64,000 nucleotides of DNA. Source: Syntrophales bacterium (GTDB lineage: Bacteria > Desulfobacterota > Syntrophia > Syntrophales > UBA8958). Below the pieces are notes generated by a model. That model was not told the origin of the DNA. It worked only from the letters and a program-made list of their open reading frames with translations, and made no database searches. A program made the translations under genes and the position numbers. Of this stretch, positions 1 to 64,000 are shown piece by piece (position 1 is the stretch's first letter; each line of letters begins with the position of its first letter). The stretch spans positions 1 to 64,000 of the forward strand of contig JAOAFE010000006.1 in NCBI GenBank assembly GCA_026416455.1. The letters are read 5' to 3'.

Positions 1-1
1 G

Positions 2-172
2 GATACAGTGGGAGTGATCAACCTGGCACGATCTATCCTTGGCAAGGGCAGAAAAATTGACCTTAAGCTGGTCTCGAAAAATAACTTTTACGTTGCACTC
101 AAAGGCGGGCTTTGGTATCGAGAGAATGGTGTGTTCTCGGTTAGCTGGGAAGTTATAGACGTCTGCATTTAA
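2..172 (+). CDS. C-terminal end of an unidentified protein (partial)
   Basis: An open frame enters from the left edge and stops with TAA at 170-172, giving about 56 residues. The tail is hydrophilic and ends with SWEVIDVCI. I recognise no domain in it. It lies just upstream of and on the same strand as the L,D-transpeptidase, with about 40 bases between them, so the two may be co-transcribed. The frame could also be chance, because nothing upstream is visible. Confidence 0.4.
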   Translation, partial: DTVGVINLARSILGKGRKIDLKLVSKNNFYVALKGGLWYRENGVFSVSWEVIDVCI

Positions 173-211
173 TTATTTAGTACAATTGGGTTGCTGGCAA
201 AGGAAACTAAA

Positions 212-1534
212 ATGCAAAAGCCCTCTTACTTATCACTCCATCTATTGATGCTCTTTATCTTCCTTTTCGTTCCTTTTAATCTTGCCTTCTCTGCCCAAAA
301 GGTTCCCGCGAATATAATTTACCTGTCCTCAGGTTACGTCATCGTCGTCGACAAAAAAGAGCAGAGGTTATACGTTTTTCAGCGAGAAGATGGTCTCATA
401 GGGAAGGTTTTTGAGGCCCCTTGCTCCACAGGCAAAAATAAGGGGCAAAAAGCCGTGTCCGGTGATGCCAAGACACCGGAAGGCATCTTTTTTGTGAACC
501 AAATCTTGAAAAATACGCAGCCCAACGAAACTTATGGTTCCATTGCTTATGCCCTGGACTATCCTAATATTATGGACAAAAAAGCCGGACGTGGGGGTAA
601 CAACATCTGGATACACGGCACCACCCGGCCTCTGAACCCTTTCCAAACGAACGGTTGCGTTGTTTTGAAAGATGCAGATGCCATCAGGCTTGAGGAGTTT
701 ATTCAGATTCAAAAAACACCCGTCGTTATTACCGATGCCGTGCAATGGGTCACTCCGGAACAGAAGTCGGCCGAAAGGAAAGAACTTCACGCTTTTCTTT
801 TGGCGTGGCAAAAGGCAATTCTTTCTGGTGATTCGCAAGTTATAGATTTGCTTTACCTTCCGGGAACTCAACCCCAGAGTAAAGCGAGGGAAGAATTATT
901 ACAGATATCGCGTAAACTGGGGAAGATAAGTCGTTACTACTTGGTGGAGCCTCGTGATGTTACCATACTGGTGAACGGGAATAACGGGGTCATCGTTTTT
1001 GACCAGGTGACGGAAATCCAGAAAGACAATACCTATCGGGGGGTATATCAGCGCTTATCTCTCGAGAAAGTTCAAAATCAATGGTACGCCGTGGCGGAAG
1101 TGCCGAAGGCATCCGTGGTTGCTCATGCATCTTCACCGGCACCTGCAGCTGTCTCTACAACTTCGGAGGTGTCTACGGAGAAGCCCGCAAAGAGGGAGGA
1201 GGAGAATGTAAAAGCCTTCGTGTTAAAATGGGCTAGAGATTGGGAAGGAGGCAGATTTGCAAGTTACAAGTCATGTTATACTGAAACCTTCCGTTCTCGG
1301 GGAATGAACCGCGACGCGTGGGTGAAGTACAAGGAGCAAGTACGCGCTCATAGTGGGCGGATATCCATAAAGATAGAAAATCTGAAAGTAACAATTTCCG
1401 CTGACGGCAAGAGGGCGACAGCCGTATTTACCCAAGATTATCGATCCTCCATCTTGAAGAATCGCACGAAGAAAAAGTTGGATTTGATTAAAGTTGGGGA
1501 TGATTGGAAAATAGAGCGGGAATCGGTAGCATGA
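212..1534 (+). CDS. Secreted L,D-transpeptidase (YkuD) with C-terminal NTF2-like repeats
   Basis: The predicted enzyme cross-links peptidoglycan stem peptides, or attaches proteins to them, in the periplasm. Residues 1-28 form a signal peptide. A YkuD domain spans roughly residues 40-175, with His135 in IHGTTR and the catalytic Cys149 in TNGCVV. The C-terminal part (about 190-300 and 335-440) looks like two SnoaL/NTF2-type modules of the kind seen in Cds6-like L,D-transpeptidases, separated by an Ala/Pro/Ser-rich linker. I chose the ATG at 212 over a TTG at 191 because AAGGA sits at the right distance and the signal peptide then starts normally. The YkuD assignment is firm; the function of the C-terminal modules is inferred. 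Confidence 0.85.
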   Translation: MQKPSYLSLHLLMLFIFLFVPFNLAFSAQKVPANIIYLSSGYVIVVDKKEQRLYVFQREDGLIGKVFEAPCSTGKNKGQKAVSGDAKTPEGIFFVNQILKNTQPNETYGSIAYALDYPNIMDKKAGRGGNNIWIHGTTRPLNPFQTNGCVVLKDADAIRLEEFIQIQKTPVVITDAVQWVTPEQKSAERKELHAFLLAWQKAILSGDSQVIDLLYLPGTQPQSKAREELLQISRKLGKISRYYLVEPRDVTILVNGNNGVIVFDQVTEIQKDNTYRGVYQRLSLEKVQNQWYAVAEVPKASVVAHASSPAPAAVSTTSEVSTEKPAKREEENVKAFVLKWARDWEGGRFASYKSCYTETFRSRGMNRDAWVKYKEQVRAHSGRISIKIENLKVTISADGKRATAVFTQDYRSSILKNRTKKKLDLIKVGDDWKIERESVA

Positions 1535-1694
1535 AAGACAATCATCACTTACATTGTTTACAGAGATGCGGATTTTAGATTTACGACCTTACGGTCCTTC
1601 CGTTTTTAATATGCCCGTAAATTATTATTTGGACCCTATTCCGGGTAACTAATGAAGGGGGATGAATATGAACGAAAAAAAAGGAGAGGCGGGG

Positions 1695-3602
1695 ATGTTG
1701 TTTAGGCCCATATCGGTGGGAAATGTGAAACTGAAAAACAGATTGGTCGTAGCACCCATGGTTACCGTTTACTGCGATGAACAAGGGATGGCAACGGATA
1801 GATTTATTGCTTACCACGAGACGAAGGCAAAAGGTGGCTGGGGGATGATCATAGTAGAAGATTACGCCGTCGATCCAATGGGTCGAGGTTTCTTTACCCC
1901 CGGTCTATGGGACGATAAGCACATCGAGTCGCACGCTAAACTGGTAAAGGCGGTGCATAAGGCAGGAGCGAAGATTATTGCTCAGATTTACCATGCGGGA
2001 AGACAGACGACCTCGGCGCTGATTGGCGGGCAGCCGGTTTCAGCATCACCTATTCCTTGTCCGGTGCTGGGTGAGATGCCTCGGGAGTTGACGATTCCGG
2101 AGATAAAGAAAATTGTGTCTCAATTTGGCGATGCCGCTCTCCGGGCGAAGAAGGCGGGATTCGATGGGGTAGAGGTGCACGGGGCCCATGGTTATCTAAT
2201 TGCCCAGTTTATGTCGAAATATTCAAATAAGCGCACTGATGAATATGGAGGTTCTCTGGCCAATCGCCTCCGTTTTCCCTTAGAAATAATAGCCGACATC
2301 CGTAAGAAGTGCGGTGCCGATTTTCTAATCGATTTTCGTATCTCCGGAGATGAGAAAGTGGTCGGTGGAAGGACGATCGAAGAAACTAAGGTCATCGCCA
2401 TGGAGCTGGAGAGGCATGGGGTAGATCTTCTCCATATTTCCGTTGGTACCTACGAGAGCTCATGGGCCATTATCCCACCTATGGGTACAGAAGTGGCGTG
2501 GATTGTCAATTACGCTGCCGAGATAAAAAAAGTGGTGAATATACCTGTTATAACCGTCGGCAGGATTAACGACCCAATATTGGCCGAAAGCGTACTTCGC
2601 TCGGGTAAGGCCGATCTGATAGCGATGGGGAGGGCATCGCTTGCCGACCCCGAGCTTCCCATCAAATATGCCCGGGGGCACTATGAGGATATTAGACCTT
2701 GCATAGGTTGTCAGCAGGGATGTCTCGAGGTTCTCTTCCGAAACGAGCCAATCCGTTGCCTAGTTAATCCCACTTTGGGGTTTGAATATCGCCAAGAACT
2801 GAAAAAAGCCCGAGTAGCGAGAAAAGTAGCAGTGGTTGGAGGAGGTCCGGCTGGTATGGAGGCGGCGAGAGCGGCCGCTTTGGCGGGGCATAAAGTAACC
2901 CTTTACGAGAAACAAAGTCGCTTGGGAGGTCAGTTTGCGTTGGCGGCTGTCCCGCCGGGTAAGGGGGAGATCAGCGCTTACCTCACGTGGGCTGCAAGGC
3001 AACTGGAAAAGCTGAAAGTTGATGTCAGGTTAAATACGGAATTCAACTCCGCATGGTTGAAGAAAGAAAAGCCCGAAATAGTAATTATCGCATCCGGAGC
3101 GGAGCCGTCAAAGCCTTCCATCAAGGGGATCAAGGATGAGCGGGTTGTGACCGCAGAAGCAGTGCTGAGCGGTAAAGTGGTCACCAAGGGGAAAGTGGTC
3201 GTGGCCGGAGGAGGGATGGTTGGTTGTGAAACGGCTACCTATCTCGCCTCAATGGGACGTGAGGTGACAGTCATAGAGATGCTTCCTTACGTTGCATCGG
3301 ACGAGGAGTTAACACGCCGTTTTATGCTTCTAAAAATGATGGAAGAAAGGAACATTGAGATAATGACGGGGGCGGAGTTAGTAGAAATTAACAAAAACGG
3401 CGTTCGCATAAAAAAAGGAAATGAGTTTCATGAGATCCTGGCTGAGACGGTAGTGCTGGCTCTGGGTATGACATCGAAAAACTCCCTAGCCAAAGAATTG
3501 GAGGGAAAGGTACCTCTCAAGGTGATTGGTGACGCCCTTTCACCGAGAAACGCCCTAGAAGCCATAAGAGAGGGTTTTTTGGCGGGAGCGAATATCGAGT
3601 AG
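1695..3602 (+). CDS. NADH:flavin oxidoreductase / 2,4-dienoyl-CoA reductase-like (old yellow enzyme family)
   Basis: This FMN/FAD/4Fe-4S enzyme should transfer hydride from NAD(P)H to an activated double bond (enoate or dienoyl-CoA). The N-terminal TIM barrel (1-340) starts with the family signature FRPISVGNVKLKNR and holds VHGAHGYLIAQF. An iron-sulfur loop CIGCQQGC plus a following Cys comes next. The C-terminal half carries two dinucleotide folds (VAVVGGGPAGMEAARA and VVAGGGMVGCETA). At 635 residues the length fits the BaiCD/DCR-type enzymes. Starts at 1662 and 1668 are also in frame; I chose ATG 1695 because AAGGAG lies 8 bases upstream and the family normally begins here. The substrate cannot be told; the downstream aldolase may share the transcript. 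Confidence 0.88.
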   Translation: MLFRPISVGNVKLKNRLVVAPMVTVYCDEQGMATDRFIAYHETKAKGGWGMIIVEDYAVDPMGRGFFTPGLWDDKHIESHAKLVKAVHKAGAKIIAQIYHAGRQTTSALIGGQPVSASPIPCPVLGEMPRELTIPEIKKIVSQFGDAALRAKKAGFDGVEVHGAHGYLIAQFMSKYSNKRTDEYGGSLANRLRFPLEIIADIRKKCGADFLIDFRISGDEKVVGGRTIEETKVIAMELERHGVDLLHISVGTYESSWAIIPPMGTEVAWIVNYAAEIKKVVNIPVITVGRINDPILAESVLRSGKADLIAMGRASLADPELPIKYARGHYEDIRPCIGCQQGCLEVLFRNEPIRCLVNPTLGFEYRQELKKARVARKVAVVGGGPAGMEAARAAALAGHKVTLYEKQSRLGGQFALAAVPPGKGEISAYLTWAARQLEKLKVDVRLNTEFNSAWLKKEKPEIVIIASGAEPSKPSIKGIKDERVVTAEAVLSGKVVTKGKVVVAGGGMVGCETATYLASMGREVTVIEMLPYVASDEELTRRFMLLKMMEERNIEIMTGAELVEINKNGVRIKKGNEFHEILAETVVLALGMTSKNSLAKELEGKVPLKVIGDALSPRNALEAIREGFLAGANIE

Positions 3603-3625
3603 CCTGACATTAGAAGGGCCGATTT

Positions 3626-4231
3626 GTGTACGAACGAGAGAAAAAAAACGTCCTCGATGCATGTTTATGGCTTTGGGATCGAGGCTTTTTCGGCACTCGT
3701 CGAGGGGCGGGCGGTAATGTGTCGGTGAGGATCGAGGACGTTTACATGGCTATTACGCCCTCCGGTGTCCCTTACGGGGAGCTTACTTTAGAAGATATAT
3801 GTATTCTTGACTTGGAGGGAAACGAAGTAGAGGTAAAGAAAGGGAGAACGCCCTCCATCGAAAAAGCCCTCCATGCGACGGTTTATAAAATAAGACCGGA
3901 GATAACAGCCTGTGTTCATACCCATCAGACTTATGCCAGTGTAGTATCCGTCCTCGAGGTTGACATTCCTCCCCTCTTTGATGAAGCATCGAGCGAGTTG
4001 GGGCAGATGGTAGAGACAATTCCCTATGCTCTTTCCGGCAGTAGGGAGCTAGCGCAGAAGGTCGCCTCAAAGATTCACAATGGGGCTTTTGCCTTTATTC
4101 TTCAAAACCATGGCGCTCTCCTTTTGGGGGAGTCGATAGAGAAGGCCTTGTTGAGGGCCGAGCTTCTGGAAAAAGTGGCCCAAGTTTTTTGCCTTGCCCT
4201 GTCGACGGGGAAGAAAATAAGAACTCTGTGA
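3626..4231 (+). CDS. Class II aldolase/adducin family protein
   Basis: This is a 201-residue zinc-dependent aldolase of the fuculose-1-phosphate/ribulose-5-phosphate epimerase fold. The zinc-binding histidines appear in CVHTHQTYA and in LQNHGALLLG, and GAGGNVSVR near the N terminus is the usual phosphate-binding segment. The start is GTG with AAGGG upstream. It follows the flavin oxidoreductase by 23 bases and precedes the 5'-nucleotidase by 14 bases, so the three may form one operon. The substrate (a sugar phosphate, or a salvage product such as 5-deoxyribulose-1-phosphate) cannot be decided from sequence alone. The neighbouring nucleotidase makes a nucleoside-salvage role possible but unproven. 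Confidence 0.82.
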   Translation: MYEREKKNVLDACLWLWDRGFFGTRRGAGGNVSVRIEDVYMAITPSGVPYGELTLEDICILDLEGNEVEVKKGRTPSIEKALHATVYKIRPEITACVHTHQTYASVVSVLEVDIPPLFDEASSELGQMVETIPYALSGSRELAQKVASKIHNGAFAFILQNHGALLLGESIEKALLRAELLEKVAQVFCLALSTGKKIRTL

Positions 4232-4245
4232 GCTGGGGCAGTCAG

Positions 4246-5997
4246 ATGAAAAGCAAAGGGTTAATATGTGCTGTTTCCCTATGTCTAATATGCGCCCTAT
4301 CTTTTGTCACATGGGCGGAGGACTTTTCCCTTACGGTCGTCCACGTCAATGATACTCATTCCCATCTAGAATCCGACTTGGTGAATCTGAAGGTCCAAGG
4401 TAAGACGTTAAAAGTTAATGTAGGAGGATTCGCTCGACTCAAAACCCTCGTCGATCAGTGGCGAAAGGAAGATCCAAACCTGCTCTTTCTTCACGCTGGA
4501 GATGTCGTGCAGGGTACTCTTTATTTTACCCTCTTTGACGGTACGTTGGAATTCGAACTCCTAAATAAGTTGAAGCTATCTTGCCTCGTGCCCGGCAATC
4601 ACGAATTTGATCGCGGCATCGAAGTGATTCCGCGATGGATAAAAACCAGTAAATTTCCGTGGGTCGCAACCAATATTGATTTTACTGAAGAGCCGGAAAT
4701 TGCATCTTTGGTAAAACCCTATGTGATCGTAGAGGTGAATGGGGAGAAAATTGGTATTATTGGTCTTACGACGGAGAAGACTCCATTTATGGCTTTAAAC
4801 GTGGGCAAAACGAGGTTTGAGGATCCAATAAATGCAACTCGTAAATACATTGCTGCCCTTTCTTCTCAGGGGGTAAACAAAATAATTGTCCTTTCTCATC
4901 TTGGTTATTTGCGTGATTGTGAATTGGCGTCCCGTGTGCCCGGGGTAGATGTGATCGTCGGTGGGCATAGCCATACGTTGCTGGGGCCGAAAGAAACACT
5001 GGCTCAGATTGGCCTTACACCTGAAGGACCATACCCGACGGAGGTGACGTCTCCCGATGGAAATAAGGTACTTGTGGTTCAGGCGTGGCGCTGGGGACAC
5101 GTGGTGGGGAAACTGAGGATTCACTTTTCCCCCGAGGGGATAATAAAAAGCTATTGGGGCTCGGTTACCATACCGGCGGGTAATGGTGCGAAAGAAAGAG
5201 GGTACGGGCAATTAAGCAAGAAGTGGAATGAAATCCAAAAAGCGGGTGTGGTAAGGATCGTCAAGGAAGATCGGGAGGTTTTAAAAAAACTCGCACCCAT
5301 ACAAGAAAAGTTAAAGAAATACAAACAGAAGGTGATCGCATGGGCAGAAGTACCATTGGAGAGAGGGGTAAATAAAGACTTGGGTAACGTAATCACCGAT
5401 GCCATGCGGGCCCAGTTTCCAGATGTCCATGGGGCCATATATAATAGTGGTGGAGTTAGGAGTGACCTCAAAGCCGGCAAAATAACCGTAAACGATGTAG
5501 GAGAAGTTTTACCCTTTGGCAACACGTTGGTTATTGTGGAATTAACCGGTCGAGAATTGAAGGAGGCCCTGGAGGGGAATGTTGATTTTCTCGTCAAGGA
5601 GAGGGGTGGTAACCCCGATTTTCTACCTTACGTTTCAGGATTGAAATTGGAGGTAAATCTGGCAGCCCCAAGGGGTGAGCGGGTGAAGAATATTCTAGTC
5701 AAAACTGAGAAGGGGAATTATGTAGTTTCAGAACCCCTTACCACTTATCGTATCGTCGTGAATTCGTTCATGGCGGCCGGAGGTGATGGATTTATGCCTT
5801 TGAGAAAAGTTCTAGGCATCCGCCAGGATACGGGGGTTTACGATCGCGATGCCTTAATAGATTATTTGAAGAGAAAACGGACCGTAGGAAGCAGTAGAGA
5901 AAAGAGGATTGAGTTGTCTCATCTGTCGAGTTATCGTTTTTTTACAGAAAGAAGATACATGACGGCCGTTTTTAATGATCGTCTTTTCTCAAGATAA
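4246..5997 (+). CDS. Secreted 5'-nucleotidase / 2',3'-cyclic phosphodiesterase (UshA family)
   Basis: It hydrolyses nucleotides in the periplasm. Residues 1-23 are a signal peptide ending near VTWAED. The metallophosphatase domain shows all the usual metal ligands: VNDTHSHLE, HAGDVVQG, PGNHEFDRG, VLSHLGY and VGGHSHT. The C-terminal nucleotide-binding domain has NSGGVRSDLKAG, DVGEVLPFGNT and AAGGDGFMPL. The length (583 residues) is normal. An upstream in-frame start exists, but ATG 4246 puts the signal peptide at the N terminus. The 3' end overlaps the convergent permease gene by 26 bases. With that permease it would release and import purine bases or nucleosides, which is an inference from context. 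Confidence 0.92.
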   Translation: MKSKGLICAVSLCLICALSFVTWAEDFSLTVVHVNDTHSHLESDLVNLKVQGKTLKVNVGGFARLKTLVDQWRKEDPNLLFLHAGDVVQGTLYFTLFDGTLEFELLNKLKLSCLVPGNHEFDRGIEVIPRWIKTSKFPWVATNIDFTEEPEIASLVKPYVIVEVNGEKIGIIGLTTEKTPFMALNVGKTRFEDPINATRKYIAALSSQGVNKIIVLSHLGYLRDCELASRVPGVDVIVGGHSHTLLGPKETLAQIGLTPEGPYPTEVTSPDGNKVLVVQAWRWGHVVGKLRIHFSPEGIIKSYWGSVTIPAGNGAKERGYGQLSKKWNEIQKAGVVRIVKEDREVLKKLAPIQEKLKKYKQKVIAWAEVPLERGVNKDLGNVITDAMRAQFPDVHGAIYNSGGVRSDLKAGKITVNDVGEVLPFGNTLVIVELTGRELKEALEGNVDFLVKERGGNPDFLPYVSGLKLEVNLAAPRGERVKNILVKTEKGNYVVSEPLTTYRIVVNSFMAAGGDGFMPLRKVLGIRQDTGVYDRDALIDYLKRKRTVGSSREKRIELSHLSSYRFFTERRYMTAVFNDRLFSR

Positions 5998-7477
5998 CAA
6001 AAATGCCAGCCAAGAACAGATAAGACGCAGCAACAAAAAGGTGGGAAGTCGTTTCCACTTGCCAAGGTAGGTACAGCTCGCCTGTTGGCTTTACGGAGTG
6101 TATCAAGCCAAAAAGGGTGAGAAGTGAGCATGTTATGGCACATAAAGCGGCATTTCTTGGTCGCTGATCAATGAGAAAGGCGAGCATGCTTCCCCAAAGG
6201 AGCCCCGTGATGATGAATCCGTTACTCAGCATGAGGAGGGTTTCATGCATTACCCGCAGGTGGATGGGAAGTTGAGTGAGATTTATACCTAAAATCCCGG
6301 TGAATTGATTCATGACAATGAGGACAAGGCTCGCTACCACGGGAAGGATGCTGAGACTGACGGCCGGGGCGTGAGAAGCAGGGACATCCTGATAGGCCTG
6401 GCGCACGATTTCGAAACCGATGAAAATAAAAATCGGTGCAATGACTGCCCTAGGAATAATGCTAACGAGTAGGGATAGAAGTCCCGTAAAGGAAAAAAAG
6501 CCTACGAACAGGGCAGTAAGAAGTGTATATGACCATGTTGCCCCCATTTTTTTATAGGCCGGGTGGCCTATGTAAGGTGTGGTCTGAGCTACTCCCCCGA
6601 AGAAAGGGGCTAGCAGAGAAGAGAAGGCTTCCGTCAGGAGAATATCTTTTGTGTTGTATTCATCTCCCGCCAGTCGGGCACTTTCCGTGTTGTTGATGCC
6701 GCCCACGATGGTAAGAAGGCCAAAAGGTACGGCAATGGTCAAATATGGTAAACTGTCCGGCAGGGCTCTTAGAAAGTCAATAGAAAAGGAAGGAAAAACG
6801 GGATGCAGATTGAGCTCCGGAGGAGAGAACTCCGGTAGATATCCTCCCCACCCCAAGATTAAATGAACCGCGGCACCGAATAAGACGGCGGCCAGAACTC
6901 CGGGGAATCTGCCGGGAATTTGCAGTCTCGTCATGAGCGAGGTGAAGATGAGACCGAAAGCTACCATGCCGACGATCACCTCGTTGAACAACTCTATCAA
7001 AGGGAGAAATCCCAGCAGAAGTAGTCCAACGCCACCGAGGGGGCCGAGAAGGCCGGCGGACGGGATGATGCGTCGGATTTTTTCACCCAAAAAGGAGGCA
7101 ATGACTTTCACGACTCCGATCATAAAGAGGGTGGCCATCCCCACCTGCCAGGTCGTGGTGGCATCCCCGCTCGCTAAGAAAGTCGGTCCCAAAACGGCAT
7201 ACGCGAGTCCAATCGTAGAGGGGGTATCAATGCCGAGGGGCATGGCCGTTACATCTTGGCGTTCTCTCTTTTTTGCCAGGCGTAAGGCCAACCAGGTGTA
7301 GGTAAGATCCCCTAGACAAATACCGACGGCGGTCCCGGGAATCATGTGATTTAAAATGATATCGGCCGGATAGTTGAAGGTAAACATCAGGATAGCGCTT
7401 AGAAAAATGAGAACTCCAACATTATCAAGGAAAAGTGCCAAAAAGGCTGTTATCTCGCCCGATGTAAAATGACGCAT
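5972..7477 (-). CDS. NCS2/AzgA-like membrane permease (purine-type)
   Basis: A 501-residue integral membrane protein with about 12-13 hydrophobic segments. GEITAFLALFLDNVG at the N terminus and NNTESARLAGDEYNT followed by FGGVAQTTPYIGHP in the middle match the substrate-binding halves of the xanthine/uracil/hypoxanthine permease fold, though not a canonical member. It probably imports a nucleobase by proton symport. GGAG lies about 10 bases before the ATG. It is convergent with and overlaps the 5'-nucleotidase. Specificity is unknown, and a SulP-type anion carrier is a less likely alternative because no STAS domain is present. Confidence 0.75.
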   Translation of the reverse strand: MRHFTSGEITAFLALFLDNVGVLIFLSAILMFTFNYPADIILNHMIPGTAVGICLGDLTYTWLALRLAKKRERQDVTAMPLGIDTPSTIGLAYAVLGPTFLASGDATTTWQVGMATLFMIGVVKVIASFLGEKIRRIIPSAGLLGPLGGVGLLLLGFLPLIELFNEVIVGMVAFGLIFTSLMTRLQIPGRFPGVLAAVLFGAAVHLILGWGGYLPEFSPPELNLHPVFPSFSIDFLRALPDSLPYLTIAVPFGLLTIVGGINNTESARLAGDEYNTKDILLTEAFSSLLAPFFGGVAQTTPYIGHPAYKKMGATWSYTLLTALFVGFFSFTGLLSLLVSIIPRAVIAPIFIFIGFEIVRQAYQDVPASHAPAVSLSILPVVASLVLIVMNQFTGILGINLTQLPIHLRVMHETLLMLSNGFIITGLLWGSMLAFLIDQRPRNAALCAITCSLLTLFGLIHSVKPTGELYLPWQVETTSHLFVAASYLFLAGIFVILRKDDH

Positions 7478-7511
7478 TGTGTTCTCACTCCAATCCCTGG
7501 GTCAAAATAAG

Positions 7512-7540
7512 TAGAGAAACCCCCTTATCTATGTTATAAT
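7512..7540 (+). promoter_or_regulatory. Candidate sigma-70 promoter for the thioesterase gene
   Basis: A perfect TATAAT (7535-7540) follows a weak -35 (TAGAGA, 4 of 6) by 17 bases. It lies in the 105-base gap between the divergent permease and thioesterase genes, 42 bases before the thioesterase ATG. Confidence 0.5.
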
Positions 7541-7582
7541 CAACCGATTGTTTATTTATCATCATTAGCAAGGAGAAGCAAA

Positions 7583-8023
7583 ATGATTGACGAATCCAAG
7601 TTAGAATGCCGAGTTCTTCATCTTGTAAGACCAGAAGATTTGAATCATCACGGCACATTGTTTGCGGGACAGATGGCGAAATGGTGTATCGAAGCGGGAC
7701 TCATGGCGGTCGCCCGTCTAATTGGTAAACCGGAAGATGTAGTATGTGTGAAATTCGATCGGATGATTTTCAAAAAGCCGGTAAGGAATGGAGATTTGAT
7801 TGAGATAAAAACCAGGATTTCCCACGTGGGTACCTCAAGTATAACGGTTTTTAACGAAGTTTTTCGTGCCGGCGACGATGTTCCTATAATTACAAATTCC
7901 GCTACCTATGTAACAGTGGATAAAAACCACAAGCCTTATCCCCACGGTCTCACTTTGCCCCCTCATTACGTGGAGAAAAACTGTGATATTTGCCGGGGTG
8001 AAGTCAGAGAGGAAAGGAACTAA
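7583..8023 (+). CDS. Acyl-CoA thioesterase, hotdog fold (YciA/BACH type)
   Basis: This protein hydrolyses acyl-CoA esters in the cytoplasm. The single hotdog domain fills its 146 residues; GTLFAGQMAKWCIEAG carries the helix and active-site segment of the YciA/BACH group, and the strand KPVRNGDLIEIKTRI follows. AAGGAG sits 7 bases before ATG. Two cysteines near the C terminus (CDICRGE) are unusual and could bind a metal, but there are too few ligands to claim it. The acyltransferase downstream (53-base gap) suggests a lipid-related unit. Confidence 0.88.
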   Translation: MIDESKLECRVLHLVRPEDLNHHGTLFAGQMAKWCIEAGLMAVARLIGKPEDVVCVKFDRMIFKKPVRNGDLIEIKTRISHVGTSSITVFNEVFRAGDDVPIITNSATYVTVDKNHKPYPHGLTLPPHYVEKNCDICRGEVREERN

Positions 8024-8076
8024 AAGGCCAGTCTCCCAGTATTGGCGCAGGTGAATTTGTCCTAGGCAGGTAATTT

Positions 8077-8895
8077 ATGGTTGAACTAAAGAACGCATTT
8101 TATATGGCCGTCAGTAAATTTAATCTTAGGAGTGAACGAGTGATAAATAAGATCATCGTCGGTATTTTTTTTACGGTTGTAGCAATAACTTCGATCCCTT
8201 TTTTCCTAATTGCTTTACTGATTAGGATTCTTTCCCAGCCTTTTGACCGGAGATTAAAACTCCTACATCTGTTTACCTGTTTCTGGGCGTCCCTTTATAC
8301 CTGGATGGTTCCGGCCTGGCGAATACGTATTGAAGGGCGAGAGCACATAAGAAAAGGAGCTACCTATGTGGTCGTGGCCAATCATCAGTCCCATCTGGAT
8401 GTGCTCGTCCTATTTCGCCTTTTCTTTCATTTCAAATGGGTATCCAAGGTGGAGATATTTCGCATTCCGTTCATCGGCTGGAATATGATCCTCAATAAAT
8501 ACGTAAAGATTAAACGAGGTGATGCTGAGAGTGTCGAACAGATGATGGCAGCCTGTGAAAGGCATCTGGAGGAGGGTAGCTCGGTTCTATTGTTCCCCGA
8601 GGGAACGAGGTCACCAGACGGGGAGATCAAGAAGTTTAAGTTAGGGGCTTTCCGTTTGGCTTTGAGGAAAAGGGTGTCCATTTTGCCCATAATAATCAGC
8701 GGTACGCACAAAGCTTTACCGAAATATAAAATAGATTATACGGGTGTGCATCGGATTTACGTAAAAATCTTCGAAGAGATCCCCTATAGCATGTTCGAAA
8801 AAATGTCACCGGAAGAATTGGCCCATACGGTAAGAAGTTTTATGGTGAAAAAGCTCATTCATGTGAATGCGCGCCTGGCCATGGAGCACGACTGA
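8077..8895 (+). CDS. plsC: 1-acyl-sn-glycerol-3-phosphate acyltransferase (PlsC family)
   Basis: It transfers an acyl chain to lysophosphatidic acid at the inner membrane in phospholipid synthesis. A hydrophobic segment at about residues 28-50 anchors it. The acyltransferase motifs are NHQSHLDVLV (HX4D) at about 108 and FPEGTRSPDGEIKKFK at about 175. The length of 272 is typical. A start at ATG 8077 has AGGCAGG upstream. The N-terminal 25 residues are poorly conserved in such proteins, so a slightly later start is possible. Confidence 0.87.
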   Translation: MVELKNAFYMAVSKFNLRSERVINKIIVGIFFTVVAITSIPFFLIALLIRILSQPFDRRLKLLHLFTCFWASLYTWMVPAWRIRIEGREHIRKGATYVVVANHQSHLDVLVLFRLFFHFKWVSKVEIFRIPFIGWNMILNKYVKIKRGDAESVEQMMAACERHLEEGSSVLLFPEGTRSPDGEIKKFKLGAFRLALRKRVSILPIIISGTHKALPKYKIDYTGVHRIYVKIFEEIPYSMFEKMSPEELAHTVRSFMVKKLIHVNARLAMEHD

Positions 8896-9064
8896 TCTTT
8901 ACTTCTTTCCGGCGTGCCTCGAGGGCAGATCACCCAAATCTCATTTCTATGTCTTATAGCTTCATTTAAGAAAGTGGAATCGTTGTCTCCATCCCAGCGT
9001 GTAAGGTACTTTGTCTGGAAAACTGAAACTATTCATAGAAAAAAAGTGATTTCTGATAATCGAT

Positions 9065-9093
9065 TTGACGTAAACCCGTCTTTTAGGTATCCT
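9065..9093 (+). promoter_or_regulatory. Candidate sigma-70 promoter in the 8896-9117 gap
   Basis: TTGACG (9065-9070, 5 of 6) is spaced by exactly 17 bases from TATCCT (9088-9093, 4 of 6). It lies 25 bases before the small membrane protein gene, which is followed closely by the FMN reductase gene. The rest of the 222-base gap between the acyltransferase and this promoter holds nothing that I recognise. Confidence 0.5.
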
Positions 9094-9117
9094 GTCGGCT
9101 AATGGAGTGTAGCAGGG

Positions 9118-9315
9118 ATGGACGGATACGTGTTTGTAAATATACTACTTTTCATCTTTGGATGCGTGATTCTGACTATGCTGAAAAGGAAGTATCGAGG
9201 GATTAAAAAATGGGAGTTGATCGTGGTTGTATTTCTATATGCAGTTTTGGTGCTTCTTTTTACTAGTGACATAGTGAGCGTAGTTAAGACTTTTGTTGAA
9301 GAGATACTTTTGTAA
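9118..9315 (+). CDS. Small two-segment membrane protein, unknown
   Basis: It is a 65-residue protein with two hydrophobic stretches (about 5-21 and 33-50) separated by the basic loop KRKYRGIKKW, so both ends would face the same side. GGAG lies 10 bases before the ATG. A well-spaced promoter precedes it and an FMN reductase gene follows 36 bases later, which supports expression. I do not recognise the family, and no function is implied. Confidence 0.5.
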   Translation: MDGYVFVNILLFIFGCVILTMLKRKYRGIKKWELIVVVFLYAVLVLLFTSDIVSVVKTFVEEILL

Positions 9316-9351
9316 AATGGAGTTTGATGCACATCTGGTAGGAGGCAATAT

Positions 9352-9936
9352 ATGAAAAAGGAAGAAAAACAAAAGAAACAGGTGTTGGTTGTACTTGGGA
9401 GTCCCAGAAAAAGAGGTAACAGCGCGACCTTGGCGGAGAGGATCGCCCGAGGCGCCCAAACAGCCGGAGCGCTGGTGGAATTGGTCTTTTTGTCAGACTT
9501 ATCTATTGCCCCGTGCCGGTCATGCTATGCCTGTCAGAAAAAGGGGGCCAAAGGGTGCGCTATTCAAGATGATATGCAACTATTATATCCAAAACTGATT
9601 TCCGCACATGCCTGGGTCTTAGCCAGCCCCGTGTACTGGTTTAACATGTCTGCCCAGATGAAGATGTTTATGGATCGTCTGTTTGCCTTTCCTGCTTATG
9701 ATAAGAAGGCCTTTACAGGTAAACGTATCGCCATCGCTATGACCTACGGTGATGTTGATCCTTTTGCCTCCGGTTGTGTCAATGCCCTGAGATGTTTCCA
9801 GGATGCCTTTAGCTACACGGGATCAGAAATTGTGGGCATGATTTATGGTAGTGCTCTGAAAGCCGGTGATATAGAGAAAAATCAAGATTTACTTAAGGAG
9901 GCAGAAAAGCTGGGTAGGAAGTTGATCAGTAAGTAA
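9352..9936 (+). CDS. NADPH-dependent FMN reductase / iron-sulfur flavoprotein-like
   Basis: This is a flavodoxin-fold oxidoreductase of 194 residues. The FMN phosphate loop is LGSPRKRGNSATLAE at residues 13-27. Then comes the cysteine cluster CRSCYACQKKGAKGC, which in related iron-sulfur flavoproteins binds a 4Fe-4S cluster; ASPVYWFNMSAQMKMFMDR is the family's flavin-binding strand. A perfect AGGAGG precedes the ATG. Archaeal and anaerobe homologues handle electron transfer or oxygen detoxification. A paralogue lies at 23113-23760. Confidence 0.85.
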   Translation: MKKEEKQKKQVLVVLGSPRKRGNSATLAERIARGAQTAGALVELVFLSDLSIAPCRSCYACQKKGAKGCAIQDDMQLLYPKLISAHAWVLASPVYWFNMSAQMKMFMDRLFAFPAYDKKAFTGKRIAIAMTYGDVDPFASGCVNALRCFQDAFSYTGSEIVGMIYGSALKAGDIEKNQDLLKEAEKLGRKLISK

Positions 9937-9953
9937 AGGGGTGTAGGGCGTAA

Positions 9954-12002
9954 TTACTTTACAAGAGGTAAATTGTACTTTTTCATTCGACGGAAAAGGG
10001 TTGTACGAGAAATGTGAAGTCTTTCTGCTATTTGTTTCTTCTTGTAGTGCATGTTTAACAATCTTGTTATCTCTTCTTTCTCCCACTCTTCCCTCGCCAA
10101 AGGCGGGGTTAAATCCATTAAGACTTTCCTTTTTTGATCTACTATTTCGCTTGGTAGTAGCTCGCTGGTCAGGTACTTGCCCGATGCGTAATGCATCATA
10201 CGTTCTATTACATTTTGCAGCTCTCGGACGTTACCGGGCCACGAATAAGACATAAAGGCTTCCCAAACTTCCCTATCCACCCCTTTAATATCCTTCCCTA
10301 GGGCCTTGTTGTACTTACTGATGAAATAATTTGTTAGGACGGGAATATCATCCATTCGCTCTGAAAGTGGTAACAGGTGGATCGTGAAAACGTTCAATCT
10401 ATAGTAAAGGTCCTTGCGGAAGTTACCTCTTTTAACCTCCTCCATAAGATTTTTATTGGTTGCGGCAATGATACGTACATCTACTGGTCGCACGCGGGTG
10501 CCTCCTATTCGGATAACAGATTTGTCCTCTATTACGCGGAGTAGTACGGCCTGCAGCTCAAGAGGTATTTCGGCTATTTCATCGAGAAAAATGGTGCCAC
10601 CGTCGGCAAGTTCGAACTTCCCCTGGCTGCCGCCGCGTCTGGAACCGGTAAAGGCGCCTTCTGAGTAACCGAACAATTCGCTGGATATAAGATCGCGCGG
10701 AATGGCAGCGCAGTTTATTGCCACATAAGGACCGTTTTTTCGATCGCTGGCATTATGGATGGCTTGGGCAAAAATATCTTTACCCGTCCCGCTTTCTCCT
10801 AAAAGGAGCACGTTGGCCGAATTTTGAGAAACTAGGCGAGCTTGTTCCAACGTTTGGAGAAAGCGTTGATTAATGCCCTGAATGTCTTCAAAATGAAATT
10901 TAGCCTTGGCGCCGATCATTTTTGTGACGAGATTTTTAATCCTCTTTATTTCTGCAAGCAGGAGGACCTTGCCGATCATCTGACCATCGGACGAAAGAAC
11001 GGGCCTAATAGTTAGGGAAAAATCCCCTTCACCCTGGGGGGTGTTAATTCTTACCTCAATATCGGCTAAATGATTGTGCTTTTCAACGATGTTAAGGAGG
11101 TGGGCGTTTTCATTTCTTAAGATGTCCTTAATATTACAGCCTTCGATGTTTTTTCGCATAGGGAAAAATTTTTTTTGCGCTTTTTCGTTTATGAGGGAAA
11201 TAAAACCTTGCGAATCGATGGCAATTAACGCTTCCGGAATAGAAGAGATAACTGCTTTTTGAAGACTGTATGCCACTTCTTTGGCTCGAAGAGCCGATTC
11301 GTACTCCCCGAAGACTTTGGCGGCCTTAAGTTCATTTTCGATGGCTTTGGCCGCTGCCACCGCCATGCCTAACGTATGTGGATTTGCACTGTAGTAAAAA
11401 GCAGTAAGGGCGATGCCTCCTGTAAGCTCTCCGTCGGGAGCGAAGATAGGGGCGCTAGAAGCCGTGATGTGATGGAAGAAACGCAGATAATGTTGGGTGG
11501 AAAAGATTCGGATCGGTTTTTTTACTTTCAATACAGTATGGGCAGCATTATTGCCCGCCGTATCCTCTGTCCATTTAACCCCCGGATACCAAAACAATTT
11601 TCGATTTTCTTCAATCGCCTCTTCGTCTTGTAGTACTTCTAGGATCACACCGTTTCGGTCAAAGAGAGCCACCACATACCTCGAACCTTTAACAAACAGG
11701 TACAGATTTTCCAAAAAAGGTCGGCTAACGGAGATGAATTTCTCGTTTTCCTTTTTTATGGCGGAAAACTCACTTTCCGAAAGGATTTTTAAACGGGGAG
11801 GTGAAAGAGGATCCAACTTCATTTCCCGGCAGCGACGCCAGGCCGCAGCTACCTCTTCGGGTACTATGGATGGGTCGATATCATCTGCCCCTTGAATGAA
11901 CCTTTCCCATTCTATCAGAGTTTTTTTATATCTCTCCTCGTAATAGGGAGATGCCAATTTAAATTCAAAATCTTTGACTTGATATTTTAGCGACACATCC
12001 AT
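9954..12002 (-). CDS. Sigma-54-dependent transcriptional activator (AcoR-like, GAF-PAS-AAA-HTH)
   Basis: This is an enhancer-binding protein that remodels RNA polymerase-sigma-54. The N terminus (1-240) resembles the AcoR sensor region and contains a GAF-like domain; a PAS domain follows (about 250-350). The AAA+ core has Walker A GESGTGKD near residue 400, the sigma-54 loop GAFTGS near 448 and Walker [12 protein letters not shown]. The C-terminal Fis-type helix-turn-helix ends with [19 protein letters not shown]. There is no receiver domain, so it probably senses a small molecule directly. It is divergent from the esterase gene, whose -24/-12 promoter and upstream dyad make it the obvious target; autoregulation is likely. 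Confidence 0.93.
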
Positions 12003-12026
12003 GTCCCCCCCCTGACATGATTTAGG

Positions 12027-12074
12027 TGTTTCAAAAGTGTTTCTTTATATTCTCTGTGAAACTAGTATGAAACA
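12027..12074. promoter_or_regulatory. Nested dyad: candidate upstream activator site
   Basis: TGTTTCA (12027-12033) is mirrored by TGAAACA (12068-12074), and GTTTC (12039-12043) by GAAAC (12058-12062). Both pairs share the same centre at 12050.5, and the half-sites on each arm repeat at 11 bases, one helical turn. It lies about 108 bases upstream of the -24 element, a normal enhancer distance, and just before the activator gene's own start. Confidence 0.65.
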
Positions 12075-12157
12075 TATTATATTGAAGAAGTCAAGGCTCG
12101 GAATAATAAACCTCTGTAATACCAAATTATTATACTACATTTTTTAATACGGCATGC

Positions 12158-12173
12158 TGGCATATTCACTGCT
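12158..12173 (+). promoter_or_regulatory. Sigma-54 (-24/-12) promoter of the carboxylesterase gene
   Basis: TGGCATATTCACTGCT matches TGGCAY-N5-YTGCW, with the invariant GG and GC exactly 10 bases apart. Transcription would start near 12184, leaving a leader of about 85 bases before the esterase ATG. Confidence 0.8.
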
Positions 12174-12268
12174 ATATCGTTCTAAGCGATGCACAATGAT
12201 GGCCGAGAAGGGATAGTGGAATCCTCCGACTTAAGGGGGATAAATAATATTATTGGGGGGTTAAGATT

Positions 12269-14338
12269 ATGTGGCAGAACACCAAAGGAAAGATGGTAAG
12301 GCAATCACGTGGTTTAATGCTTCTCTTTTGTTCTTTCTTTGCCCTTCTTTATGTTTTTGGTTGTGGTGGTGGTACGACTGGGACGGGGCCGTTGCGTGGG
12401 GTGTTTGTGGATGCGCCGGTGGCGGGTTTGGAATATGTGACTTCGTCTGGGGTGAGTGGGAAGACGGATGCGAATGGGGTGTTTTATTATGATCCTGGGG
12501 ATACGGTGACGTTTAAGATAGGTAATTTGACTTTGGGTTCGGCGAAGGGTGCGTCACAGGTGACGCCGGTGGATATTGTGTCTGGGGGTACGATTACGGA
12601 TCAGCGGGTGCAGAACATGTTGGTGTTGTTGCAGACGTTGGATGAGGATGGGGATTTGAACAATGGGATACAGATAAATGCGGCGGCTGCGGCTGTGGTT
12701 TCGGCGAATGCGACGAAGATAAAGTTTGATCAGACACCGGCGGCGTTTGCGGCGGATGCGAACATTACTGCTTTACTTACTGCTTTGAATGCCACTTCAG
12801 GTGCTTTTACTGATGCGTCTTATCGGACGAGGACTCTAAGATCTGTTTCTCAGGCGGTTGCCCATTTTCAAAATGCAACGGCGACAGGTATCGTGGTGAC
12901 GACCAAATACGGTCAACTCAGAGGATTTGAAGCTGATGCCAATACATGGCAATGGCTCGGAGTACCTTATGCGAAGCCACCGGTAGGAGGGAGAAGATGG
13001 AAGCCACCGGAAGAACTTGATCCCTGGTCGGGTATTAGAGAGGCAACCAGTTGGGGAGATCAAGCAGCTCAACCATCTTCCTACGCAGCTTATGGATTAG
13101 GGGGGGTAAGTGAGGATTGTCTTAATCTTAATATAACTGCCCCGAAGGGGGCGGCGAACCTCCCCGTTATGGTTTGGTTCCATGGTGGAGGATTTGGTAT
13201 TCTGACGGCCAATACACCGGCTTACAATAATATTACGGCGTTAACCACAAAGGGAGTGGTCTTGGTGACGGTAAATCATCGATTAGGTGCCTTTGGTTAT
13301 CTCGCCCATCCCGAACTGACTGCTGAATCTGGTTATAAAGGATCCGGTAACTACGGACAGATGGATTTGATTAAGGCCCTCCAGTGGATAAAAAATAACA
13401 TCTCCGCCTTTGGTGGCAATCCTAACAACGTAACGATCTTTGGACAATCCGGAGGAGGTGGCAAGGCCCTGTTTCTCATGGCTTCCCCTGAAGCCAAGGG
13501 ATTATTCCACAAGGTGATCTGCCAGAGTGGTATGGCGCCCCTCGAGGGAAGCGGAATGAGTGGGGAGTCGCTTGCGGCTGCAGAGGCAAAAGGTGTAGAT
13601 CTTTTCAAAAGGTTAGGGGGCACCACACCGTTAACCCTTGCCCAGGCGCGCAATGTTCCCTGGACTACGATTATAAATGCAGATTCGACTGCCTTCGGTG
13701 CCCAAGCATGGCTTCGTTATTTTCCTAACGTGGATGGGAAATACCTACCTAAACCCATGAAGGATCAGATAAAAGAGCTACCGAACGATGTCCCGCTTAT
13801 GGCAGGGGCCGTCTCGGCCGATTTGGTGGCGGGAGTCAACTTAGCTCCGGCCATTACTGATCAAATGCCCGTAAGAGCTCAGTATAATACGGCTGATAAA
13901 TTTCTGTACTACTGGAAATATGTGCCCGCTGGTTGGGCAAAGTCACCGTACAATGTTGGAGCCTATCATGGAATAGAGCTCGTTTACGTTTTCAACTACC
14001 CTGGTAGTTTTGTTTCCCACCTTCTCATGGGGCTTCCTCTTAAAAACAGCAACCCCTTAACACCTCTTACCCTTCAGGATCTGGGCTTAAGCCAAACGGA
14101 TCCTCAACTATCTCAAAAGATCGTCCAATCGACAGGTTATGGTGCGGCTGATGCAGTTTTAACTCAGAATGTGTTGACCGTTTGGACCAATTTTGCTAAA
14201 AACGGCAACCCCTCGGCCGTGGGTATTATAGATAATTGGCCTAAATACACTTTATCCAGTGATGCTTACGTCGAAATCGGAATTGATGGTTCATTCAAGG
14301 CCAAGACGGGAATTCAGGGAGCCTTTGGGAAGTATTAA
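12269..14338 (+). CDS. Lipoprotein carboxylesterase (type B) with an added N-terminal domain
   Basis: It is a 689-residue exported esterase. The N terminus has a lipobox (LYVFGCGGG, Cys at about residue 32). A domain of roughly 170 residues follows (VFVDAPVAGLEY, GKTDANGVFYYDPGD, then an Ala-rich helical part), resembling N-terminal regions of other anaerobe lipoproteins. The alpha/beta hydrolase begins near residue 208 (TKYGQLRGFEA, WLGVPYAKPPVGGRRW). It has the oxyanion loop WFHGGGFGI, the nucleophile in FGQSGGGG instead of the common GESAGG, and a candidate catalytic His in YHGIELVYVF. The gene is strongly GT-rich at third positions in 12350-12790 and normal afterwards, so the N-terminal module looks recently acquired. 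It is probably controlled by the divergent sigma-54 activator. Confidence 0.88.
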   Translation: MWQNTKGKMVRQSRGLMLLFCSFFALLYVFGCGGGTTGTGPLRGVFVDAPVAGLEYVTSSGVSGKTDANGVFYYDPGDTVTFKIGNLTLGSAKGASQVTPVDIVSGGTITDQRVQNMLVLLQTLDEDGDLNNGIQINAAAAAVVSANATKIKFDQTPAAFAADANITALLTALNATSGAFTDASYRTRTLRSVSQAVAHFQNATATGIVVTTKYGQLRGFEADANTWQWLGVPYAKPPVGGRRWKPPEELDPWSGIREATSWGDQAAQPSSYAAYGLGGVSEDCLNLNITAPKGAANLPVMVWFHGGGFGILTANTPAYNNITALTTKGVVLVTVNHRLGAFGYLAHPELTAESGYKGSGNYGQMDLIKALQWIKNNISAFGGNPNNVTIFGQSGGGGKALFLMASPEAKGLFHKVICQSGMAPLEGSGMSGESLAAAEAKGVDLFKRLGGTTPLTLAQARNVPWTTIINADSTAFGAQAWLRYFPNVDGKYLPKPMKDQIKELPNDVPLMAGAVSADLVAGVNLAPAITDQMPVRAQYNTADKFLYYWKYVPAGWAKSPYNVGAYHGIELVYVFNYPGSFVSHLLMGLPLKNSNPLTPLTLQDLGLSQTDPQLSQKIVQSTGYGAADAVLTQNVLTVWTNFAKNGNPSAVGIIDNWPKYTLSSDAYVEIGIDGSFKAKTGIQGAFGKY

Positions 14339-14360
14339 AAGGTTTGTGTTTTTGGTTTTT

Positions 14361-14396
14361 GGGGTCGGGAGGTGTTGACCACCGACCCCTTTTGAT
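14361..14396 (+). terminator. Rho-independent terminator after the esterase gene
   Basis: GGGGTCGG (14361-14368) pairs with CCGACCCC (14382-14389), with an inner GGT/ACC stem, followed by TTTTGATT. It lies between the esterase stop and the first dehydrogenase start. Confidence 0.75.
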
Positions 14397-14397
14397 T

Positions 14398-15183
14398 ATG
14401 ACGGAAAGGAGTGTCACTTTGGAGAAAAAACTCTTTACTGGGAAAGTCGCCCTGGTGACAGGGGCCACATCTGGGATTGGGCGGGCGACGGCGCTCGCTT
14501 TTGCCAGAGAAGGGGCAGTGGTAGTGCTCGCGGGACGCCGGGAGCATTTAGGACGGGAGGTCCAAGAGGAAATTGAAAAGGGGGGTGGTCATGCCCTTTA
14601 CGTGCGGACCGATGTGAGGAAGTTGGAAGATATAGAAAATCTGTTTCAAACAATCGTGAGGCGTTATGGTCGATTGGATTTTGCCTTTAATAACGCAGGT
14701 GTTTCTCTACCCCATATTCCAACAGTGACCAAAACTACGTTGGAAGAGTGGGATCTGGTCATGGAGACGAACTTGCGTGGCATTTGGCTTTGCATGAAAC
14801 AGGAAATACCTATCATGCTCGAGCAAGGAGGGGGAGTAATAGTAAACACTTCTTCCATTTTGGGGTTTACAGGAGAATATGGACTTTCTCACTACTGTGC
14901 GACCAAGCACGGTATTCTAGGGCTGACGAAAACAGCGGCTTTGGAGTATTGCAGCAAAAACATTCGCATTAATGCCGTCTGTCCCGGTCCTATTCTAACT
15001 GAGATGTTAGAAGGAGCGGTTCCCTATGTTCCCACTATGATGGAGATGATGAAAAACGGTACGGCGGTAAAGAGAATAGGAATGCCGGAAGAAGTGGCTG
15101 GTGCCGTCATCTGGTTATGCACAGATGAAGCGGCCTTCATGATCGGTCAAGAAGTGGTAGTAGATGGTGGTTATACAGTTTAA
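14398..15183 (+). CDS. Short-chain dehydrogenase/reductase (copy 1)
   Basis: An NAD(P)-dependent oxidoreductase of 261 residues. The cofactor loop is TGATSGIGRATAL, then NNAGVS, the catalytic Ser in NTSSILGFTGEYGLSHYCATKHG with Tyr and Lys (YCATK), and PGPILTEM. ATG 14398 is adjacent to the terminator T-run. A TTG at 14419 has the better Shine-Dalgarno (AAGGAG). I kept the ATG because the first 14 bases align with the start of the neighbouring paralogue. The substrate is unknown; hydroxysteroid or sugar alcohol dehydrogenases are the nearest typical functions. Confidence 0.88.
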   Translation: MTERSVTLEKKLFTGKVALVTGATSGIGRATALAFAREGAVVVLAGRREHLGREVQEEIEKGGGHALYVRTDVRKLEDIENLFQTIVRRYGRLDFAFNNAGVSLPHIPTVTKTTLEEWDLVMETNLRGIWLCMKQEIPIMLEQGGGVIVNTSSILGFTGEYGLSHYCATKHGILGLTKTAALEYCSKNIRINAVCPGPILTEMLEGAVPYVPTMMEMMKNGTAVKRIGMPEEVAGAVIWLCTDEAAFMIGQEVVVDGGYTV

Positions 15184-15201
15184 AGAGGTTCAGAGGTGAA
15201 A

Positions 15202-15960
15202 ATGAACGAAAGGAGATTTGAGAACAAGGTTGTTTTGGTAACGGGAGGAACGTCGGGCATAGGTCGCGCGACGGCCTTGGCCTTTGCTCGGGAGGGGGCC
15301 CAAGTTATAGTAGCTGCTCGTCGAGAGGAGTTGGGCCGACAGGTAGTCGGAGAAATGGAAAGGTACACGGCGGGTTGCACTTTCGTAAGAACTGATGTGA
15401 GAAAACCGGAAGATATAGAAAACCTTTTCCGGATCATAAAAGAAACATACGGTCGTCTCGATTGTGCATACAATAATGCTGGCATCGGTCTTCCCTTGAA
15501 GAGAACAGCCAAGACGTCGCTCGAAGAATGGGAAGAAATAATGAACACTAACGTCCGTGGCGTATGGCTCTGCATGAAACATGAAATATCTATGATGTTA
15601 AAGCAGGGTGGAGGCGCCATCGTAAACTGTTCTTCTATCTTGGGGTTGAGGGGAGAAGACGGTATGTCCCTTTACGTAGCAAGTAAACATGCCGTACTGG
15701 GACTTACAAGGGCCGCAGCTTTAGAGGTGTCCCATCGGGGGGTGCGGGTAAATGCCGTCTGTCCTGGTTTCGTGGACACACCAATGATCGAAGGTCTATA
15801 CCGCACGGATCCTCAACGAATCCTCTCCCTCATACCGCTCAAAAGGGTTGGTATACCAAATGAAATTGCCTCGGCCGTGTTGTTTCTATGCTCTTCCGCC
15901 GCCTCTTTCATTACAGGAAAAGAAATAGTCATCGCCGGTGGTCAGGGCATCAGGGCCTAA
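15202..15960 (+). CDS. Short-chain dehydrogenase/reductase (copy 2)
   Basis: A 252-residue paralogue of the preceding gene, 18 bases downstream. It has TGGTSGIGRATAL, NNAGIG, the catalytic Ser in NCSSILGLRGEDG, YVASKH and PGFVDTPM. Both share diagnostic stretches such as GRATALAFAREGA and VRKPEDIENLF/VRKLEDIENLF, so this is a tandem duplication with later divergence. ATG 15202 with GAGG upstream is preferred over a GTG two codons earlier. Substrate unknown. Confidence 0.88.
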   Translation: MNERRFENKVVLVTGGTSGIGRATALAFAREGAQVIVAARREELGRQVVGEMERYTAGCTFVRTDVRKPEDIENLFRIIKETYGRLDCAYNNAGIGLPLKRTAKTSLEEWEEIMNTNVRGVWLCMKHEISMMLKQGGGAIVNCSSILGLRGEDGMSLYVASKHAVLGLTRAAALEVSHRGVRVNAVCPGFVDTPMIEGLYRTDPQRILSLIPLKRVGIPNEIASAVLFLCSSAASFITGKEIVIAGGQGIRA

Positions 15961-16039
15961 AATAGGAACATCGCTTTTTTGTTGGAAAAAGGTTGTCCTT
16001 GTTTTATAAACTCCTTTGATCTTAAACGGAAGAATAGTG

Positions 16040-16957
16040 GTGCGCGAGAAAAAAAACTTGCTTGTTATTCTCGGGCCGACAGCCTCCGGTAAGACGGCCT
16101 TGGCAGCAAGATTGGCCTTCGACCTCAAAGGAGAGATCATTTCTGCTGATTCAAGGCAGGTTTATCGGGGTATGGATATTGGAACGGGCAAGGATATAGA
16201 TCAGTACGTTGTCAATGGGGAGAAGATTACTTACCATCTTATTGATATCGCTGATCCTTGGGAAGAATTTAGTGTTTACGATTTTCAGAGGCTTTTTTAT
16301 GTAGCTTTTAGGGAAATCACCGATAGAAAGAGGATGCCAATTCTGGTGGGAGGAACGGGATTGTACATAGAATCCGTGCTGCTTGGCTACGACCTGCCGC
16401 CTATAGTCAATAAAAAGAGGGAAAAAGATTTGGAGATGAAAGAAATGGAAGAGCTGCGGGAGATCCTCTCCTCTTTTAAACCCTCCCTTCATAACACGAC
16501 CGACTGGACAGAAAAAAAGAGGATAATCCGCCGAATTTTAATTGAAGAGGCCCGTTGTGAGGGAAGAATCCTCTCCGATAGACCCAAGTTGGAGGCTGCC
16601 GTCTTCGGTATTCGTTGGAAAAGAGATGAATTGAGGAAGCGAATTTCAGAGAGGCTGAAGAGTCGCTTGGAGGCTGGTTTAATCGAAGAAGTGGACTCCC
16701 TAAGGAGAAAAGGACTCTCTTGGGAAAGATTGGACAGTTTCGGATTGGAATATAGGTTCGTTTCCCTCTACCTGAAGGGTGAATTGGCACGAGAAGAAAT
16801 GGAGAGGAAACTGGCTATTGCCATCGGGCAGTTGGCCAAAAGGCAGGAGACATGGTTCAGAAGAATGGAGCGGAGAGGTATCAAAATCGAGTGGATAGAT
16901 CGGGCCGATTATGTCAAATTGAAAGAAAAGGTTGCCCTTGCGCTCCAACATGCTTGA
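16040..16957 (+). CDS. miaA: tRNA dimethylallyltransferase
   Basis: MiaA adds a dimethylallyl group to A37 of tRNAs reading UNN codons. The P-loop LGPTASGKTALA begins at residue 10, followed by ISADSRQVYRGMDIGT, the DMAPP/tRNA-binding HLIDIADPWEEFSVYDF and VGGTGLYIESVL. The length of about 305 matches the family. A GTG at 16040 with GGAAGA six bases upstream is chosen; a TTG at 16016 is also open. The 3' end overlaps the glycosyltransferase start, so translation may be coupled. Confidence 0.93.
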   Translation: MREKKNLLVILGPTASGKTALAARLAFDLKGEIISADSRQVYRGMDIGTGKDIDQYVVNGEKITYHLIDIADPWEEFSVYDFQRLFYVAFREITDRKRMPILVGGTGLYIESVLLGYDLPPIVNKKREKDLEMKEMEELREILSSFKPSLHNTTDWTEKKRIIRRILIEEARCEGRILSDRPKLEAAVFGIRWKRDELRKRISERLKSRLEAGLIEEVDSLRRKGLSWERLDSFGLEYRFVSLYLKGELAREEMERKLAIAIGQLAKRQETWFRRMERRGIKIEWIDRADYVKLKEKVALALQHA

Positions 16958-18287
16958 AGACTATTTTAGGAAGACAGTTTCCTATGAAAGGCCGTTTTAC
17001 TGTAACACCGGAGAAAGACCTAATCTGGTCATCGTTATCCCCGCTTATGCCGAAAAAGAACATCTTTTTAAAACTTTAAGAAGTGTAGCGGAAAATCCGG
17101 CCGATGAACTCGAAAAGACGTTAGTTATCTGCGTCATTAACAATGAGGAAAGTGCCAAAGAAGAAGTAAGGGAGAATAATCGGCAGACCGTAGAATACCT
17201 CCATGGCTTGATTACGGGTCAGCTCAAATCGAACCCGCAGGAGAATCGGAAAATATTGAGCGATATCAATTATATAAAACAATCGCCTCTCAGGATTGCC
17301 TATATTGATGCCTTTTCGCAGGGTTACGAAATACCCGATCAAGAGAAAGGGGCCGGTACGGCGAGAAAGATAGGCATGGATATGGCGCTTCGCCTTCTAT
17401 GGCCTTCTCTAGGGAAGAGGGGATTGATTGCCAGTTTAGATGCCGATACGTCCGTAGAAGACAACTATCTATCCTCTTTACGGGCTCACCGTTCAGGGAA
17501 CGATTTAGAGGCTTTTGTTATAGATTACGAGCATCCGCGGCCAGAGGACCCTTTTTTATGGCAAGCCATTTGTCATTATGAAATCTTTCTTCGTTTCTAT
17601 GTATTGGGGCTTTCGTATGCCCGTTCCCCCTACGCTTATCATGTTATGGGATCAGCTTTTGCGATAACGACGGGTACTTATTTGGCCGTGCGTGGCATGA
17701 GCCGGAGGAAAGCGGGGGAAGATTTTTATTTTCTCAACAAAACTGCTAAAGTATGCCCTTTGAGGCGCATAAGAACGACGAGGGTTTTCCCTGCGGCTCG
17801 CCTATCCAACCGCGTGCCATTTGGGACCGGGGCGAGCTTACAAAAAAGATGGGAGAAAGGAGATCCATCGGGTAAAGTCTATCATCCGGAGGCCTTCTAC
17901 ATTCTGGCGAAATGGTTGAATATGGCAGAACACCTTATTCTATCTCAGGCTGACACAAGAAAACTCGTACGAAAGGCCGCCTCGATACATAGAGTCCTTG
18001 CCGTTTTTCTTGAGGAGAGGCGCTATCCCGAAGTCTGGGAAAACATCTGTAAGAATACTCCCGACGTCAAAGAAAGGGTGCGCCGTTTTCATGAATGGTT
18101 CGATGCCTTCCAAACCCTTAAACTAATTCGCATGTTGCATGGAAGCGAGCTTCCCATGATAAGCATCGCCGAAGCCTGGGATATAATAAGGGAGAAAAAG
18201 ATGCTGGATGTGGTCCCTCTTCCGGACCATCGATTACCGGAAAATGGGGATCCTCAAGGGCTATTGAATTTTTTGAGGAGAATATGA
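16950..18287 (+). CDS. Glycosyltransferase family 2-like protein
   Basis: It transfers a sugar from a nucleotide donor. The GT-A fold is seen in LVIVIPAYAEKEHLFKTL near residue 25 and the metal-binding acidic triad in ASLDADTSVEDNYLSSLR near 155; AGEDFYFLNK near 245 supplies the catalytic-base region. About 445 residues; the C-terminal third (300-445) is helical and not recognised. ATG 16950 overlaps the miaA stop by 8 bases. Acceptor and sugar are unknown; it contains no membrane segment, so a cytoplasmic, possibly cell-surface-polymer role is inferred. Confidence 0.8.
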   Translation: MLEDYFRKTVSYERPFYCNTGERPNLVIVIPAYAEKEHLFKTLRSVAENPADELEKTLVICVINNEESAKEEVRENNRQTVEYLHGLITGQLKSNPQENRKILSDINYIKQSPLRIAYIDAFSQGYEIPDQEKGAGTARKIGMDMALRLLWPSLGKRGLIASLDADTSVEDNYLSSLRAHRSGNDLEAFVIDYEHPRPEDPFLWQAICHYEIFLRFYVLGLSYARSPYAYHVMGSAFAITTGTYLAVRGMSRRKAGEDFYFLNKTAKVCPLRRIRTTRVFPAARLSNRVPFGTGASLQKRWEKGDPSGKVYHPEAFYILAKWLNMAEHLILSQADTRKLVRKAASIHRVLAVFLEERRYPEVWENICKNTPDVKERVRRFHEWFDAFQTLKLIRMLHGSELPMISIAEAWDIIREKKMLDVVPLPDHRLPENGDPQGLLNFLRRI

Positions 18288-18319
18288 CAGGATAAAACAT
18301 CAACCTGAAGGGGGAAAAA

Positions 18320-19336
18320 ATGAGGTTCAAGGGAATTTGCTTTATTCTGATTTTATCTGTGCTCCTTTTCGGTTGCGCAAAAGAAGAAGAAAAGAAAGGT
18401 TTGGAAAAGGCGGAAATCATTCCTCCGATTCTGGATTTGAAAAAACAAGCTCCTCCCGGTGTTTTTCTCACCGTAAACGGAAAAGAGTTTAAAGCCAAAG
18501 AATTCAGAGATAACTTTGAGGGAGTTTGGAATCGACAGAAAGATTCGGTGCCCAAGGGGCTGCGGGATGAATACAAAAAAAATCTCAAGGCTCAGATGAT
18601 AGAAAGACTCATTATGAAGACGCTGATTGAAGAGGAGGCAAAACGTAAGCAGGTAACTGTTTCAAATGAGGAGATAGATAAAGAGTGGAAGCAGATGAAG
18701 GCGTCTTTTGGCGATGAAAAAATGTGGAACGATTTTGTCCATCGCACAGGTATCGAAAAAGGGGATATGGCAACTGCGATTTTGATGACCAAACTCGTAG
18801 AAAAGGAATTGGGTCCTAACCTGAATCCTACCGATAAAGAAATTCGTGCCTACTACGACAATCATCTAGATAATTTTACTAAACCCGAAAGAGCACATGT
18901 GCGTCACATCCTTATGGCGGTGGAAGAGAAGGAAGATGAATTCATCCGGAGGTCTAAGCGGGAAAAGTTGGAGGCCATTCGTCAGGAAATATTGAAGGGC
19001 AAAGATTTTGCGCAAGCTGCCCGGGAATATTCGGATTGTCCTAGCAAGGTAAGGGGTGGTGACTTGGGGGAAGTCTTTCGCCCTAAAGAGGAAGATGCCC
19101 TGAGTCGGGCCATTTTTGGCCAAAAAATTGGAGAAGTTGGGCCGATCGTGGAAAGTAAAAGAGGATTTCACCTCGTTCAGGTTTTGGATCGGAAACCCCG
19201 GGAGAAGGTGCCATTTGCTCAGGTAAAAGATCAAATTGGCGAAATGCTGAAAAAGGGGCGAATGAATGAAGCGTATAACCTCCTTTCGGCGCGCCTACGG
19301 AAAGACGCGGTGATAATAAAATTCTATGATCCCTGA
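18320..19336 (+). CDS. Lipoprotein parvulin-type peptidyl-prolyl isomerase (SurA/PrsA-like)
   Basis: It probably folds exported or outer-membrane proteins. A signal sequence ends in a lipobox (LLFGCAKE, Cys about residue 20). A SurA-type N-terminal helical region follows, then a PPIC domain at about 190-290 with AHVRHILMAV, the Asp/Cys-bearing YSDCPSKVRGGDLGEV, and KRGFHLVQVLD. 338 residues. AGGGGG lies before ATG 18320. It lies 32 bases after the glycosyltransferase and 27 bases before aspA. Confidence 0.9.
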   Translation: MRFKGICFILILSVLLFGCAKEEEKKGLEKAEIIPPILDLKKQAPPGVFLTVNGKEFKAKEFRDNFEGVWNRQKDSVPKGLRDEYKKNLKAQMIERLIMKTLIEEEAKRKQVTVSNEEIDKEWKQMKASFGDEKMWNDFVHRTGIEKGDMATAILMTKLVEKELGPNLNPTDKEIRAYYDNHLDNFTKPERAHVRHILMAVEEKEDEFIRRSKREKLEAIRQEILKGKDFAQAAREYSDCPSKVRGGDLGEVFRPKEEDALSRAIFGQKIGEVGPIVESKRGFHLVQVLDRKPREKVPFAQVKDQIGEMLKKGRMNEAYNLLSARLRKDAVIIKFYDP

Positions 19337-19363
19337 TACCGTATAAGGGCAAAGAGGTAGGTT

Positions 19364-20815
19364 TTGGAAGAGTTAAAGCAGGTAAAAAAAAGGGTTGAGA
19401 AAGACCTGTTGGGCGAGAAGGAAATTGAAGAAGGTGCCTACTATGGAATTCACACGCTTAGGGCGCAGGAAAATTTCTCCGTCTCCGGGATGAGAATCCA
19501 TCCGGAGCTTATCTCGGCCATGGCAACGGTAAAAAAGGCTGCGGCGTTGGCCAACATGGAAATCGGTCTTTTAGAGCGGGTAAAAGGAAAGGCAATCGTT
19601 GAGGCAGCCGATGAAGTATCGAGAGGCGGGTTACATGAACATGTATTGGTAGACCCTCTCCAGGGAGGAGCAGGTACCTCCCTTAATATGAACATAAACG
19701 AGATAATAGCCAATCGAGCAATCGAGCTATTAGGTGGAAGGAAAGGGGACTACGATCTCATTCATCCGCTGAATCACGTAAACCTCAGTCAGTCAACGAA
19801 CGATGTCTTTCCCACCGCCGTGAGGATTGCTGCCATAAAGCTCGTGCGCGATGTGTCATCGGCGATGGCCTATCTCCAAGGGGCGCTCCAAAATCGGGAA
19901 AGGGCCTTCGCATCTGTCCTTAAAGTAGGCCGTACAGAATTGCAAGATGCCGTACCTGTAACCTTAGGACAGGAATTCGGTGCGTGGGCCGAGGCTATTG
20001 CCCGAGATTGGTGGCGCCTTTATAAGGCCGAAGAAAGATTGCGGCAGGTAAACATCGGGGGGACCATGGTCGGGACGGGCTTAAATGCAAGTCGAAGATA
20101 TATAAATCGTGTCATAGAAATCTTGAGAGAGTTGACGGGTTTCGGCCTCTCGCGGGCAGAGAACACCTTTGAAGCAACGCAGAACACTGACATCTTGGCG
20201 GAAGTGTCGGGTTTTCTAAAGACGGCGGCGGTAAACCTGGCCAAAATTGCTTCCGACTTGCGGCTTCTTTCATCCGGACCAAAGGCGGGCCTCGGAGAGA
20301 TTAGGCTGCCGCCTGTTCAAGCCGGATCATCTATCATGCCGGGAAAGGTAAATCCCGTCATTCCCGAGATGGTGACCCAGATTGCTTATCAGGTGATGGC
20401 GAACGACCAGGCCATAGTATTTGCCTGTGCTTCCGGCCAATTGGAGCTAAATGCCTTTTATCCTCTTATCGCTCATAACCTGCTTCAATCTATGACCATT
20501 TTGGCGAACGGAACCAGAATATTGGCCGATCGGTGCATACGAGGTATTTTAGCAGATCACGAACGGTGTGAAGAATTGTTGAAGAAAAGTGATGCCCTGA
20601 TTACGGCCTTGGTGCCTTATCTTGGCTATATTAAGGCGCAAGAAGTGGTGGTGAAGGCCAAAGAAAGAAAACTGTCGATCGAAACCATTCTCCTGGAAGA
20701 GGGGTTATTTTCCCAAGAGGAGCTTAAAGCCATTATGAAACCAGAAGAATTAACTACACCTGGAATTGCCGGGGCACGGTATATGAGGGGGAGGAGGAAA
20801 AAAAATGAGCCTTAG
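19364..20815 (+). CDS. aspA: Aspartate ammonia-lyase
   Basis: It converts aspartate to fumarate and ammonia. N-terminal EKDLLGEKEIEEGAYYGI and HPLNHVNLSQSTNDVFPT are characteristic of aspartase, and GSSIMPGKVNPVIPE is the superfamily signature with the catalytic Ser loop. 483 residues is normal. The start is TTG with GAGGT upstream. Its end overlaps hydF by 11 bases. Fumarase class II is the alternative, but the N terminus and the tight hydF link favour aspartase, since aspA-hydF pairing is seen in some [FeFe]-hydrogenase maturation operons (stated from memory). Confidence 0.88.
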   Translation: MEELKQVKKRVEKDLLGEKEIEEGAYYGIHTLRAQENFSVSGMRIHPELISAMATVKKAAALANMEIGLLERVKGKAIVEAADEVSRGGLHEHVLVDPLQGGAGTSLNMNINEIIANRAIELLGGRKGDYDLIHPLNHVNLSQSTNDVFPTAVRIAAIKLVRDVSSAMAYLQGALQNRERAFASVLKVGRTELQDAVPVTLGQEFGAWAEAIARDWWRLYKAEERLRQVNIGGTMVGTGLNASRRYINRVIEILRELTGFGLSRAENTFEATQNTDILAEVSGFLKTAAVNLAKIASDLRLLSSGPKAGLGEIRLPPVQAGSSIMPGKVNPVIPEMVTQIAYQVMANDQAIVFACASGQLELNAFYPLIAHNLLQSMTILANGTRILADRCIRGILADHERCEELLKKSDALITALVPYLGYIKAQEVVVKAKERKLSIETILLEEGLFSQEELKAIMKPEELTTPGIAGARYMRGRRKKNEP

Positions 20816-22091
20816 TCAGACCCCCAAGGGAGAGCGCTTACATATTGCTATCTTCGGTCGAAGAAACGTTGGAAAATCAAGCTTAATCAACGCTCTCACG
20901 GGTCAGGAGATTGCCATCGTCTCTCATGTGCCTGGGACCACGACGGATCCCGTCGCCAAGGCGATGGAGATTTTACCCATTGGACCCGTCATGTTGATAG
21001 ATACGGCTGGTCTTGACGATGAAGGATACCTGGGTCAACTGAGGGTGAAAAAGAGTCTCGAGGTCTTTAACAAAGCAGATCTGGTACTTTTGGTTGTAGA
21101 CCCGGCGCAGGGTGTGGGGGCTTATGAAGAATCCGTGCTGAAAGAAGGCAGAGATCAGGGCCTGCCGGTGATATCTGTGATTAACAAACTGGATATCTAC
21201 CCTATTCCTGCCAATTTCGATTGGTTCGAAAGATTGCCGGAGCCGAAAGTGGCTGTAAGTACTCGAACGGGAGACGGGATAGGAAGACTGAAGGAGTTAA
21301 TCGTTCATCAGGCCCCAAGGGATTGGTCTCTTCCTACGATCGTGGGAGACCTCATATCGCCGGGAGATTTGGTTGTCCTTGTGGTTCCCATAGATAAGGC
21401 GGCACCCAAAGGGAGGCTCATCCTTCCCCAACAGCAGGTAATAAGGGATGTCTTGGAAAACGATGGGATTACCCTAGTCGTGAAGGATCGAGAGTTACGC
21501 CGCGCCATCGATAGTTTGTCAGTGAGACCGAGAATAGTTATCACCGATGCCTCGGCTTACCCGAAGGCAGTGGCCGATACACCACCAGATGTTTTATTTA
21601 CCTCCTTTTCTATTCTCTTCGCCCGGTACAAAGGTGATCTGAACACATTGGTAGAAGGGGTAGTGGCGGCAAACAATCTCAAACCGGGAGATCGGGTCCT
21701 TATTGCCGAAGCCTGTAGTCATCATCCGGTGGAAGACGACATCGGCCGGGTCAAGATACCGCGATGGCTTAAACAGGTGGTGGGGCCGGAACTTCAATTT
21801 GAAGTCGTGGCCGGTGGGGGAAAATTGCCCAATAATATAAAAGATTATCAGTTAATCGTCCATTGTGGGGCTTGTATGCTAAACCGCCGGGAAATGCTCT
21901 CCCGTATCATTCAGGCCCGTCAGGCTGGTGTCCCTATCGTTAATTATGGGGTTCTCCTGGCTCATATCCACGGTGTCCTAGAAAGGGCGCTCTCACCTTT
22001 CCCTTCAGCTTTAAGCATCGTGCGTCAAATCTATCAGGGAGAGGAAGAGGATTACTTGCCCATCGAATGCTACGGAAAGATTGAAAGTTAA
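20805..22091 (+). CDS. hydF: [FeFe]-hydrogenase H-cluster maturation GTPase HydF
   Basis: HydF is the scaffold and GTPase that delivers the 2Fe subcluster to [FeFe] hydrogenase. The GTPase domain opens with FGRRNVGKSSLINAL (residues 14-28), has PGTTTDPV, IDTAGLDD and NKLD. The C-terminal cluster-binding ligands are CSHHP near residue 302 and HCGAC near 356, matching the CxHx(46-53)HCxxC pattern. 428 residues is the family length. GGAGG precedes the ATG, inside aspA. HydE, HydG and the hydrogenase itself are not in the window. Confidence 0.95.
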   Translation: MSLSQTPKGERLHIAIFGRRNVGKSSLINALTGQEIAIVSHVPGTTTDPVAKAMEILPIGPVMLIDTAGLDDEGYLGQLRVKKSLEVFNKADLVLLVVDPAQGVGAYEESVLKEGRDQGLPVISVINKLDIYPIPANFDWFERLPEPKVAVSTRTGDGIGRLKELIVHQAPRDWSLPTIVGDLISPGDLVVLVVPIDKAAPKGRLILPQQQVIRDVLENDGITLVVKDRELRRAIDSLSVRPRIVITDASAYPKAVADTPPDVLFTSFSILFARYKGDLNTLVEGVVAANNLKPGDRVLIAEACSHHPVEDDIGRVKIPRWLKQVVGPELQFEVVAGGGKLPNNIKDYQLIVHCGACMLNRREMLSRIIQARQAGVPIVNYGVLLAHIHGVLERALSPFPSALSIVRQIYQGEEEDYLPIECYGKIES

Positions 22092-22127
22092 GAAGATGAT
22101 AGATAGAGTAAGGAAAAAAAGCGTGGG

Positions 22128-22958
22128 ATGAAGAGGAGGCAATTCTTTGCGTACCTTTTTTCGCTGTCTCTTTTTATGGCGACTTCCGGCGATGCGGAGG
22201 CTGTTTTTGCCGGTAAGAAGAGTATTCTTTTCGTGACAACAACCAGCGTGCAGGATTCCGGCCTTTTGGATCGGCTTATTACCGTTTTTGAAAAAAAAAC
22301 CGGTTATTTCGTGAAAACGATTGCCGTCGGCTCCGGTCAGGCTATATCGCTGGGGAAAAGGGGAGAGGCTGATGTACTCCTCGTTCATTCGCCGCAAGAA
22401 GAGGAAGAATTTGTGGCGTGCGGCTTTGGGATCAATAGAAAACCGGTCATGTATAACGATTTTGTCCTTGTCGGTCCACCCAACGATCCGGCCAAGGTAA
22501 AAGGGTCAACCTCGGTTGAAGTAGCGTTTAAAAGAATTGCCGCGTCCCAGGCCCTTTTCCTGTCCCGGGGCGATAATTCGGGCACACATGCAAAGGAAAG
22601 GTCCATTTGGTTACACGCACATATAAAGGTTCCGGGACCTAAGTGGTACCAGGAGACCGGCCTTGGTATGGGACACACCTTGAGTGTAGCCTCAGAAAAA
22701 AGAGCCTATGCCCTCACTGATAGAGGAACGTATCTTGCTTTAAAGAGGCACCTTGACCTCGTGATGTTCGTCGCGGGAGGCAAGGAAATGGAGAACGTCT
22801 ACCATGTTATCGAGGTCAATCCAGCAAAATGGCCGAAGGTAAATGCCAAGGGTGGCAGGGCCTTAGCCCGTTTTTTATTGTCCCATGAGGCTCAGGGGAT
22901 CATAGAAAATTACGGAAAGGAAAAATTCGGCCTCCCTTTATTTCATCCGGCGAGGTGA
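22128..22958 (+). CDS. tupA: Tungstate/molybdate-binding periplasmic protein (TupA-like)
   Basis: A 276-residue secreted binding protein: signal peptide 1-25 and mature domain with TTTSVQDSGLLDRLI, the anion-binding start of TupA-type proteins (usually TTTSTQDSG). Further family segments are AVGSGQAISLGKRGEADVLL, YNDFVLVGP, SRGDNSGTH and YALTDRGTYLAL. The usual TupB permease and TupC ATPase genes do not follow it; the next gene is an unrelated flavoprotein. Tungsten or molybdenum would serve the formate dehydrogenase encoded 20 kb away, which is an inference. Confidence 0.88.
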   Translation: MKRRQFFAYLFSLSLFMATSGDAEAVFAGKKSILFVTTTSVQDSGLLDRLITVFEKKTGYFVKTIAVGSGQAISLGKRGEADVLLVHSPQEEEEFVACGFGINRKPVMYNDFVLVGPPNDPAKVKGSTSVEVAFKRIAASQALFLSRGDNSGTHAKERSIWLHAHIKVPGPKWYQETGLGMGHTLSVASEKRAYALTDRGTYLALKRHLDLVMFVAGGKEMENVYHVIEVNPAKWPKVNAKGGRALARFLLSHEAQGIIENYGKEKFGLPLFHPAR

Positions 22959-22963
22959 GGTTT

Positions 22964-23071
22964 ATGCACCATCAGCTTTATCCGTATGGAGGCTGGTTTT
23001 ATCCAAAAGGCACCCCATTTTATTGTACTCTTCGGGAAAGGAGTTCGGAACCCCGGTTATTTTCCGCATAA
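22964..23071 (+). CDS. Possible small ORF after tupA
   Basis: A 35-codon frame begins with an ATG preceded by GAGGTGAGG at a good distance, 5 bases after the tupA stop, and ends with TAA. The peptide starts MHHQLYPYGGWFYPKG and has no recognisable domain. It occupies most of the 154-base gap before the flavoprotein. It may simply be a chance frame; the good ribosome site is the only support. Confidence 0.25.
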   Translation: MHHQLYPYGGWFYPKGTPFYCTLRERSSEPRLFSA

Positions 23072-23112
23072 ACCAAAGCAAGAAGGAGATGTTTTTGAAA
23101 GGAGAATTCAAG

Positions 23113-23760
23113 GTGGAGTACAAGATATTAGGAATCGCCGGCAGTCCCGTTAAAAAGGGAAATGTGGAAAGTTACCTCGAGCAAATGGTTGAGACGGTGA
23201 AGGATGACAATTTTACCTCGGAAATTGTCCGTCTTTCAGAGGTAGAAATAAACGAGTGCCTACATTGTAATTTTTGTCTTACCAAACAAAAGCCCGGCAA
23301 ATATTGTTCTATTAATGACGGCGCTCAATCGATTTATGAAAAGGTTGAGCAGGCCGATATAATAATCTTGGCCAGTCCTGTGTATTTCATGAGAATGAGC
23401 GCTAAAATGGCGGCTTTTATAGATCGCCTGCGGGTCTTCGTGTTCGGGAATCTAGTCAAAGGAAGGCTTAAGAATAAAATAGGTGTTAGTGTAGCGGTTT
23501 CATGGCTTAGACATGGGGGAGTTGAAACCACCCATCTATCTCATCTATATGCCTTTATGACGTTAGAAATGATCCCCGTAGGTGTTCATAGGGGGGTAAG
23601 TCCGCTCGGTGCCTCGGCCGTTGCCAGCAGAAATGGAACGGGTTTTTTTGATGAATCTATCAGATGGGGTGTGAAAGAGGATGTATCGGGACGTGAAGCA
23701 GCACGCTACGTCATGGCAAGGGCAGTCGAACTGTTAAAGATGATCAAAAGGTTACCCTAG
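23113..23760 (+). CDS. Iron-sulfur flavoprotein / NADPH-dependent FMN reductase
   Basis: A flavodoxin-fold redox protein of 215 residues. The FMN phosphate loop GIAGSPVKKGNVESYL lies near the N terminus and the cysteine cluster ECLHCNFCLTKQKPGKYC may hold an iron-sulfur cluster. ASPVYFMRMSAKMAAFIDR is the flavin strand. The GTG at 23113 is chosen because AAGGAG sits eight bases before it and the protein then starts with the typical MEYKILGIAGSP. A TTG at 23095 also has a good site. It is a paralogue of the 9352-9936 product; its electron partners are not known. Confidence 0.82.
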   Translation: MEYKILGIAGSPVKKGNVESYLEQMVETVKDDNFTSEIVRLSEVEINECLHCNFCLTKQKPGKYCSINDGAQSIYEKVEQADIIILASPVYFMRMSAKMAAFIDRLRVFVFGNLVKGRLKNKIGVSVAVSWLRHGGVETTHLSHLYAFMTLEMIPVGVHRGVSPLGASAVASRNGTGFFDESIRWGVKEDVSGREAARYVMARAVELLKMIKRLP

Positions 23761-23828
23761 ACGATTAATTCAAATGTGAGGGCATGCAAGGGGAAGCGAG
23801 AGATAATCGGCCGAATTTGCATCTAATT

Positions 23829-24653
23829 TCATCTTAAGTAGGTATGCAGACCCGGTAGGTAGTTTACACCCAGATAGGTAAATAGCACGCAGGCGAAACC
23901 AACAAGAGACAGAAAGGCAGCCTTTTTACCTCGCCAATTGCGGACGAAACGACCGTGCAGGAAGAGGGCATAGACGAGCCAGGTAATTAAAGACCACGTT
24001 TCTTTTGGATCCCAACTCCAGTATGAACCCCAGGCATAATGGGCCCATACAGAACCGGTAAAGATACCGAGAGTGAGAAAGACAAAACCGAGGGCGATCA
24101 TCTGATACAAGAGTTCATCGATCATATCTCTTTGGGGTAGAAGGCGAGAGATGATAGATTCTTTTCCAGCGATGAAGTACATGAGGCCAAGTCCAAAGGC
24201 GCAGGAAAAAGCTGCGTACGCGAGGAAGCACGTGAGAACATGGCTCGTGAGCCAGTTACTTTGCAGGGCCGGGATTAAGGGCTGAATTGTGCTTTCTACT
24301 GAAGGAGAGAAAGATGCGTAGGCGAGTAGAAGAAAGGCTATGGGTAAGGAGAAGACGCCTAGCATCCGGTTTTTGATCCTTGCCTCTACGAGCAAATACA
24401 GGCCACAGACGCTCCAGGAGAAAAAGACCAGCGATTCGTAGAAATTGGTAATTGGCACGTGTCCGGTGCTGAATACGTAAGTAAGGCGCCAGCGGATGAG
24501 AAGGGCAAACGTATGGGCAAAGAACCCAAGACGAGAAGTCCAAGTGGCAATTGTTCCCCACCAACGACCGGGAAAGATAACGTGAAGGAGATAGCAGAAA
24601 AAAGCCCCGAAGTAGACAAAGGTAACAATGCTTAGAAGTTTTGCATCCATCAT
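23829..24653 (-). CDS. ccsA: Cytochrome c biogenesis protein CcsA/ResC (system II)
   Basis: It is the haem-handling membrane subunit of the system II cytochrome c synthetase. It is about 274 residues with eight hydrophobic segments. The conserved tryptophan-rich WWD segment is WGSYWSWDPKETWSLITW near residue 215, and external His residues bracket it. The ATG overlaps the resB stop by 4 bases (ATGA), so translation is coupled. It ends a gene run encoding three multiheme cytochromes, which are its natural clients. Confidence 0.93.
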   Translation of the reverse strand: MMDAKLLSIVTFVYFGAFFCYLLHVIFPGRWWGTIATWTSRLGFFAHTFALLIRWRLTYVFSTGHVPITNFYESLVFFSWSVCGLYLLVEARIKNRMLGVFSLPIAFLLLAYASFSPSVESTIQPLIPALQSNWLTSHVLTCFLAYAAFSCAFGLGLMYFIAGKESIISRLLPQRDMIDELLYQMIALGFVFLTLGIFTGSVWAHYAWGSYWSWDPKETWSLITWLVYALFLHGRFVRNWRGKKAAFLSLVGFACVLFTYLGVNYLPGLHTYLR

Positions 24654-25984
24654 GTCACGAGTTTACCTATTAAATAAGATACGTCTCTTTTTAGGGTTGA
24701 GATGTCTCTTGCGGCCGTGCCTTCTATGGACACACGCCATAGATGTTCATCCTTCTCCCAGCAAATCTTAAGTGTTCTGGGTGATATAAAGTAAGTCACA
24801 ACTAGGCCAAAGACAATAATGATGGCCGCGACTCCAACCAACAGGGCGCCCGGATCACGTTTGACCTGCAATCCCGAGTAGTAGTTACTTTGGAACTCCT
24901 CAAGGATGAAGTGATAGGGGGAATAAAGGCGAGGATTTAGCATCTTAAATTCTTCAAGAATACCTGGATGCGAGGCGAGTATTTTTTCTATGTGCTTAAA
25001 TACCCAAAAAACAAATTCCCCGCGATCGGATTGTATTGACAGTTTGACAGCTGGCCCCATGTGCATGAGATTATTTTCTGTTCGCAAAACGAGGACTCGT
25101 GTCTTTTCTTCTCTGGGTAGGGGGAATTTTTGGCCTTCTTTAACCTTTATTTCTCCCACTTTTTCCGATTTAACAAATATTCCCAATTTTGCCTCTCCAC
25201 CCGTCTTCTCACCATAACTCGCCTGGTAGATTCTAAAACCTTCCACCTCGATGGGATGGTTTACCATCAGGGCGGCTTGGATCGATCTTCGGTCATCTTT
25301 GATAATTTCCAAGTCCGACCTATACTGTTTTGGCATACCGTTCTCGTAAAATTCCACCGTAAATTTCTTAAGATGTATTTCGAAGGGCAAAGTATAAGTC
25401 TGCCCCATTTTTTTACCCGTCTCAATGCGGTTGATTGTTTCTCCCTCACCAATATTCGCGTACCCTTCTATCCCGAATACGGAACTTAAAAAAGTACCCG
25501 CGATGAGAACCAGCACTCCCGCATGAACGATGTAAGGTCCTAGATAGGAACTGAGGCCAGCTTTACCTTCAACTTCCGTTGCCTGAGGCGCAGGGGGGGT
25601 TTTATATAACCTCTTTTTTAGCAACGATGTGACTTTGCTCTTTATGTCCTCTACCTCGAGAGGTAGCCTTATTTCTTCTCTTATTTTGAATTTTACCTGC
25701 ACCTGATCTCCGCGAAACCTTCTCCATGCTTGCGGTAGGCGGGTAAGTGAGCAAAAGATAATGTTTATCGACAGCATGACCATGACAAAGTAGAAAATGT
25801 AGGAGTGAAAAATGTCGTACATCTGAAGATGGTAAAGAATTTTCTGCCCGCCGAAGACTTCATCCGGTTTTTCCTGAGGGACGAAAGTGCCGATTATTCC
25901 AAGGACGGCGAGGATAAAGAGGAGGGCCAATGTAAGCCTAATAGACGCCAGAATATCTATAAATCCCGTTCTTAAATGTCTCAC
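24650..25984 (-). CDS. resB: Cytochrome c biogenesis protein ResB/Ccs1 (system II)
   Basis: It is the partner of CcsA in attaching haem to CXXCH apocytochromes on the outer face of the membrane. Three transmembrane segments lie in the N-terminal half (about 10-30, 60-80, 145-165), a large periplasmic domain follows, and a last transmembrane segment near residue 395 precedes a short tail. GTG start with AGG upstream. It follows the cytochrome b fusion gene by 21 bases, so these genes are probably one transcript. Confidence 0.9.
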   Translation of the reverse strand: MRHLRTGFIDILASIRLTLALLFILAVLGIIGTFVPQEKPDEVFGGQKILYHLQMYDIFHSYIFYFVMVMLSINIIFCSLTRLPQAWRRFRGDQVQVKFKIREEIRLPLEVEDIKSKVTSLLKKRLYKTPPAPQATEVEGKAGLSSYLGPYIVHAGVLVLIAGTFLSSVFGIEGYANIGEGETINRIETGKKMGQTYTLPFEIHLKKFTVEFYENGMPKQYRSDLEIIKDDRRSIQAALMVNHPIEVEGFRIYQASYGEKTGGEAKLGIFVKSEKVGEIKVKEGQKFPLPREEKTRVLVLRTENNLMHMGPAVKLSIQSDRGEFVFWVFKHIEKILASHPGILEEFKMLNPRLYSPYHFILEEFQSNYYSGLQVKRDPGALLVGVAAIIIVFGLVVTYFISPRTLKICWEKDEHLWRVSIEGTAARDISTLKRDVSYLIGKLVT

Positions 25985-26005
25985 GTTTGCCTGTCTTTCC
26001 TAAAT

Positions 26006-27808
26006 TCAGAATATAGCAGCCCAGAATATCATAAATGCGAGAATTAAGCCTAAAATGAGGCTCCCCAGGCCAAAAAGGGAAGCAAAAAGTTGCGTTCCAA
26101 TGCCGGGTGCGTCTTTTTTTATTTCCTCCAGCCTTCCTTCTGCTAGCATCCTTTCGTATTCCAGTGGTCTCTCTATTTTCATGGTCTCCAAGGGGTAGCG
26201 ACCGGTGAAGATGTTTCTTTCTAGGGGAAACTTAGTGGGAACCAGGTGATTGTTGAAGAAGTGAACGGTAAAGATAAAAATGGCAGCCAAAAAAGCTTCT
26301 TCCGAATGGACGACCATGGCTACATTGATCATCCAACCGGGAAGAAGATAGGAGAATAGACCGGGAAACCAGAGAATGAAACCGGAGAAACCTATAACGG
26401 TCATGCCCCAGAAGACGGCCATGAAGTCGAACTTTTCCCAGTATGTCCAACGGTCGAATTTGGGCATTTCTCCACGGTGGAAGAACCATCGGAACATGCC
26501 CACGATATCCTTTAAATCTTTCAGGTTTGGAAAGAGGGAGTCGGGACCTAGAAGTCTTTTTACCCATCCACTTTTTTCACCCTTAGGGAATAAAAATTTA
26601 AAGCTTAACCAGCAGGTATAAAGGAACAGGAGGCAAAGAGTGATCGCCGCTATCCGATGGAACGTGCCTGCCGCGTGCGGTCCGCCCCAGAAATTCAATA
26701 GCATTTTAGCCCACGGTGCATCTGCATATTTAATGGGAAAACCGGTAAGGACGAGAATGAAGAATGAAATGACGAGCAAGACATGCATCATTCGATCCCG
26801 GAAAGTAAATCGCTCCACCTGTTTTTCCCCTGGTAAGGTTACCTGAATGAGTTTTTTCCCTTCCCGGTATTTTTCTAAGTACGCCCGTCGCCACCAGAGG
26901 AGGGAATGAGTCCAGAAAAAGGCAAAGGTACCCGTAAGTAAGGCGATCATGAATACGTTGACCCAATAGACGATTCGACTTCGCTTTGGATCGGAGGGAT
27001 TGGGATGAGGATCGAATTGCACGAATCTCTTGTGCATGATCGGGTGGCAACTCCGACAGGTATGGTAAAGATTGTCTGGGTGGATGGCCGAGGCGCTATC
27101 CGTTTTTGGCAAGGTGTTGTGGCCCGTATGACAGTCGGCGCAACCGGCCACTTTGTCCGTGTATCCGACCCTCAAAACTTTACCGTGGTAAGTCTCATAA
27201 TAACTTTTAACCGTTTGTGTTGAAAACTTATTTCTTTTGGCGATCTTTACGTTGCCGTGGCACGAAATACATCGTTTGGTATAGGTTTCCCGTGCTAAAG
27301 ATTGGGCCTTCTCAGAAGCCAGGTCGTAGACGGAAATGTTATGGAGCCCATGACAATCAGCACAGCTTGGGGCATCCATATTTCCCGCTTCCAAAGCTCG
27401 GCCGTGTCCACGTAAAACATAATTCTCCCTTGGATGACATTGGTTACAAGATGAAAGCGACCGACCTCGCTTGAGGGCGTGGATGGGTTGATGGCAATCC
27501 TGGCAGGCCATGTTTAATTTGACATTGTGCACATCTCGTCGGTACTTTTGAAATACGTTCTGATGGCATTTGGCACAGTTTACTTCCTTAGCTCGGTCAT
27601 TACCCTGCATGTGCAATTCGAGCCGACTGACACCGTCATGACAACTGCGGCAACTTAGAGTTCGATGAATCGATTTGTAAAAAGATATATAATCTATTTT
27701 ATCGGCGTGGCATTGTTTGCAGCTCATCTCTTCGCCTTTGGCCACGAGAGGAAAAGATAAGAGACCGAGGAGAAAGAACATTATTCGAAGAGAAGAGACG
27801 CTTTTCAT
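26006..27808 (-). CDS. Nine-haem c-type cytochrome fused to membrane cytochrome b (CbcL-like)
   Basis: The likely role is quinol oxidation at the inner membrane with electron output to periplasmic carriers. A signal peptide (1-27) is followed by nine CXXCH motifs over about 270 residues. A C-terminal region (about 275-600) with hydrophobic segments contains paired histidines, as in HydC/FdnI-type dihaem cytochrome b. Geobacter CbcL has the same plan of nine c-haems plus dihaem b. I chose ATG 27808, two bases after the upstream stop, over a GTG at 27838, because a clean signal peptide then begins at residue 1. It may also accept electrons from a dehydrogenase. Confidence 0.87.
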   Translation of the reverse strand: MKSVSSLRIMFFLLGLLSFPLVAKGEEMSCKQCHADKIDYISFYKSIHRTLSCRSCHDGVSRLELHMQGNDRAKEVNCAKCHQNVFQKYRRDVHNVKLNMACQDCHQPIHALKRGRSLSSCNQCHPRENYVLRGHGRALEAGNMDAPSCADCHGLHNISVYDLASEKAQSLARETYTKRCISCHGNVKIAKRNKFSTQTVKSYYETYHGKVLRVGYTDKVAGCADCHTGHNTLPKTDSASAIHPDNLYHTCRSCHPIMHKRFVQFDPHPNPSDPKRSRIVYWVNVFMIALLTGTFAFFWTHSLLWWRRAYLEKYREGKKLIQVTLPGEKQVERFTFRDRMMHVLLVISFFILVLTGFPIKYADAPWAKMLLNFWGGPHAAGTFHRIAAITLCLLFLYTCWLSFKFLFPKGEKSGWVKRLLGPDSLFPNLKDLKDIVGMFRWFFHRGEMPKFDRWTYWEKFDFMAVFWGMTVIGFSGFILWFPGLFSYLLPGWMINVAMVVHSEEAFLAAIFIFTVHFFNNHLVPTKFPLERNIFTGRYPLETMKIERPLEYERMLAEGRLEEIKKDAPGIGTQLFASLFGLGSLILGLILAFMIFWAAIF

Positions 27809-27810
27809 AG

Positions 27811-28542
27811 CTATTTTCGTTTCTTCGATCTTTCCCACGCTAACATGCCCCCGTTTAGTCTGCTAATTTCCCGAAACCCCTTTCTTACTAAATAAGAAGC
27901 GGCAAGTAGACTTTTGGTTCCGTCTTCATCCACTACCAATAGGGGACGGCCGAGGGGAATATCTTGATAACGTTTATGAAGAAGGGATAGGGGAATGTTG
28001 ACCGCCTTTTCGATGTGCTTGACTTCAAAGGACGAGGTGGGACGGATGTCAAGGATAATGGCATTTTTATTTGCCTTTAGCCATTCCTCACATTCAGTGG
28101 CCGGAAGGGAAGGGACGAAGGCACGGGGTATCCTTTCCACCGATTCAGTTTCATAGCCCGCCCATTTCCAAGCCGGAAGCCCGCCTTGAAGAATGTATAT
28201 TTGATTATAGCCCAGTTCTAAAAGCTTTTCCGTCAATGGGCACTTGGTTTTTACGTTTATCGCTCCGTCATAGATAACCACCTTCGTGTTTTTCTTTTCC
28301 GGTAGGTGATTTTTGATGTTGGGTTCATCGCAGGGAAGACAAATAGATCTCGGTATTCGCGTGTCCATGCACTCAAGATAACTATTTACGTTGATGAGAA
28401 CAAACGTTTCCCCATACTGCATCCACCAATTGAGTGTCTTGGGGGTAATGATATTCACGCCCGCTTCGGCTCCTTTTCCAAGAGGTAGAGCGCATAGAAG
28501 AGAGAAGATTATAAAAAAATTAATGCGTTTTTTTTGTATCAT
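27811..28542 (-). CDS. Secreted double rhodanese-like protein lacking both catalytic cysteines
   Basis: A signal peptide is followed by two rhodanese folds (about 30-135 and 140-235). The position normally held by the persulfide-forming cysteine is Asp in both: VVIYDG and LLVVDEDGT. The two folds are otherwise intact, with typical GGLPAWKWAGYE and NGGMLAWER ends. It therefore is unlikely to transfer sulfur and may act as a binding or structural partner. It starts 3 bases after the 8-haem cytochrome and ends just before the CbcL-like gene. Confidence 0.8.
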   Translation of the reverse strand: MIQKKRINFFIIFSLLCALPLGKGAEAGVNIITPKTLNWWMQYGETFVLINVNSYLECMDTRIPRSICLPCDEPNIKNHLPEKKNTKVVIYDGAINVKTKCPLTEKLLELGYNQIYILQGGLPAWKWAGYETESVERIPRAFVPSLPATECEEWLKANKNAIILDIRPTSSFEVKHIEKAVNIPLSLLHKRYQDIPLGRPLLVVDEDGTKSLLAASYLVRKGFREISRLNGGMLAWERSKKRK

Positions 28543-28545
28543 CTT

Positions 28546-30447
28546 TCACTGTTCGGCCGGGATGGATTGCAGACCCCATATCTTAAACTGGGGCACACAA
28601 TTTGGTTCTCTCATCGTCGGGTAATCGAATAGGAGAAAATCTCTCAAATTTACGATTTCCATTCGACGGAAGAAAGGAGCAACGGAGCCATGGCAGGAGA
28701 GGCACCCCTTGAGAGCCGTTTTCTTTTCTTGAACCCCATGGACAACGGGATAGTATACTTTTGGGACAGCATCTTTTCTCACTTCCACCTTGTTGCCCGA
28801 AAGAATGTACGCCCGGTCATGGGCAATCAGCGCTGGTTTATCAAACCCAGCTTTCTTTAAGCGGCTAAATATGAGCCACATATCATTTTCTTTTGCGATA
28901 AAAGGCCTTTCTCTTTCTATCTTGATTCCCTTGGTGGCTGCTTTTACATATCTCAAAGGTATGGGGTAGTAATGACCTTTTTCTTCTTGGGCAAACCAGA
29001 AAAGCCATTTGGGTACTACCGGTTCGTATCTAGTTGAACGAAACATCCACGGGCTCCAAATTTGAGGTGCGGGGAGAAGGTAATCTCCTTCCTCTTTAAC
29101 TCTCTCTAGATTATCTGCCACGTATGCTGCCTCATATCCCTGACTCATGTCAAGAAGGAGAAGGGCCCGCCCTGGGCGTGTGGATGCATGACAGACCATG
29201 CAATTAAGCAGGTACGTGTGAAATTGATAGCCTCTGAAGGCACGACTATGGGTATGATATGGGTTGGGTGCCTTCGTTGGCAGGCCGGCCCGCCCTGGTT
29301 TGTATTTACCCTCTACATGGCAAAACTCGCATGTTTTCATTTCTTTTCCGTCAAGATCGTCCCTGACCCTGTTGGTCAAGGAGTGTCCTTTGGCAATTTG
29401 ATGGGCTAGGCGTTCCGATTTTGTATTACCGAGTAAAGGGTGACAATCGGTACATATGAACCCCCGGCTTAGGTGGACATCATGGTTGGGACTCATCATC
29501 GTGCCCGTATTTTTTTTCTCCCCCAAGTCATGGCATTGGAGACAATTTTTAGTGGATACGATCCTGCTTATGGCGCTACCCTTCAATCGGCCTTCGGGGG
29601 TGAAGAGGTTCCGGTCGGACCAGCGATATCGTACGACGGGCCTCCTTTCCACATTCCACGTACCTTGGTAAAATGCCGGGTCTGATGGATCGGCGGTCTT
29701 CAAATGGGGAGTAAATATTTCGCCCTCAATCGTGCCCAATCTGGCCCCCGCCGTAGCTGCCCAACGATAATTTCTCTTACTCAATTGGATGTTCCTTTCC
29801 CTCATGTCGTAATTCTTTAGATGACAGATGAGACAGTCTGCTTCTACCACTCCGCTGATTTGAAAGAGGCTTTTGCCAGTCGGCGTATCGAGGGAGGAAT
29901 AATCACCATCAAAAGGATGCGAGCTATCTTTCTCTCCGGCCATGAGGTTTTTGGAGAAGTCCGGGCGTCCCTGGCGGTTGCGGCCGTATTCCATCGGCCC
30001 ACCTCCGGGATGACAGAAGCCGCAGGCAGAGGCAATCAATTTGCCGTCGCGGCTGTAACGTCCTCCCCGTCCAATCCAATCGTAGGTCGAGAGGTCCATC
30101 GTTTTGGGGTCTTTATTTACCTTCGGCGATATCCGCCCCGCCGCTGCGGTGGGTAACCAACGCCCGAACATACCAGGGGAGAGGAGCCAAGGTCGTTGGG
30201 GATCGAATCTATCGCTGATGGTTTCAAATCCTTGAGTGAAATGATACCCCGAAGTGATGAGGCGATAATCGTGGCATCCTCCACATGTCTGGCGGGGAGA
30301 GTAAGGGTCGATGCTGTTAGATTGAGGACTAATCCGGTCTCCCATTTCGTTTTTTAACCACACATCTATGTGGGCGTGAGCGAAAAAGGGTGAGAAAAAA
30401 AAGATGATAAAGACGAAAATAGAAGTGAGTCTAAAGATTAAACCCAT
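28546..30447 (-). CDS. Eight-haem secreted c-type cytochrome
   Basis: A signal peptide (cleavage after FFAHA) is followed by eight CXXCH motifs across 633 residues (CGGCH, CGFCH, CLICH, CLQCH, CTDCH, CEFCH, CMVCH, CLSCH). Spacing is loose, about 15 to 150 residues, unlike compact cytochrome c3 or octaheme nitrite/tetrathionate reductases. It probably carries or delivers electrons in the periplasm. It follows the rhodanese gene at 30506-31348 across a strong terminator, so its expression may be attenuated. The terminal acceptor is unknown. Confidence 0.85.
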   Translation of the reverse strand: MGLIFRLTSIFVFIIFFFSPFFAHAHIDVWLKNEMGDRISPQSNSIDPYSPRQTCGGCHDYRLITSGYHFTQGFETISDRFDPQRPWLLSPGMFGRWLPTAAAGRISPKVNKDPKTMDLSTYDWIGRGGRYSRDGKLIASACGFCHPGGGPMEYGRNRQGRPDFSKNLMAGEKDSSHPFDGDYSSLDTPTGKSLFQISGVVEADCLICHLKNYDMRERNIQLSKRNYRWAATAGARLGTIEGEIFTPHLKTADPSDPAFYQGTWNVERRPVVRYRWSDRNLFTPEGRLKGSAISRIVSTKNCLQCHDLGEKKNTGTMMSPNHDVHLSRGFICTDCHPLLGNTKSERLAHQIAKGHSLTNRVRDDLDGKEMKTCEFCHVEGKYKPGRAGLPTKAPNPYHTHSRAFRGYQFHTYLLNCMVCHASTRPGRALLLLDMSQGYEAAYVADNLERVKEEGDYLLPAPQIWSPWMFRSTRYEPVVPKWLFWFAQEEKGHYYPIPLRYVKAATKGIKIERERPFIAKENDMWLIFSRLKKAGFDKPALIAHDRAYILSGNKVEVRKDAVPKVYYPVVHGVQEKKTALKGCLSCHGSVAPFFRRMEIVNLRDFLLFDYPTMREPNCVPQFKIWGLQSIPAEQ

Positions 30448-30460
30448 GAGAATGCCGCAT

Positions 30461-30496
30461 AAAAAAAGCCCCTCCCCCTATGAAAGGGGAGGGGCT
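30461..30496 (-). terminator. Strong Rho-independent terminator inside the cytochrome island
   Basis: An 11-base stem (30467-30477 with 30486-30496) closes an 8-base loop, and the minus-strand transcript then has a 7-base T-run (30461-30467). It lies directly after the ExtH-like rhodanese gene and only 14 bases before the 8-haem cytochrome start. No promoter is visible between them, so it looks like a partial terminator or an RNA-stability hairpin. Confidence 0.85.
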
Positions 30497-30505
30497 GGAT
30501 AGACC

Positions 30506-31348
30506 TTACTCTACGGGTGCGTTGGGGTCTAGGGCCCACTCTTCATAAGAGCCATCGTAGACCCTGACGTTTGTATAACCTAGAAGTTCGGTGAGCACAT
30601 AGGCCCAGCTGGTAGCCAACTTTCCCGAGTCGCAATAAATGATGATTTCTTTCGCTTTATCCGTTCCTACGATGGGGGTGACGATCTTTTCCAGATCCTC
30701 TTTTGATTTGTACGTAAGGTCATCCTTGAAGATGGCCGTTGCCGGTACGTTCTTTGAATTCTTTATGCGTGGGGTCCGCACGTCCAGAATGAGGGCGGTA
30801 TTCAGCTTATCCATCACTTCTTTTTTCCCTACAAAGAGCTTTTTGTTGATCTCTCCTTTATAAGGAGGTCCCGCTTTTTCCTCGATGGCCGTGGAGAAGG
30901 GACGCTTCTCTTGTATCCATTTATTGTAACCACCTTCTAAGACGGCCACATCTTTTATGCCCATATAGAGGAGGGTCCAGGCCACGCGGAAGGCATCCAT
31001 TTTTTCTGAGAATGTATCCCAACTGGATACAACAACGACTTTGGAATCTTTGTTAATACCGGCCAGTCCAATCAGATCCGGCAAGTCGTAGTCAGCAGGA
31101 AGTTCGTTATTCAAAACCTTTCTCTTGACCGCCCATGCACCGTAGGCGACGTTTGAAGCATTGGGAATGTGGCCGGCCGCATAGGCTTCTCCCTTCCTTA
31201 CGTCGAGAATAACCAGATTGGGAGAGAATAGATTATCTTCTAACCATTGGGTCGTTACAATGGGATCAATGCCCCTCGCTCCCGCCGAAAGGGGTAAAGC
31301 GATCATAAACGCAAGCAAAAAAACCGAGAAAAACGCCAATTTCTTCAT
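30506..31348 (-). CDS. Secreted double rhodanese (thiosulfate sulfurtransferase; ExtH-like)
   Basis: A signal peptide (1-23) is followed by two rhodanese domains (about 25-135 and 150-280). The second keeps the catalytic Cys (IIIYCDSGKLATSW); the first has Ser at that place (VVVVSSWDT). A perfect AGGAGGT precedes the ATG. The Geobacter extHIJKL conduit also has a rhodanese-like protein, ExtH, so this gene's place beside multiheme cytochromes is suggestive. The substrate is unknown: sulfane sulfur, selenite or thiosulfate are candidates. 57 bases separate it from the upstream cytochrome. Confidence 0.85.
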   Translation of the reverse strand: MKKLAFFSVFLLAFMIALPLSAGARGIDPIVTTQWLEDNLFSPNLVILDVRKGEAYAAGHIPNASNVAYGAWAVKRKVLNNELPADYDLPDLIGLAGINKDSKVVVVSSWDTFSEKMDAFRVAWTLLYMGIKDVAVLEGGYNKWIQEKRPFSTAIEEKAGPPYKGEINKKLFVGKKEVMDKLNTALILDVRTPRIKNSKNVPATAIFKDDLTYKSKEDLEKIVTPIVGTDKAKEIIIYCDSGKLATSWAYVLTELLGYTNVRVYDGSYEEWALDPNAPVE

Positions 31349-31405
31349 ATCCTACCTCCTATTTTTTGTTATTTCTTGCCCCCAGTTTACGAGGGACATA
31401 AGCCT

Positions 31406-32653
31406 TTAGCGGCTAATGTCTCGTAGCCTGAATATCAAATTTTTGTTTTCTTGGGAACCCTCTTTTATCAATTTTTCCGCTGTCAGAAAGTCCTTCCTCT
31501 CCACATGACAGGCATCACACGACTGGGTGCGGTCCGTTTTCTTTCTGATGTTATGTACGGGTGAGTCCCAGTAATTCGGCAATTTATCATAGTTTTCCAT
31601 TTTTATTCCCACATCTTTGAAGGTATCCCGTGCCGTCGGCACGAGGCGCAAGGTAGTAAACATTTTACCGTTTCTTGGACTTTTACCCAGGTAAATTTCG
31701 GGATAGGATTTCGATCCCTTCTCTAAGTGGCATTGCTGACAATTGCGGTAGGCGGAGGCCACGTGGCAGCCGTAACAACTGACTTTCCCCTGGTGTGTCT
31801 GATGGGCGGTTCGCGTTGTAAGTTTTGGCTCGTTGCCTAGTTTATGGCATTTCGTGCAGTTGGGTCTGTCTTTCACCTCTCGCATGGATTGATAGAAAGT
31901 GCCGTCACCGTGGAGTTCCGTTTTTTTATGGCAATCCATGCACATCATTCCTTTTTGATAGTGGATGTCCGGTGCCTCTCCGTATTCACCCGTATATTCC
32001 GTGTATACCCTGCCACCGTGGCAGAAGGCGCACGTTTTACTTTCATTTCGGCGCACGAATTTGTGATTTTTGATGAGACCGATACTAATACCTCCTACCG
32101 GTTGCGCTTTCACATGGCAGGCGCCGCAGGAGGCATGGCAGGTGCGACACGATTTTTCAAACACCCGGTCTTCGAATATTTTTTTCTCTCCCTCGCCCAG
32201 GCGGGGGCTTATTCCCTTTTTAAGACCGGCCGTGGTGTAATGGAGAGATTTAGCGTACGTATCGACGATTGCCTTATGGCACATGGCACATACTTTAAGG
32301 TCAGAAGAAGGTTTTTTTACGAGACCTTTATGCGCTGCCTCCTTATTGGTGGCCTTATCGTCCCCTTTATGGCAAAATTTGCAGCCTAAGGAAAAATGGG
32401 GATCCGATTTAAGCAGATTGGCATCTACTACGAGCCCTTTATACATTTCTTCCGCCCGAACCGGGGGAGGGGCGCCCGCTCACCCTTCTCCCTCGCCAGC
32501 TGGAATGTGAGGTGGGCGGTAGAGAGATTTCATAATGGATTCGTTTGTATGGCAACTAACACAGCTCGATGTGTCTCCAAGGGAAGGAAATAAAAGCATG
32601 AAGACCACCATTACGATGAGCAGACAATTAGATCTGATTAACGATCTCTTCAT
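31406..32653 (-). CDS. Eleven-haem c-type cytochrome with in-frame TGA (candidate selenoprotein, ExtKL-like)
   Basis: A signal peptide and first haem site (CVSCH) occupy the first 57 codons. A TGA at 32480-32482 (codon 58) interrupts, and the same frame continues with ten more CXXCH motifs to 31406. The two open frames are exactly in phase, so a frameshift is excluded. Without reading the UGA, the ten-haem part lacks a signal peptide and could not receive haem. A SECIS-like hairpin follows the UGA. The proline-rich segment (AGAPPPVRAEEM) is coding-like. By memory, Geobacter ExtK and ExtL were later treated as one UGA-containing protein, which fits. A nonsense mutation is the alternative. Confidence 0.65.
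32452..32482 (-). promoter_or_regulatory. Candidate SECIS element of the eleven-haem cytochrome
   Basis: UGA (32482-32480) is followed after 11-14 bases by CCCG-GUU-CGGG, a four-pair stem with a GUU loop, extended past one C.C mismatch by two more pairs. Its distance and G/U loop resemble the formate dehydrogenase SECIS in this window. The region is GC-rich, so the fold could be accidental. Confidence 0.45.
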
Positions 32654-32676
32654 GCTTTTTCCCCTGGATGTGAGTT

Positions 32677-32705
32677 CTTCTAACAAATACCCGAAGAGGT
32701 GTCAA
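32677..32705 (-). promoter_or_regulatory. Sigma-70 promoter of the cytochrome island
   Basis: On the minus strand, TTGACA (complement of 32700-32705) is followed by exactly 17 bases and TAGAAG (complement of 32677-32682, 4 of 6). It sits 24 bases before the ATG of the eleven-haem cytochrome, so that gene is expected to be expressed. Confidence 0.6.
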
Positions 32706-32758
32706 TTGAATTTCCGCAATGGCTGTTCAGAATGACATTTTTATGCTAATCGAATCCT

Positions 32759-33133
32759 ATGAGGTTATCAGACAAAGAATTCGATGAAATAGTAAAAAAG
32801 GTCATAGATTCCCTTCCCGATCATATTCGCTCTCACCTCGAAAATATAGTTATTAGCGTGAAAAAAAGGCCTACAGCGGAGATGAAAAAAACTCTAGGCA
32901 TACCCCCAGAAGAAGAGGTGTTGGGATTTTTCTCTGGCCCCTCCCGAGCCGGCCAGTCTTTCTTTTCGCCTTTTGAATATCCCAATACAATTTTTATTTT
33001 CCAGCGCCCTCTAGAAGATATGTGTGCCACGAAAGAAGAATTGGAAAAGGAAATCCGTATTACCGTAATGCATGAAATTGCCCACTATCTCGGTCTAGAT
33101 GAGGAGCGCTTAGAGGATTTAGGATATGATTAA
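32759..33133 (+). CDS. Zinicin-like metallopeptidase (HExxH, DUF1025-type)
   Basis: A small soluble putative zinc protease of 124 residues. The signature is HEIAHYLGLDEERLEDLGY near the C terminus, with the HExxH zinc ligands and a downstream acidic third ligand. The fold family (Pfam zincin_1) is widespread in bacteria and its substrate is unknown. No clear Shine-Dalgarno precedes the ATG. It is divergent from the cytochrome island and shares a 105-base control region with it. Confidence 0.85.
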   Translation: MRLSDKEFDEIVKKVIDSLPDHIRSHLENIVISVKKRPTAEMKKTLGIPPEEEVLGFFSGPSRAGQSFFSPFEYPNTIFIFQRPLEDMCATKEELEKEIRITVMHEIAHYLGLDEERLEDLGYD

Positions 33134-33151
33134 AAGAGGGGTGGATAAGAA

Positions 33152-33886
33152 ATGGAAAGGGAAGGAAGGAACGGGATCGAAGAACTAAATGATGAAGAGC
33201 TGGTGGGTTTCATTCTTGATGTCTTCCATCGTGCTGTGATCCATCATGGACTTTGGTTTTCTGAAGTCATACACCAGGAAGGGTTGGAAAAAGCCTTGGA
33301 CATTGCCTTTCAAGTAAAAAAGAAAAGTATCCCTCTTCAAGTAGAGAGATTGAAAAAAATTTTCAGTTTACCACAGGATTACACGGCTCTAATATCACGG
33401 GAAAGGCTTTTGAATTTACTTGACGCCTTGGCCATAAATTGGTTGGCCAACGACGGCATTTGGTTTCAGACAGTGGAATCGGTAAGGCATATGAATGATG
33501 CCAAAAGATGCAACGATTCTTGTTGGGCGAAGTTCTCCCCCTTCGAAGCACGGGCGATTAAGGATTTTCTAGGTTTACCTGTACGTCCAGGCCTGGAGGG
33601 ATTGAAACGAGCCCTTAAATTTCGCATCTATGCCCGTATTAATGTGCAATCAATCGTCGAAGAAGGTCCGGATAGGTTTATCTTCTTCATGAATGATTGT
33701 CGGGTACAATCGGCCAGGAAGCGTCGCAATCTTCCGGACTACCCCTGCAAATCGGCAGGCATGGTTGAATACGGTCGTTTCGCCGAGTTTATAGATGACC
33801 GCATTGTATGTGAATGCATTGCCTGTCCTCCGGACTCCCATCCTGAAGATTGGTTTTGCGGCTGGCGTTTTTCCCTCCAAGAATAA
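33152..33886 (+). CDS. Conserved cytosolic protein, DUF6125-like
   Basis: A 244-residue soluble protein. The N-terminal 90 residues are helical and the C-terminal half has spaced cysteines (CNDSCW, NDCRVQ, YPCKSAGMVEY, CECIACPPD, WFCGWRF), which could bind a metal cluster or be redox active. I associate it with the DUF6125 family of anaerobic Desulfobacterota, from memory. It follows the metallopeptidase by 18 bases, so the two are probably co-transcribed. No function is known to me. Confidence 0.6.
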   Translation: MEREGRNGIEELNDEELVGFILDVFHRAVIHHGLWFSEVIHQEGLEKALDIAFQVKKKSIPLQVERLKKIFSLPQDYTALISRERLLNLLDALAINWLANDGIWFQTVESVRHMNDAKRCNDSCWAKFSPFEARAIKDFLGLPVRPGLEGLKRALKFRIYARINVQSIVEEGPDRFIFFMNDCRVQSARKRRNLPDYPCKSAGMVEYGRFAEFIDDRIVCECIACPPDSHPEDWFCGWRFSLQE

Positions 33887-34056
33887 GGTGCAAATTTTTC
33901 CGGAGATTCTTTTCCAAGAAAGAATGATTTGGCGGGCCGTAATGACGATCGTAAGGGAAAAATTTTCCCTTCTTTTTATACGTTTGGGTGACAGCGGGTC
34001 GAAAAAGTGAAGGCAGGGAAATACTTCAACAGTTTTCTCCCGCAGGCGATAGTAAT

Positions 34057-35706
34057 TTAATCCAGGAGGACGTAGGGAGAGAATCGCCGATCGAGGTCTT
34101 CTTCTTTCACATTTTCATATATTTGGACGAAATCTTCCCAGATCTTCAAAAGAGTATCTTTCAGCCGTTGTTGTTCGTCGGCGGATAGATCTTTTGCGCC
34201 CGCCATAAAATCCTGGACGAACACCTCCCTATATTTTTCCATACGATAGGGAGGGTTTTTCTCTTCCGCCCTTAATAGGCGGAAAAATCTAATGGCTTTC
34301 TTTTTTTCCAGAGGTTTGATGGACAGCTCTTCCTGAAGGACATAACGGGCCCAGAAGTTGAAAAACAAGGGATGGAAGGTTTCTATTTCTTCTGGAAGTG
34401 GACCTTCTCCCCATTTGGGGGCGTGGAGTCTGCGAAGTATAAGGTCCAGTAGCCTTAGTTGCTCGATGAAGTTTTCCGCTTTTATTATATCTTCCGGGGT
34501 AGTAAAATCTCTGTACTTAACCCCATCGAAATAGGCTGGTCGTGCAGCAAGAAGACCTGTAAGCATTTCTTCCCACGGTGAGCCCCAGAAATCATTTCCT
34601 TTTCCACAGGCGTGGAACCAGCTTGATGCGACCCATTTCCTGGCTTTGTCTCTCAAACGTATGGCCAACCCCCATCCCACCCGGAATACGGTTTCTAACT
34701 GATGATGACGCAGGATCTGTTCTGCTGCCTTAAGGTTGTGCCCGTAAAGGTAATTCAAAGCTAGATGCGTGTAATTCCCCGTTCGCATCCACGCCTCGGT
34801 GAGAATTTCTCTGTCTGATATCTCTTCAAACGCGCCGGCGGCTAGGATTTTGTTACTTAGGGCAGCATATTCCAGTCGAAGTCGATCACGAAAGATATGG
34901 TCCTCCGTGCGCGAAATAATTTGAACCAATATGTTATTTTGATTCAGTAACATGATGGGAGTTGCCGGAACGGGGAGTTTTTCATCTGTGATAACTACTC
35001 CTCCCGGGGGGAGCGGATTTTCATTTTTCGCCAGTTCTTCCAGGGGGAGGGGAGAGTAAACGGCGAGCGCTTCTTCGTAAGGCACAAAACCGTGTTCGCT
35101 TATTCTCACGTTTCTTTGGCGGTACAGTTCCTCTTCCGCCTCGGCCGGTATAAGCGAAGACAGTTCTTGCATCAGGTTTTGATAGGCCGAGAAATCCTCG
35201 GCGGCGATGAGTTTCAAAAGTTTCTCGATTGTTACCTGGTCGTCCAAAGTGTGGGCCTTGAAGAAAAATACCCCATCAATTGTAGCATATCCCGGGGGGG
35301 CATCGGTTTCGTCCTCTTCTTCCCTCATTATTATTTCTGCCAGTCGGAAGAGGCAGAAAGAAAAAACGTCCCTCCCACCCTCGAGCAGCCATTTCGACAA
35401 CCTTTCGCTATCAGCTAAAGCGATTCTTTTTAGCCATTCTAAAGTGCGGGTGGGATTTATTCTATCTTTTTCCCATATCTCAAGATCCAACAAGTATTCC
35501 CATTGCTCCTCCGAGGCGAGTTCCAAGACGGGAAGGCAATCATTGTCCCCTACGGCTTTTACCAACCAAAAAAAATCTTCGCTCGAAAGATTCTGTACTA
35601 TCTGACCCGGATCTTTCTGCTCCAGCAAACTCTTAAGTATTAAGCTGCCTGGTTGCGGGAGCCATTCGCGGATGAGTTTTTCGGGATAGGCCGGAATATT
35701 AGACAT
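34057..35706 (-). CDS. DUF6178-like protein, unknown
   Basis: A 549-residue, largely helical soluble protein starting MSNIPAYPEKLIREWLP. I see no catalytic motif or transmembrane segment. The repetitive helical pattern with many aromatic residues resembles the DUF6178 family, from memory, found mainly in deltaproteobacterial lineages. It lies 52 bases after groEL, behind a perfect 12-base hairpin, so it may be an attenuated part of the groESL transcript. Function unknown. Confidence 0.6.
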   Translation of the reverse strand: MSNIPAYPEKLIREWLPQPGSLILKSLLEQKDPGQIVQNLSSEDFFWLVKAVGDNDCLPVLELASEEQWEYLLDLEIWEKDRINPTRTLEWLKRIALADSERLSKWLLEGGRDVFSFCLFRLAEIIMREEEDETDAPPGYATIDGVFFFKAHTLDDQVTIEKLLKLIAAEDFSAYQNLMQELSSLIPAEAEEELYRQRNVRISEHGFVPYEEALAVYSPLPLEELAKNENPLPPGGVVITDEKLPVPATPIMLLNQNNILVQIISRTEDHIFRDRLRLEYAALSNKILAAGAFEEISDREILTEAWMRTGNYTHLALNYLYGHNLKAAEQILRHHQLETVFRVGWGLAIRLRDKARKWVASSWFHACGKGNDFWGSPWEEMLTGLLAARPAYFDGVKYRDFTTPEDIIKAENFIEQLRLLDLILRRLHAPKWGEGPLPEEIETFHPLFFNFWARYVLQEELSIKPLEKKKAIRFFRLLRAEEKNPPYRMEKYREVFVQDFMAGAKDLSADEQQRLKDTLLKIWEDFVQIYENVKEEDLDRRFSPYVLLD

Positions 35707-35716
35707 GGCATCGAGG

Positions 35717-35746
35717 AATCCCCGGGGTGGAAAGACCCCGGGGATT
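35717..35746. other. Perfect 12-bp hairpin between groEL and the DUF6178-like gene
   Basis: AATCCCCGGGGT (35717-35728) pairs with ACCCCGGGGATT (35735-35746) around a 6-base loop. Read on the minus strand it lacks a T-run, so it is not a classic terminator for groEL; on the plus strand it is followed by TTTTGTT. It could be a processing or stability hairpin. Confidence 0.55.
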
Positions 35747-35757
35747 TTGTTGGTTTA

Positions 35758-37398
<1,641 letters not shown>

Positions 37399-37406
37399 TT
37401 ACTTGG

Positions 37407-37697
37407 TCAAGATTCAATGACACCTAAAATATCGTCTTCTTTCATGATGATGTGTTCTTCCCCTTCGATCTTCACCTCTGTACCGGCCCAGCGGGCAAAG
37501 AGGACCCGATCACCGACCTTTACATCCAGGGGCATTCTCTTCCCATCCTTGTCCAGTCTACCCGGCCCCACGGCGATGACCCTACCTTCTTGCGGTTTTT
37601 CCTTGGCCGTGTCGGGGATAATGATGCCACCTTTTGTTTTTTCCTCCCCTTCCAGGCGTTTGACGACGACTCGATCGTGTAACGGTGTTACCTTCAT
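37407..37697 (-). CDS. groES: Co-chaperonin GroES
   Basis: The 10 kDa lid of GroEL, 96 residues. [20 protein letters not shown], the mobile loop [16 protein letters not shown], and [20 protein letters not shown] are all present. AAGGAGGT precedes the ATG. No CIRCE repeat (HrcA operator) is visible in the 100 bases upstream, so heat control would come from another system. First gene of groESL. Confidence 0.98.
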
Positions 37698-37798
37698 AAC
37701 TTTACCTCCTTACTGCTAATGTTGTCGTCACGTATGTATTTGATATTAATAGACTATAATTTCGTACGTCCTGTAATTTAATCACCACCCATATGTTG

Positions 37799-38941
37799 TC
37801 AAGGGACGGGGTGGCAGGAGTCTAAAATGCGGCTATAGACGTCCTCGTACTTTTGGGCCGTATACTGCCAGGAGTATTTTAAAGCCGTCTCGTAAGCGTT
37901 ATCCGACATAGCTTTGAGCTGGTTTTCCTGGAAGAGGATGGTGATTTTCTCGGCGATGGCTTCGTAATCGGAGGTATCTTTTATGATAAATCCGTTTTTG
38001 CCTTCCTCAACTAGGTCTTTGGCCCCAACGTGGGAGCTTATAATGACGGGAAGACCACATGCCATGGCCTCTAAAACTACGAGTCCGAAGGTATCAAAGC
38101 GGGAGAGCATAAGGTAGAGGTCACTTCCCAGGTAGTGTTGGGTAAGTTCTGTCTGATTCAAAACGCCCGTGAAAATCAAGTGGTTGCTGATGCCACCTTG
38201 GCTGGCCATAATCTCGTACCTCTTCCAATCGCCCTTCCCCGCGACAATTAACTTGAAAGACCTTTCTTTTTTAGCCACGTAAGTCAGGGCGGAGATGATT
38301 TCCGGTAGGCCTTTGATCTCGAAATTCATGGAGGCGAAGAAGATGATACGCTCTTTCTTTCCGATGGCATACTTAGAGTTGAGATATTGGCGGGCTGAGG
38401 CCTTTAAATCTCTAGCCTCAGGATTGACGTCCACTCCCGGGTGAATGACATAGATACGCTTCTCTTCGATGTTATACTCCTGAAGGAAAACGGATTTGGT
38501 TAGCTCGGAGACGGCTGTAAAAATGCTGTTTTCGCTATTCATCATGCGCCGTTCTACCCAGCAAGTGGCTCGGTCAAAGAGGCTGAGAAATTTTTTCTTC
38601 CGCACCTCCTTGATCCAGAAACGATGAGGAACGCCGTGCAGGGTAAAGACGTCGGCAACGAAAAGGCGGTCGTGACCGTGAACGAGGTCGAAATTTCCCC
38701 TGTGTATTTTTCTATTCACCTGCCAGGCAAATAAGGGTGTGATAAGAAAACGGGGAAAAACGAACCGCCTTATCCGGTGGAAGGTGATGGGGAGATCAGG
38801 TGCCTCACAACGGTGAGAGAAGATATGGAATTCGTAGCCCCGTTTTGACATTTCCCCCGTAAGGCGAGCGGCAAACTGTTCCGCTCCTCCTACTAGACCG
38901 AATTTAGGAATCGCAACGGCAATCTTATGTTTCCTCTTCAT
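37799..38941 (-). CDS. Glycosyltransferase family 4 (LPS-core type)
   Basis: A 380-residue GT-B enzyme. The N-terminal KFGLVGGAEQFAARL and HGHDRLF, and the C-terminal donor site ADMARFDTFGLVVLEAMACG-type segment (here SRFDTFGLVVLEAMA, then GLPVIIS), are typical of WaaG-like LPS glucosyltransferases, including the E-x7-E pattern. It transfers a hexose to a lipid or LPS acceptor, probably at the inner membrane face. The start overlaps the histidine kinase end by 17 bases. The donor is not known. Confidence 0.85.
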   Translation of the reverse strand: MKRKHKIAVAIPKFGLVGGAEQFAARLTGEMSKRGYEFHIFSHRCEAPDLPITFHRIRRFVFPRFLITPLFAWQVNRKIHRGNFDLVHGHDRLFVADVFTLHGVPHRFWIKEVRKKKFLSLFDRATCWVERRMMNSENSIFTAVSELTKSVFLQEYNIEEKRIYVIHPGVDVNPEARDLKASARQYLNSKYAIGKKERIIFFASMNFEIKGLPEIISALTYVAKKERSFKLIVAGKGDWKRYEIMASQGGISNHLIFTGVLNQTELTQHYLGSDLYLMLSRFDTFGLVVLEAMACGLPVIISSHVGAKDLVEEGKNGFIIKDTSDYEAIAEKITILFQENQLKAMSDNAYETALKYSWQYTAQKYEDVYSRILDSCHPVP

Positions 38942-41900
38942 GCCTATCCAGTTCCGCTCTCACCGCTTCTCCAATACGTTTCAACAAGTAAGGTTTTTTT
39001 ACAAACGTTCCCACTCCCAGCTGCTTTGCCATACGCACCCTTTCGGTTTCTGCGTATCCACTTACAATTATCGCTTTAGGTTTTTTCCCTAATTCAATTA
39101 TGCGGCGATAAGTTTCGTATCCGTCGATGCCTGGATCCATGATCATATCGAGGACGATCAGATCTACATCATGTGCCTTCACATATTCCACCGCCTCTTC
39201 GCCCGAAGATACGGTCTCAACTCGATAATTTAGCTTCTCGAGCATTTCCTTTGCGAGCTCCCTTTGCTCTTTGACATCATCGACGACCAGTATCCGCTCT
39301 CCTTGGCCTCGTTGATACATTTCTTCTGTGTTGCAATCTTCTGTTCTAATTGGTTCGCGGCTGGCGGGGATATAGACATAGAATGTGGTACCCCTTCCGG
39401 GTGTGCTCTCTACGTCTATATAACCTCTGTGATCCTTTACCGTCCCCCATACGACGGCCAAACCGAGACCCGAACCACTTCGACCCATTACTTTTTTGGT
39501 GTAAAATGGTTCGAAGATACGGGAGAGATCCTCTTGGGGAATTCCCTCTCCTGTGTCGGATACGGACAAAAGTACATACTCCCCTTTTTCTATACTATCG
39601 TATCCATGCACAGGCCGGTCGAGGTAACAATTGGCGGTTTTTATGGTGACAGTACCTCCCTCCGGCATGGCCTCGATGGCATTCATCAGGAGGTTGGTGA
39701 ACGATTTGGCGAGATGGATGGGTGAGCCTACGATATTGAGTAAATCCGGGTCAAAATCAGTCTGCAGCTGGATGTGGGGATTGAGGGCCAGCAGCCTTTG
39801 CATCTCCGGGGTCTTTAACTGCTCCGTGATTATGTGATTCAAATTTGTCACTTCCTGCACGACCAGGCCTCTCCTTGCCATGGTAAGAAGGTCCTGTACG
39901 ATGGCCGCAGCCCGCTCTCCCGCCTTGAGAATGTTTTGTACATGGTCCCGGAGCTGATCACTTTCGTTCAATTTCATGAGGAGCAATTCGGAGTATCCCA
40001 CTAAGATACCGAGGATGTTGTTTAAGTCGTGGGCGACGCCGCCGGCGAGGAGCCCTAGGGCTTCCATTTTTTCTCCGCGGTGCAGGCGCTCTTCGAGGAC
40101 TCTCTTTTCTTCTTCCAGACGCTTTAGATCGGCAATATTCCTCGTTACGGCCAGTACATGGGGTATACCTTCGATGGAGATAATACGCGCCGAGAGAATC
40201 CCATGAGTAGTGGAGCCGTCTTTGAGACGAAAAACCGATTCGAAGTTGTCGCAATAACCTTCTTTCAATATCAGTCTCGCAAACTCGCGAAAAACCTTAG
40301 GGTCAGCCCACAGGTTTAGGTCGAGGGATGTTTTTCCTATTACCTCTTCTCGGCGATACCCCGTCCAGGAGGTAAAGTTTTCGTTCACGTCGACGAAGAC
40401 ACCATCCTCAATTCTATTTAACGAGGTAGCATCGGGGCTGGTATGAAAGATGAGGCGTAAAAGAGCCTCACTTCTTTTTAATCTATCCTGCGCCGCCCTT
40501 TCCTCTGTCTGATCGCGGAAAATGAGGACGGTACCTAAGATGTTATCCTCTTCATCCTTAATGGGCGAGCCGGCATCGGCGATGGGATATTCGTTCCCAT
40601 TCCGACTGATGAGGAGAGTATGATTAGCTAAGCCGACTACATTTCCCTCCCGCAAAACACGATGCACGGGATTTTCTACTTTTGCCCGCGAAAATTCGTT
40701 CACAATGTTGAATATCTCTGTAATTTCCAAACCTTTCGCCTCTTCCTCAGTCCAGCCAGTTAGCTTCTCCGCGACGGGGTTCATCTGACGTAGGTACCCT
40801 TTTTCATCTGTTGTGATCACCCCATCTCCGATGCTGTAAAAAGTAGTTCGAAACCACAGCTCCGATTCATGTAAAGTGCGCTGGATCTTTCTTTCCTCCG
40901 TTTGGTCGCGGAAGACAAGGACCACTCCCATTATCTCTCCTTCGGAATTCCGAATGGGGGCACCGCTGTCGGCGATGGGGATAACCCGACCTGATCTGGA
41001 TATAAGCACCGTGTGGTTGGCGAGGCCTACGACGGTTCCCTCTCGGAGGACCCGCTCGACAGGATTTGCTATTTTCTCTCCCGTCTGCTCGTTGGTGATA
41101 TGAAAAATCTCAGAAATATGCCTTCCCGAGGCCTCATCTTCAGACCATTCCGTCATCTTGGCCGCCATTTCGTTCATCAAAATAATTTTGGCTTCCCGGT
41201 CTGTGACTATCACACCTTCCCCAATGCTTCTTAAAGTGACCCGGTATCTTTCTTCTGCTTCTAGACGGGAGACCAAATCTCTGTAGTGCATTCGGTAGTG
41301 ACGTTTTTCATTTCTCTGCCAAAAGACGGCGGCTACGGCGACAGAGGCTAAGAGAAGGAAAATAAAGATAGAAAAAATGAGACGCGATTCCGTATGCCAT
41401 TCGCTAACTGCTTCATCCTCGTCGACGATAGCTAATATAAGCCATGGATGAGAAGGAACTTCTGCTTTGGCGACCAGTATCGACCTTCCATCTTCGCCCA
41501 TACCCAGAAACCAGCCCTTTTCTGTACCGAGGGCTTTCGTAATGACATCTGATGGTACGCCTTCTTTCGCTTCGTTGAGGATGGTTACGCCTTCCCCTTT
41601 TCTGGAAAGAAGAATGAAATATCTGGTTTTGCTAACATCCTGCTCCCTCTGAAAATGGGGAGCCAATATTTTTCTGGGATTCATCCTCACGGCCAAAGCT
41701 CCGCCATTGTTTAAAGGAGAGAGGATGGTGAAAATAGGATGGTTTTTCTCATCCCTCGTTTCTATGAATATAGTCTCTTGGTTAAGGAGGGTTTTTAGGA
41801 CCGCTTCCTGCTCTTCGGGATACAGGTATTCTTTTTCGCCAAGAGAGAATTTCACCTCCCCTTTTTTGTCTATGAGGAGTAGATCGGTGTAGTTTCGAAG

Positions 41901-42206
41901 TCGTTGGTAGCTGGCAAAGCGCTCCTTCATCTTGCCAGCTGTAACGGCGTCAGGTTTTGATATCAATGTGAGGGCTGCTCCACGAAAGAAAGGACTTTCG
42001 GTTATTACTTGCAAATCTTTGATTCGTGTTTCCTGCCAGGTAGAGATTTCTTGTCCTTTCACCCGGGCCATAGCAACCAAGTCAGAACCAACGTGTTCAT
42101 AAACTTTATTTTTTTGATAAAAATAGAAAGAGACCCCTCCGGCGAGAATTAGGATGGTCTCGCAGGCCACCACAAACATAAGCCACCGAGGAAAACGAAA
42201 TCTCAT
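38925..42206 (-). CDS. Membrane hybrid histidine kinase (dCACHE-PAS3-HisKA-HATPase-REC)
   Basis: A 1093-residue sensor. It has TM1 at about 8-28, an extracellular Cache-type domain, TM2 near 280, and three PAS domains at roughly 320-700 (two with the segment VVGLANHTVLISR/VVGLANHTLLISR). A HisKA domain carries the phospho-accepting His in GGVAHDLNNILGILVGYSEL, then a HATPase with FEPFYTKKVMGRSGSGLGLA, and a C-terminal receiver with the Asp in LIVLDMIMDPG. ATG 42206 has GGAGGG upstream; an upstream frame to 42416 is an overlong extension. It is divergent from the formate dehydrogenase and may control it; no DNA-binding output domain is present. Confidence 0.93.
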   Translation of the reverse strand: MRFRFPRWLMFVVACETILILAGGVSFYFYQKNKVYEHVGSDLVAMARVKGQEISTWQETRIKDLQVITESPFFRGAALTLISKPDAVTAGKMKERFASYQRLRNYTDLLLIDKKGEVKFSLGEKEYLYPEEQEAVLKTLLNQETIFIETRDEKNHPIFTILSPLNNGGALAVRMNPRKILAPHFQREQDVSKTRYFILLSRKGEGVTILNEAKEGVPSDVITKALGTEKGWFLGMGEDGRSILVAKAEVPSHPWLILAIVDEDEAVSEWHTESRLIFSIFIFLLLASVAVAAVFWQRNEKRHYRMHYRDLVSRLEAEERYRVTLRSIGEGVIVTDREAKIILMNEMAAKMTEWSEDEASGRHISEIFHITNEQTGEKIANPVERVLREGTVVGLANHTVLISRSGRVIPIADSGAPIRNSEGEIMGVVLVFRDQTEERKIQRTLHESELWFRTTFYSIGDGVITTDEKGYLRQMNPVAEKLTGWTEEEAKGLEITEIFNIVNEFSRAKVENPVHRVLREGNVVGLANHTLLISRNGNEYPIADAGSPIKDEEDNILGTVLIFRDQTEERAAQDRLKRSEALLRLIFHTSPDATSLNRIEDGVFVDVNENFTSWTGYRREEVIGKTSLDLNLWADPKVFREFARLILKEGYCDNFESVFRLKDGSTTHGILSARIISIEGIPHVLAVTRNIADLKRLEEEKRVLEERLHRGEKMEALGLLAGGVAHDLNNILGILVGYSELLLMKLNESDQLRDHVQNILKAGERAAAIVQDLLTMARRGLVVQEVTNLNHIITEQLKTPEMQRLLALNPHIQLQTDFDPDLLNIVGSPIHLAKSFTNLLMNAIEAMPEGGTVTIKTANCYLDRPVHGYDSIEKGEYVLLSVSDTGEGIPQEDLSRIFEPFYTKKVMGRSGSGLGLAVVWGTVKDHRGYIDVESTPGRGTTFYVYIPASREPIRTEDCNTEEMYQRGQGERILVVDDVKEQRELAKEMLEKLNYRVETVSSGEEAVEYVKAHDVDLIVLDMIMDPGIDGYETYRRIIELGKKPKAIIVSGYAETERVRMAKQLGVGTFVKKPYLLKRIGEAVRAELDRHEEET

Positions 42207-42289
42207 TTCCCGTCCCTCCTTCGGCCGATTTAAATTTATGGCTATATAGGGAAAAAGGAGACAGACGTCAACGAAATAGAAATTTGCCG

Positions 42290-42318
42290 TTGACATACAT
42301 GATTGGGGCGAGTTAGAT
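42290..42318 (+). promoter_or_regulatory. Candidate promoter of the formate dehydrogenase operon
   Basis: A perfect TTGACA (42290-42295) is followed by 17 bases and TTAGAT (42313-42318, 3 of 6). It ends 26 bases before the fdhA ATG, in the 138-base divergent gap. Confidence 0.5.
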
Positions 42319-42344
42319 AGAGAAAAAAACATGAATGGTGGCAA

Positions 42345-45047
42345 ATGGGCGATAAAATAGAAATAATTATCGACGAGAGAAAAGTGTTTGCTGAACCGGG
42401 GGAAACGATTCTCCACGTGGCAAGGAGGGAGGGTATTTTCATTCCCACCTTATGTCATTATCCGGGTACGACCAATGTAGGGGCCTGCCGTATGTGCGTG
42501 GTCGAAGTGGAAGGGATGAGGTCCTTGGTTGCCGCCTGTGCAATGCCCGTAAGCCCCGGTATGAGGATCAAGACGGATACAAAACGTGTTCGGGATGCTC
42601 AGCGGATCATTCTGGAATTGCTTTGGGCGGCTGGCGATCATAACTGTCTTACATGCGAAAAAAACGGGGCGTGTGAGCTCCAGGATCTGATCTATCGTTT
42701 TGGCATAGAAGAGCCCCGTTTCAAGATTACACCTCCTGGCTATGAAAAAGAAGAAACGAGCGTCATGATCGCCAGGGACTTAAACAAATGCATACTCTGC
42801 GGACGCTGTGTGCGGGCGTGCAATGAAATACAGGTAAACGAGGTGCTCGATTTTTCGTATCGCGGATCGAGGGCCAAAGTAGGACCCGCTTTCGACACGG
42901 ATTACCGGAGTTCGGAATGTTACTTTTGCGGTGAGTGTGTAGATGCCTGTCCCGTTGGGGCCATTACCTTTAAGCCGGCCCGATTTAAAGGACGTCCTTG
43001 GGAAGAAAGAAAGGTAAAGACGACGTGCACCTATTGCGGTGTCGGTTGTCAGATGGATCTCCATGTCTTTGACGGCAAAGTATTTAAAGTATCCGGCAAC
43101 GCTGCTTACGGTGAGCCCAATGGGGGAAGCCTCTGCATTAAAGGCCGCTTCGGTTTGGAATTCATCCATCATCCGGCACGCCTTCGAGTACCCCTGATTA
43201 GGAGAAAGAAGGGCGGTGATTTGGAAGAGGCGACATGGGAGGAGGCCCTTGATTTTGTTGCCCAGCGGCTTAGGGAGATTAAAGAGAAGTACGGGGCCAA
43301 CAGCATTGCCGGCCTTGCCTCGGCCAGAGCGACAAACGAAGAAAATTATATCTTTCAGAAATTCATACGGGGGGTCATTGGGACCAACAACGTTGACCAC
43401 TGTGCCCGTCTCTGACACTCCGTAACGGTAGCCGGTCTGGCTGCCACCTTCGGTAGCGGTGCAATGACTAATTCAATCAAAGAATTGGAAACGACAGACC
43501 TCATCCTGGCCACGGGTACTAATACGACGGAAAATCATCCCGTCGTAGCCAAGATGGTAAAACGGGCCGTAAAGTTTAACGGTGCGAAGCTCATCGTCAT
43601 CGATCCGAGAAAGATCGACCTAGTTCGCTATGCCGATTTATGGCTCCGTCAACATCCCGGTACGGATGTAGCGGTATTCAACGGTCTTATGCATGTAATT
43701 TTAAATGAGGGGTTAGAGGCAAAGGAGTACATCAGAGAAAGGACGGAAGGCTTCGACGCCTTGAAAGAGGTAGTGGCCAAGTATACACCGGAGTATGTGG
43801 AGTCCATATCGGGCGTTCCCGCAAAAGACCTTGTGCGGGCAGCGCGCATGTATGCCCAAGCCCCGCGGGCTGCTATTATATACGCCATGGGGCTTACCCA
43901 ACACATAACAGGAACGGATAATGTAAAATCTGTAGCCAATCTCGCCATGCTTTGCGGAAACGTGGGCATTGAAGGTGGGGGGGTTAATCCCCTACGAGGG
44001 CAGAATAACGTTCAGGGTGCCTGCGATATGGGTGCCTTGCCTAATGTGTTTTCCGGTTATCAGTCTGTAGAAAGTCTGGAGGCACGGGATAAGTTTGAAC
44101 GGGCATGGAAAACAAAGCTTCCGGATAAGAGCGGCCTTACGATCGTGGAGATGATGCATGCGGCAGTGGAGGGGAAGATCAAAGCAATGTATATTATGGG
44201 CGAAAATCCCATGCTTTCGGACCCTGATTTGACCCATGTAGAGGAAGCCTTAAAAAGTCTTGATTTTCTTGTTGTTCAGGAACTCTTCCTTTCGGAGACG
44301 GCCAGACTTGCTGATTGTGTCTTTCCGGTTGCTTCTTTTGCCGAGAAAGACGGGACTTTCACCAACACGGAAAGACGGGTACAGAGGATAAGAAAGGCGG
44401 TTGATCCACCTGGTGAGGCCAAGGCCGATTGGGAGATTATTGCCCAGGTGGCGACTCGAATGGGTTACCCGATGGACTACCACTCGGCCGAAGACATTTT
44501 CGAAGAAATAAGAAAGGTAACTCCAAGTTATGCGGGCATTTCTTATGAGCGACTGGAGCAGGGAGGTCTCCAGTGGCCCTGTCCTACCACTGACCATCCG
44601 GGCACCCGTTTCTTACATAAGGATAAGTTTACCCGAGGGAAAGGTTTGTTTACGGCTATCGAATACATACCGCCGGCAGAATTACCAGATGAAGAATATC
44701 CGTTTTTGTTGACGACGGGTCGTGTCCTGTACCATTACCATACAGGTACCATGACTCGCCTGTCTCGTGGGGCAGTGGAGAGGTATCCCGAAAGCCGGGC
44801 CGAAATAAATCCGGTAGATGCGAGGCGTCTTAATATCGGAGAGGGTGATGAGATTCGTCTTACCTCCCGGCGGGGGGAGGTAAGGGTTAAGGCCACCATT
44901 ACGGAGAAGTCACCGCCGGGCGTCGTGTTCATGAATTTTCACTTCCATGAAGCGCCCGTCAACATCCTTACCAATCCGGCCTTGGATCCGATAGGGAAGA
45001 TACCCGAATTGAAGGTCTGTGCCGTGCGGGTGGAAAAGGTGTCGTGA
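42345..45047 (+). CDS. fdhA: Selenocysteine formate dehydrogenase, NuoG-like catalytic subunit (Sec357)
   Basis: A 900-residue cytoplasmic formate dehydrogenase. The N-terminal 220 residues form the 2Fe-2S and 4Fe-4S modules: [37 protein letters not shown] and [15 protein letters not shown]. The molybdopterin domain follows with [16 protein letters not shown]. The codon after VDHCARL is TGA (43413-43415), and downstream HSVTVAGL completes the active-site motif of Sec-containing FdhA (E. coli FdhF: CCARVUHGPSVAGL). A near-perfect SECIS follows. Frames before and after are in phase, so it is one gene, not two. No partner (NuoF- or HydABC-type) subunit follows; moaE overlaps by 4 bases. Confidence 0.95.
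43413..43445 (+). promoter_or_regulatory. SECIS element of fdhA
   Basis: The UGA is followed by 11 bases and then GGUAGCC-GGUCU-GGCUGCC, a 7-pair stem (43427-43433 with 43439-43445) with one U.G pair and the loop GGUCU. Both loop and spacing match the well-studied E. coli fdhF SECIS. It directs SelB-dependent selenocysteine insertion. Confidence 0.9.
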
Positions 45048-45409
45048 TTGAGAAATGGATTGAGGAAATAAAGGCTTCCTCCGACCCGGACGAATTGGGA
45101 ATGATCGTCATCCACCAAGGTGTGGTCAGGGGTACCAGTAAGGACGGTCGCAAAGTATGGGGGATCGAGTTGACCTATAACCGCACAGAGCTCAATCGTA
45201 TTCAGAAGGAATTTGAACAGAGACGGGGAATCGAAAGCGTTAGAATTTGGATTAACGAAGGTAGTCTGCCCGTGGGGGCGGACATCATGAAGGTCTGTGT
45301 AGCAGGCCGCTTTCGAACGGATGTGTTGCCTGTTTTTGAAGAATTGATCAGTCTCATCAAAAACAGGGTCGTATCGGAGAAAGAAATCCTGTCGCCTCCC
45401 TTTACATGA
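45044..45409 (+). CDS. moaE: Molybdopterin synthase catalytic subunit-like (MoaE)
   Basis: It inserts the dithiolene sulfurs into precursor Z to make molybdopterin, here for the FDH. 121 residues: [19 protein letters not shown] opens the fold, then a strand [20 protein letters not shown]; a lysine near the C terminus (EKEIL) aligns with the catalytic Lys. It is shorter than E. coli MoaE at the C-terminal end. Its GTG start overlaps the fdhA TGA (GTGA), and its end overlaps the next ATG, giving tight translational coupling. MoaD and MoaA are not in the window. Confidence 0.75.
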
Positions 45410-46026
45410 ACCGGATTCTCATTGTTTTTGCCCATCCTCGATACGAACAATCACGTATGAACAGAGCTTTACTTACAGCGGCCGCCAGCCTCGAAGGGGT
45501 TTCGGTAAGCGATATTTATGAGGAATACGCCGATTTTAATGTGGATGTGGAGAGGGAAAAAGAAAGACTAATCAATCACGACATAATTGTTTGGCAATTT
45601 CCTCTTTATCTCTATGCGCCTCCCGCCCTATTGAAACATTGGTTCGAACTAGTTATGGAGTTTGGTTGGGCGTATGGCAAAAAAGGAGATAAGTTGAGAG
45701 GTAAAAAGGCATTTTCGTGTGTGACAACAGGAGGAAGTTCTTTGAGTTTCTCTCCCTCCGGGCATCATCGCTTTTCCCTTAGGGAATACTTGCGACCTTT
45801 GGAACAGATCGCTTACCTATGCGGAATTGAGTATCTGCCACCTTTTACCGTTTACGGGTCATACCAGTTGACGGATGAGGAGCTTAAGCGCGCATCGGCC
45901 CAATACGTGGAAATTATGCAGGTTTTTCGTTTAGGTGTTCCGGAAAAGGAGATTATGATGTTCCCGAGCCTCAACGATTGGTTGGAAAGCAGAGGCGCAT
46001 CTAATGCAACAATCCGTTCTGTTTAA
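45406..46026 (+). CDS. KefF-like NAD(P)H oxidoreductase
   Basis: A 206-residue flavodoxin-fold quinone oxidoreductase of the KefF/KefG/YwrO type. RILIVFAHPRYEQSRMNRAL and NHDIIVWQFPLYLYAPPALL are family segments. In E. coli, KefF is the ancillary protein needed for full activity of the KefC potassium efflux system. The gene overlaps moaE by 4 bases (ATGA) and the Kef antiporter by 23 bases, so it clearly belongs to the same operon. Confidence 0.82.
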   Translation: MNRILIVFAHPRYEQSRMNRALLTAAASLEGVSVSDIYEEYADFNVDVEREKERLINHDIIVWQFPLYLYAPPALLKHWFELVMEFGWAYGKKGDKLRGKKAFSCVTTGGSSLSFSPSGHHRFSLREYLRPLEQIAYLCGIEYLPPFTVYGSYQLTDEELKRASAQYVEIMQVFRLGVPEKEIMMFPSLNDWLESRGASNATIRSV

Positions 46027-47854
46027 TGCGATTTTACTTCTCGCCGCGGCCCTAATTTTCGTTCCTTTGGCGAAAAGGCTGTACTTGGGGTCGATCTTGG
46101 GGTATCTCGTCGCAGGCGTGGCGATCGGTCCTTATGGTATAGGTCTAATAGGAAAAGAGGGGCCGGTGCTCATGCATTTTGCCGAACTTGGAATAGTTTT
46201 AATGCTGTTTCTCATTGGTTTGGAATTGGAGCCGACCGGTCTAAGACGCTTGCGTACCTTCATTTTCAGTGCAGGCCTGTTTCAATATATAGCTACAGCG
46301 GCGGCTGTAGGATTATTTTTTCTCCTTGCCGGATTTAGTTGGCCCGCTTCTACGGCCATAGGCCTGGCCATTTCTATGTCCTCCACAGCCCTGGTTTTAC
46401 AAATGATGAAGGAAAAGGGACTGACTCGTTTACAGGCCGGTGAGGCGGCTCTGGCCGTATTGCTTACCCAAGATATTGCCGTGATTCCTGTTTTGGCTTT
46501 GCTTCCCTTGCTGGCCATGAGGACCCTAGAGCAGGGAAATTGGTTCATTTCAACCCTACCGGGATGGTTGCAGACGATGGTTATCTTTGGCGCCATCGGC
46601 TTGGTGTGGTTGAGTGGTAGATACGTCCTCGTGCCTTTCTTACGCTTTATCGCCCGTTCTAATCTAAGAGAGCTCTTAACAGCGGCCGCATTGTTTATCG
46701 TCCTTTCGACTGCTTTCTTTATGAGCGAACTCGGTATCAGTCCCGCTTTGGGAACTTTTCTCGCCGGAGTAGTCCTGGCGGGGAGCGAATTTCGCCACCA
46801 GTTGGAAAGCGACATAGAACCTTTCAAAGGTATCTTGGTGGGGCTTTTCTTCATTTCCGTAGGTGCGGGAATTGATTTCTCCCGCCTTGCCCTCTTGCCG
46901 TGGAAAATAGGGGCCACATTTCTGATAGTCGTAGTGATCAAAGGTCTTATTCTTTACACAACCGGATATGTTGCCCGGCTCACGAAAGAAGAGAGGATTA
47001 TATTCACCGTTAGCCTATCTCAGGTAGGTGAATTTTCCTTCCTTCTTTTTACCTTCATGGATCGCCTTTCCCTCATCTCTTCTCCCTGGACGGATACTTT
47101 CATCTTCATAACCGCCGTGAGTATGATGCTGACCCCTCTGCTTATGTTGGTCGTTGAGCGATTTGTCCTTCCCACATTTCTTTCGGTTGAGGGGGAAGGA
47201 AAGAAATCAGATGTGGTTTATCAATCGAATCCGGTCGTGATAGCTGGTTTCGGTCCCTTTGGTAGCATCGTGGGTCGCTTTCTGCGCGCTAATGGCGTGG
47301 AGGCGACCATTCTGGATAACAATCCAGATCGGGTAGCCTTATTGCGTAAAATGGGTTTCAAGGCATACTTTGGTGACGCCACCCGTTTGGAAGTGCTCAA
47401 ATCGGCGGGCATTGAGGAGGCAAAGATACTGGTTGCCGCTATAGGTGAATGGGCCATAAACGCTGATTTAATCGAAAAAGCAAAGAAGGCGTTTCCTCAT
47501 CTAGTCATTCTAGCCCGCGTGGCACATCCGGTTCAGGCTTACGAACTTATGGCCCAGGGCGAAGAGCATATTTATCGCGAAACCTTGGATACCTCCGTTC
47601 GCATGGGTGTCGATTGTCTCGTTAAGCTCGGCTACCGTCGTTACAGCGCTTACCGGGCGGGACAAAAGTTTTTAAAATACGATGAAGAGGCTTTAAAGGT
47701 CCTCTTCCGCACCCGTGAAGATGAAGAGGCGCATATTTTGACGGCCCGGGAAATGATAGAGATTCAAGAGAAACTTTTGATGAGAGATCGGTTGTATAAT
47801 CCTTCCCTTTACGATCATGCCTGGGATAGCACCGTCAGGGGGAGAGACGAATAA
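46004..47854 (+). CDS. Kef-type potassium/proton antiporter with RCK domain
   Basis: A CPA2-family membrane protein of 616 residues. The first 390 residues contain about 12 hydrophobic segments, with LGYLVAGVAIGPYG and LIGLELEPTGLRRL. The RCK (TrkA-N) domain begins near 410 (VVIAGFGPFGSIVGRFLRAN) and supplies the ligand-binding regulation. It would extrude potassium and import protons, acidifying the cell in response to electrophiles or another signal. It shares its operon with formate dehydrogenase and moaE. Confidence 0.9.
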   Translation: MQQSVLFNAILLLAAALIFVPLAKRLYLGSILGYLVAGVAIGPYGIGLIGKEGPVLMHFAELGIVLMLFLIGLELEPTGLRRLRTFIFSAGLFQYIATAAAVGLFFLLAGFSWPASTAIGLAISMSSTALVLQMMKEKGLTRLQAGEAALAVLLTQDIAVIPVLALLPLLAMRTLEQGNWFISTLPGWLQTMVIFGAIGLVWLSGRYVLVPFLRFIARSNLRELLTAAALFIVLSTAFFMSELGISPALGTFLAGVVLAGSEFRHQLESDIEPFKGILVGLFFISVGAGIDFSRLALLPWKIGATFLIVVVIKGLILYTTGYVARLTKEERIIFTVSLSQVGEFSFLLFTFMDRLSLISSPWTDTFIFITAVSMMLTPLLMLVVERFVLPTFLSVEGEGKKSDVVYQSNPVVIAGFGPFGSIVGRFLRANGVEATILDNNPDRVALLRKMGFKAYFGDATRLEVLKSAGIEEAKILVAAIGEWAINADLIEKAKKAFPHLVILARVAHPVQAYELMAQGEEHIYRETLDTSVRMGVDCLVKLGYRRYSAYRAGQKFLKYDEEALKVLFRTREDEEAHILTAREMIEIQEKLLMRDRLYNPSLYDHAWDSTVRGRDE

Positions 47855-47885
47855 AAAAAACCGCGAACCCTTTTGGGGTTCGCGG
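47853..47885 (-). terminator. Terminator of the LPP20-like gene (bidirectional)
   Basis: CCGCGAACCC (47861-47870) pairs with GGGTTCGCGG (47876-47885) around TTTTG; on the minus strand an 8-base T-run (47853-47860) follows, overlapping the antiporter stop. It probably ends transcription from both sides. Confidence 0.85.
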
Positions 47886-47912
47886 TCTAGGAGAGGCAAT
47901 CTTCGTTTTTCG

Positions 47913-48824
47913 TCAATCGAGTACGATCATCACGCGGCACTTCTGCAAGAAGGTAAGGTTTTCTTTTACCGTTCTGATTTTGTTCGCATCGGCATTGCTG
48001 ATCTTGAGATCTGATTTGCCTGTACCTTCCGCCGACAGGGCCTTGACGGTAAGAGGATTATTCGTCACCCTGGGATTGGCCTGTGCCGCTGAGAGATCAC
48101 GGGCGTAGCCGCTGATGCCCTGCTGTACTGCGTATTCTTTACTCACCACGAGGGTGCCATAAACTTCACGACCGTCTTCGTCGAAAATCTTCGGAGACAT
48201 GGCCGGTCGAGCCCCCAGCCCACGGGCATCGACCACGAGGCCTGTGTAGATATCCTCACTTCTCGGCGCCGGTGCGACTTTTACCTTGGGGGGAGGAGTA
48301 TCGGTTTTCTTGTCATCTTCGATAGCCTTGGGGATGATGGTCTGCATCATGGGACCTTTCATATACATTCTAACTCTCACTTCACAGGTGCCGTCTGACA
48401 TGTAGACCGGTTCTCCTACACGCTGGGCATTCTTCACCAATCCGTTTACCGTTGCTCGGATAGTGTCGGACTCGACGACGTAATCTTTCACCAAGGTTTC
48501 CGAGTCGATTCTCACTCCCTGTACGATCTCGAGCAGATCTCTCTTGGCTACCGTTTCTGCCGCTCTTAGACACATGGGCCGTGCCTGGGGTTTACCGAAA
48601 TATTTCTCCGGTGGGGCCCCAATACCTACCACCTCGATGTACTGGTCCTCGTAATTTATAATACCTTTATCTCCTACCTTTTCTGCCACCTTGGACTCCA
48701 GGATCTTGGTCCAATCTTTCATGCTTACCTGTTCTTTTTCCTTGTCCTGTGATATTCCCAACCCCGCTGTCATGAATATAAAGACCATTACGCCCACAAA
48801 GTACCATCTTAATCTCAATTTCAT
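47913..48824 (-). CDS. Secreted LPP20-domain-like protein
   Basis: A 303-residue exported protein. The N-terminal hydrophobic segment (about 8-26) and GISQDKEK suggest a signal peptide. A domain at about 60-165 (PMCLRAAETVAKRDLLEIVQ) resembles the LPP20 fold; the C-terminal half (about 190-290) starts IYTGLVVDARGLGARPAM, then SKEYAVQQGISGYARD. GGAGGTAACGAG lies before the ATG. It is 67 bases downstream of the large lipoprotein, on the same strand. Function in envelope assembly is inferred, not shown. Confidence 0.7.
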   Translation of the reverse strand: MKLRLRWYFVGVMVFIFMTAGLGISQDKEKEQVSMKDWTKILESKVAEKVGDKGIINYEDQYIEVVGIGAPPEKYFGKPQARPMCLRAAETVAKRDLLEIVQGVRIDSETLVKDYVVESDTIRATVNGLVKNAQRVGEPVYMSDGTCEVRVRMYMKGPMMQTIIPKAIEDDKKTDTPPPKVKVAPAPRSEDIYTGLVVDARGLGARPAMSPKIFDEDGREVYGTLVVSKEYAVQQGISGYARDLSAAQANPRVTNNPLTVKALSAEGTGKSDLKISNADANKIRTVKENLTFLQKCRVMIVLD

Positions 48825-48890
48825 CTCGTTACCTCCTGTTGATCCTTCTTTCGTTCTGCTTAACTACCAAAATTTTCCTTCCCTCACAAA

Positions 48891-51641
48891 CTATTTGTTG
48901 CCCCCGAATAAATCAGCAGGGGGGGTATCCAGCCAGGGTTTAATATTGACGTTCTTTTCCAGGTCTCCGAAGATCATACCCAAGTCGGGGGGATTTTTCC
49001 CCCACCAGTTCTCCCGGGCATCGATGTATATGGTTGAACGGGCTTGGAGGGCAAAGTCGTTATCCTGGAATTGGTTGTAGTTAATCTTCGGACGAGAGTT
49101 GCCCACACTGACAATGGCCCCTTCACCCCTATTTTTCTGAAAGATGGAATGGACGATAGTCGGGGCAGCATCATTTCGGCAGTAGATACCTGCCTGACCG
49201 TTATTTACGATCATGGACTTGGATATCTCCGGCGCACCGCGGTGAATATCAAGGGCAATATCCGCATATTCGAAGATGCAATAGGCGAAAGAACTACTTT
49301 CTTTCGTCGATTGGGTAAAGCGAAAGGCACTGTGATAGAAACCTGGGGTTGGTGAGGAGGCATTGGCGGTGAACCGGATAGGTCGATCCGAGGTACCTCG
49401 AGCTGTTACTCCCCCATCCTCTACGATAATGGACGTATTTTGGTCGTATTTCAGCACCACACCCGGTTCGATGTATAGATTGGCTCCGTTTGTGATGGTT
49501 AGGTCCTTCGTCACCCGGTAAGGACTATGGGCGGCAATAAGGTACCCGTCTGATGAGAGGGTGCCCCCCAGTTCCGAAGAAAGGATGGGTAGTTTCTTCG
49601 CCTTCCCCGTCGGAGAAGGGGCATCGAGTACAGTTTCTATATTTATCCGACCTTTCAAAGTCGCGAGTATCTCTATGCCTTTTGCCGATCCCCACCAGTT
49701 TTCCCGGGCGTCTAGGACCTCTTTCCCCGAGGGGCCGATGGCGTTAAAGGGTTTGTTATCCATGATGTTATTTCCCTGGACGAGGGGTACACCCGTCTCT
49801 AAGGTTATTCCCGTCTCTTTATTCCCTACGATGCGATTTCCCTTAACTTCCGGCGAGCCGCTTACGATCCTGATGCCCGTTGCACCGTTAGCCTCGATTA
49901 TATTCTCTGTGATTTTAGGTCGAGCATGATCGCTTATGTCAATGCCGTACAGGCCATTTCTATGGATGGAGCAATTGGTGATCTGTGGCTGTGAGAAGGC
50001 ACCGACTACGACCACTCCCGTCTTATTTAATGCAATTTCACAGTGTTCGATTCGAGGAGACGAGGCCCTAACAGTTAAGGCCGTCTGGGCGCGGCGAATG
50101 CGATTGTAGCTTAGAATATTTTCTTTTTCCCTAACATTATGAAAGGTGATGCCCTGCCAGGTTCCGTCCTCTCGGATCGCGTCCCAGGAGATAATGTGTT
50201 CTCTGTCTCCGGCAGCCAGGAGACTTCCCTCCACCACAAGTCCTCCATCACTCGATACGATCTCCGTTCCCGGCTCGATTGTCAGTCGGGCTTTGTCTTT
50301 AATTACAACCACCCCTTCCAACACGTAAGGACTTGCACCAGAGTACCAAGTGGTATCGCTTTCTATCGTTCCAGCTACCTTGGTCGGACCCGGTGCAATC
50401 GGTATACCTATTGCTTCGCTGGCATCGCTTTCGTTTCCCGCTTGATCGTAAGCCGTTACTCGATAGTAGTATTTTTCTCCATTGGCAAGACCTGTATCAC
50501 GGTACTCTGTAACTTCCGTCTTCGCGATCTCAACATATCCGGAAAGGGGCGTACGGCTGCGGTAGACGCGATAGCCAGCCAAGTCCGGATCCTTCGATTT
50601 ATCCCAGTTTAGTATGACGAGTCCATTTCTGCCTACCGTTCTCACGACGGCAGGTCTATCCGGGGGGGTGGTTTTTAAGGTTACGTATCCTACCGCATCA
50701 ACCCATTGCGCCGTATTTCCCGTGTCATCCTTCAAATAACCGGTGATGATGGCTCTGCGCACGTTATCTCCTGGTACGACCTTATAGGTTCCCACATACA
50801 CCCCGGGTGTGTCAGCCTGTTCTTCCATATCGATATGCTTTTTATAGTCACCAATGTCGAAAAAGGCTCTCATTTTTGGCGTCCCTTGGATTACCACTCT
50901 GATCAAATCACCCGCTTTCTTGGGTTCGTTTTTTGTATCTTGGACGAGAAGCTGAATGACCGGTGGTTTCAAGGCCTCTGCTAAGGTGGGAGTGGGGATG
51001 GTCTTCACCATGTCTCGGAAAAGGTCGTCGCAGGCCCTCAAGAGTTGTATATCCCTTACATTCATAGCCGTAGCAACTATGGTTGCGACGATGCCGATCG
51101 GGGTGGTCGAAAGCCCTCCCTCGTGGATGCGCACCGTATGTTCACCTGTCCATAGGAGTTCGCCGGATTTGGTGTCGTACATTTTAATCTTTGCTCCTAC
51201 GGCCACTTGGGAATACATGACGGCGAAGAGTTTGTCGAAGTTGGAGATTTCTCCATAGACGATGGCATCAACACCTAAAATTTTGCCCAACTCTTGGGGC
51301 GATTTTTTGTTTATCTCCGCCGGATCGGTCAGGCCGGCCTTTTCTAAAAGATAGTCCACACGCGCCAGTTCCATGTCCTTGAAGGGCAGTGAGCTGAAAT
51401 GATTATAAAATCCCCTCCTTACGGCTTGGGCACCCTGTTGGCTTCTCGACAGATCATGAAAGGGCAGAACTGCCACCAGCCGAGGCATGTGTTTCTCCAT
51501 GTAGGGGTAGACTTTGTATGTTCCTTTGAAGAAAGACTGGATTTGGGGTGCAATCTTCGTGTCTTTTGTATCAACGACACATCCCGGGGTTACCATAAGA
51601 AATGCCATTATGAAAAAAAGGCATAGCCTCCTTCTTGTCAT
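48891..51641 (-). CDS. Outer-envelope lipoprotein: DUF799 + Fn3 + two right-handed beta-helices
   Basis: A 916-residue lipoprotein (MVTPGCVV, Cys about residue 20). The first 240 residues match the GNA1162/DUF799 family (MPRLVAVLPFHDLSRSQQGA, VDAIVYGEI). A fibronectin type III domain follows at about 330-430 (GLVILNWDKSKDPDLAGYRV, YYYRVTAYD), then two parallel beta-helix runs with repeated short Asn/Gly-rich coils. Each ends with the same DARENWWG motif. ATG 51641 has GGAAGGAG before it; the frame runs 86 codons further but that part is unlikely. It may display or bind polysaccharide, an inference from the beta-helix. It lies divergent from the acyl-CoA dehydrogenase. Confidence 0.85.
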   Translation of the reverse strand: MTRRRLCLFFIMAFLMVTPGCVVDTKDTKIAPQIQSFFKGTYKVYPYMEKHMPRLVAVLPFHDLSRSQQGAQAVRRGFYNHFSSLPFKDMELARVDYLLEKAGLTDPAEINKKSPQELGKILGVDAIVYGEISNFDKLFAVMYSQVAVGAKIKMYDTKSGELLWTGEHTVRIHEGGLSTTPIGIVATIVATAMNVRDIQLLRACDDLFRDMVKTIPTPTLAEALKPPVIQLLVQDTKNEPKKAGDLIRVVIQGTPKMRAFFDIGDYKKHIDMEEQADTPGVYVGTYKVVPGDNVRRAIITGYLKDDTGNTAQWVDAVGYVTLKTTPPDRPAVVRTVGRNGLVILNWDKSKDPDLAGYRVYRSRTPLSGYVEIAKTEVTEYRDTGLANGEKYYYRVTAYDQAGNESDASEAIGIPIAPGPTKVAGTIESDTTWYSGASPYVLEGVVVIKDKARLTIEPGTEIVSSDGGLVVEGSLLAAGDREHIISWDAIREDGTWQGITFHNVREKENILSYNRIRRAQTALTVRASSPRIEHCEIALNKTGVVVVGAFSQPQITNCSIHRNGLYGIDISDHARPKITENIIEANGATGIRIVSGSPEVKGNRIVGNKETGITLETGVPLVQGNNIMDNKPFNAIGPSGKEVLDARENWWGSAKGIEILATLKGRINIETVLDAPSPTGKAKKLPILSSELGGTLSSDGYLIAAHSPYRVTKDLTITNGANLYIEPGVVLKYDQNTSIIVEDGGVTARGTSDRPIRFTANASSPTPGFYHSAFRFTQSTKESSSFAYCIFEYADIALDIHRGAPEISKSMIVNNGQAGIYCRNDAAPTIVHSIFQKNRGEGAIVSVGNSRPKINYNQFQDNDFALQARSTIYIDARENWWGKNPPDLGMIFGDLEKNVNIKPWLDTPPADLFGGNK

Positions 51642-51734
51642 CTCCTTCCTTCTACCCCCTTTTAGCTTTTGAACTATTATGATGCCTTTTCGATGGAAGT
51701 GCAATAGCAAAAATTCGATGATTTGGTATTTCGA

Positions 51735-51761
51735 TTGACATGTTATGGGAATCTGTATAAT
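51735..51761 (+). promoter_or_regulatory. Candidate promoter of the acyl-CoA dehydrogenase gene
   Basis: Perfect TTGACA (51735-51740) and TATAAT (51756-51761) are separated by only 15 bases, two fewer than usual; a TG lies just before the -10. It lies 67 bases before the ATG in the gap between the divergent lipoprotein and dehydrogenase genes. Confidence 0.5.
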
Positions 51762-51828
51762 GATTAAAAAGACCGGTGATTTCTTTGCCGAGAGAATTAC
51801 CGGAAAAAAAGTAAGGAAGGAGTTGAAT

Positions 51829-53694
51829 ATGTCGCTTAACCCATTGATTGATTCCCGGGATGTAAGGTTTGTGTTGTTTGAAATGCTGGGTGTGGACAAG
51901 CTTAACCGGTTCGATTATTTCTCCGGTTTCGATCGCGATGTGTTTGAAGACACCCTCAATTTGGCCGAAAAGATGGCGGTCGAGCAGTTCTATCCTACGT
52001 ATACGGAGGGGGACCGGACGGGACTTAAGTTTGACCCGGCTAAAAACGAGGTGAAAGTGCCAGAGTCTTTCCACAAAGGTTTCCGTTCTTACGTCGATGC
52101 GGGCTTTCACGTACTCTCCTTCCCTACGGAGATAGGAGGTATGGGTATGCCCGTGGCTATTTCCTTTGCTTCCCAGGAGTACTTCAATGCAGGGAACACT
52201 GCCTTGGGCATGTATTGCTCTTCTATTACCGGTACGGCCCATCTGCTTCTCACCTATGGTAACGAACAGATAAAGAAAATGTTTTTAGAAAAGATGATCT
52301 CCGGCGAATGGGGTGGTACCATGTGTTTAACCGAGCCGGGGGCAGGTACTGATGTCGGGGCACTAAAGACGAAGGCCATTCGTCAATCTGACGGGACCTA
52401 CCTCATCTCGGGCCAGAAGATATTTATCAGTAATGGGGAACATGACATGGTGCCCAATATTATTCATCCCGTGCTGGCCCGGATTGAGGGGGATCCACCG
52501 GGGACAAAGGGTATCTCCATTTTTGTCGTGCCTAAATATCATGTCAATCCCGATGGGTCTTTAGGGGAGCGGAACGACGTTTACTGCGTAGGCATCGAGC
52601 ATAAGATGGGTCTGAAAGGAAACGCGACCTGTACGTTAAGCTTCGGTGAGAACGGCAAATGTATCGGCTATCTGCTGGGTGAAGAGCGCCAGGGTATGAA
52701 GATCATGTTCCAGCTGATGAACGAGGCGAGGATATTCACTGGGCTCCAGGCTCTGGCCGTCTCGAGCGCTGCCTACATGCATGCCTGCACTTATGCGAGG
52801 ACGAGGATTCAGGGGGAACTCATTCCCGGTTTCTCCCAAGGTAAAGTGCCTATCATCGAACACGTAGATGTAAAGAGAATGCTTCTCTACATGAAGAGTC
52901 TCGTAGAAGGCATGAGGATGCTCACCTATTATCTTTGCTACAATGTGGATGTAAGCCATGTATCGAACGACCCGGCCGAGGCTGAAGAGGCGAACGCCTT
53001 TGTGGAGCTTCTCACTCCCATTGTAAAGGCGGGAAATTCGGACGCTGGGTGGCTTGTTACGGCTGAAGCCATGCAGGTATACGGCGGTTACGGCTATTGT
53101 CAAGAGTACCCGATTGAACAGTATGCGAGAGACGTAAAGGTATTTTCCATCTACGAGGGGACAAATGGTATTCAATCGATGGATCTCACGATGAGAAAGA
53201 TTCTCATGAATAAAGATTATCGCAACTACAATGCCTTCCGTAACCGTATAATAAATACGGTGGCGAAAGCGCGGGGTATCGTTGATGAAAGATACGTAAA
53301 CTTAGTAGAGCGTGGCCTAGCGAAGCTGGATGAAGTGATAGAAATGATGAAAAAGCAGCTCGCAGAACAAAAACTATTCTTCGTTTTTGCCAATGCGACC
53401 CCCTTACAGCAGGCGATGTTCATGCTCGCCCTCGCTTGGTTGCATTTGGAGAGCTTAACTATTACGGTGCCGAAGGTTAAAGAAATCGTGGGGGATAGAA
53501 AGGGCGAAGAAAGGAAGAAACTTCTCGCCGATGATCCAGAAGCTGCTTACTATTCCGGTCGAGTTCTTTCCTCTCAATTCTATATTGCCTCTGAATTTCC
53601 TAAATTCTTCGGTCGTTGTGAGGCTATGCTGAACGCGGAGGCGGCGCCTATTGTAGCCACGTCAGAGGTCTTCACCGGTTCGCCTAAGGAGTAA
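51829..53694 (+). CDS. Acyl-CoA dehydrogenase, C-terminal-extended type
   Basis: A flavoprotein catalysing alpha,beta-desaturation of acyl-CoA. 621 residues is longer than the 380 of short-chain enzymes. The FAD/substrate motifs are MCLTEPGAGTDVGALKTKA, and the catalytic-base Glu is in YEGTNGIQ. A C-terminal domain of about 120 residues (KARGIVDERYVNLVERGLAK) is typical of FadE-like enzymes. AAGGAAGGAG precedes ATG 51829; an extra 28-codon upstream frame is unlikely. It may run in either direction, electrons going to ETF or a membrane carrier not encoded here. Confidence 0.93.
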   Translation: MSLNPLIDSRDVRFVLFEMLGVDKLNRFDYFSGFDRDVFEDTLNLAEKMAVEQFYPTYTEGDRTGLKFDPAKNEVKVPESFHKGFRSYVDAGFHVLSFPTEIGGMGMPVAISFASQEYFNAGNTALGMYCSSITGTAHLLLTYGNEQIKKMFLEKMISGEWGGTMCLTEPGAGTDVGALKTKAIRQSDGTYLISGQKIFISNGEHDMVPNIIHPVLARIEGDPPGTKGISIFVVPKYHVNPDGSLGERNDVYCVGIEHKMGLKGNATCTLSFGENGKCIGYLLGEERQGMKIMFQLMNEARIFTGLQALAVSSAAYMHACTYARTRIQGELIPGFSQGKVPIIEHVDVKRMLLYMKSLVEGMRMLTYYLCYNVDVSHVSNDPAEAEEANAFVELLTPIVKAGNSDAGWLVTAEAMQVYGGYGYCQEYPIEQYARDVKVFSIYEGTNGIQSMDLTMRKILMNKDYRNYNAFRNRIINTVAKARGIVDERYVNLVERGLAKLDEVIEMMKKQLAEQKLFFVFANATPLQQAMFMLALAWLHLESLTITVPKVKEIVGDRKGEERKKLLADDPEAAYYSGRVLSSQFYIASEFPKFFGRCEAMLNAEAAPIVATSEVFTGSPKE

Positions 53695-53720
53695 GCCGGG
53701 GTTGAGGAAGTGAAATCTGA

Positions 53721-53748
53721 AGGGCAGTCCGTCAGGGCTGCCCTTTTT
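53721..53748 (+). terminator. Rho-independent terminator before copZ
   Basis: AGGGCAGTCC (53721-53730) pairs with GGGCTGCCCT (53735-53744) around GTCA, with one T.G pair, followed by five Ts. It follows the acyl-CoA dehydrogenase gene and lies only 15 bases before the copZ ATG. Confidence 0.8.
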
Positions 53749-53763
53749 CAATGGGAGGCCAAA

Positions 53764-53961
53764 ATGAGGGTTATAAAGGTTAAAGGCATGTCATGTCAGC
53801 ATTGCGTGCAGGCGGTGAAAAAGGCTTTGAGTGAAATCGAAGGTATAGAAAATGTTGAAGTAAGCCTCGAGAAGGGTGAGGCCTCTTTTGAGGAGGTCAA
53901 GCCAGTGGAAATGGAGACGATAAGAAAACAGATTGCCAAGGCGGGCTACGAAGTTGAGTGA
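53764..53961 (+). CDS. copZ: Copper chaperone-like heavy-metal-binding protein
   Basis: A 65-residue HMA domain: [20 protein letters not shown] carries the metal ligands CxxC (here CQHC), followed by a ferredoxin-like fold. It delivers Cu(I) to the adjacent CopA. GGAGG lies at the correct distance before the ATG. Its TGA overlaps the copA start region, so the two are translationally coupled. Confidence 0.88.
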
Positions 53962-56188
53962 AGAAGTAACCGTTTTGGTCGGCGGCATGACTTGTGCTGC
54001 CTGTGTGAGAAGAGTAGAAGGGGCCTTAAAAAAACTGACCGGCGTAAACTCCGTCTCTGTCAATTTGGTGACCCGTCAAGCCACCATTGTCCATGAGACA
54101 AATTGGGCCGGCATCGAAGAGATAAAAAAAGCCATCGAGGATCAGGGTTATGAATTTTTGGGTGTGCTAGATGATGAAAGGATGAGGGGAGTTCTCGACT
54201 CCGGACGGAGAGAAATCGCCGATTTGAAGAAAAAATTTTTCGTGGGTGCCTTCCTTAGTATCTTGACTTTTATCGGCTCTATGTCCCATTGGTTTCCCTT
54301 TCTTCACCACCTTCCTGCGGGCGCATTGAATATAGGTCTCTTTGTGATGACTACTCCCGTTGTATTCTGGGTGGGGAGGGTATTTCTAATCGGTGCCTGG
54401 AAGGCCGCAAAAAACCTTACCATGGACATGAATACTTTGGTTGCCGTGGGTATTCTTGCGGCCTATCTGTACTCAACGGTGGTCACGTTCCTACCGGGAG
54501 TGTTCATTCCTTTTAGTGGAGCCGGGCATGTGTACTTTGATAGTGCTGCAATTCTTACTACGCTCATTCTCTTGGGACGTCTGCTAGAGACTAAGGCAAA
54601 AATGAAGACGGCGGCCGCCATTGATCGTCTCATGATGTTACAACCAAAGACGGCTCGTGTGTTGCGGGGGAATGAAGAGATTGATGTTCCCGTGGAGGAG
54701 TTAGTGGTAGGCGATCTAATCGTGGTGCGACCGGGAGAGAAGGTTCCGACGGACGGTGTAGTTCAATTCGGTTCATCGGCGGTCGATGAATCGATGCTTA
54801 CGGGTGAAAGCATACCGGTGGATAAAAGGGAAGGGGATGTAGTTTTTGGGGCGACCATAAACAAGAGCGGTAGTTTTATCTTCCAGGCTACCAAGGTAAG
54901 AAAAGAAACAGCTCTGGCCGGTATCATAAGACTCATAGAAGAGGCTCAAACGGTCAAAGCCCCTATTCAGCGCCTTGCCGACCGGGTGGCGGCAGTGTTT
55001 GTCCCGGTAGTTTTTTTTCTTGGCATTATAACGTTCATCGTTTGGTACTATGCAATTCCTGCGTCCGCTCTAAATAAAGCCCTTTTACATGCGATTTCGG
55101 TATTGATCGTTGCATGTCCGTGCGCCTTGGGCCTTGCTACGCCGACGGCGGTGATGGTAGGCACGGGGTTAGGAGCGGAGAACGGCATCTTGATAAAAAG
55201 TGGAGAAAGTTTGGAGCGGGCGTATCAACTGACCGACATAGTATTTGACAAAACGGGTACGTTGACGACGGGTAAGGCGGAGGTTTCGGATATTGTAGCT
55301 GCTCCCGGCAAAACGAAAGAGGAGGTGCTAAAGTTAGCCGTTTCCATGGAGGCACGCTCGGAACACCCCCTCGCGGAGGCAATAATGAAAAGGGGAAAAG
55401 AGGAAGGAATAGTCCCGGAACGGGTCGATGGTTTTGAAGCTTTCTCTGGCTTGGGGGTCAAGGTTGAGATCGGGGGAAAACATGTTTTCTTGGGTAGCGC
55501 CCGGTTCATGGAGGAGATGAAAGTAGAGCTTGCGAATATGCGGGCTGAATACGAAAGATTTTCTCAAGAGGGGAAAACCTGCATTTTTATCGCCGAGGAA
55601 GGCAGATTAGTTGGCCTCATCGGGGTGAGGGATAAGATAAAAGACACTGCCAGGGAGGCGGTTTCTGTTTTGAAAAGAATGGGTTTGCACTTGGCGATGG
55701 TAACGGGGGATAATCGATATACGGCCGAGGCGATAGCGAAAGAGTTAGGAATAGAGCAGGTCTGGTTTGGGCTTTTGCCGGAGGAGAAGACTAGAATAGT
55801 GAGCCGTATGAAAGAGGCAGGACGGGTTGTAGCTATGGTCGGGGATGGAATCAATGATGCCCCCGCCCTTTCTACGGCAGATATAGGGATAGCCATCGGA
55901 GCCGGTACGGACGTGGCGGTGGAGGCGAGTGACATCACGCTCATCACGGATGACCTCACCTCCGTCCCCAAAGCCATAAGTCTGTCTAAAATAACCATGA
56001 AGGTTATAAGACAAAATCTCTATTGGGCCTTTTCCTACAATATAATCGCCGTTCCTCTGGCTGCGGGGGTCTTTTATCCCTTCTTCGGCTTGAGCCTTAC
56101 CCCTGAAATCTGCGCGGCAGCCATGGCTTTGAGCTCCGTTTCCGTCGTTACCAATTCCCTAAGCTTGCGGAAGAGGTGGAAAAAGTAA
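53954..56188 (+). CDS. copA: Copper-exporting P1B-type ATPase CopA
   Basis: A 744-residue Cu(I) export pump. The N-terminal HMA domain has [15 protein letters not shown]; the transmembrane site is [10 protein letters not shown]; the phosphorylation loop is [17 protein letters not shown], and [10 protein letters not shown] are all present. Proposed start is the TTG at 53954, inside the copZ end; a TTG at 53933 is possible but less likely. It follows copZ with an 8-base overlap. Confidence 0.95.
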
Positions 56189-56195
56189 TATCTTT

Positions 56196-56218
56196 GAGGC
56201 CGATGTATTCTCGGCCTC
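56196..56218. terminator. Bidirectional terminator between copA and cooS
   Basis: GAGGCCGA (56196-56203) pairs with TCGGCCTC (56211-56218) around a 7-base loop. T-rich sequence follows on the plus strand. It separates two convergent genes. Confidence 0.75.
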
Positions 56219-56225
56219 TCTTCTG

Positions 56226-58130
56226 TTAGATTCCTAATTTTTTTCTTTTTGCCTCTATGTGTTCGGCAATGCGCTCGACGGCTTGGCCGGCATCCGTCTC
56301 AACATGCAGTACACCACCCGTCACCTGGGGCAGCTCTTCCGTCAGGAGTTTTACCAGACGAGGAGCGCCTGTCACAAAAGGAACTGGGTTAACGTAAGTA
56401 TAAAGCCCCATGCCTAGAGCAAAAATAGCGTCGATCGTTGCCTTCTGTTCCATGTATTCGGGTGCAACGGCGGCTACAGGAAGATCAGGAATGGGAACAT
56501 TACCCAAAGCCTTGGAAACAGACAGGAGTAAGTCGGCCAATCTTCCCGTATCCGTACAGGTGCCGAAACTAAGTACTGGTGGTACTCCGAGGGCTTTGCA
56601 AATTTCTTTCAAGCCCTCACCAGCCAGATCGGCGGCGGAGGGTAAGCATAAGCCGGCCAGTTGCATGGCCGCATTTCCACACCCCATGGAGAGAATTAAA
56701 ATGTTTTTCTTAATCAGTTCTTTCGCTACCGCCACACTATGCACGTCTTGTCCACTGCCCCGTAAACTGGTGCAGGAAACCAAACCGACTACTCCGCGGA
56801 TGCGTCCGTCCTTTATGACGGAAAGTAGTGGGTCGAGGCTCCCGCCAAGGGCGGCAGTTATACTCTCTGGCGAAAATCCAACGATGGCCTCTTTTAGTGG
56901 GAGATCTCTAGCTGGCGAAACCGTGGAAGTGCGGGTTTTAAAATTTTCGATCGCCATGGCAAGAATGGCTTCTGCTTGCTCCTTTGCCTTTTCCGGTTCA
57001 TAATTCAGCCGGTCTGTCACCCCTTCAAAGGCGACCAATTCGCTTACGGGGATAAGTTTGAAATGAAATTTTTCGGCGTAGATGGGGTCAATGGGCAGAG
57101 AGCAGTTCATGTCGCACACAAAGACGTCCACGGCCCCACTGGAGAGAACCGCTTCCTGAGAAATCCAATTGCCCGTAAAGCCATAAAATACATCGTCCAT
57201 CTCCCACCTTTGAATCATTTCCTGTCCCGTTTCGATACTGGCAATTATGCGTAGGCCTTTGGCCCCGGCTGCTTTAGCCCGACTCTGCCATTCATCTGTT
57301 CGGGCCAGCTGGACCAAAGCAAAACCTAAAAAAGGTTCGTGACCATTGGGGAGTACATTTACATAATTGGCGTCTAGAACGCCCAGATCAACCCTCATGG
57401 GGTGCGGTCGGGGAATGCCAAAGAGGACATCCTGGAGATATTCGTTGACCATCTGACTTTGGTATGCCATGGCAATACCGAGCCGCATCGCCTTAAGGGC
57501 CAAGCTTTGATAAAAACCGTCGACATTGGTGAGACAAGAACTCGTCGCGTTCAGTATTTCGGTATAGATTCCGGAGGGGAAAATTCCGAGCCGTATCCAG
57601 ATTTCTTTTCTCTCCTCTGGTGCCAAGTATTCTACGATAGCGCTCTTTCCGTCTTGGCGGTGAAAGTCTGTCTTACAAAATTCGTAGAGGGCAAGAAATG
57701 TTTCGGGGAGAGAATTTTTCTTTTTTATTCCCAATCTGTTGGCGAAATCGAAGAGCTTTTCTGACTCTCTGATAGTGAAGGGAGTTTTCCCCTCCACGGT
57801 CGCTTTGAGGGTTTTTAGGGTTTGTTCCGTGTGATAGTGATAAGTGCTTGCCCCCATCACGTTTTTCAATAGCATCATCCTCATTGCCATGCCATCGGCA
57901 GTAATCCCGCAGACACCTCTTTTATCTTTCGCAGCATCTGCTCGGCAGGGGCCATTAGAGCAGAGGTCACAGCGTACACCGGCCATACAGAACGGGCATC
58001 GCTGATCGGGATTCCCTCCCAGGCCTTGTGCTTCGTATCGATCCCACAGATTGGTTACACCCATCGCTTTTATTCTCTCGTATGCCCGTTGAACCGACGG
58101 GTGAAAAGATATGCGTTCTTTTTCCATCAT
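56226..58130 (-). CDS. cooS: Anaerobic carbon monoxide dehydrogenase, catalytic subunit
   Basis: A Ni-Fe-S enzyme converting CO to CO2. 634 residues is the CooS length. Cysteine motifs include CPFCMAGVRCDLCSNGPC for the B/D clusters and FVCDMNC, FGTCTD and SMGCGNAAMQL for the C-cluster. Acetyl-CoA synthase, CooC and CooJ/T are not nearby, so it is a monofunctional enzyme. AGGAGG before ATG. The upstream ferredoxin (14-base gap) is its likely electron partner and the Rrf2 protein its likely regulator. CODH type cannot be assigned beyond this. Confidence 0.95.
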   Translation of the reverse strand: MMEKERISFHPSVQRAYERIKAMGVTNLWDRYEAQGLGGNPDQRCPFCMAGVRCDLCSNGPCRADAAKDKRGVCGITADGMAMRMMLLKNVMGASTYHYHTEQTLKTLKATVEGKTPFTIRESEKLFDFANRLGIKKKNSLPETFLALYEFCKTDFHRQDGKSAIVEYLAPEERKEIWIRLGIFPSGIYTEILNATSSCLTNVDGFYQSLALKAMRLGIAMAYQSQMVNEYLQDVLFGIPRPHPMRVDLGVLDANYVNVLPNGHEPFLGFALVQLARTDEWQSRAKAAGAKGLRIIASIETGQEMIQRWEMDDVFYGFTGNWISQEAVLSSGAVDVFVCDMNCSLPIDPIYAEKFHFKLIPVSELVAFEGVTDRLNYEPEKAKEQAEAILAMAIENFKTRTSTVSPARDLPLKEAIVGFSPESITAALGGSLDPLLSVIKDGRIRGVVGLVSCTSLRGSGQDVHSVAVAKELIKKNILILSMGCGNAAMQLAGLCLPSAADLAGEGLKEICKALGVPPVLSFGTCTDTGRLADLLLSVSKALGNVPIPDLPVAAVAPEYMEQKATIDAIFALGMGLYTYVNPVPFVTGAPRLVKLLTEELPQVTGGVLHVETDAGQAVERIAEHIEAKRKKLGI

Positions 58131-58144
58131 GCATCCTCCTTTCC

Positions 58145-58807
58145 TTAAATTATTTTAGATTCTTTAATTTCTCCATTTAAACCGATTCGAGTAAGCCTTA
58201 AGGGGATCGCTTTTCCCGACTGCTTCCTGGCCTCTAAAACGGCTCTGGCCAGTGAGACACAACAGGGGACCTCCATATAGGCGACCTCGATCTCTTTTAG
58301 GGCGTTTAAGGAGATAATCTGGCCAATTTTGCCCTCGTAAAAGTAAATATCATCCAATTTCGGACACCCCATACATATCTTTCTTCCCTGAATGAAACGG
58401 GATGAAAAATCACTATAGGCGAAAGGAACGCAGTCAGCACTGATGGTAAGATGGGCATCTTTGAAGAGTGGGGCCTGAAGTGGGAGGAGGGAAATCTGAA
58501 TCGGCCAATTGGTAAGGTGATTTTTTCCCCTCCCGTGATTTTCTATATCGATGGCCTGGGAGGGACAGGTGTGCGTATGGACGTGATGAAGGTGTGAAAC
58601 AATATTTGTTTCAGGCTGTGGCATCTCGACGAATGAGATGGCCCCGTAAGGACAGGTGCCTATGCAACCTCCTAAACCGTCACAGAGGTCTTCTCTTATT
58701 AGACGGGCTTTGCCGTCTACAATTTTGATAGCTCCTTCGGCGCAGGCGGGTATACATGCCCCACAACCGTTACATAGCGTCTCGTCGATGCGTATTTTTT
58801 TTCTCAT
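58145..58807 (-). CDS. 4Fe-4S ferredoxin, CooF-like, with a C-terminal domain
   Basis: A 220-residue iron-sulfur protein. The N-terminal 60 residues have two clusters (CNGCGACIPAC and CDGLGGCIGTCPYGAI). A His-rich linker (HLHHVHTHTC) follows. The C-terminal half holds CMGCPKLDD and CC, resembling a domain found with other oxidoreductases. It probably shuttles electrons from CooS. The ATG overlaps the Rrf2 stop by 4 bases. Confidence 0.85.
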   Translation of the reverse strand: MRKKIRIDETLCNGCGACIPACAEGAIKIVDGKARLIREDLCDGLGGCIGTCPYGAISFVEMPQPETNIVSHLHHVHTHTCPSQAIDIENHGRGKNHLTNWPIQISLLPLQAPLFKDAHLTISADCVPFAYSDFSSRFIQGRKICMGCPKLDDIYFYEGKIGQIISLNALKEIEVAYMEVPCCVSLARAVLEARKQSGKAIPLRLTRIGLNGEIKESKII

Positions 58808-59253
58808 TTTTTAACCTCACCTTTTGGTTTTTTTGGTTGTTTGATGATTAGTGACAGATCCGAAAGGCGCCTTTGAGATAAATAGTGTCTTACTTTTTCA
58901 TTTATATCTTCCAACAGATCGGAAAAAGGGCAACTTACAGCTGGACAACGGTTGCGTCCAAACAAACAGGGTTTTTGGGGGAGATCACCCTCTACGGATT
59001 GGTAGATCTCTAGAAGGGTAATTGTCTCGGCAGGCTTGGCTAGTCGATGACCGCCGCCTGGACCGGAGATGGAATCGACCAAACCTATTTTTTTAAGACG
59101 CTGAAGGACTTTATTAAGATGATGAACGGATGCATTAAGAATCCGTGCCATTTCGTCAGCCCGAAACCATCTGTGAGGGCTATGGGCGAGAAGGATCATG
59201 GCGTGGATGGCCAAACTACATGCTTCAGAGACGGAAGTAAAATCCCTTTTCAT
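58804..59253 (-). CDS. Rrf2-family transcriptional regulator with iron-sulfur motif
   Basis: A 149-residue winged-helix regulator. The helix-turn-helix is about residues 30-65 (DEMARILNASVHHLNKVLQ), the wing GPGGGHRLAKP follows, and cysteines in CLFGRNRCPAVSCPF could hold a [2Fe-2S] or [4Fe-4S] cluster. It heads the cooS operon; the palindrome overlapping its promoter is a strong candidate binding site, which implies autoregulation. The inducing signal (CO, O2, iron or redox) is unknown. Confidence 0.9.
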   Translation of the reverse strand: MKRDFTSVSEACSLAIHAMILLAHSPHRWFRADEMARILNASVHHLNKVLQRLKKIGLVDSISGPGGGHRLAKPAETITLLEIYQSVEGDLPQKPCLFGRNRCPAVSCPFSDLLEDINEKVRHYLSQRRLSDLSLIIKQPKKPKGEVKK

Positions 59254-59275
59254 AACTAGGTCTTATTTTTATTTT

Positions 59276-59310
59276 TGGTATTTAAATACCAGAATTATTA
59301 TCGTTGTCAA
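59276..59310 (-). promoter_or_regulatory. Promoter and Rrf2-type operator of the CO dehydrogenase operon
   Basis: A perfect 16-bp palindrome TGGTATTTAAATACCA (59276-59291) overlaps the minus-strand -10 (TATTTA, 59283-59288). A perfect TTGACA (complement of 59305-59310) lies 16 bases upstream. The palindrome's ATTT/AAAT core resembles NsrR/IscR-type sites. Binding would block the -10. Confidence 0.75.
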
Positions 59311-59359
59311 GGGAAATTTTGAACCTCATCGACGGCTACTGATCAGCGTGTAAAGTGAG

Positions 59360-59403
59360 TTTAGCCCGAGGTGCGCCCTGTAAACTCAGCACCTCGGGCT
59401 AAA
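59360..59403 (-). terminator. 15-bp inverted repeat after the flavoprotein gene
   Basis: A perfect 15-base arm (59360-59374) pairs with 59389-59403 around a 14-base loop, 11 bases after the flavoprotein stop. It has only a short AT-rich tail on the minus strand, so it is terminator-like rather than classic. Confidence 0.6.
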
Positions 59404-59414
59404 GAAGAGAGATT

Positions 59415-60908
59415 TCAAGATTTTGTTTTTTTGGCGAGGGCAGCATGATAACCGGCAATGCGTCCCATGACGAGGCAATTTGCGAGAGAGGCGCCACCAA
59501 TGTAGTCTTCGTAGAATAAACCGCCAGCGCATTCTCCGGCGGCGTAGAGGCCCGGAATAACCTTTCCATCCGGCTCGAGGGCTTGCGCATGTTCGTTAAT
59601 CTTGATGCCACCGAAGGTAATGGTAATCCCGGGGACGAGCGGATAGAAAGCATAAAATTTAGGAGTCTCAATTTTAAAGGCAAAGGCACTCTTAGGGGGC
59701 TTGGCCCCGGGGGCGGCGCCATTTGCGACATTAGCGTTGAATTCGCTGATTGTCTTCTCCAGATTTGCGGAGGGGACATCTATTTTAGCGGCCAACTCGG
59801 CCAGGCTTTCTGCCTCTACGATTTCTATCCCGAGACGTGTGAATTGCTGTACCGCAGCCGTTACCCCCGGCTGTTTCTTAATATTTTCATCGAAAATCAT
59901 GGCCACGGTCTGACCCGGTTGTCTCATGGCCGCTTTGCCGTTGGCTACATAACCGAGAGACTCGTCGATGTACCTATTGCCTTCTTTATTGATACCCACC
60001 GTATAGGCGATGGCCATAAATGGATTCCCCGCCGCCGTATTCTTTGGAGAGACGGCGGCAACGTGCAGGGATACCATTCCTCCCATGTTGACCCACATGG
60101 CACCTGCCTCCCGGGCCATTAGATGACCGTCACCCGTGAGTACCTTCAATCCTCTGACCATCATATCATCGGCGTTTGGATCGACAAACATTTCAAGCAT
60201 TTCCTTATTGGCACTATAACCGCCTGTGGCTAGGATAACGGCTTTCGCCTGAAAATCCTTCAGTCCTTGAGCATCTTGTGCCCGTACTCCGGCAACGGTG
60301 CCTGCATCGTTGAGGATGAGTTGTTTCGCCTTTGTGGCGAAGAAAATTTTCCCCCCTTTCTGGATAAAAATGGACTTGAGCGTCGCCAGACCCTTTGGCA
60401 TGCCTTGGTAAGGTCCGGGTTTAAAAATAACATTCTTTACATTGTAACCAGCGACCGTTACGGGATCCGTAAACTCCAATCCCAGGCCCTTCAGCCAATC
60501 GACGGCCTCAAGGGATTGGTCAGCCAGGATTTTCGTGAGGGCCAGATTTCCTTTACCCATGCTTTTCTTCATAAAGTCTTTAACGTACTCTTCCTTAGCC
60601 CCTTGACTCTTATCTTTCGTGATAGCGATAAACCCCCCCGCCAGCCGGGAGTTACCCCCGTCCTGTCCTTCCGGCAATTTCTCCAAGAGGCACACCCGCG
60701 CCCCTTTCTCCTGGGCGGCTACGGCGGCCGCCATGCCAGCGAGTCCCGTACCTACCACCACGACGTCATATTTTTCCTTCCTTTTGGCTTGGGGTAGGAG
60801 GGCCGCCTCCGCCCAATCAAGCTTTCCGAGAGTAAAAAGACCGGCTCCGAATCCCACACATCTGATAAATTCTCGCCGATTGCATTCCAGCTTTTTTTCT
60901 TTTTTCAT
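59415..60908 (-). CDS. Tat-exported FAD-dependent reductase (fumarate reductase flavoprotein-like)
   Basis: A 497-residue flavoprotein with a twin-arginine signal (CNRREFIRCVGFGAG). The FAD-binding domain opens with VVVVGTGLAGMAAAVAA and LEKLPEGQDGGNS; the capping and catalytic domain contains GGFIAITKD, GHLMAREAGA and SLGYVANGK; the end is GGASLANCLVMGRIAGYHAA. It resembles flavocytochrome c fumarate/urocanate/fumarate-type reductases but carries no haem motif. It should act in the periplasm, taking electrons from a cytochrome or quinol pathway. AGGAGGAG precedes the ATG. The organic substrate is unknown; a ketosteroid dehydrogenase is a weaker alternative. Confidence 0.85.
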   Translation of the reverse strand: MKKEKKLECNRREFIRCVGFGAGLFTLGKLDWAEAALLPQAKRKEKYDVVVVGTGLAGMAAAVAAQEKGARVCLLEKLPEGQDGGNSRLAGGFIAITKDKSQGAKEEYVKDFMKKSMGKGNLALTKILADQSLEAVDWLKGLGLEFTDPVTVAGYNVKNVIFKPGPYQGMPKGLATLKSIFIQKGGKIFFATKAKQLILNDAGTVAGVRAQDAQGLKDFQAKAVILATGGYSANKEMLEMFVDPNADDMMVRGLKVLTGDGHLMAREAGAMWVNMGGMVSLHVAAVSPKNTAAGNPFMAIAYTVGINKEGNRYIDESLGYVANGKAAMRQPGQTVAMIFDENIKKQPGVTAAVQQFTRLGIEIVEAESLAELAAKIDVPSANLEKTISEFNANVANGAAPGAKPPKSAFAFKIETPKFYAFYPLVPGITITFGGIKINEHAQALEPDGKVIPGLYAAGECAGGLFYEDYIGGASLANCLVMGRIAGYHAALAKKTKS

Positions 60909-61049
60909 AAGTGCTCCTCCTTGATTGATGTTTGTCTTGCGACCGAGGTTTTTATATCATAAGAAACGAGAAGCCACCAATTGTTTCACCGTAGAGGGTG
61001 GAGAGATCGCCCTGAGGTAATTGTGTTTGCCGGCGCAAGGATTGGGAAC

Positions 61050-62456
61050 GTGAAAGGCCGACCTGTTATTCTACGCACAATTGAATTTTTTTCTGGAATT
61101 GGGGGTTTTGCCGCCGCCGTTTCGGGCACGAACTTGAAAATTGTTACCGCCTTTGACCAAAGCCCTCAGGCCCGGGCAACTTACCGGCTCAATTTTCCGA
61201 GACATCCTATAAGTGCACGTAACCTCGAGCATATAACGAAAGAGGAAATATGCGAATTAAAAAGCGATTTTTGGTGGCTATCTCCTCCCTGTCAACCTTA
61301 CACCGTAAGAGGGAACAGGAAAGATGCCGACGATCCACGGGCGGCAAGCTTAAAAAAGCTGACAGTTGTATTAAAAGAATTAAGGGAAGACGAACTTCCC
61401 ACCTATGTTGCCCTTGAAAATGTAGAAGGTTTTGTCTCCTCTCGAATGCGCGAGTGGTTGATTGACATCTTGGAAAGCCGCGGATTTGAAAGTCGAGAAT
61501 TCTTTCTCTGTCCCACTAGATTTGGGGTGCCTATGAGGAGGCCCCGGTATTATCTCCTCGCGTCGCGAAAAGGACTAAGGGATATAACCTGGCCGGAAGG
61601 ATCTTTCTTCAGGCCCCTTAAAGATTATCTGGAGTACTGGGAGCCCGAAAGGGTGCCTCCGGATTTGCTCCTCTCTCCGGCGATCGTCGAGAAGTTTGGC
61701 CGGGGATTTCATATCATCGACCCCGAAAATGAAGGAGCTTACGCCACTTGCTTTACCTCTGCTTACGGGCATTTCTACATGCGTTCCGGTTCTTATTTAA
61801 AAACCCCGAAAGGGGTACGATTCTTTTCGCCTACCGAGATTATGCGTCTCCTGGGTTTTCCCGATTCTTTTTCCTTTCCTTCCTCTCTATCGATGCGTCA
61901 TAGGTGGCGTCTTTTAGGTAACAGTCTTTCCGTTACGGTTGTGAGGCATCTCCTTGAGTGTGTTCCCCAAGTTGAGTTCCTTGGTGCATATCCCTTGATG
62001 ATTATTTCAGGCGGTCAGACGGGGGCGGACCGGGCGGCTTTGGATTTTGCCCTCGCAAACGGGATCCCGCATGGCGGGTGGGTGCCGCGTGGCCGGCGGG
62101 CAGAGGACGGTCCCTTGGATATGATCTATCATGTCTGGGAGACGGAGGTTTCCTCTTACTCGGTCAGGACGGAAAAAAATGTCCTCGAGGCTGACGGCAC
62201 CCTGATCATCTCCCACGGGCCTTTAACGGGGGGATCTTCGTATACCCGTGCTGTGGCTCTGGGTTATGGTAAACCTTGGTTGCATATAGATTTGTCGGCC
62301 GTTCCCTCGGTATCTTCTGAGGCGGAAAAAATACTACGTTGGATGAAAGACAATAATGTTTACGTTCTCAACGTGGCGGGTCCGAGGGCCAGTACGGATC
62401 CGCTTATTTATGATTCCGTCCTTCAGCTCCTTCGAACGACTTTTAGAAGAGACTGA
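61050..62456 (+). CDS. Dnmt2-type cytosine-5 methyltransferase fused to a SLOG/'molybdenum carrier' domain
   Basis: The first 312 residues are a cytosine-5 methyltransferase: motif I FSGIGGFAAAV at about 14, catalytic Cys in PPCQPYTVRG at about 81, ENVEGF near 123, and the CFT/AYG pair near 234-238 that marks Dnmt2/TRDMT1 tRNA methyltransferases, then RLLGNSLSVTVV. Residues 315-468 match the putative molybdenum-carrier (SLOG/Rossmann) fold: SGGQTGADRAALDF, RGRRAEDG and GPLTGGSSYTRAVALG. GTG 61050 has AAGGA upstream; an upstream TTG adds 23 residues of unlikely sequence. Geobacter Dnmt2 methylates a tRNA; this fusion with a nucleotide-binding domain is unfamiliar to me. The ORF is unbroken. 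Confidence 0.85.
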   Translation: MKGRPVILRTIEFFSGIGGFAAAVSGTNLKIVTAFDQSPQARATYRLNFPRHPISARNLEHITKEEICELKSDFWWLSPPCQPYTVRGNRKDADDPRAASLKKLTVVLKELREDELPTYVALENVEGFVSSRMREWLIDILESRGFESREFFLCPTRFGVPMRRPRYYLLASRKGLRDITWPEGSFFRPLKDYLEYWEPERVPPDLLLSPAIVEKFGRGFHIIDPENEGAYATCFTSAYGHFYMRSGSYLKTPKGVRFFSPTEIMRLLGFPDSFSFPSSLSMRHRWRLLGNSLSVTVVRHLLECVPQVEFLGAYPLMIISGGQTGADRAALDFALANGIPHGGWVPRGRRAEDGPLDMIYHVWETEVSSYSVRTEKNVLEADGTLIISHGPLTGGSSYTRAVALGYGKPWLHIDLSAVPSVSSEAEKILRWMKDNNVYVLNVAGPRASTDPLIYDSVLQLLRTTFRRD

Positions 62457-63438
62457 TCTTTAGATTTCCCCCCCGGCCTAAGATGTCATGAAGGTGCACG
62501 TACCCTTGGAGCTTGTGTTTGCCGTTTACAACTACAAGGGTTGTTATCTCATCCTTCTGCATAGCCTCGATGGTAGCGGCAAGAGTTGCATTCTCATCGA
62601 TGCTTTTTGGATCTTTCGTCATAAATTCTTCTATCGGCAGGTCATATCTCAACCGCCCGCTCTTTACTATGCGTCGCAAATCTCCATCCGTGAGAATGCC
62701 CAGTAAGGTTTCCTGCCTATCTGTTACCAGTACGAAGCCTTTATTTCTTGCATCCATTTCCTCCACCGCTTCTTTCAGTGGTGTTCCAACGTAGACACGG
62801 GGAATCTCATCACCTCTAATCATTATATCTTTTACTTTGGCCCGAAGTCTCAATCCCAACGTGCCCCCGGGATGGAATTTGTAAAAATCGTTTTCCGTGA
62901 AATTTCTCTTTTCGATGAGGGCGACGGCCAAGGCATCTCCCATAGCCAGGGTAGCCGTCGTACTTGAAGTCGGAGCGAGGCCAAAGGGACATGCCTCCTT
63001 TTCCACACCTACGTCGATGACTATGTCCGCCGCTTTGGCTAAAGTCGAGCGGGGGTTGCCCGTGAAGGCAATGAGGGCGGCGCCCATTTCTTTTACGCTG
63101 CTGAGGATGAGATTTAGTTCATGGGTTTCTCCACTGTTGGAGATGGCAATGATAACATCATCTTTTGTCACGATGCCGATATCGCCGTGCATACCTTCCA
63201 CCGGATGGAGAAAAAGAGCCGGTGTGCCGGTACTTGTTAGAGTGGCCGCAATCTTCTTTCCGATGATGCCCGATTTACCAATGCCCGTGACTATAACCCG
63301 ACCTTTGGCCCGGTAAATAACCTCTACGGCCCGGGCAAAGTTTTCGTCCAAACGCTCCGTCAAATGACGGATGCTCTCCGCTTCGAGTTCGAGGACTTCT
63401 TTTGCTTTTTCGATGCTCTTTCTAAATTCGTCCATCAT
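62443..63438 (-). CDS. kdsD: Arabinose-5-phosphate isomerase (KdsD/KpsF)
   Basis: It converts ribulose-5-phosphate to arabinose-5-phosphate for Kdo and LPS core synthesis. The SIS domain (about 20-200) has VTGIGKSGIIGKKIAAT, HPVEGMHGDIG, ISNSGET and HPGGTLG. Two CBS domains (about 210-330) follow. Length about 331 with ATG 63438; a TTG 57 bases upstream is open but adds an unlikely leader. It overlaps the convergent methyltransferase-fusion gene by 14 bases. Confidence 0.9.
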   Translation of the reverse strand: MMDEFRKSIEKAKEVLELEAESIRHLTERLDENFARAVEVIYRAKGRVIVTGIGKSGIIGKKIAATLTSTGTPALFLHPVEGMHGDIGIVTKDDVIIAISNSGETHELNLILSSVKEMGAALIAFTGNPRSTLAKAADIVIDVGVEKEACPFGLAPTSSTTATLAMGDALAVALIEKRNFTENDFYKFHPGGTLGLRLRAKVKDIMIRGDEIPRVYVGTPLKEAVEEMDARNKGFVLVTDRQETLLGILTDGDLRRIVKSGRLRYDLPIEEFMTKDPKSIDENATLAATIEAMQKDEITTLVVVNGKHKLQGYVHLHDILGRGGNLKISLF

Positions 63439-63508
63439 TTTGTGCAGCCATTTTAAATCCGTCGCCCACGTATCAGAAAAAACCTCGTCCGACAAGACGA
63501 TTTTTTAA

Positions 63509-64000
63509 TTATGGCATGATGCCTTCTTCGCGAAAACTGTACATGCTGCCTTCACCTATAATGACGTGATCGTGAACCTTGATGTCCAGAATGCTGGCGG
63601 CCTCCTTTATGACCCTGGTAAGACGGATGTCTGCTTCCGAAGGGTTGACTATGCCTGATGGGTGATTGTGGATCAGGATGAGAGCTGAGGCCTTCCTTTC
63701 TAATGCCTTCTCTAGAACCTGGCGGGGATAGACTATGGCGTGATTGACCGTGCCGCGCTGCAGAGTATCCAATTCGATGAGCTGGTTTTGGCTATCGAGG
63801 AAAGCGACACAAAACTGCTCTTCTTTTAATCCTCCCAGGTGGGAACGGCAAAAGTCAACTAATTCTCTTGGGGATGAGATTTTAATTTTTTTCTTTACTT
63901 CCCCCTTGAGGTACAAGGTCACAATAGATTTCGCTAATTTAATAAGACATGCCGTATGCAGCCCCAATCCATGGGTCTCGGAAAGCTCCTTTATATCTGC
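63509..64000 (-). CDS. radC: RadC-family JAB-domain protein (partial)
   Basis: The frame enters at the right edge and continues to the stop at 63509, about 163 residues visible. The JAMM motif is HNHPSGIVNPSEADIR (HxH-x10-D), with upstream RGTVNHAIVYPRQV. The N-terminal helix-hairpin-helix domain begins at the edge (GLGLHTACLIKLAKS). Its role is unsettled despite the radC name; DNA repair or mobile-element defence roles have been proposed. A TTG at 63967 is only an internal codon. Confidence 0.85.
   Translation of the reverse strand, partial: ADIKELSETHGLGLHTACLIKLAKSIVTLYLKGEVKKKIKISSPRELVDFCRSHLGGLKEEQFCVAFLDSQNQLIELDTLQRGTVNHAIVYPRQVLEKALERKASALILIHNHPSGIVNPSEADIRLTRVIKEAASILDIKVHDHVIIGEGSMYSFREEGIMP

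Follow-up and report, generated by a model that had tools for sequence, protein, structure and literature searches.

The in-frame UGA at codon 58 of a multihaem cytochrome gene is predicted to be decoded as selenocysteine (Sec), giving one exported eleven-haem cytochrome. The probability of this reading is put at about 0.93, in the absence of direct proof of Sec insertion. Insertion, the location of the protein and its chemistry are inferred, while the reading frame, conservation, covariation, decoding machinery and gene linkage were computed. The gene lies on the minus strand of the window, by which is meant the whole stretch of 64,000 nucleotides that was analysed, and comprises 415 codons in one frame (32653..31406) with a sole internal TGA at 32482-32480, codon 58. 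Its parts are as follows.

31406..32653, minus strand: selenocytochrome gene with signal peptide and 11 CxxCH motifs, predicted to be read through UGA codon 58 to 415 aa (from frame and relatives).
32579..32653, minus strand: signal peptide, approximate, residues 1-25 (from sequence; a hydrophobic N-terminus precedes haem 1 in most 11-haem relatives).
32549..32563, minus strand: first haem motif CVSCH, residues 31-35, 5' of the UGA (CxxCH invariant in 87 aligned members).
32480..32482, minus strand: in-frame UGA, predicted selenocysteine, codon 58, motif GEG-U-AG (same codon in 117 distinct sequences).
32451..32468, minus strand: bSECIS-like hairpin, +12 to +29 after the UGA, loop GUU at +19 to +21 (32461-32459) (from comparison and folding).
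31409..32479, minus strand: ten-haem body 3' of the UGA (from sequence and relatives).

Translation of 32659..31406 (minus strand) with TGA read as U gives MKRSLIRSNCLLIVMVVFMLLFPSLGDTSSCVSCH...GEGEG-U-AGAPPPVRAEE..., which confirms the statement of the preliminary description that signal peptide, CVSCH and ten-haem body share one frame interrupted by the TGA alone. One of the 11 CxxCH motifs (CVSCH) is found before the UGA and ten after it, and Pfam Cytochrome_C7 matches the protein above cut-off. The promoter proposed earlier, TTGACA-17-TAGAAG, is present as letters upstream but was not passed by a consensus scan.

The ORF caller reports the ten-haem body only (31406..32446, minus strand, 346 aa), starting at an ATG 3' of the TGA. 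Routine annotation would therefore deposit a ten-haem protein without an export signal, and a truncated "MYKG..." ORF recurs repeatedly among the clustered neighbour genes of named relatives. Until the readthrough is recognised, cytochromes of this type would be misannotated in the organisms that have them, and anyone expressing the truncated ORF in another host would be working with the wrong protein. The called split is exactly what is expected if the UGA is a true stop, separating a short exported haem peptide from a ten-haem protein that begins at a later ATG. However, attachment of c-type haem requires export, and the body alone has no signal peptide, as had been claimed from the sequence.

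The UGA is conserved among relatives. Of 149 genomes from the same order, 67 gave relatives in a protein search. Almost every full-length relative has exactly one TGA in the aligned stretch, and the TGA positions coincide (GEG-U-AGAPPPV). In species-level genomes of Bacteria and Archaea a scan turned up 267 relatives; plasmid records contained none. Because 79 of the 80 best named relatives among these 267 carry TGA at codon 58, the remaining one having Ala, the presence of an in-frame UGA at this codon is far beyond chance. The named sources include Syntrophus, Smithella, other Syntrophaceae, Syntrophorhabdaceae, Geobacter sp. OR-1, Desulfonema magnum 4be13 and MAGs labelled Spirochaetes and Rokubacteria. 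Apart from these MAGs, the relatives with the UGA are spread across Desulfobacterota.

The phylum-wide search yielded subfamily B, with 33-41% identity and the motif GEG-U-GG[A/E]VAPLEP. The alignment of homologues proposed in the preliminary description was made with 117 distinct sequences of the UGA plus 33 nt, 90 from subfamily A and 27 from subfamily B, which share the motif G-U-[A/G]G. The fixed codon is UGA in every one of them and never UAA or UAG, contrary to what a true stop predicts. G57-U58-A59-G60 is invariant in 61 aligned subfamily-A members; over both subfamilies the G before Sec is found in 87/87 and the G two positions after it in 84/87. Two variants of this plan were seen. 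A small group on a long branch (L202, L204 and L206) has VAG-U-GVSAPQ or GVTAPQ, with a rhodanese-like start downstream of L204. The 17-haem versions (L039, L043, L045 and L047-L050) have a six-haem N-terminal part fused to the protein, so that seven haems lie on the N-terminal side of the UGA and ten on the other; the reading frame up to the UGA is here long and itself haem-bearing.

In three exceptions a sense codon takes the place of the UGA, for Ala (L030, identical to L096), Trp (TGG, L059) and Tyr (L201, by alignment). Each encodes one uninterrupted polypeptide, so the frame runs through where a true stop would end it, and each is nested among Sec members in the tree, although L201 is on a long branch and its placement is less sure. 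The genome of the Ala member (74% complete) shows no SelA, no SelB over the cut-off and no tRNA-Sec over the threshold, while a remnant of the hairpin is still present in the gene; this is possibly a recent loss of Sec decoding. In L059 the site is TGG although the genome has SelA, SelB and tRNA-Sec and the hairpin is intact, and either a real change or a sequencing error could be the cause. The three losses of Sec went to Ala, Trp and Tyr, and some lineages may therefore be able to do without Sec. The Cys homologues that had been expected were not found, no Cys form at the Sec site being seen among the relatives compared. Selenoprotein searches that depend on Cys homologues (PMC12013277) would therefore miss the family.

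The hairpin after the UGA was also part of the preliminary description. The stem CCCG-GUU-CGGG is present 15-25 nt after the UGA, and below it UCC pairs with GGA, with C26 bulged. Folded alone, the window hairpin gains no stability over shuffled versions of its GC-rich sequence (z = +1.0), and the proposal is upheld only by its covariation in relatives. The significance of the hairpin comes only from this comparison. Free energy compared with synonymous-codon shuffles gave a modest effect (mean z -1.1), and the counting of pairs is the informative test.

In subfamily A the stem is formed by +12-17 with +24-29, and the loop has GU at +19/+20 in 88/88 sequences. Among 35 representatives 95% of cells are paired, with 8 double-changed cells against 1.1 expected, a value reached in 0/500 shuffles; sliding the stem partner destroys the covariation signal. 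In subfamily B 89% of cells are paired, with 22 double-changed cells against 5.4 expected (0/500 shuffles), and the signal drops at every slide. Further pair types in this subfamily number 14 against 8.7. Some of its members have GGCUCC/GGAGCC changed to GGAGCC/GGCUCC, by which the residues APLE become EPLA and the pairs are kept. The shuffle control ignores relatedness, a weakness not shared by the slide control or by the sequence-divergent subfamily B. Conservation of the stem could partly be explained by conservation of the protein motif. Covariation in both subfamilies is the outcome of the stem comparison that the preliminary description had suggested, and is not expected around a true stop; together with the fixed UGA, the sense-codon members and the missing signal peptide it makes a true stop very improbable. 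Two second copies (L053 and L054, about 45% identical) lack residues after Sec, and here the hairpin can re-form from shifted bases.

The genome of the window has the machinery to decode UGA as Sec, with SelA (617 bits), SelB (374 bits) and tRNA-Sec (77.9 bits, threshold 47). Co-occurrence with SelB is uninformative within the order because 137 of the 149 genomes pass the cut-off. A second gene of the window also has a UGA at a Sec site.

42345..45047, plus strand: fdhA-type gene with UGA at the Sec site 43413-43415, CARL-U-HS, the second predicted Sec-UGA in the window (from sequence and hairpin).

The inference that this genome reads UGA as Sec, earlier drawn from fdhA, is supported by both gene and machinery. 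The likeness to the fdhA hairpin in spacing and G/U loop also holds, with GU at +20 in the window fdhA and at about +19 in the cytochrome, and nearly the same spacing. As in FdhA-type bSECIS elements the hairpin directly follows the UGA and has a loop GU at about +19 to +20, but its stem sequence is another one and it encodes a Gly/Pro-rich loop. UGA codon 58 would be decoded by SelB and tRNA-Sec, directed by the bSECIS hairpin immediately downstream. Selenocysteine at codon 58, as first proposed, is supported by the fixed UGA, the covarying hairpin, the sense-codon members, the Sec machinery and the presence of fdhA as a second UGA gene. An assembly error, a pseudogene or reassignment of UGA to tryptophan, for which the TGG of L059 might speak, is practically excluded and was rejected on the conservation of the UGA, since isolates and MAGs of many families share it, UGA ends a window gene at 28546-28548, and ordinary codon reassignment does not require a covarying hairpin.

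A multihaem cytochrome with Sec was predicted earlier in Geobacter sulfurreducens, where ExtKL (GSU2937-GSU2936) is encoded together with the rhodanese ExtH in the ext cluster (PMC5877670, PMC6148476). The parallel to ExtK/ExtL drawn in the preliminary description is a loose likeness only. Both are exported multihaem c-type cytochromes with one in-frame UGA, encoded with a rhodanese, but ExtKL has five haems and then Sec in NKAGHxIPDG-U-PTPNR, whereas the window family has one haem, Sec and ten haems. The model NF040886, with which ExtKL relatives were located, did not match the window protein or the 61 members, and had no match in the window's own genome. In a profile comparison 24 columns around one haem motif align, with no shared Sec region. 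Membership in ExtKL was rejected on the different motif and place of Sec, the lack of a match to NF040886 and the lack of similarity in the Sec region. Tandem matches to the ExtKL model without an internal TGA were seen in two genomes (G181 and G352), of which G181 has a separate ExtKL copy with one; the tandem copies could show what replaces Sec in ExtKL.

Other known families also differ. The octahaem tetrathionate-reductase family TIGR04315 is likewise multihaem with a Sec form annotated in GenBank (PMC13188914), but of 61 members just 6 show any hit to it, with E 1.2e-4 at best, and the window protein shows none. The GSU2204 family (NF041027, CxxCH/MtrB-PioB-like selenoprotein, PMC13188914) also has Sec in a CxxCH-containing protein but is listed as an outer-membrane beta-barrel type, and NF041027 gave no match. 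The models of ExtM, ExtN and ExtO (NF040943, NF040967 and NF040968) show weak similarity over haem-motif stretches, at 39, 29 and 30 bits against cut-offs of 800, 200 and 200. The window protein reaches the cut-off of no NCBIfam model. The 119 families in a 2026 inventory of prokaryotic selenoproteins (PMC13188914) include ExtKL, GSU2204 and the octahaem form, and the window family is not among them. A literature search for a Sec undecahaem cytochrome gave nothing fitting; its coverage was incomplete, and a description elsewhere is possible. On the available alignments the selenocytochrome founds a predicted selenoprotein family with two main subfamilies, not homologous to ExtKL around Sec. 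This adds a widespread family, with 267 relatives in one genome scan, that is truncated by UGA-blind annotation.

The cytochrome gene is followed by a tight gene run, with overlaps or gaps of less than 60 bases, which is closed by the genes for ResB and CcsB.

30506..31348, minus strand: two-domain rhodanese (thiosulfate-sulfurtransferase-like) with signal-peptide-like N-terminus and active-site loop YCDSG, conserved partner (from profile and neighbours).
28546..30447, minus strand: octahaem cytochrome, 8 CxxCH, in the same tight run (from profile and neighbours).
27811..28542, minus strand: second rhodanese-domain protein (from profile and neighbours).
26006..27838, minus strand: nine-haem c-type domain fused to a membrane cytochrome b (from profile and neighbours), a CbcL-like layout.
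24650..25984, minus strand: ResB-like cytochrome c maturation protein.
23829..24653, minus strand: CcsB cytochrome c maturation protein (TIGR03144 above cut-off).

A DUF6125 protein of unknown function (window 33152-33886), divergent from this operon, was not found near the cytochrome in named relatives.

Of the 77 subfamily-A loci whose contig is long enough, 58 have a rhodanese directly downstream; its active-site Cys is conserved and mostly lies in YCD[S/T]G. Most subfamily-B loci with sufficient sequence beyond the cytochrome likewise have a rhodanese as the next gene, here usually of the single-domain type.

The structure of the protein is only partly accessible. There are 9 invariant non-motif histidines against 11 haems, and up to two haems would thus be without a conserved distal His. 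The AlphaFold model has a pLDDT of 70, falling below 50 around Sec, where it is unreliable. A search of the PDB for folds like that of the model had no result (best E 5.7), as expected for a model without haems and with this pLDDT; a profile search of PDB sequences gave short haem-motif stretches only.

In a possible mechanism, the Sec selenolate is carried by the flexible Gly/Pro-rich loop linking haems 1 and 2. There it would work with the periplasmic rhodanese of the adjacent gene, taking sulfane sulfur from the rhodanese persulfide or giving sulfur to it, while the haem chain would carry electrons to or from an inner-membrane quinone module, here the nonahaem-cytochrome b protein. Sulfur chemistry with the rhodanese is inferred from gene linkage, with direction and substrate unspecified, and falls somewhat short of an even chance. 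No Cys homologue is available to anchor thiol chemistry, and the link to the rhodanese is genomic only. More tentative still is the full proposal, a respiratory selenoenzyme in which sulfane sulfur would pass between a loop with Sec, never Cys, and a periplasmic rhodanese dedicated to it, by way of a Se-S bond at a haem without distal His, coupling the quinone pool to sulfur chemistry. To our knowledge no selenium-sulfur-haem catalytic centre of this kind has been characterised.

Sec could instead be an axial haem ligand, or serve in an active site that acts on a metal or metalloid (selenite, tellurite, Fe), with no part in sulfur transfer. The surplus of haems over invariant histidines, with two haems lacking a conserved distal His, would fit such a role; the analogous ExtH/ExtKL set belongs to a cluster linked to selenite and tellurite reduction (PMC5877670), and the window rhodanese touches the ExtH model. 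This is nevertheless considered unlikely, as the window gene run has no recognisable porin or outer-membrane conduit and the losses of Sec to Ala and Trp fit poorly with an essential ligand. Less probable again is that the protein is mainly a periplasmic electron wire, as multihaem chains usually are; Sec would then sense redox state or have a protective role, and the rhodanese would serve maturation or sulfide housekeeping. The maturation genes at the end of the run agree with this, but the adjacency of a rhodanese in two divergent subfamilies, with different rhodanese types, is more than housekeeping suggests. As a second, unrelated pairing of a rhodanese with a selenocytochrome besides ExtH/ExtKL, the family suggests that selenium recurs as a solution in multihaem electron transfer. 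In syntrophic and metal-reducing bacteria the pairing also connects selenium with sulfur or extracellular respiration in a way that can be tested.

The Smithella-type loci mostly lack an adjacent rhodanese, as in L085 and L087. These two, together with L113 and L118, are situated near flavin-binding Tat-signal proteins, a six-haem cytochrome, a Rieske-like protein and a twelve-haem cytochrome.
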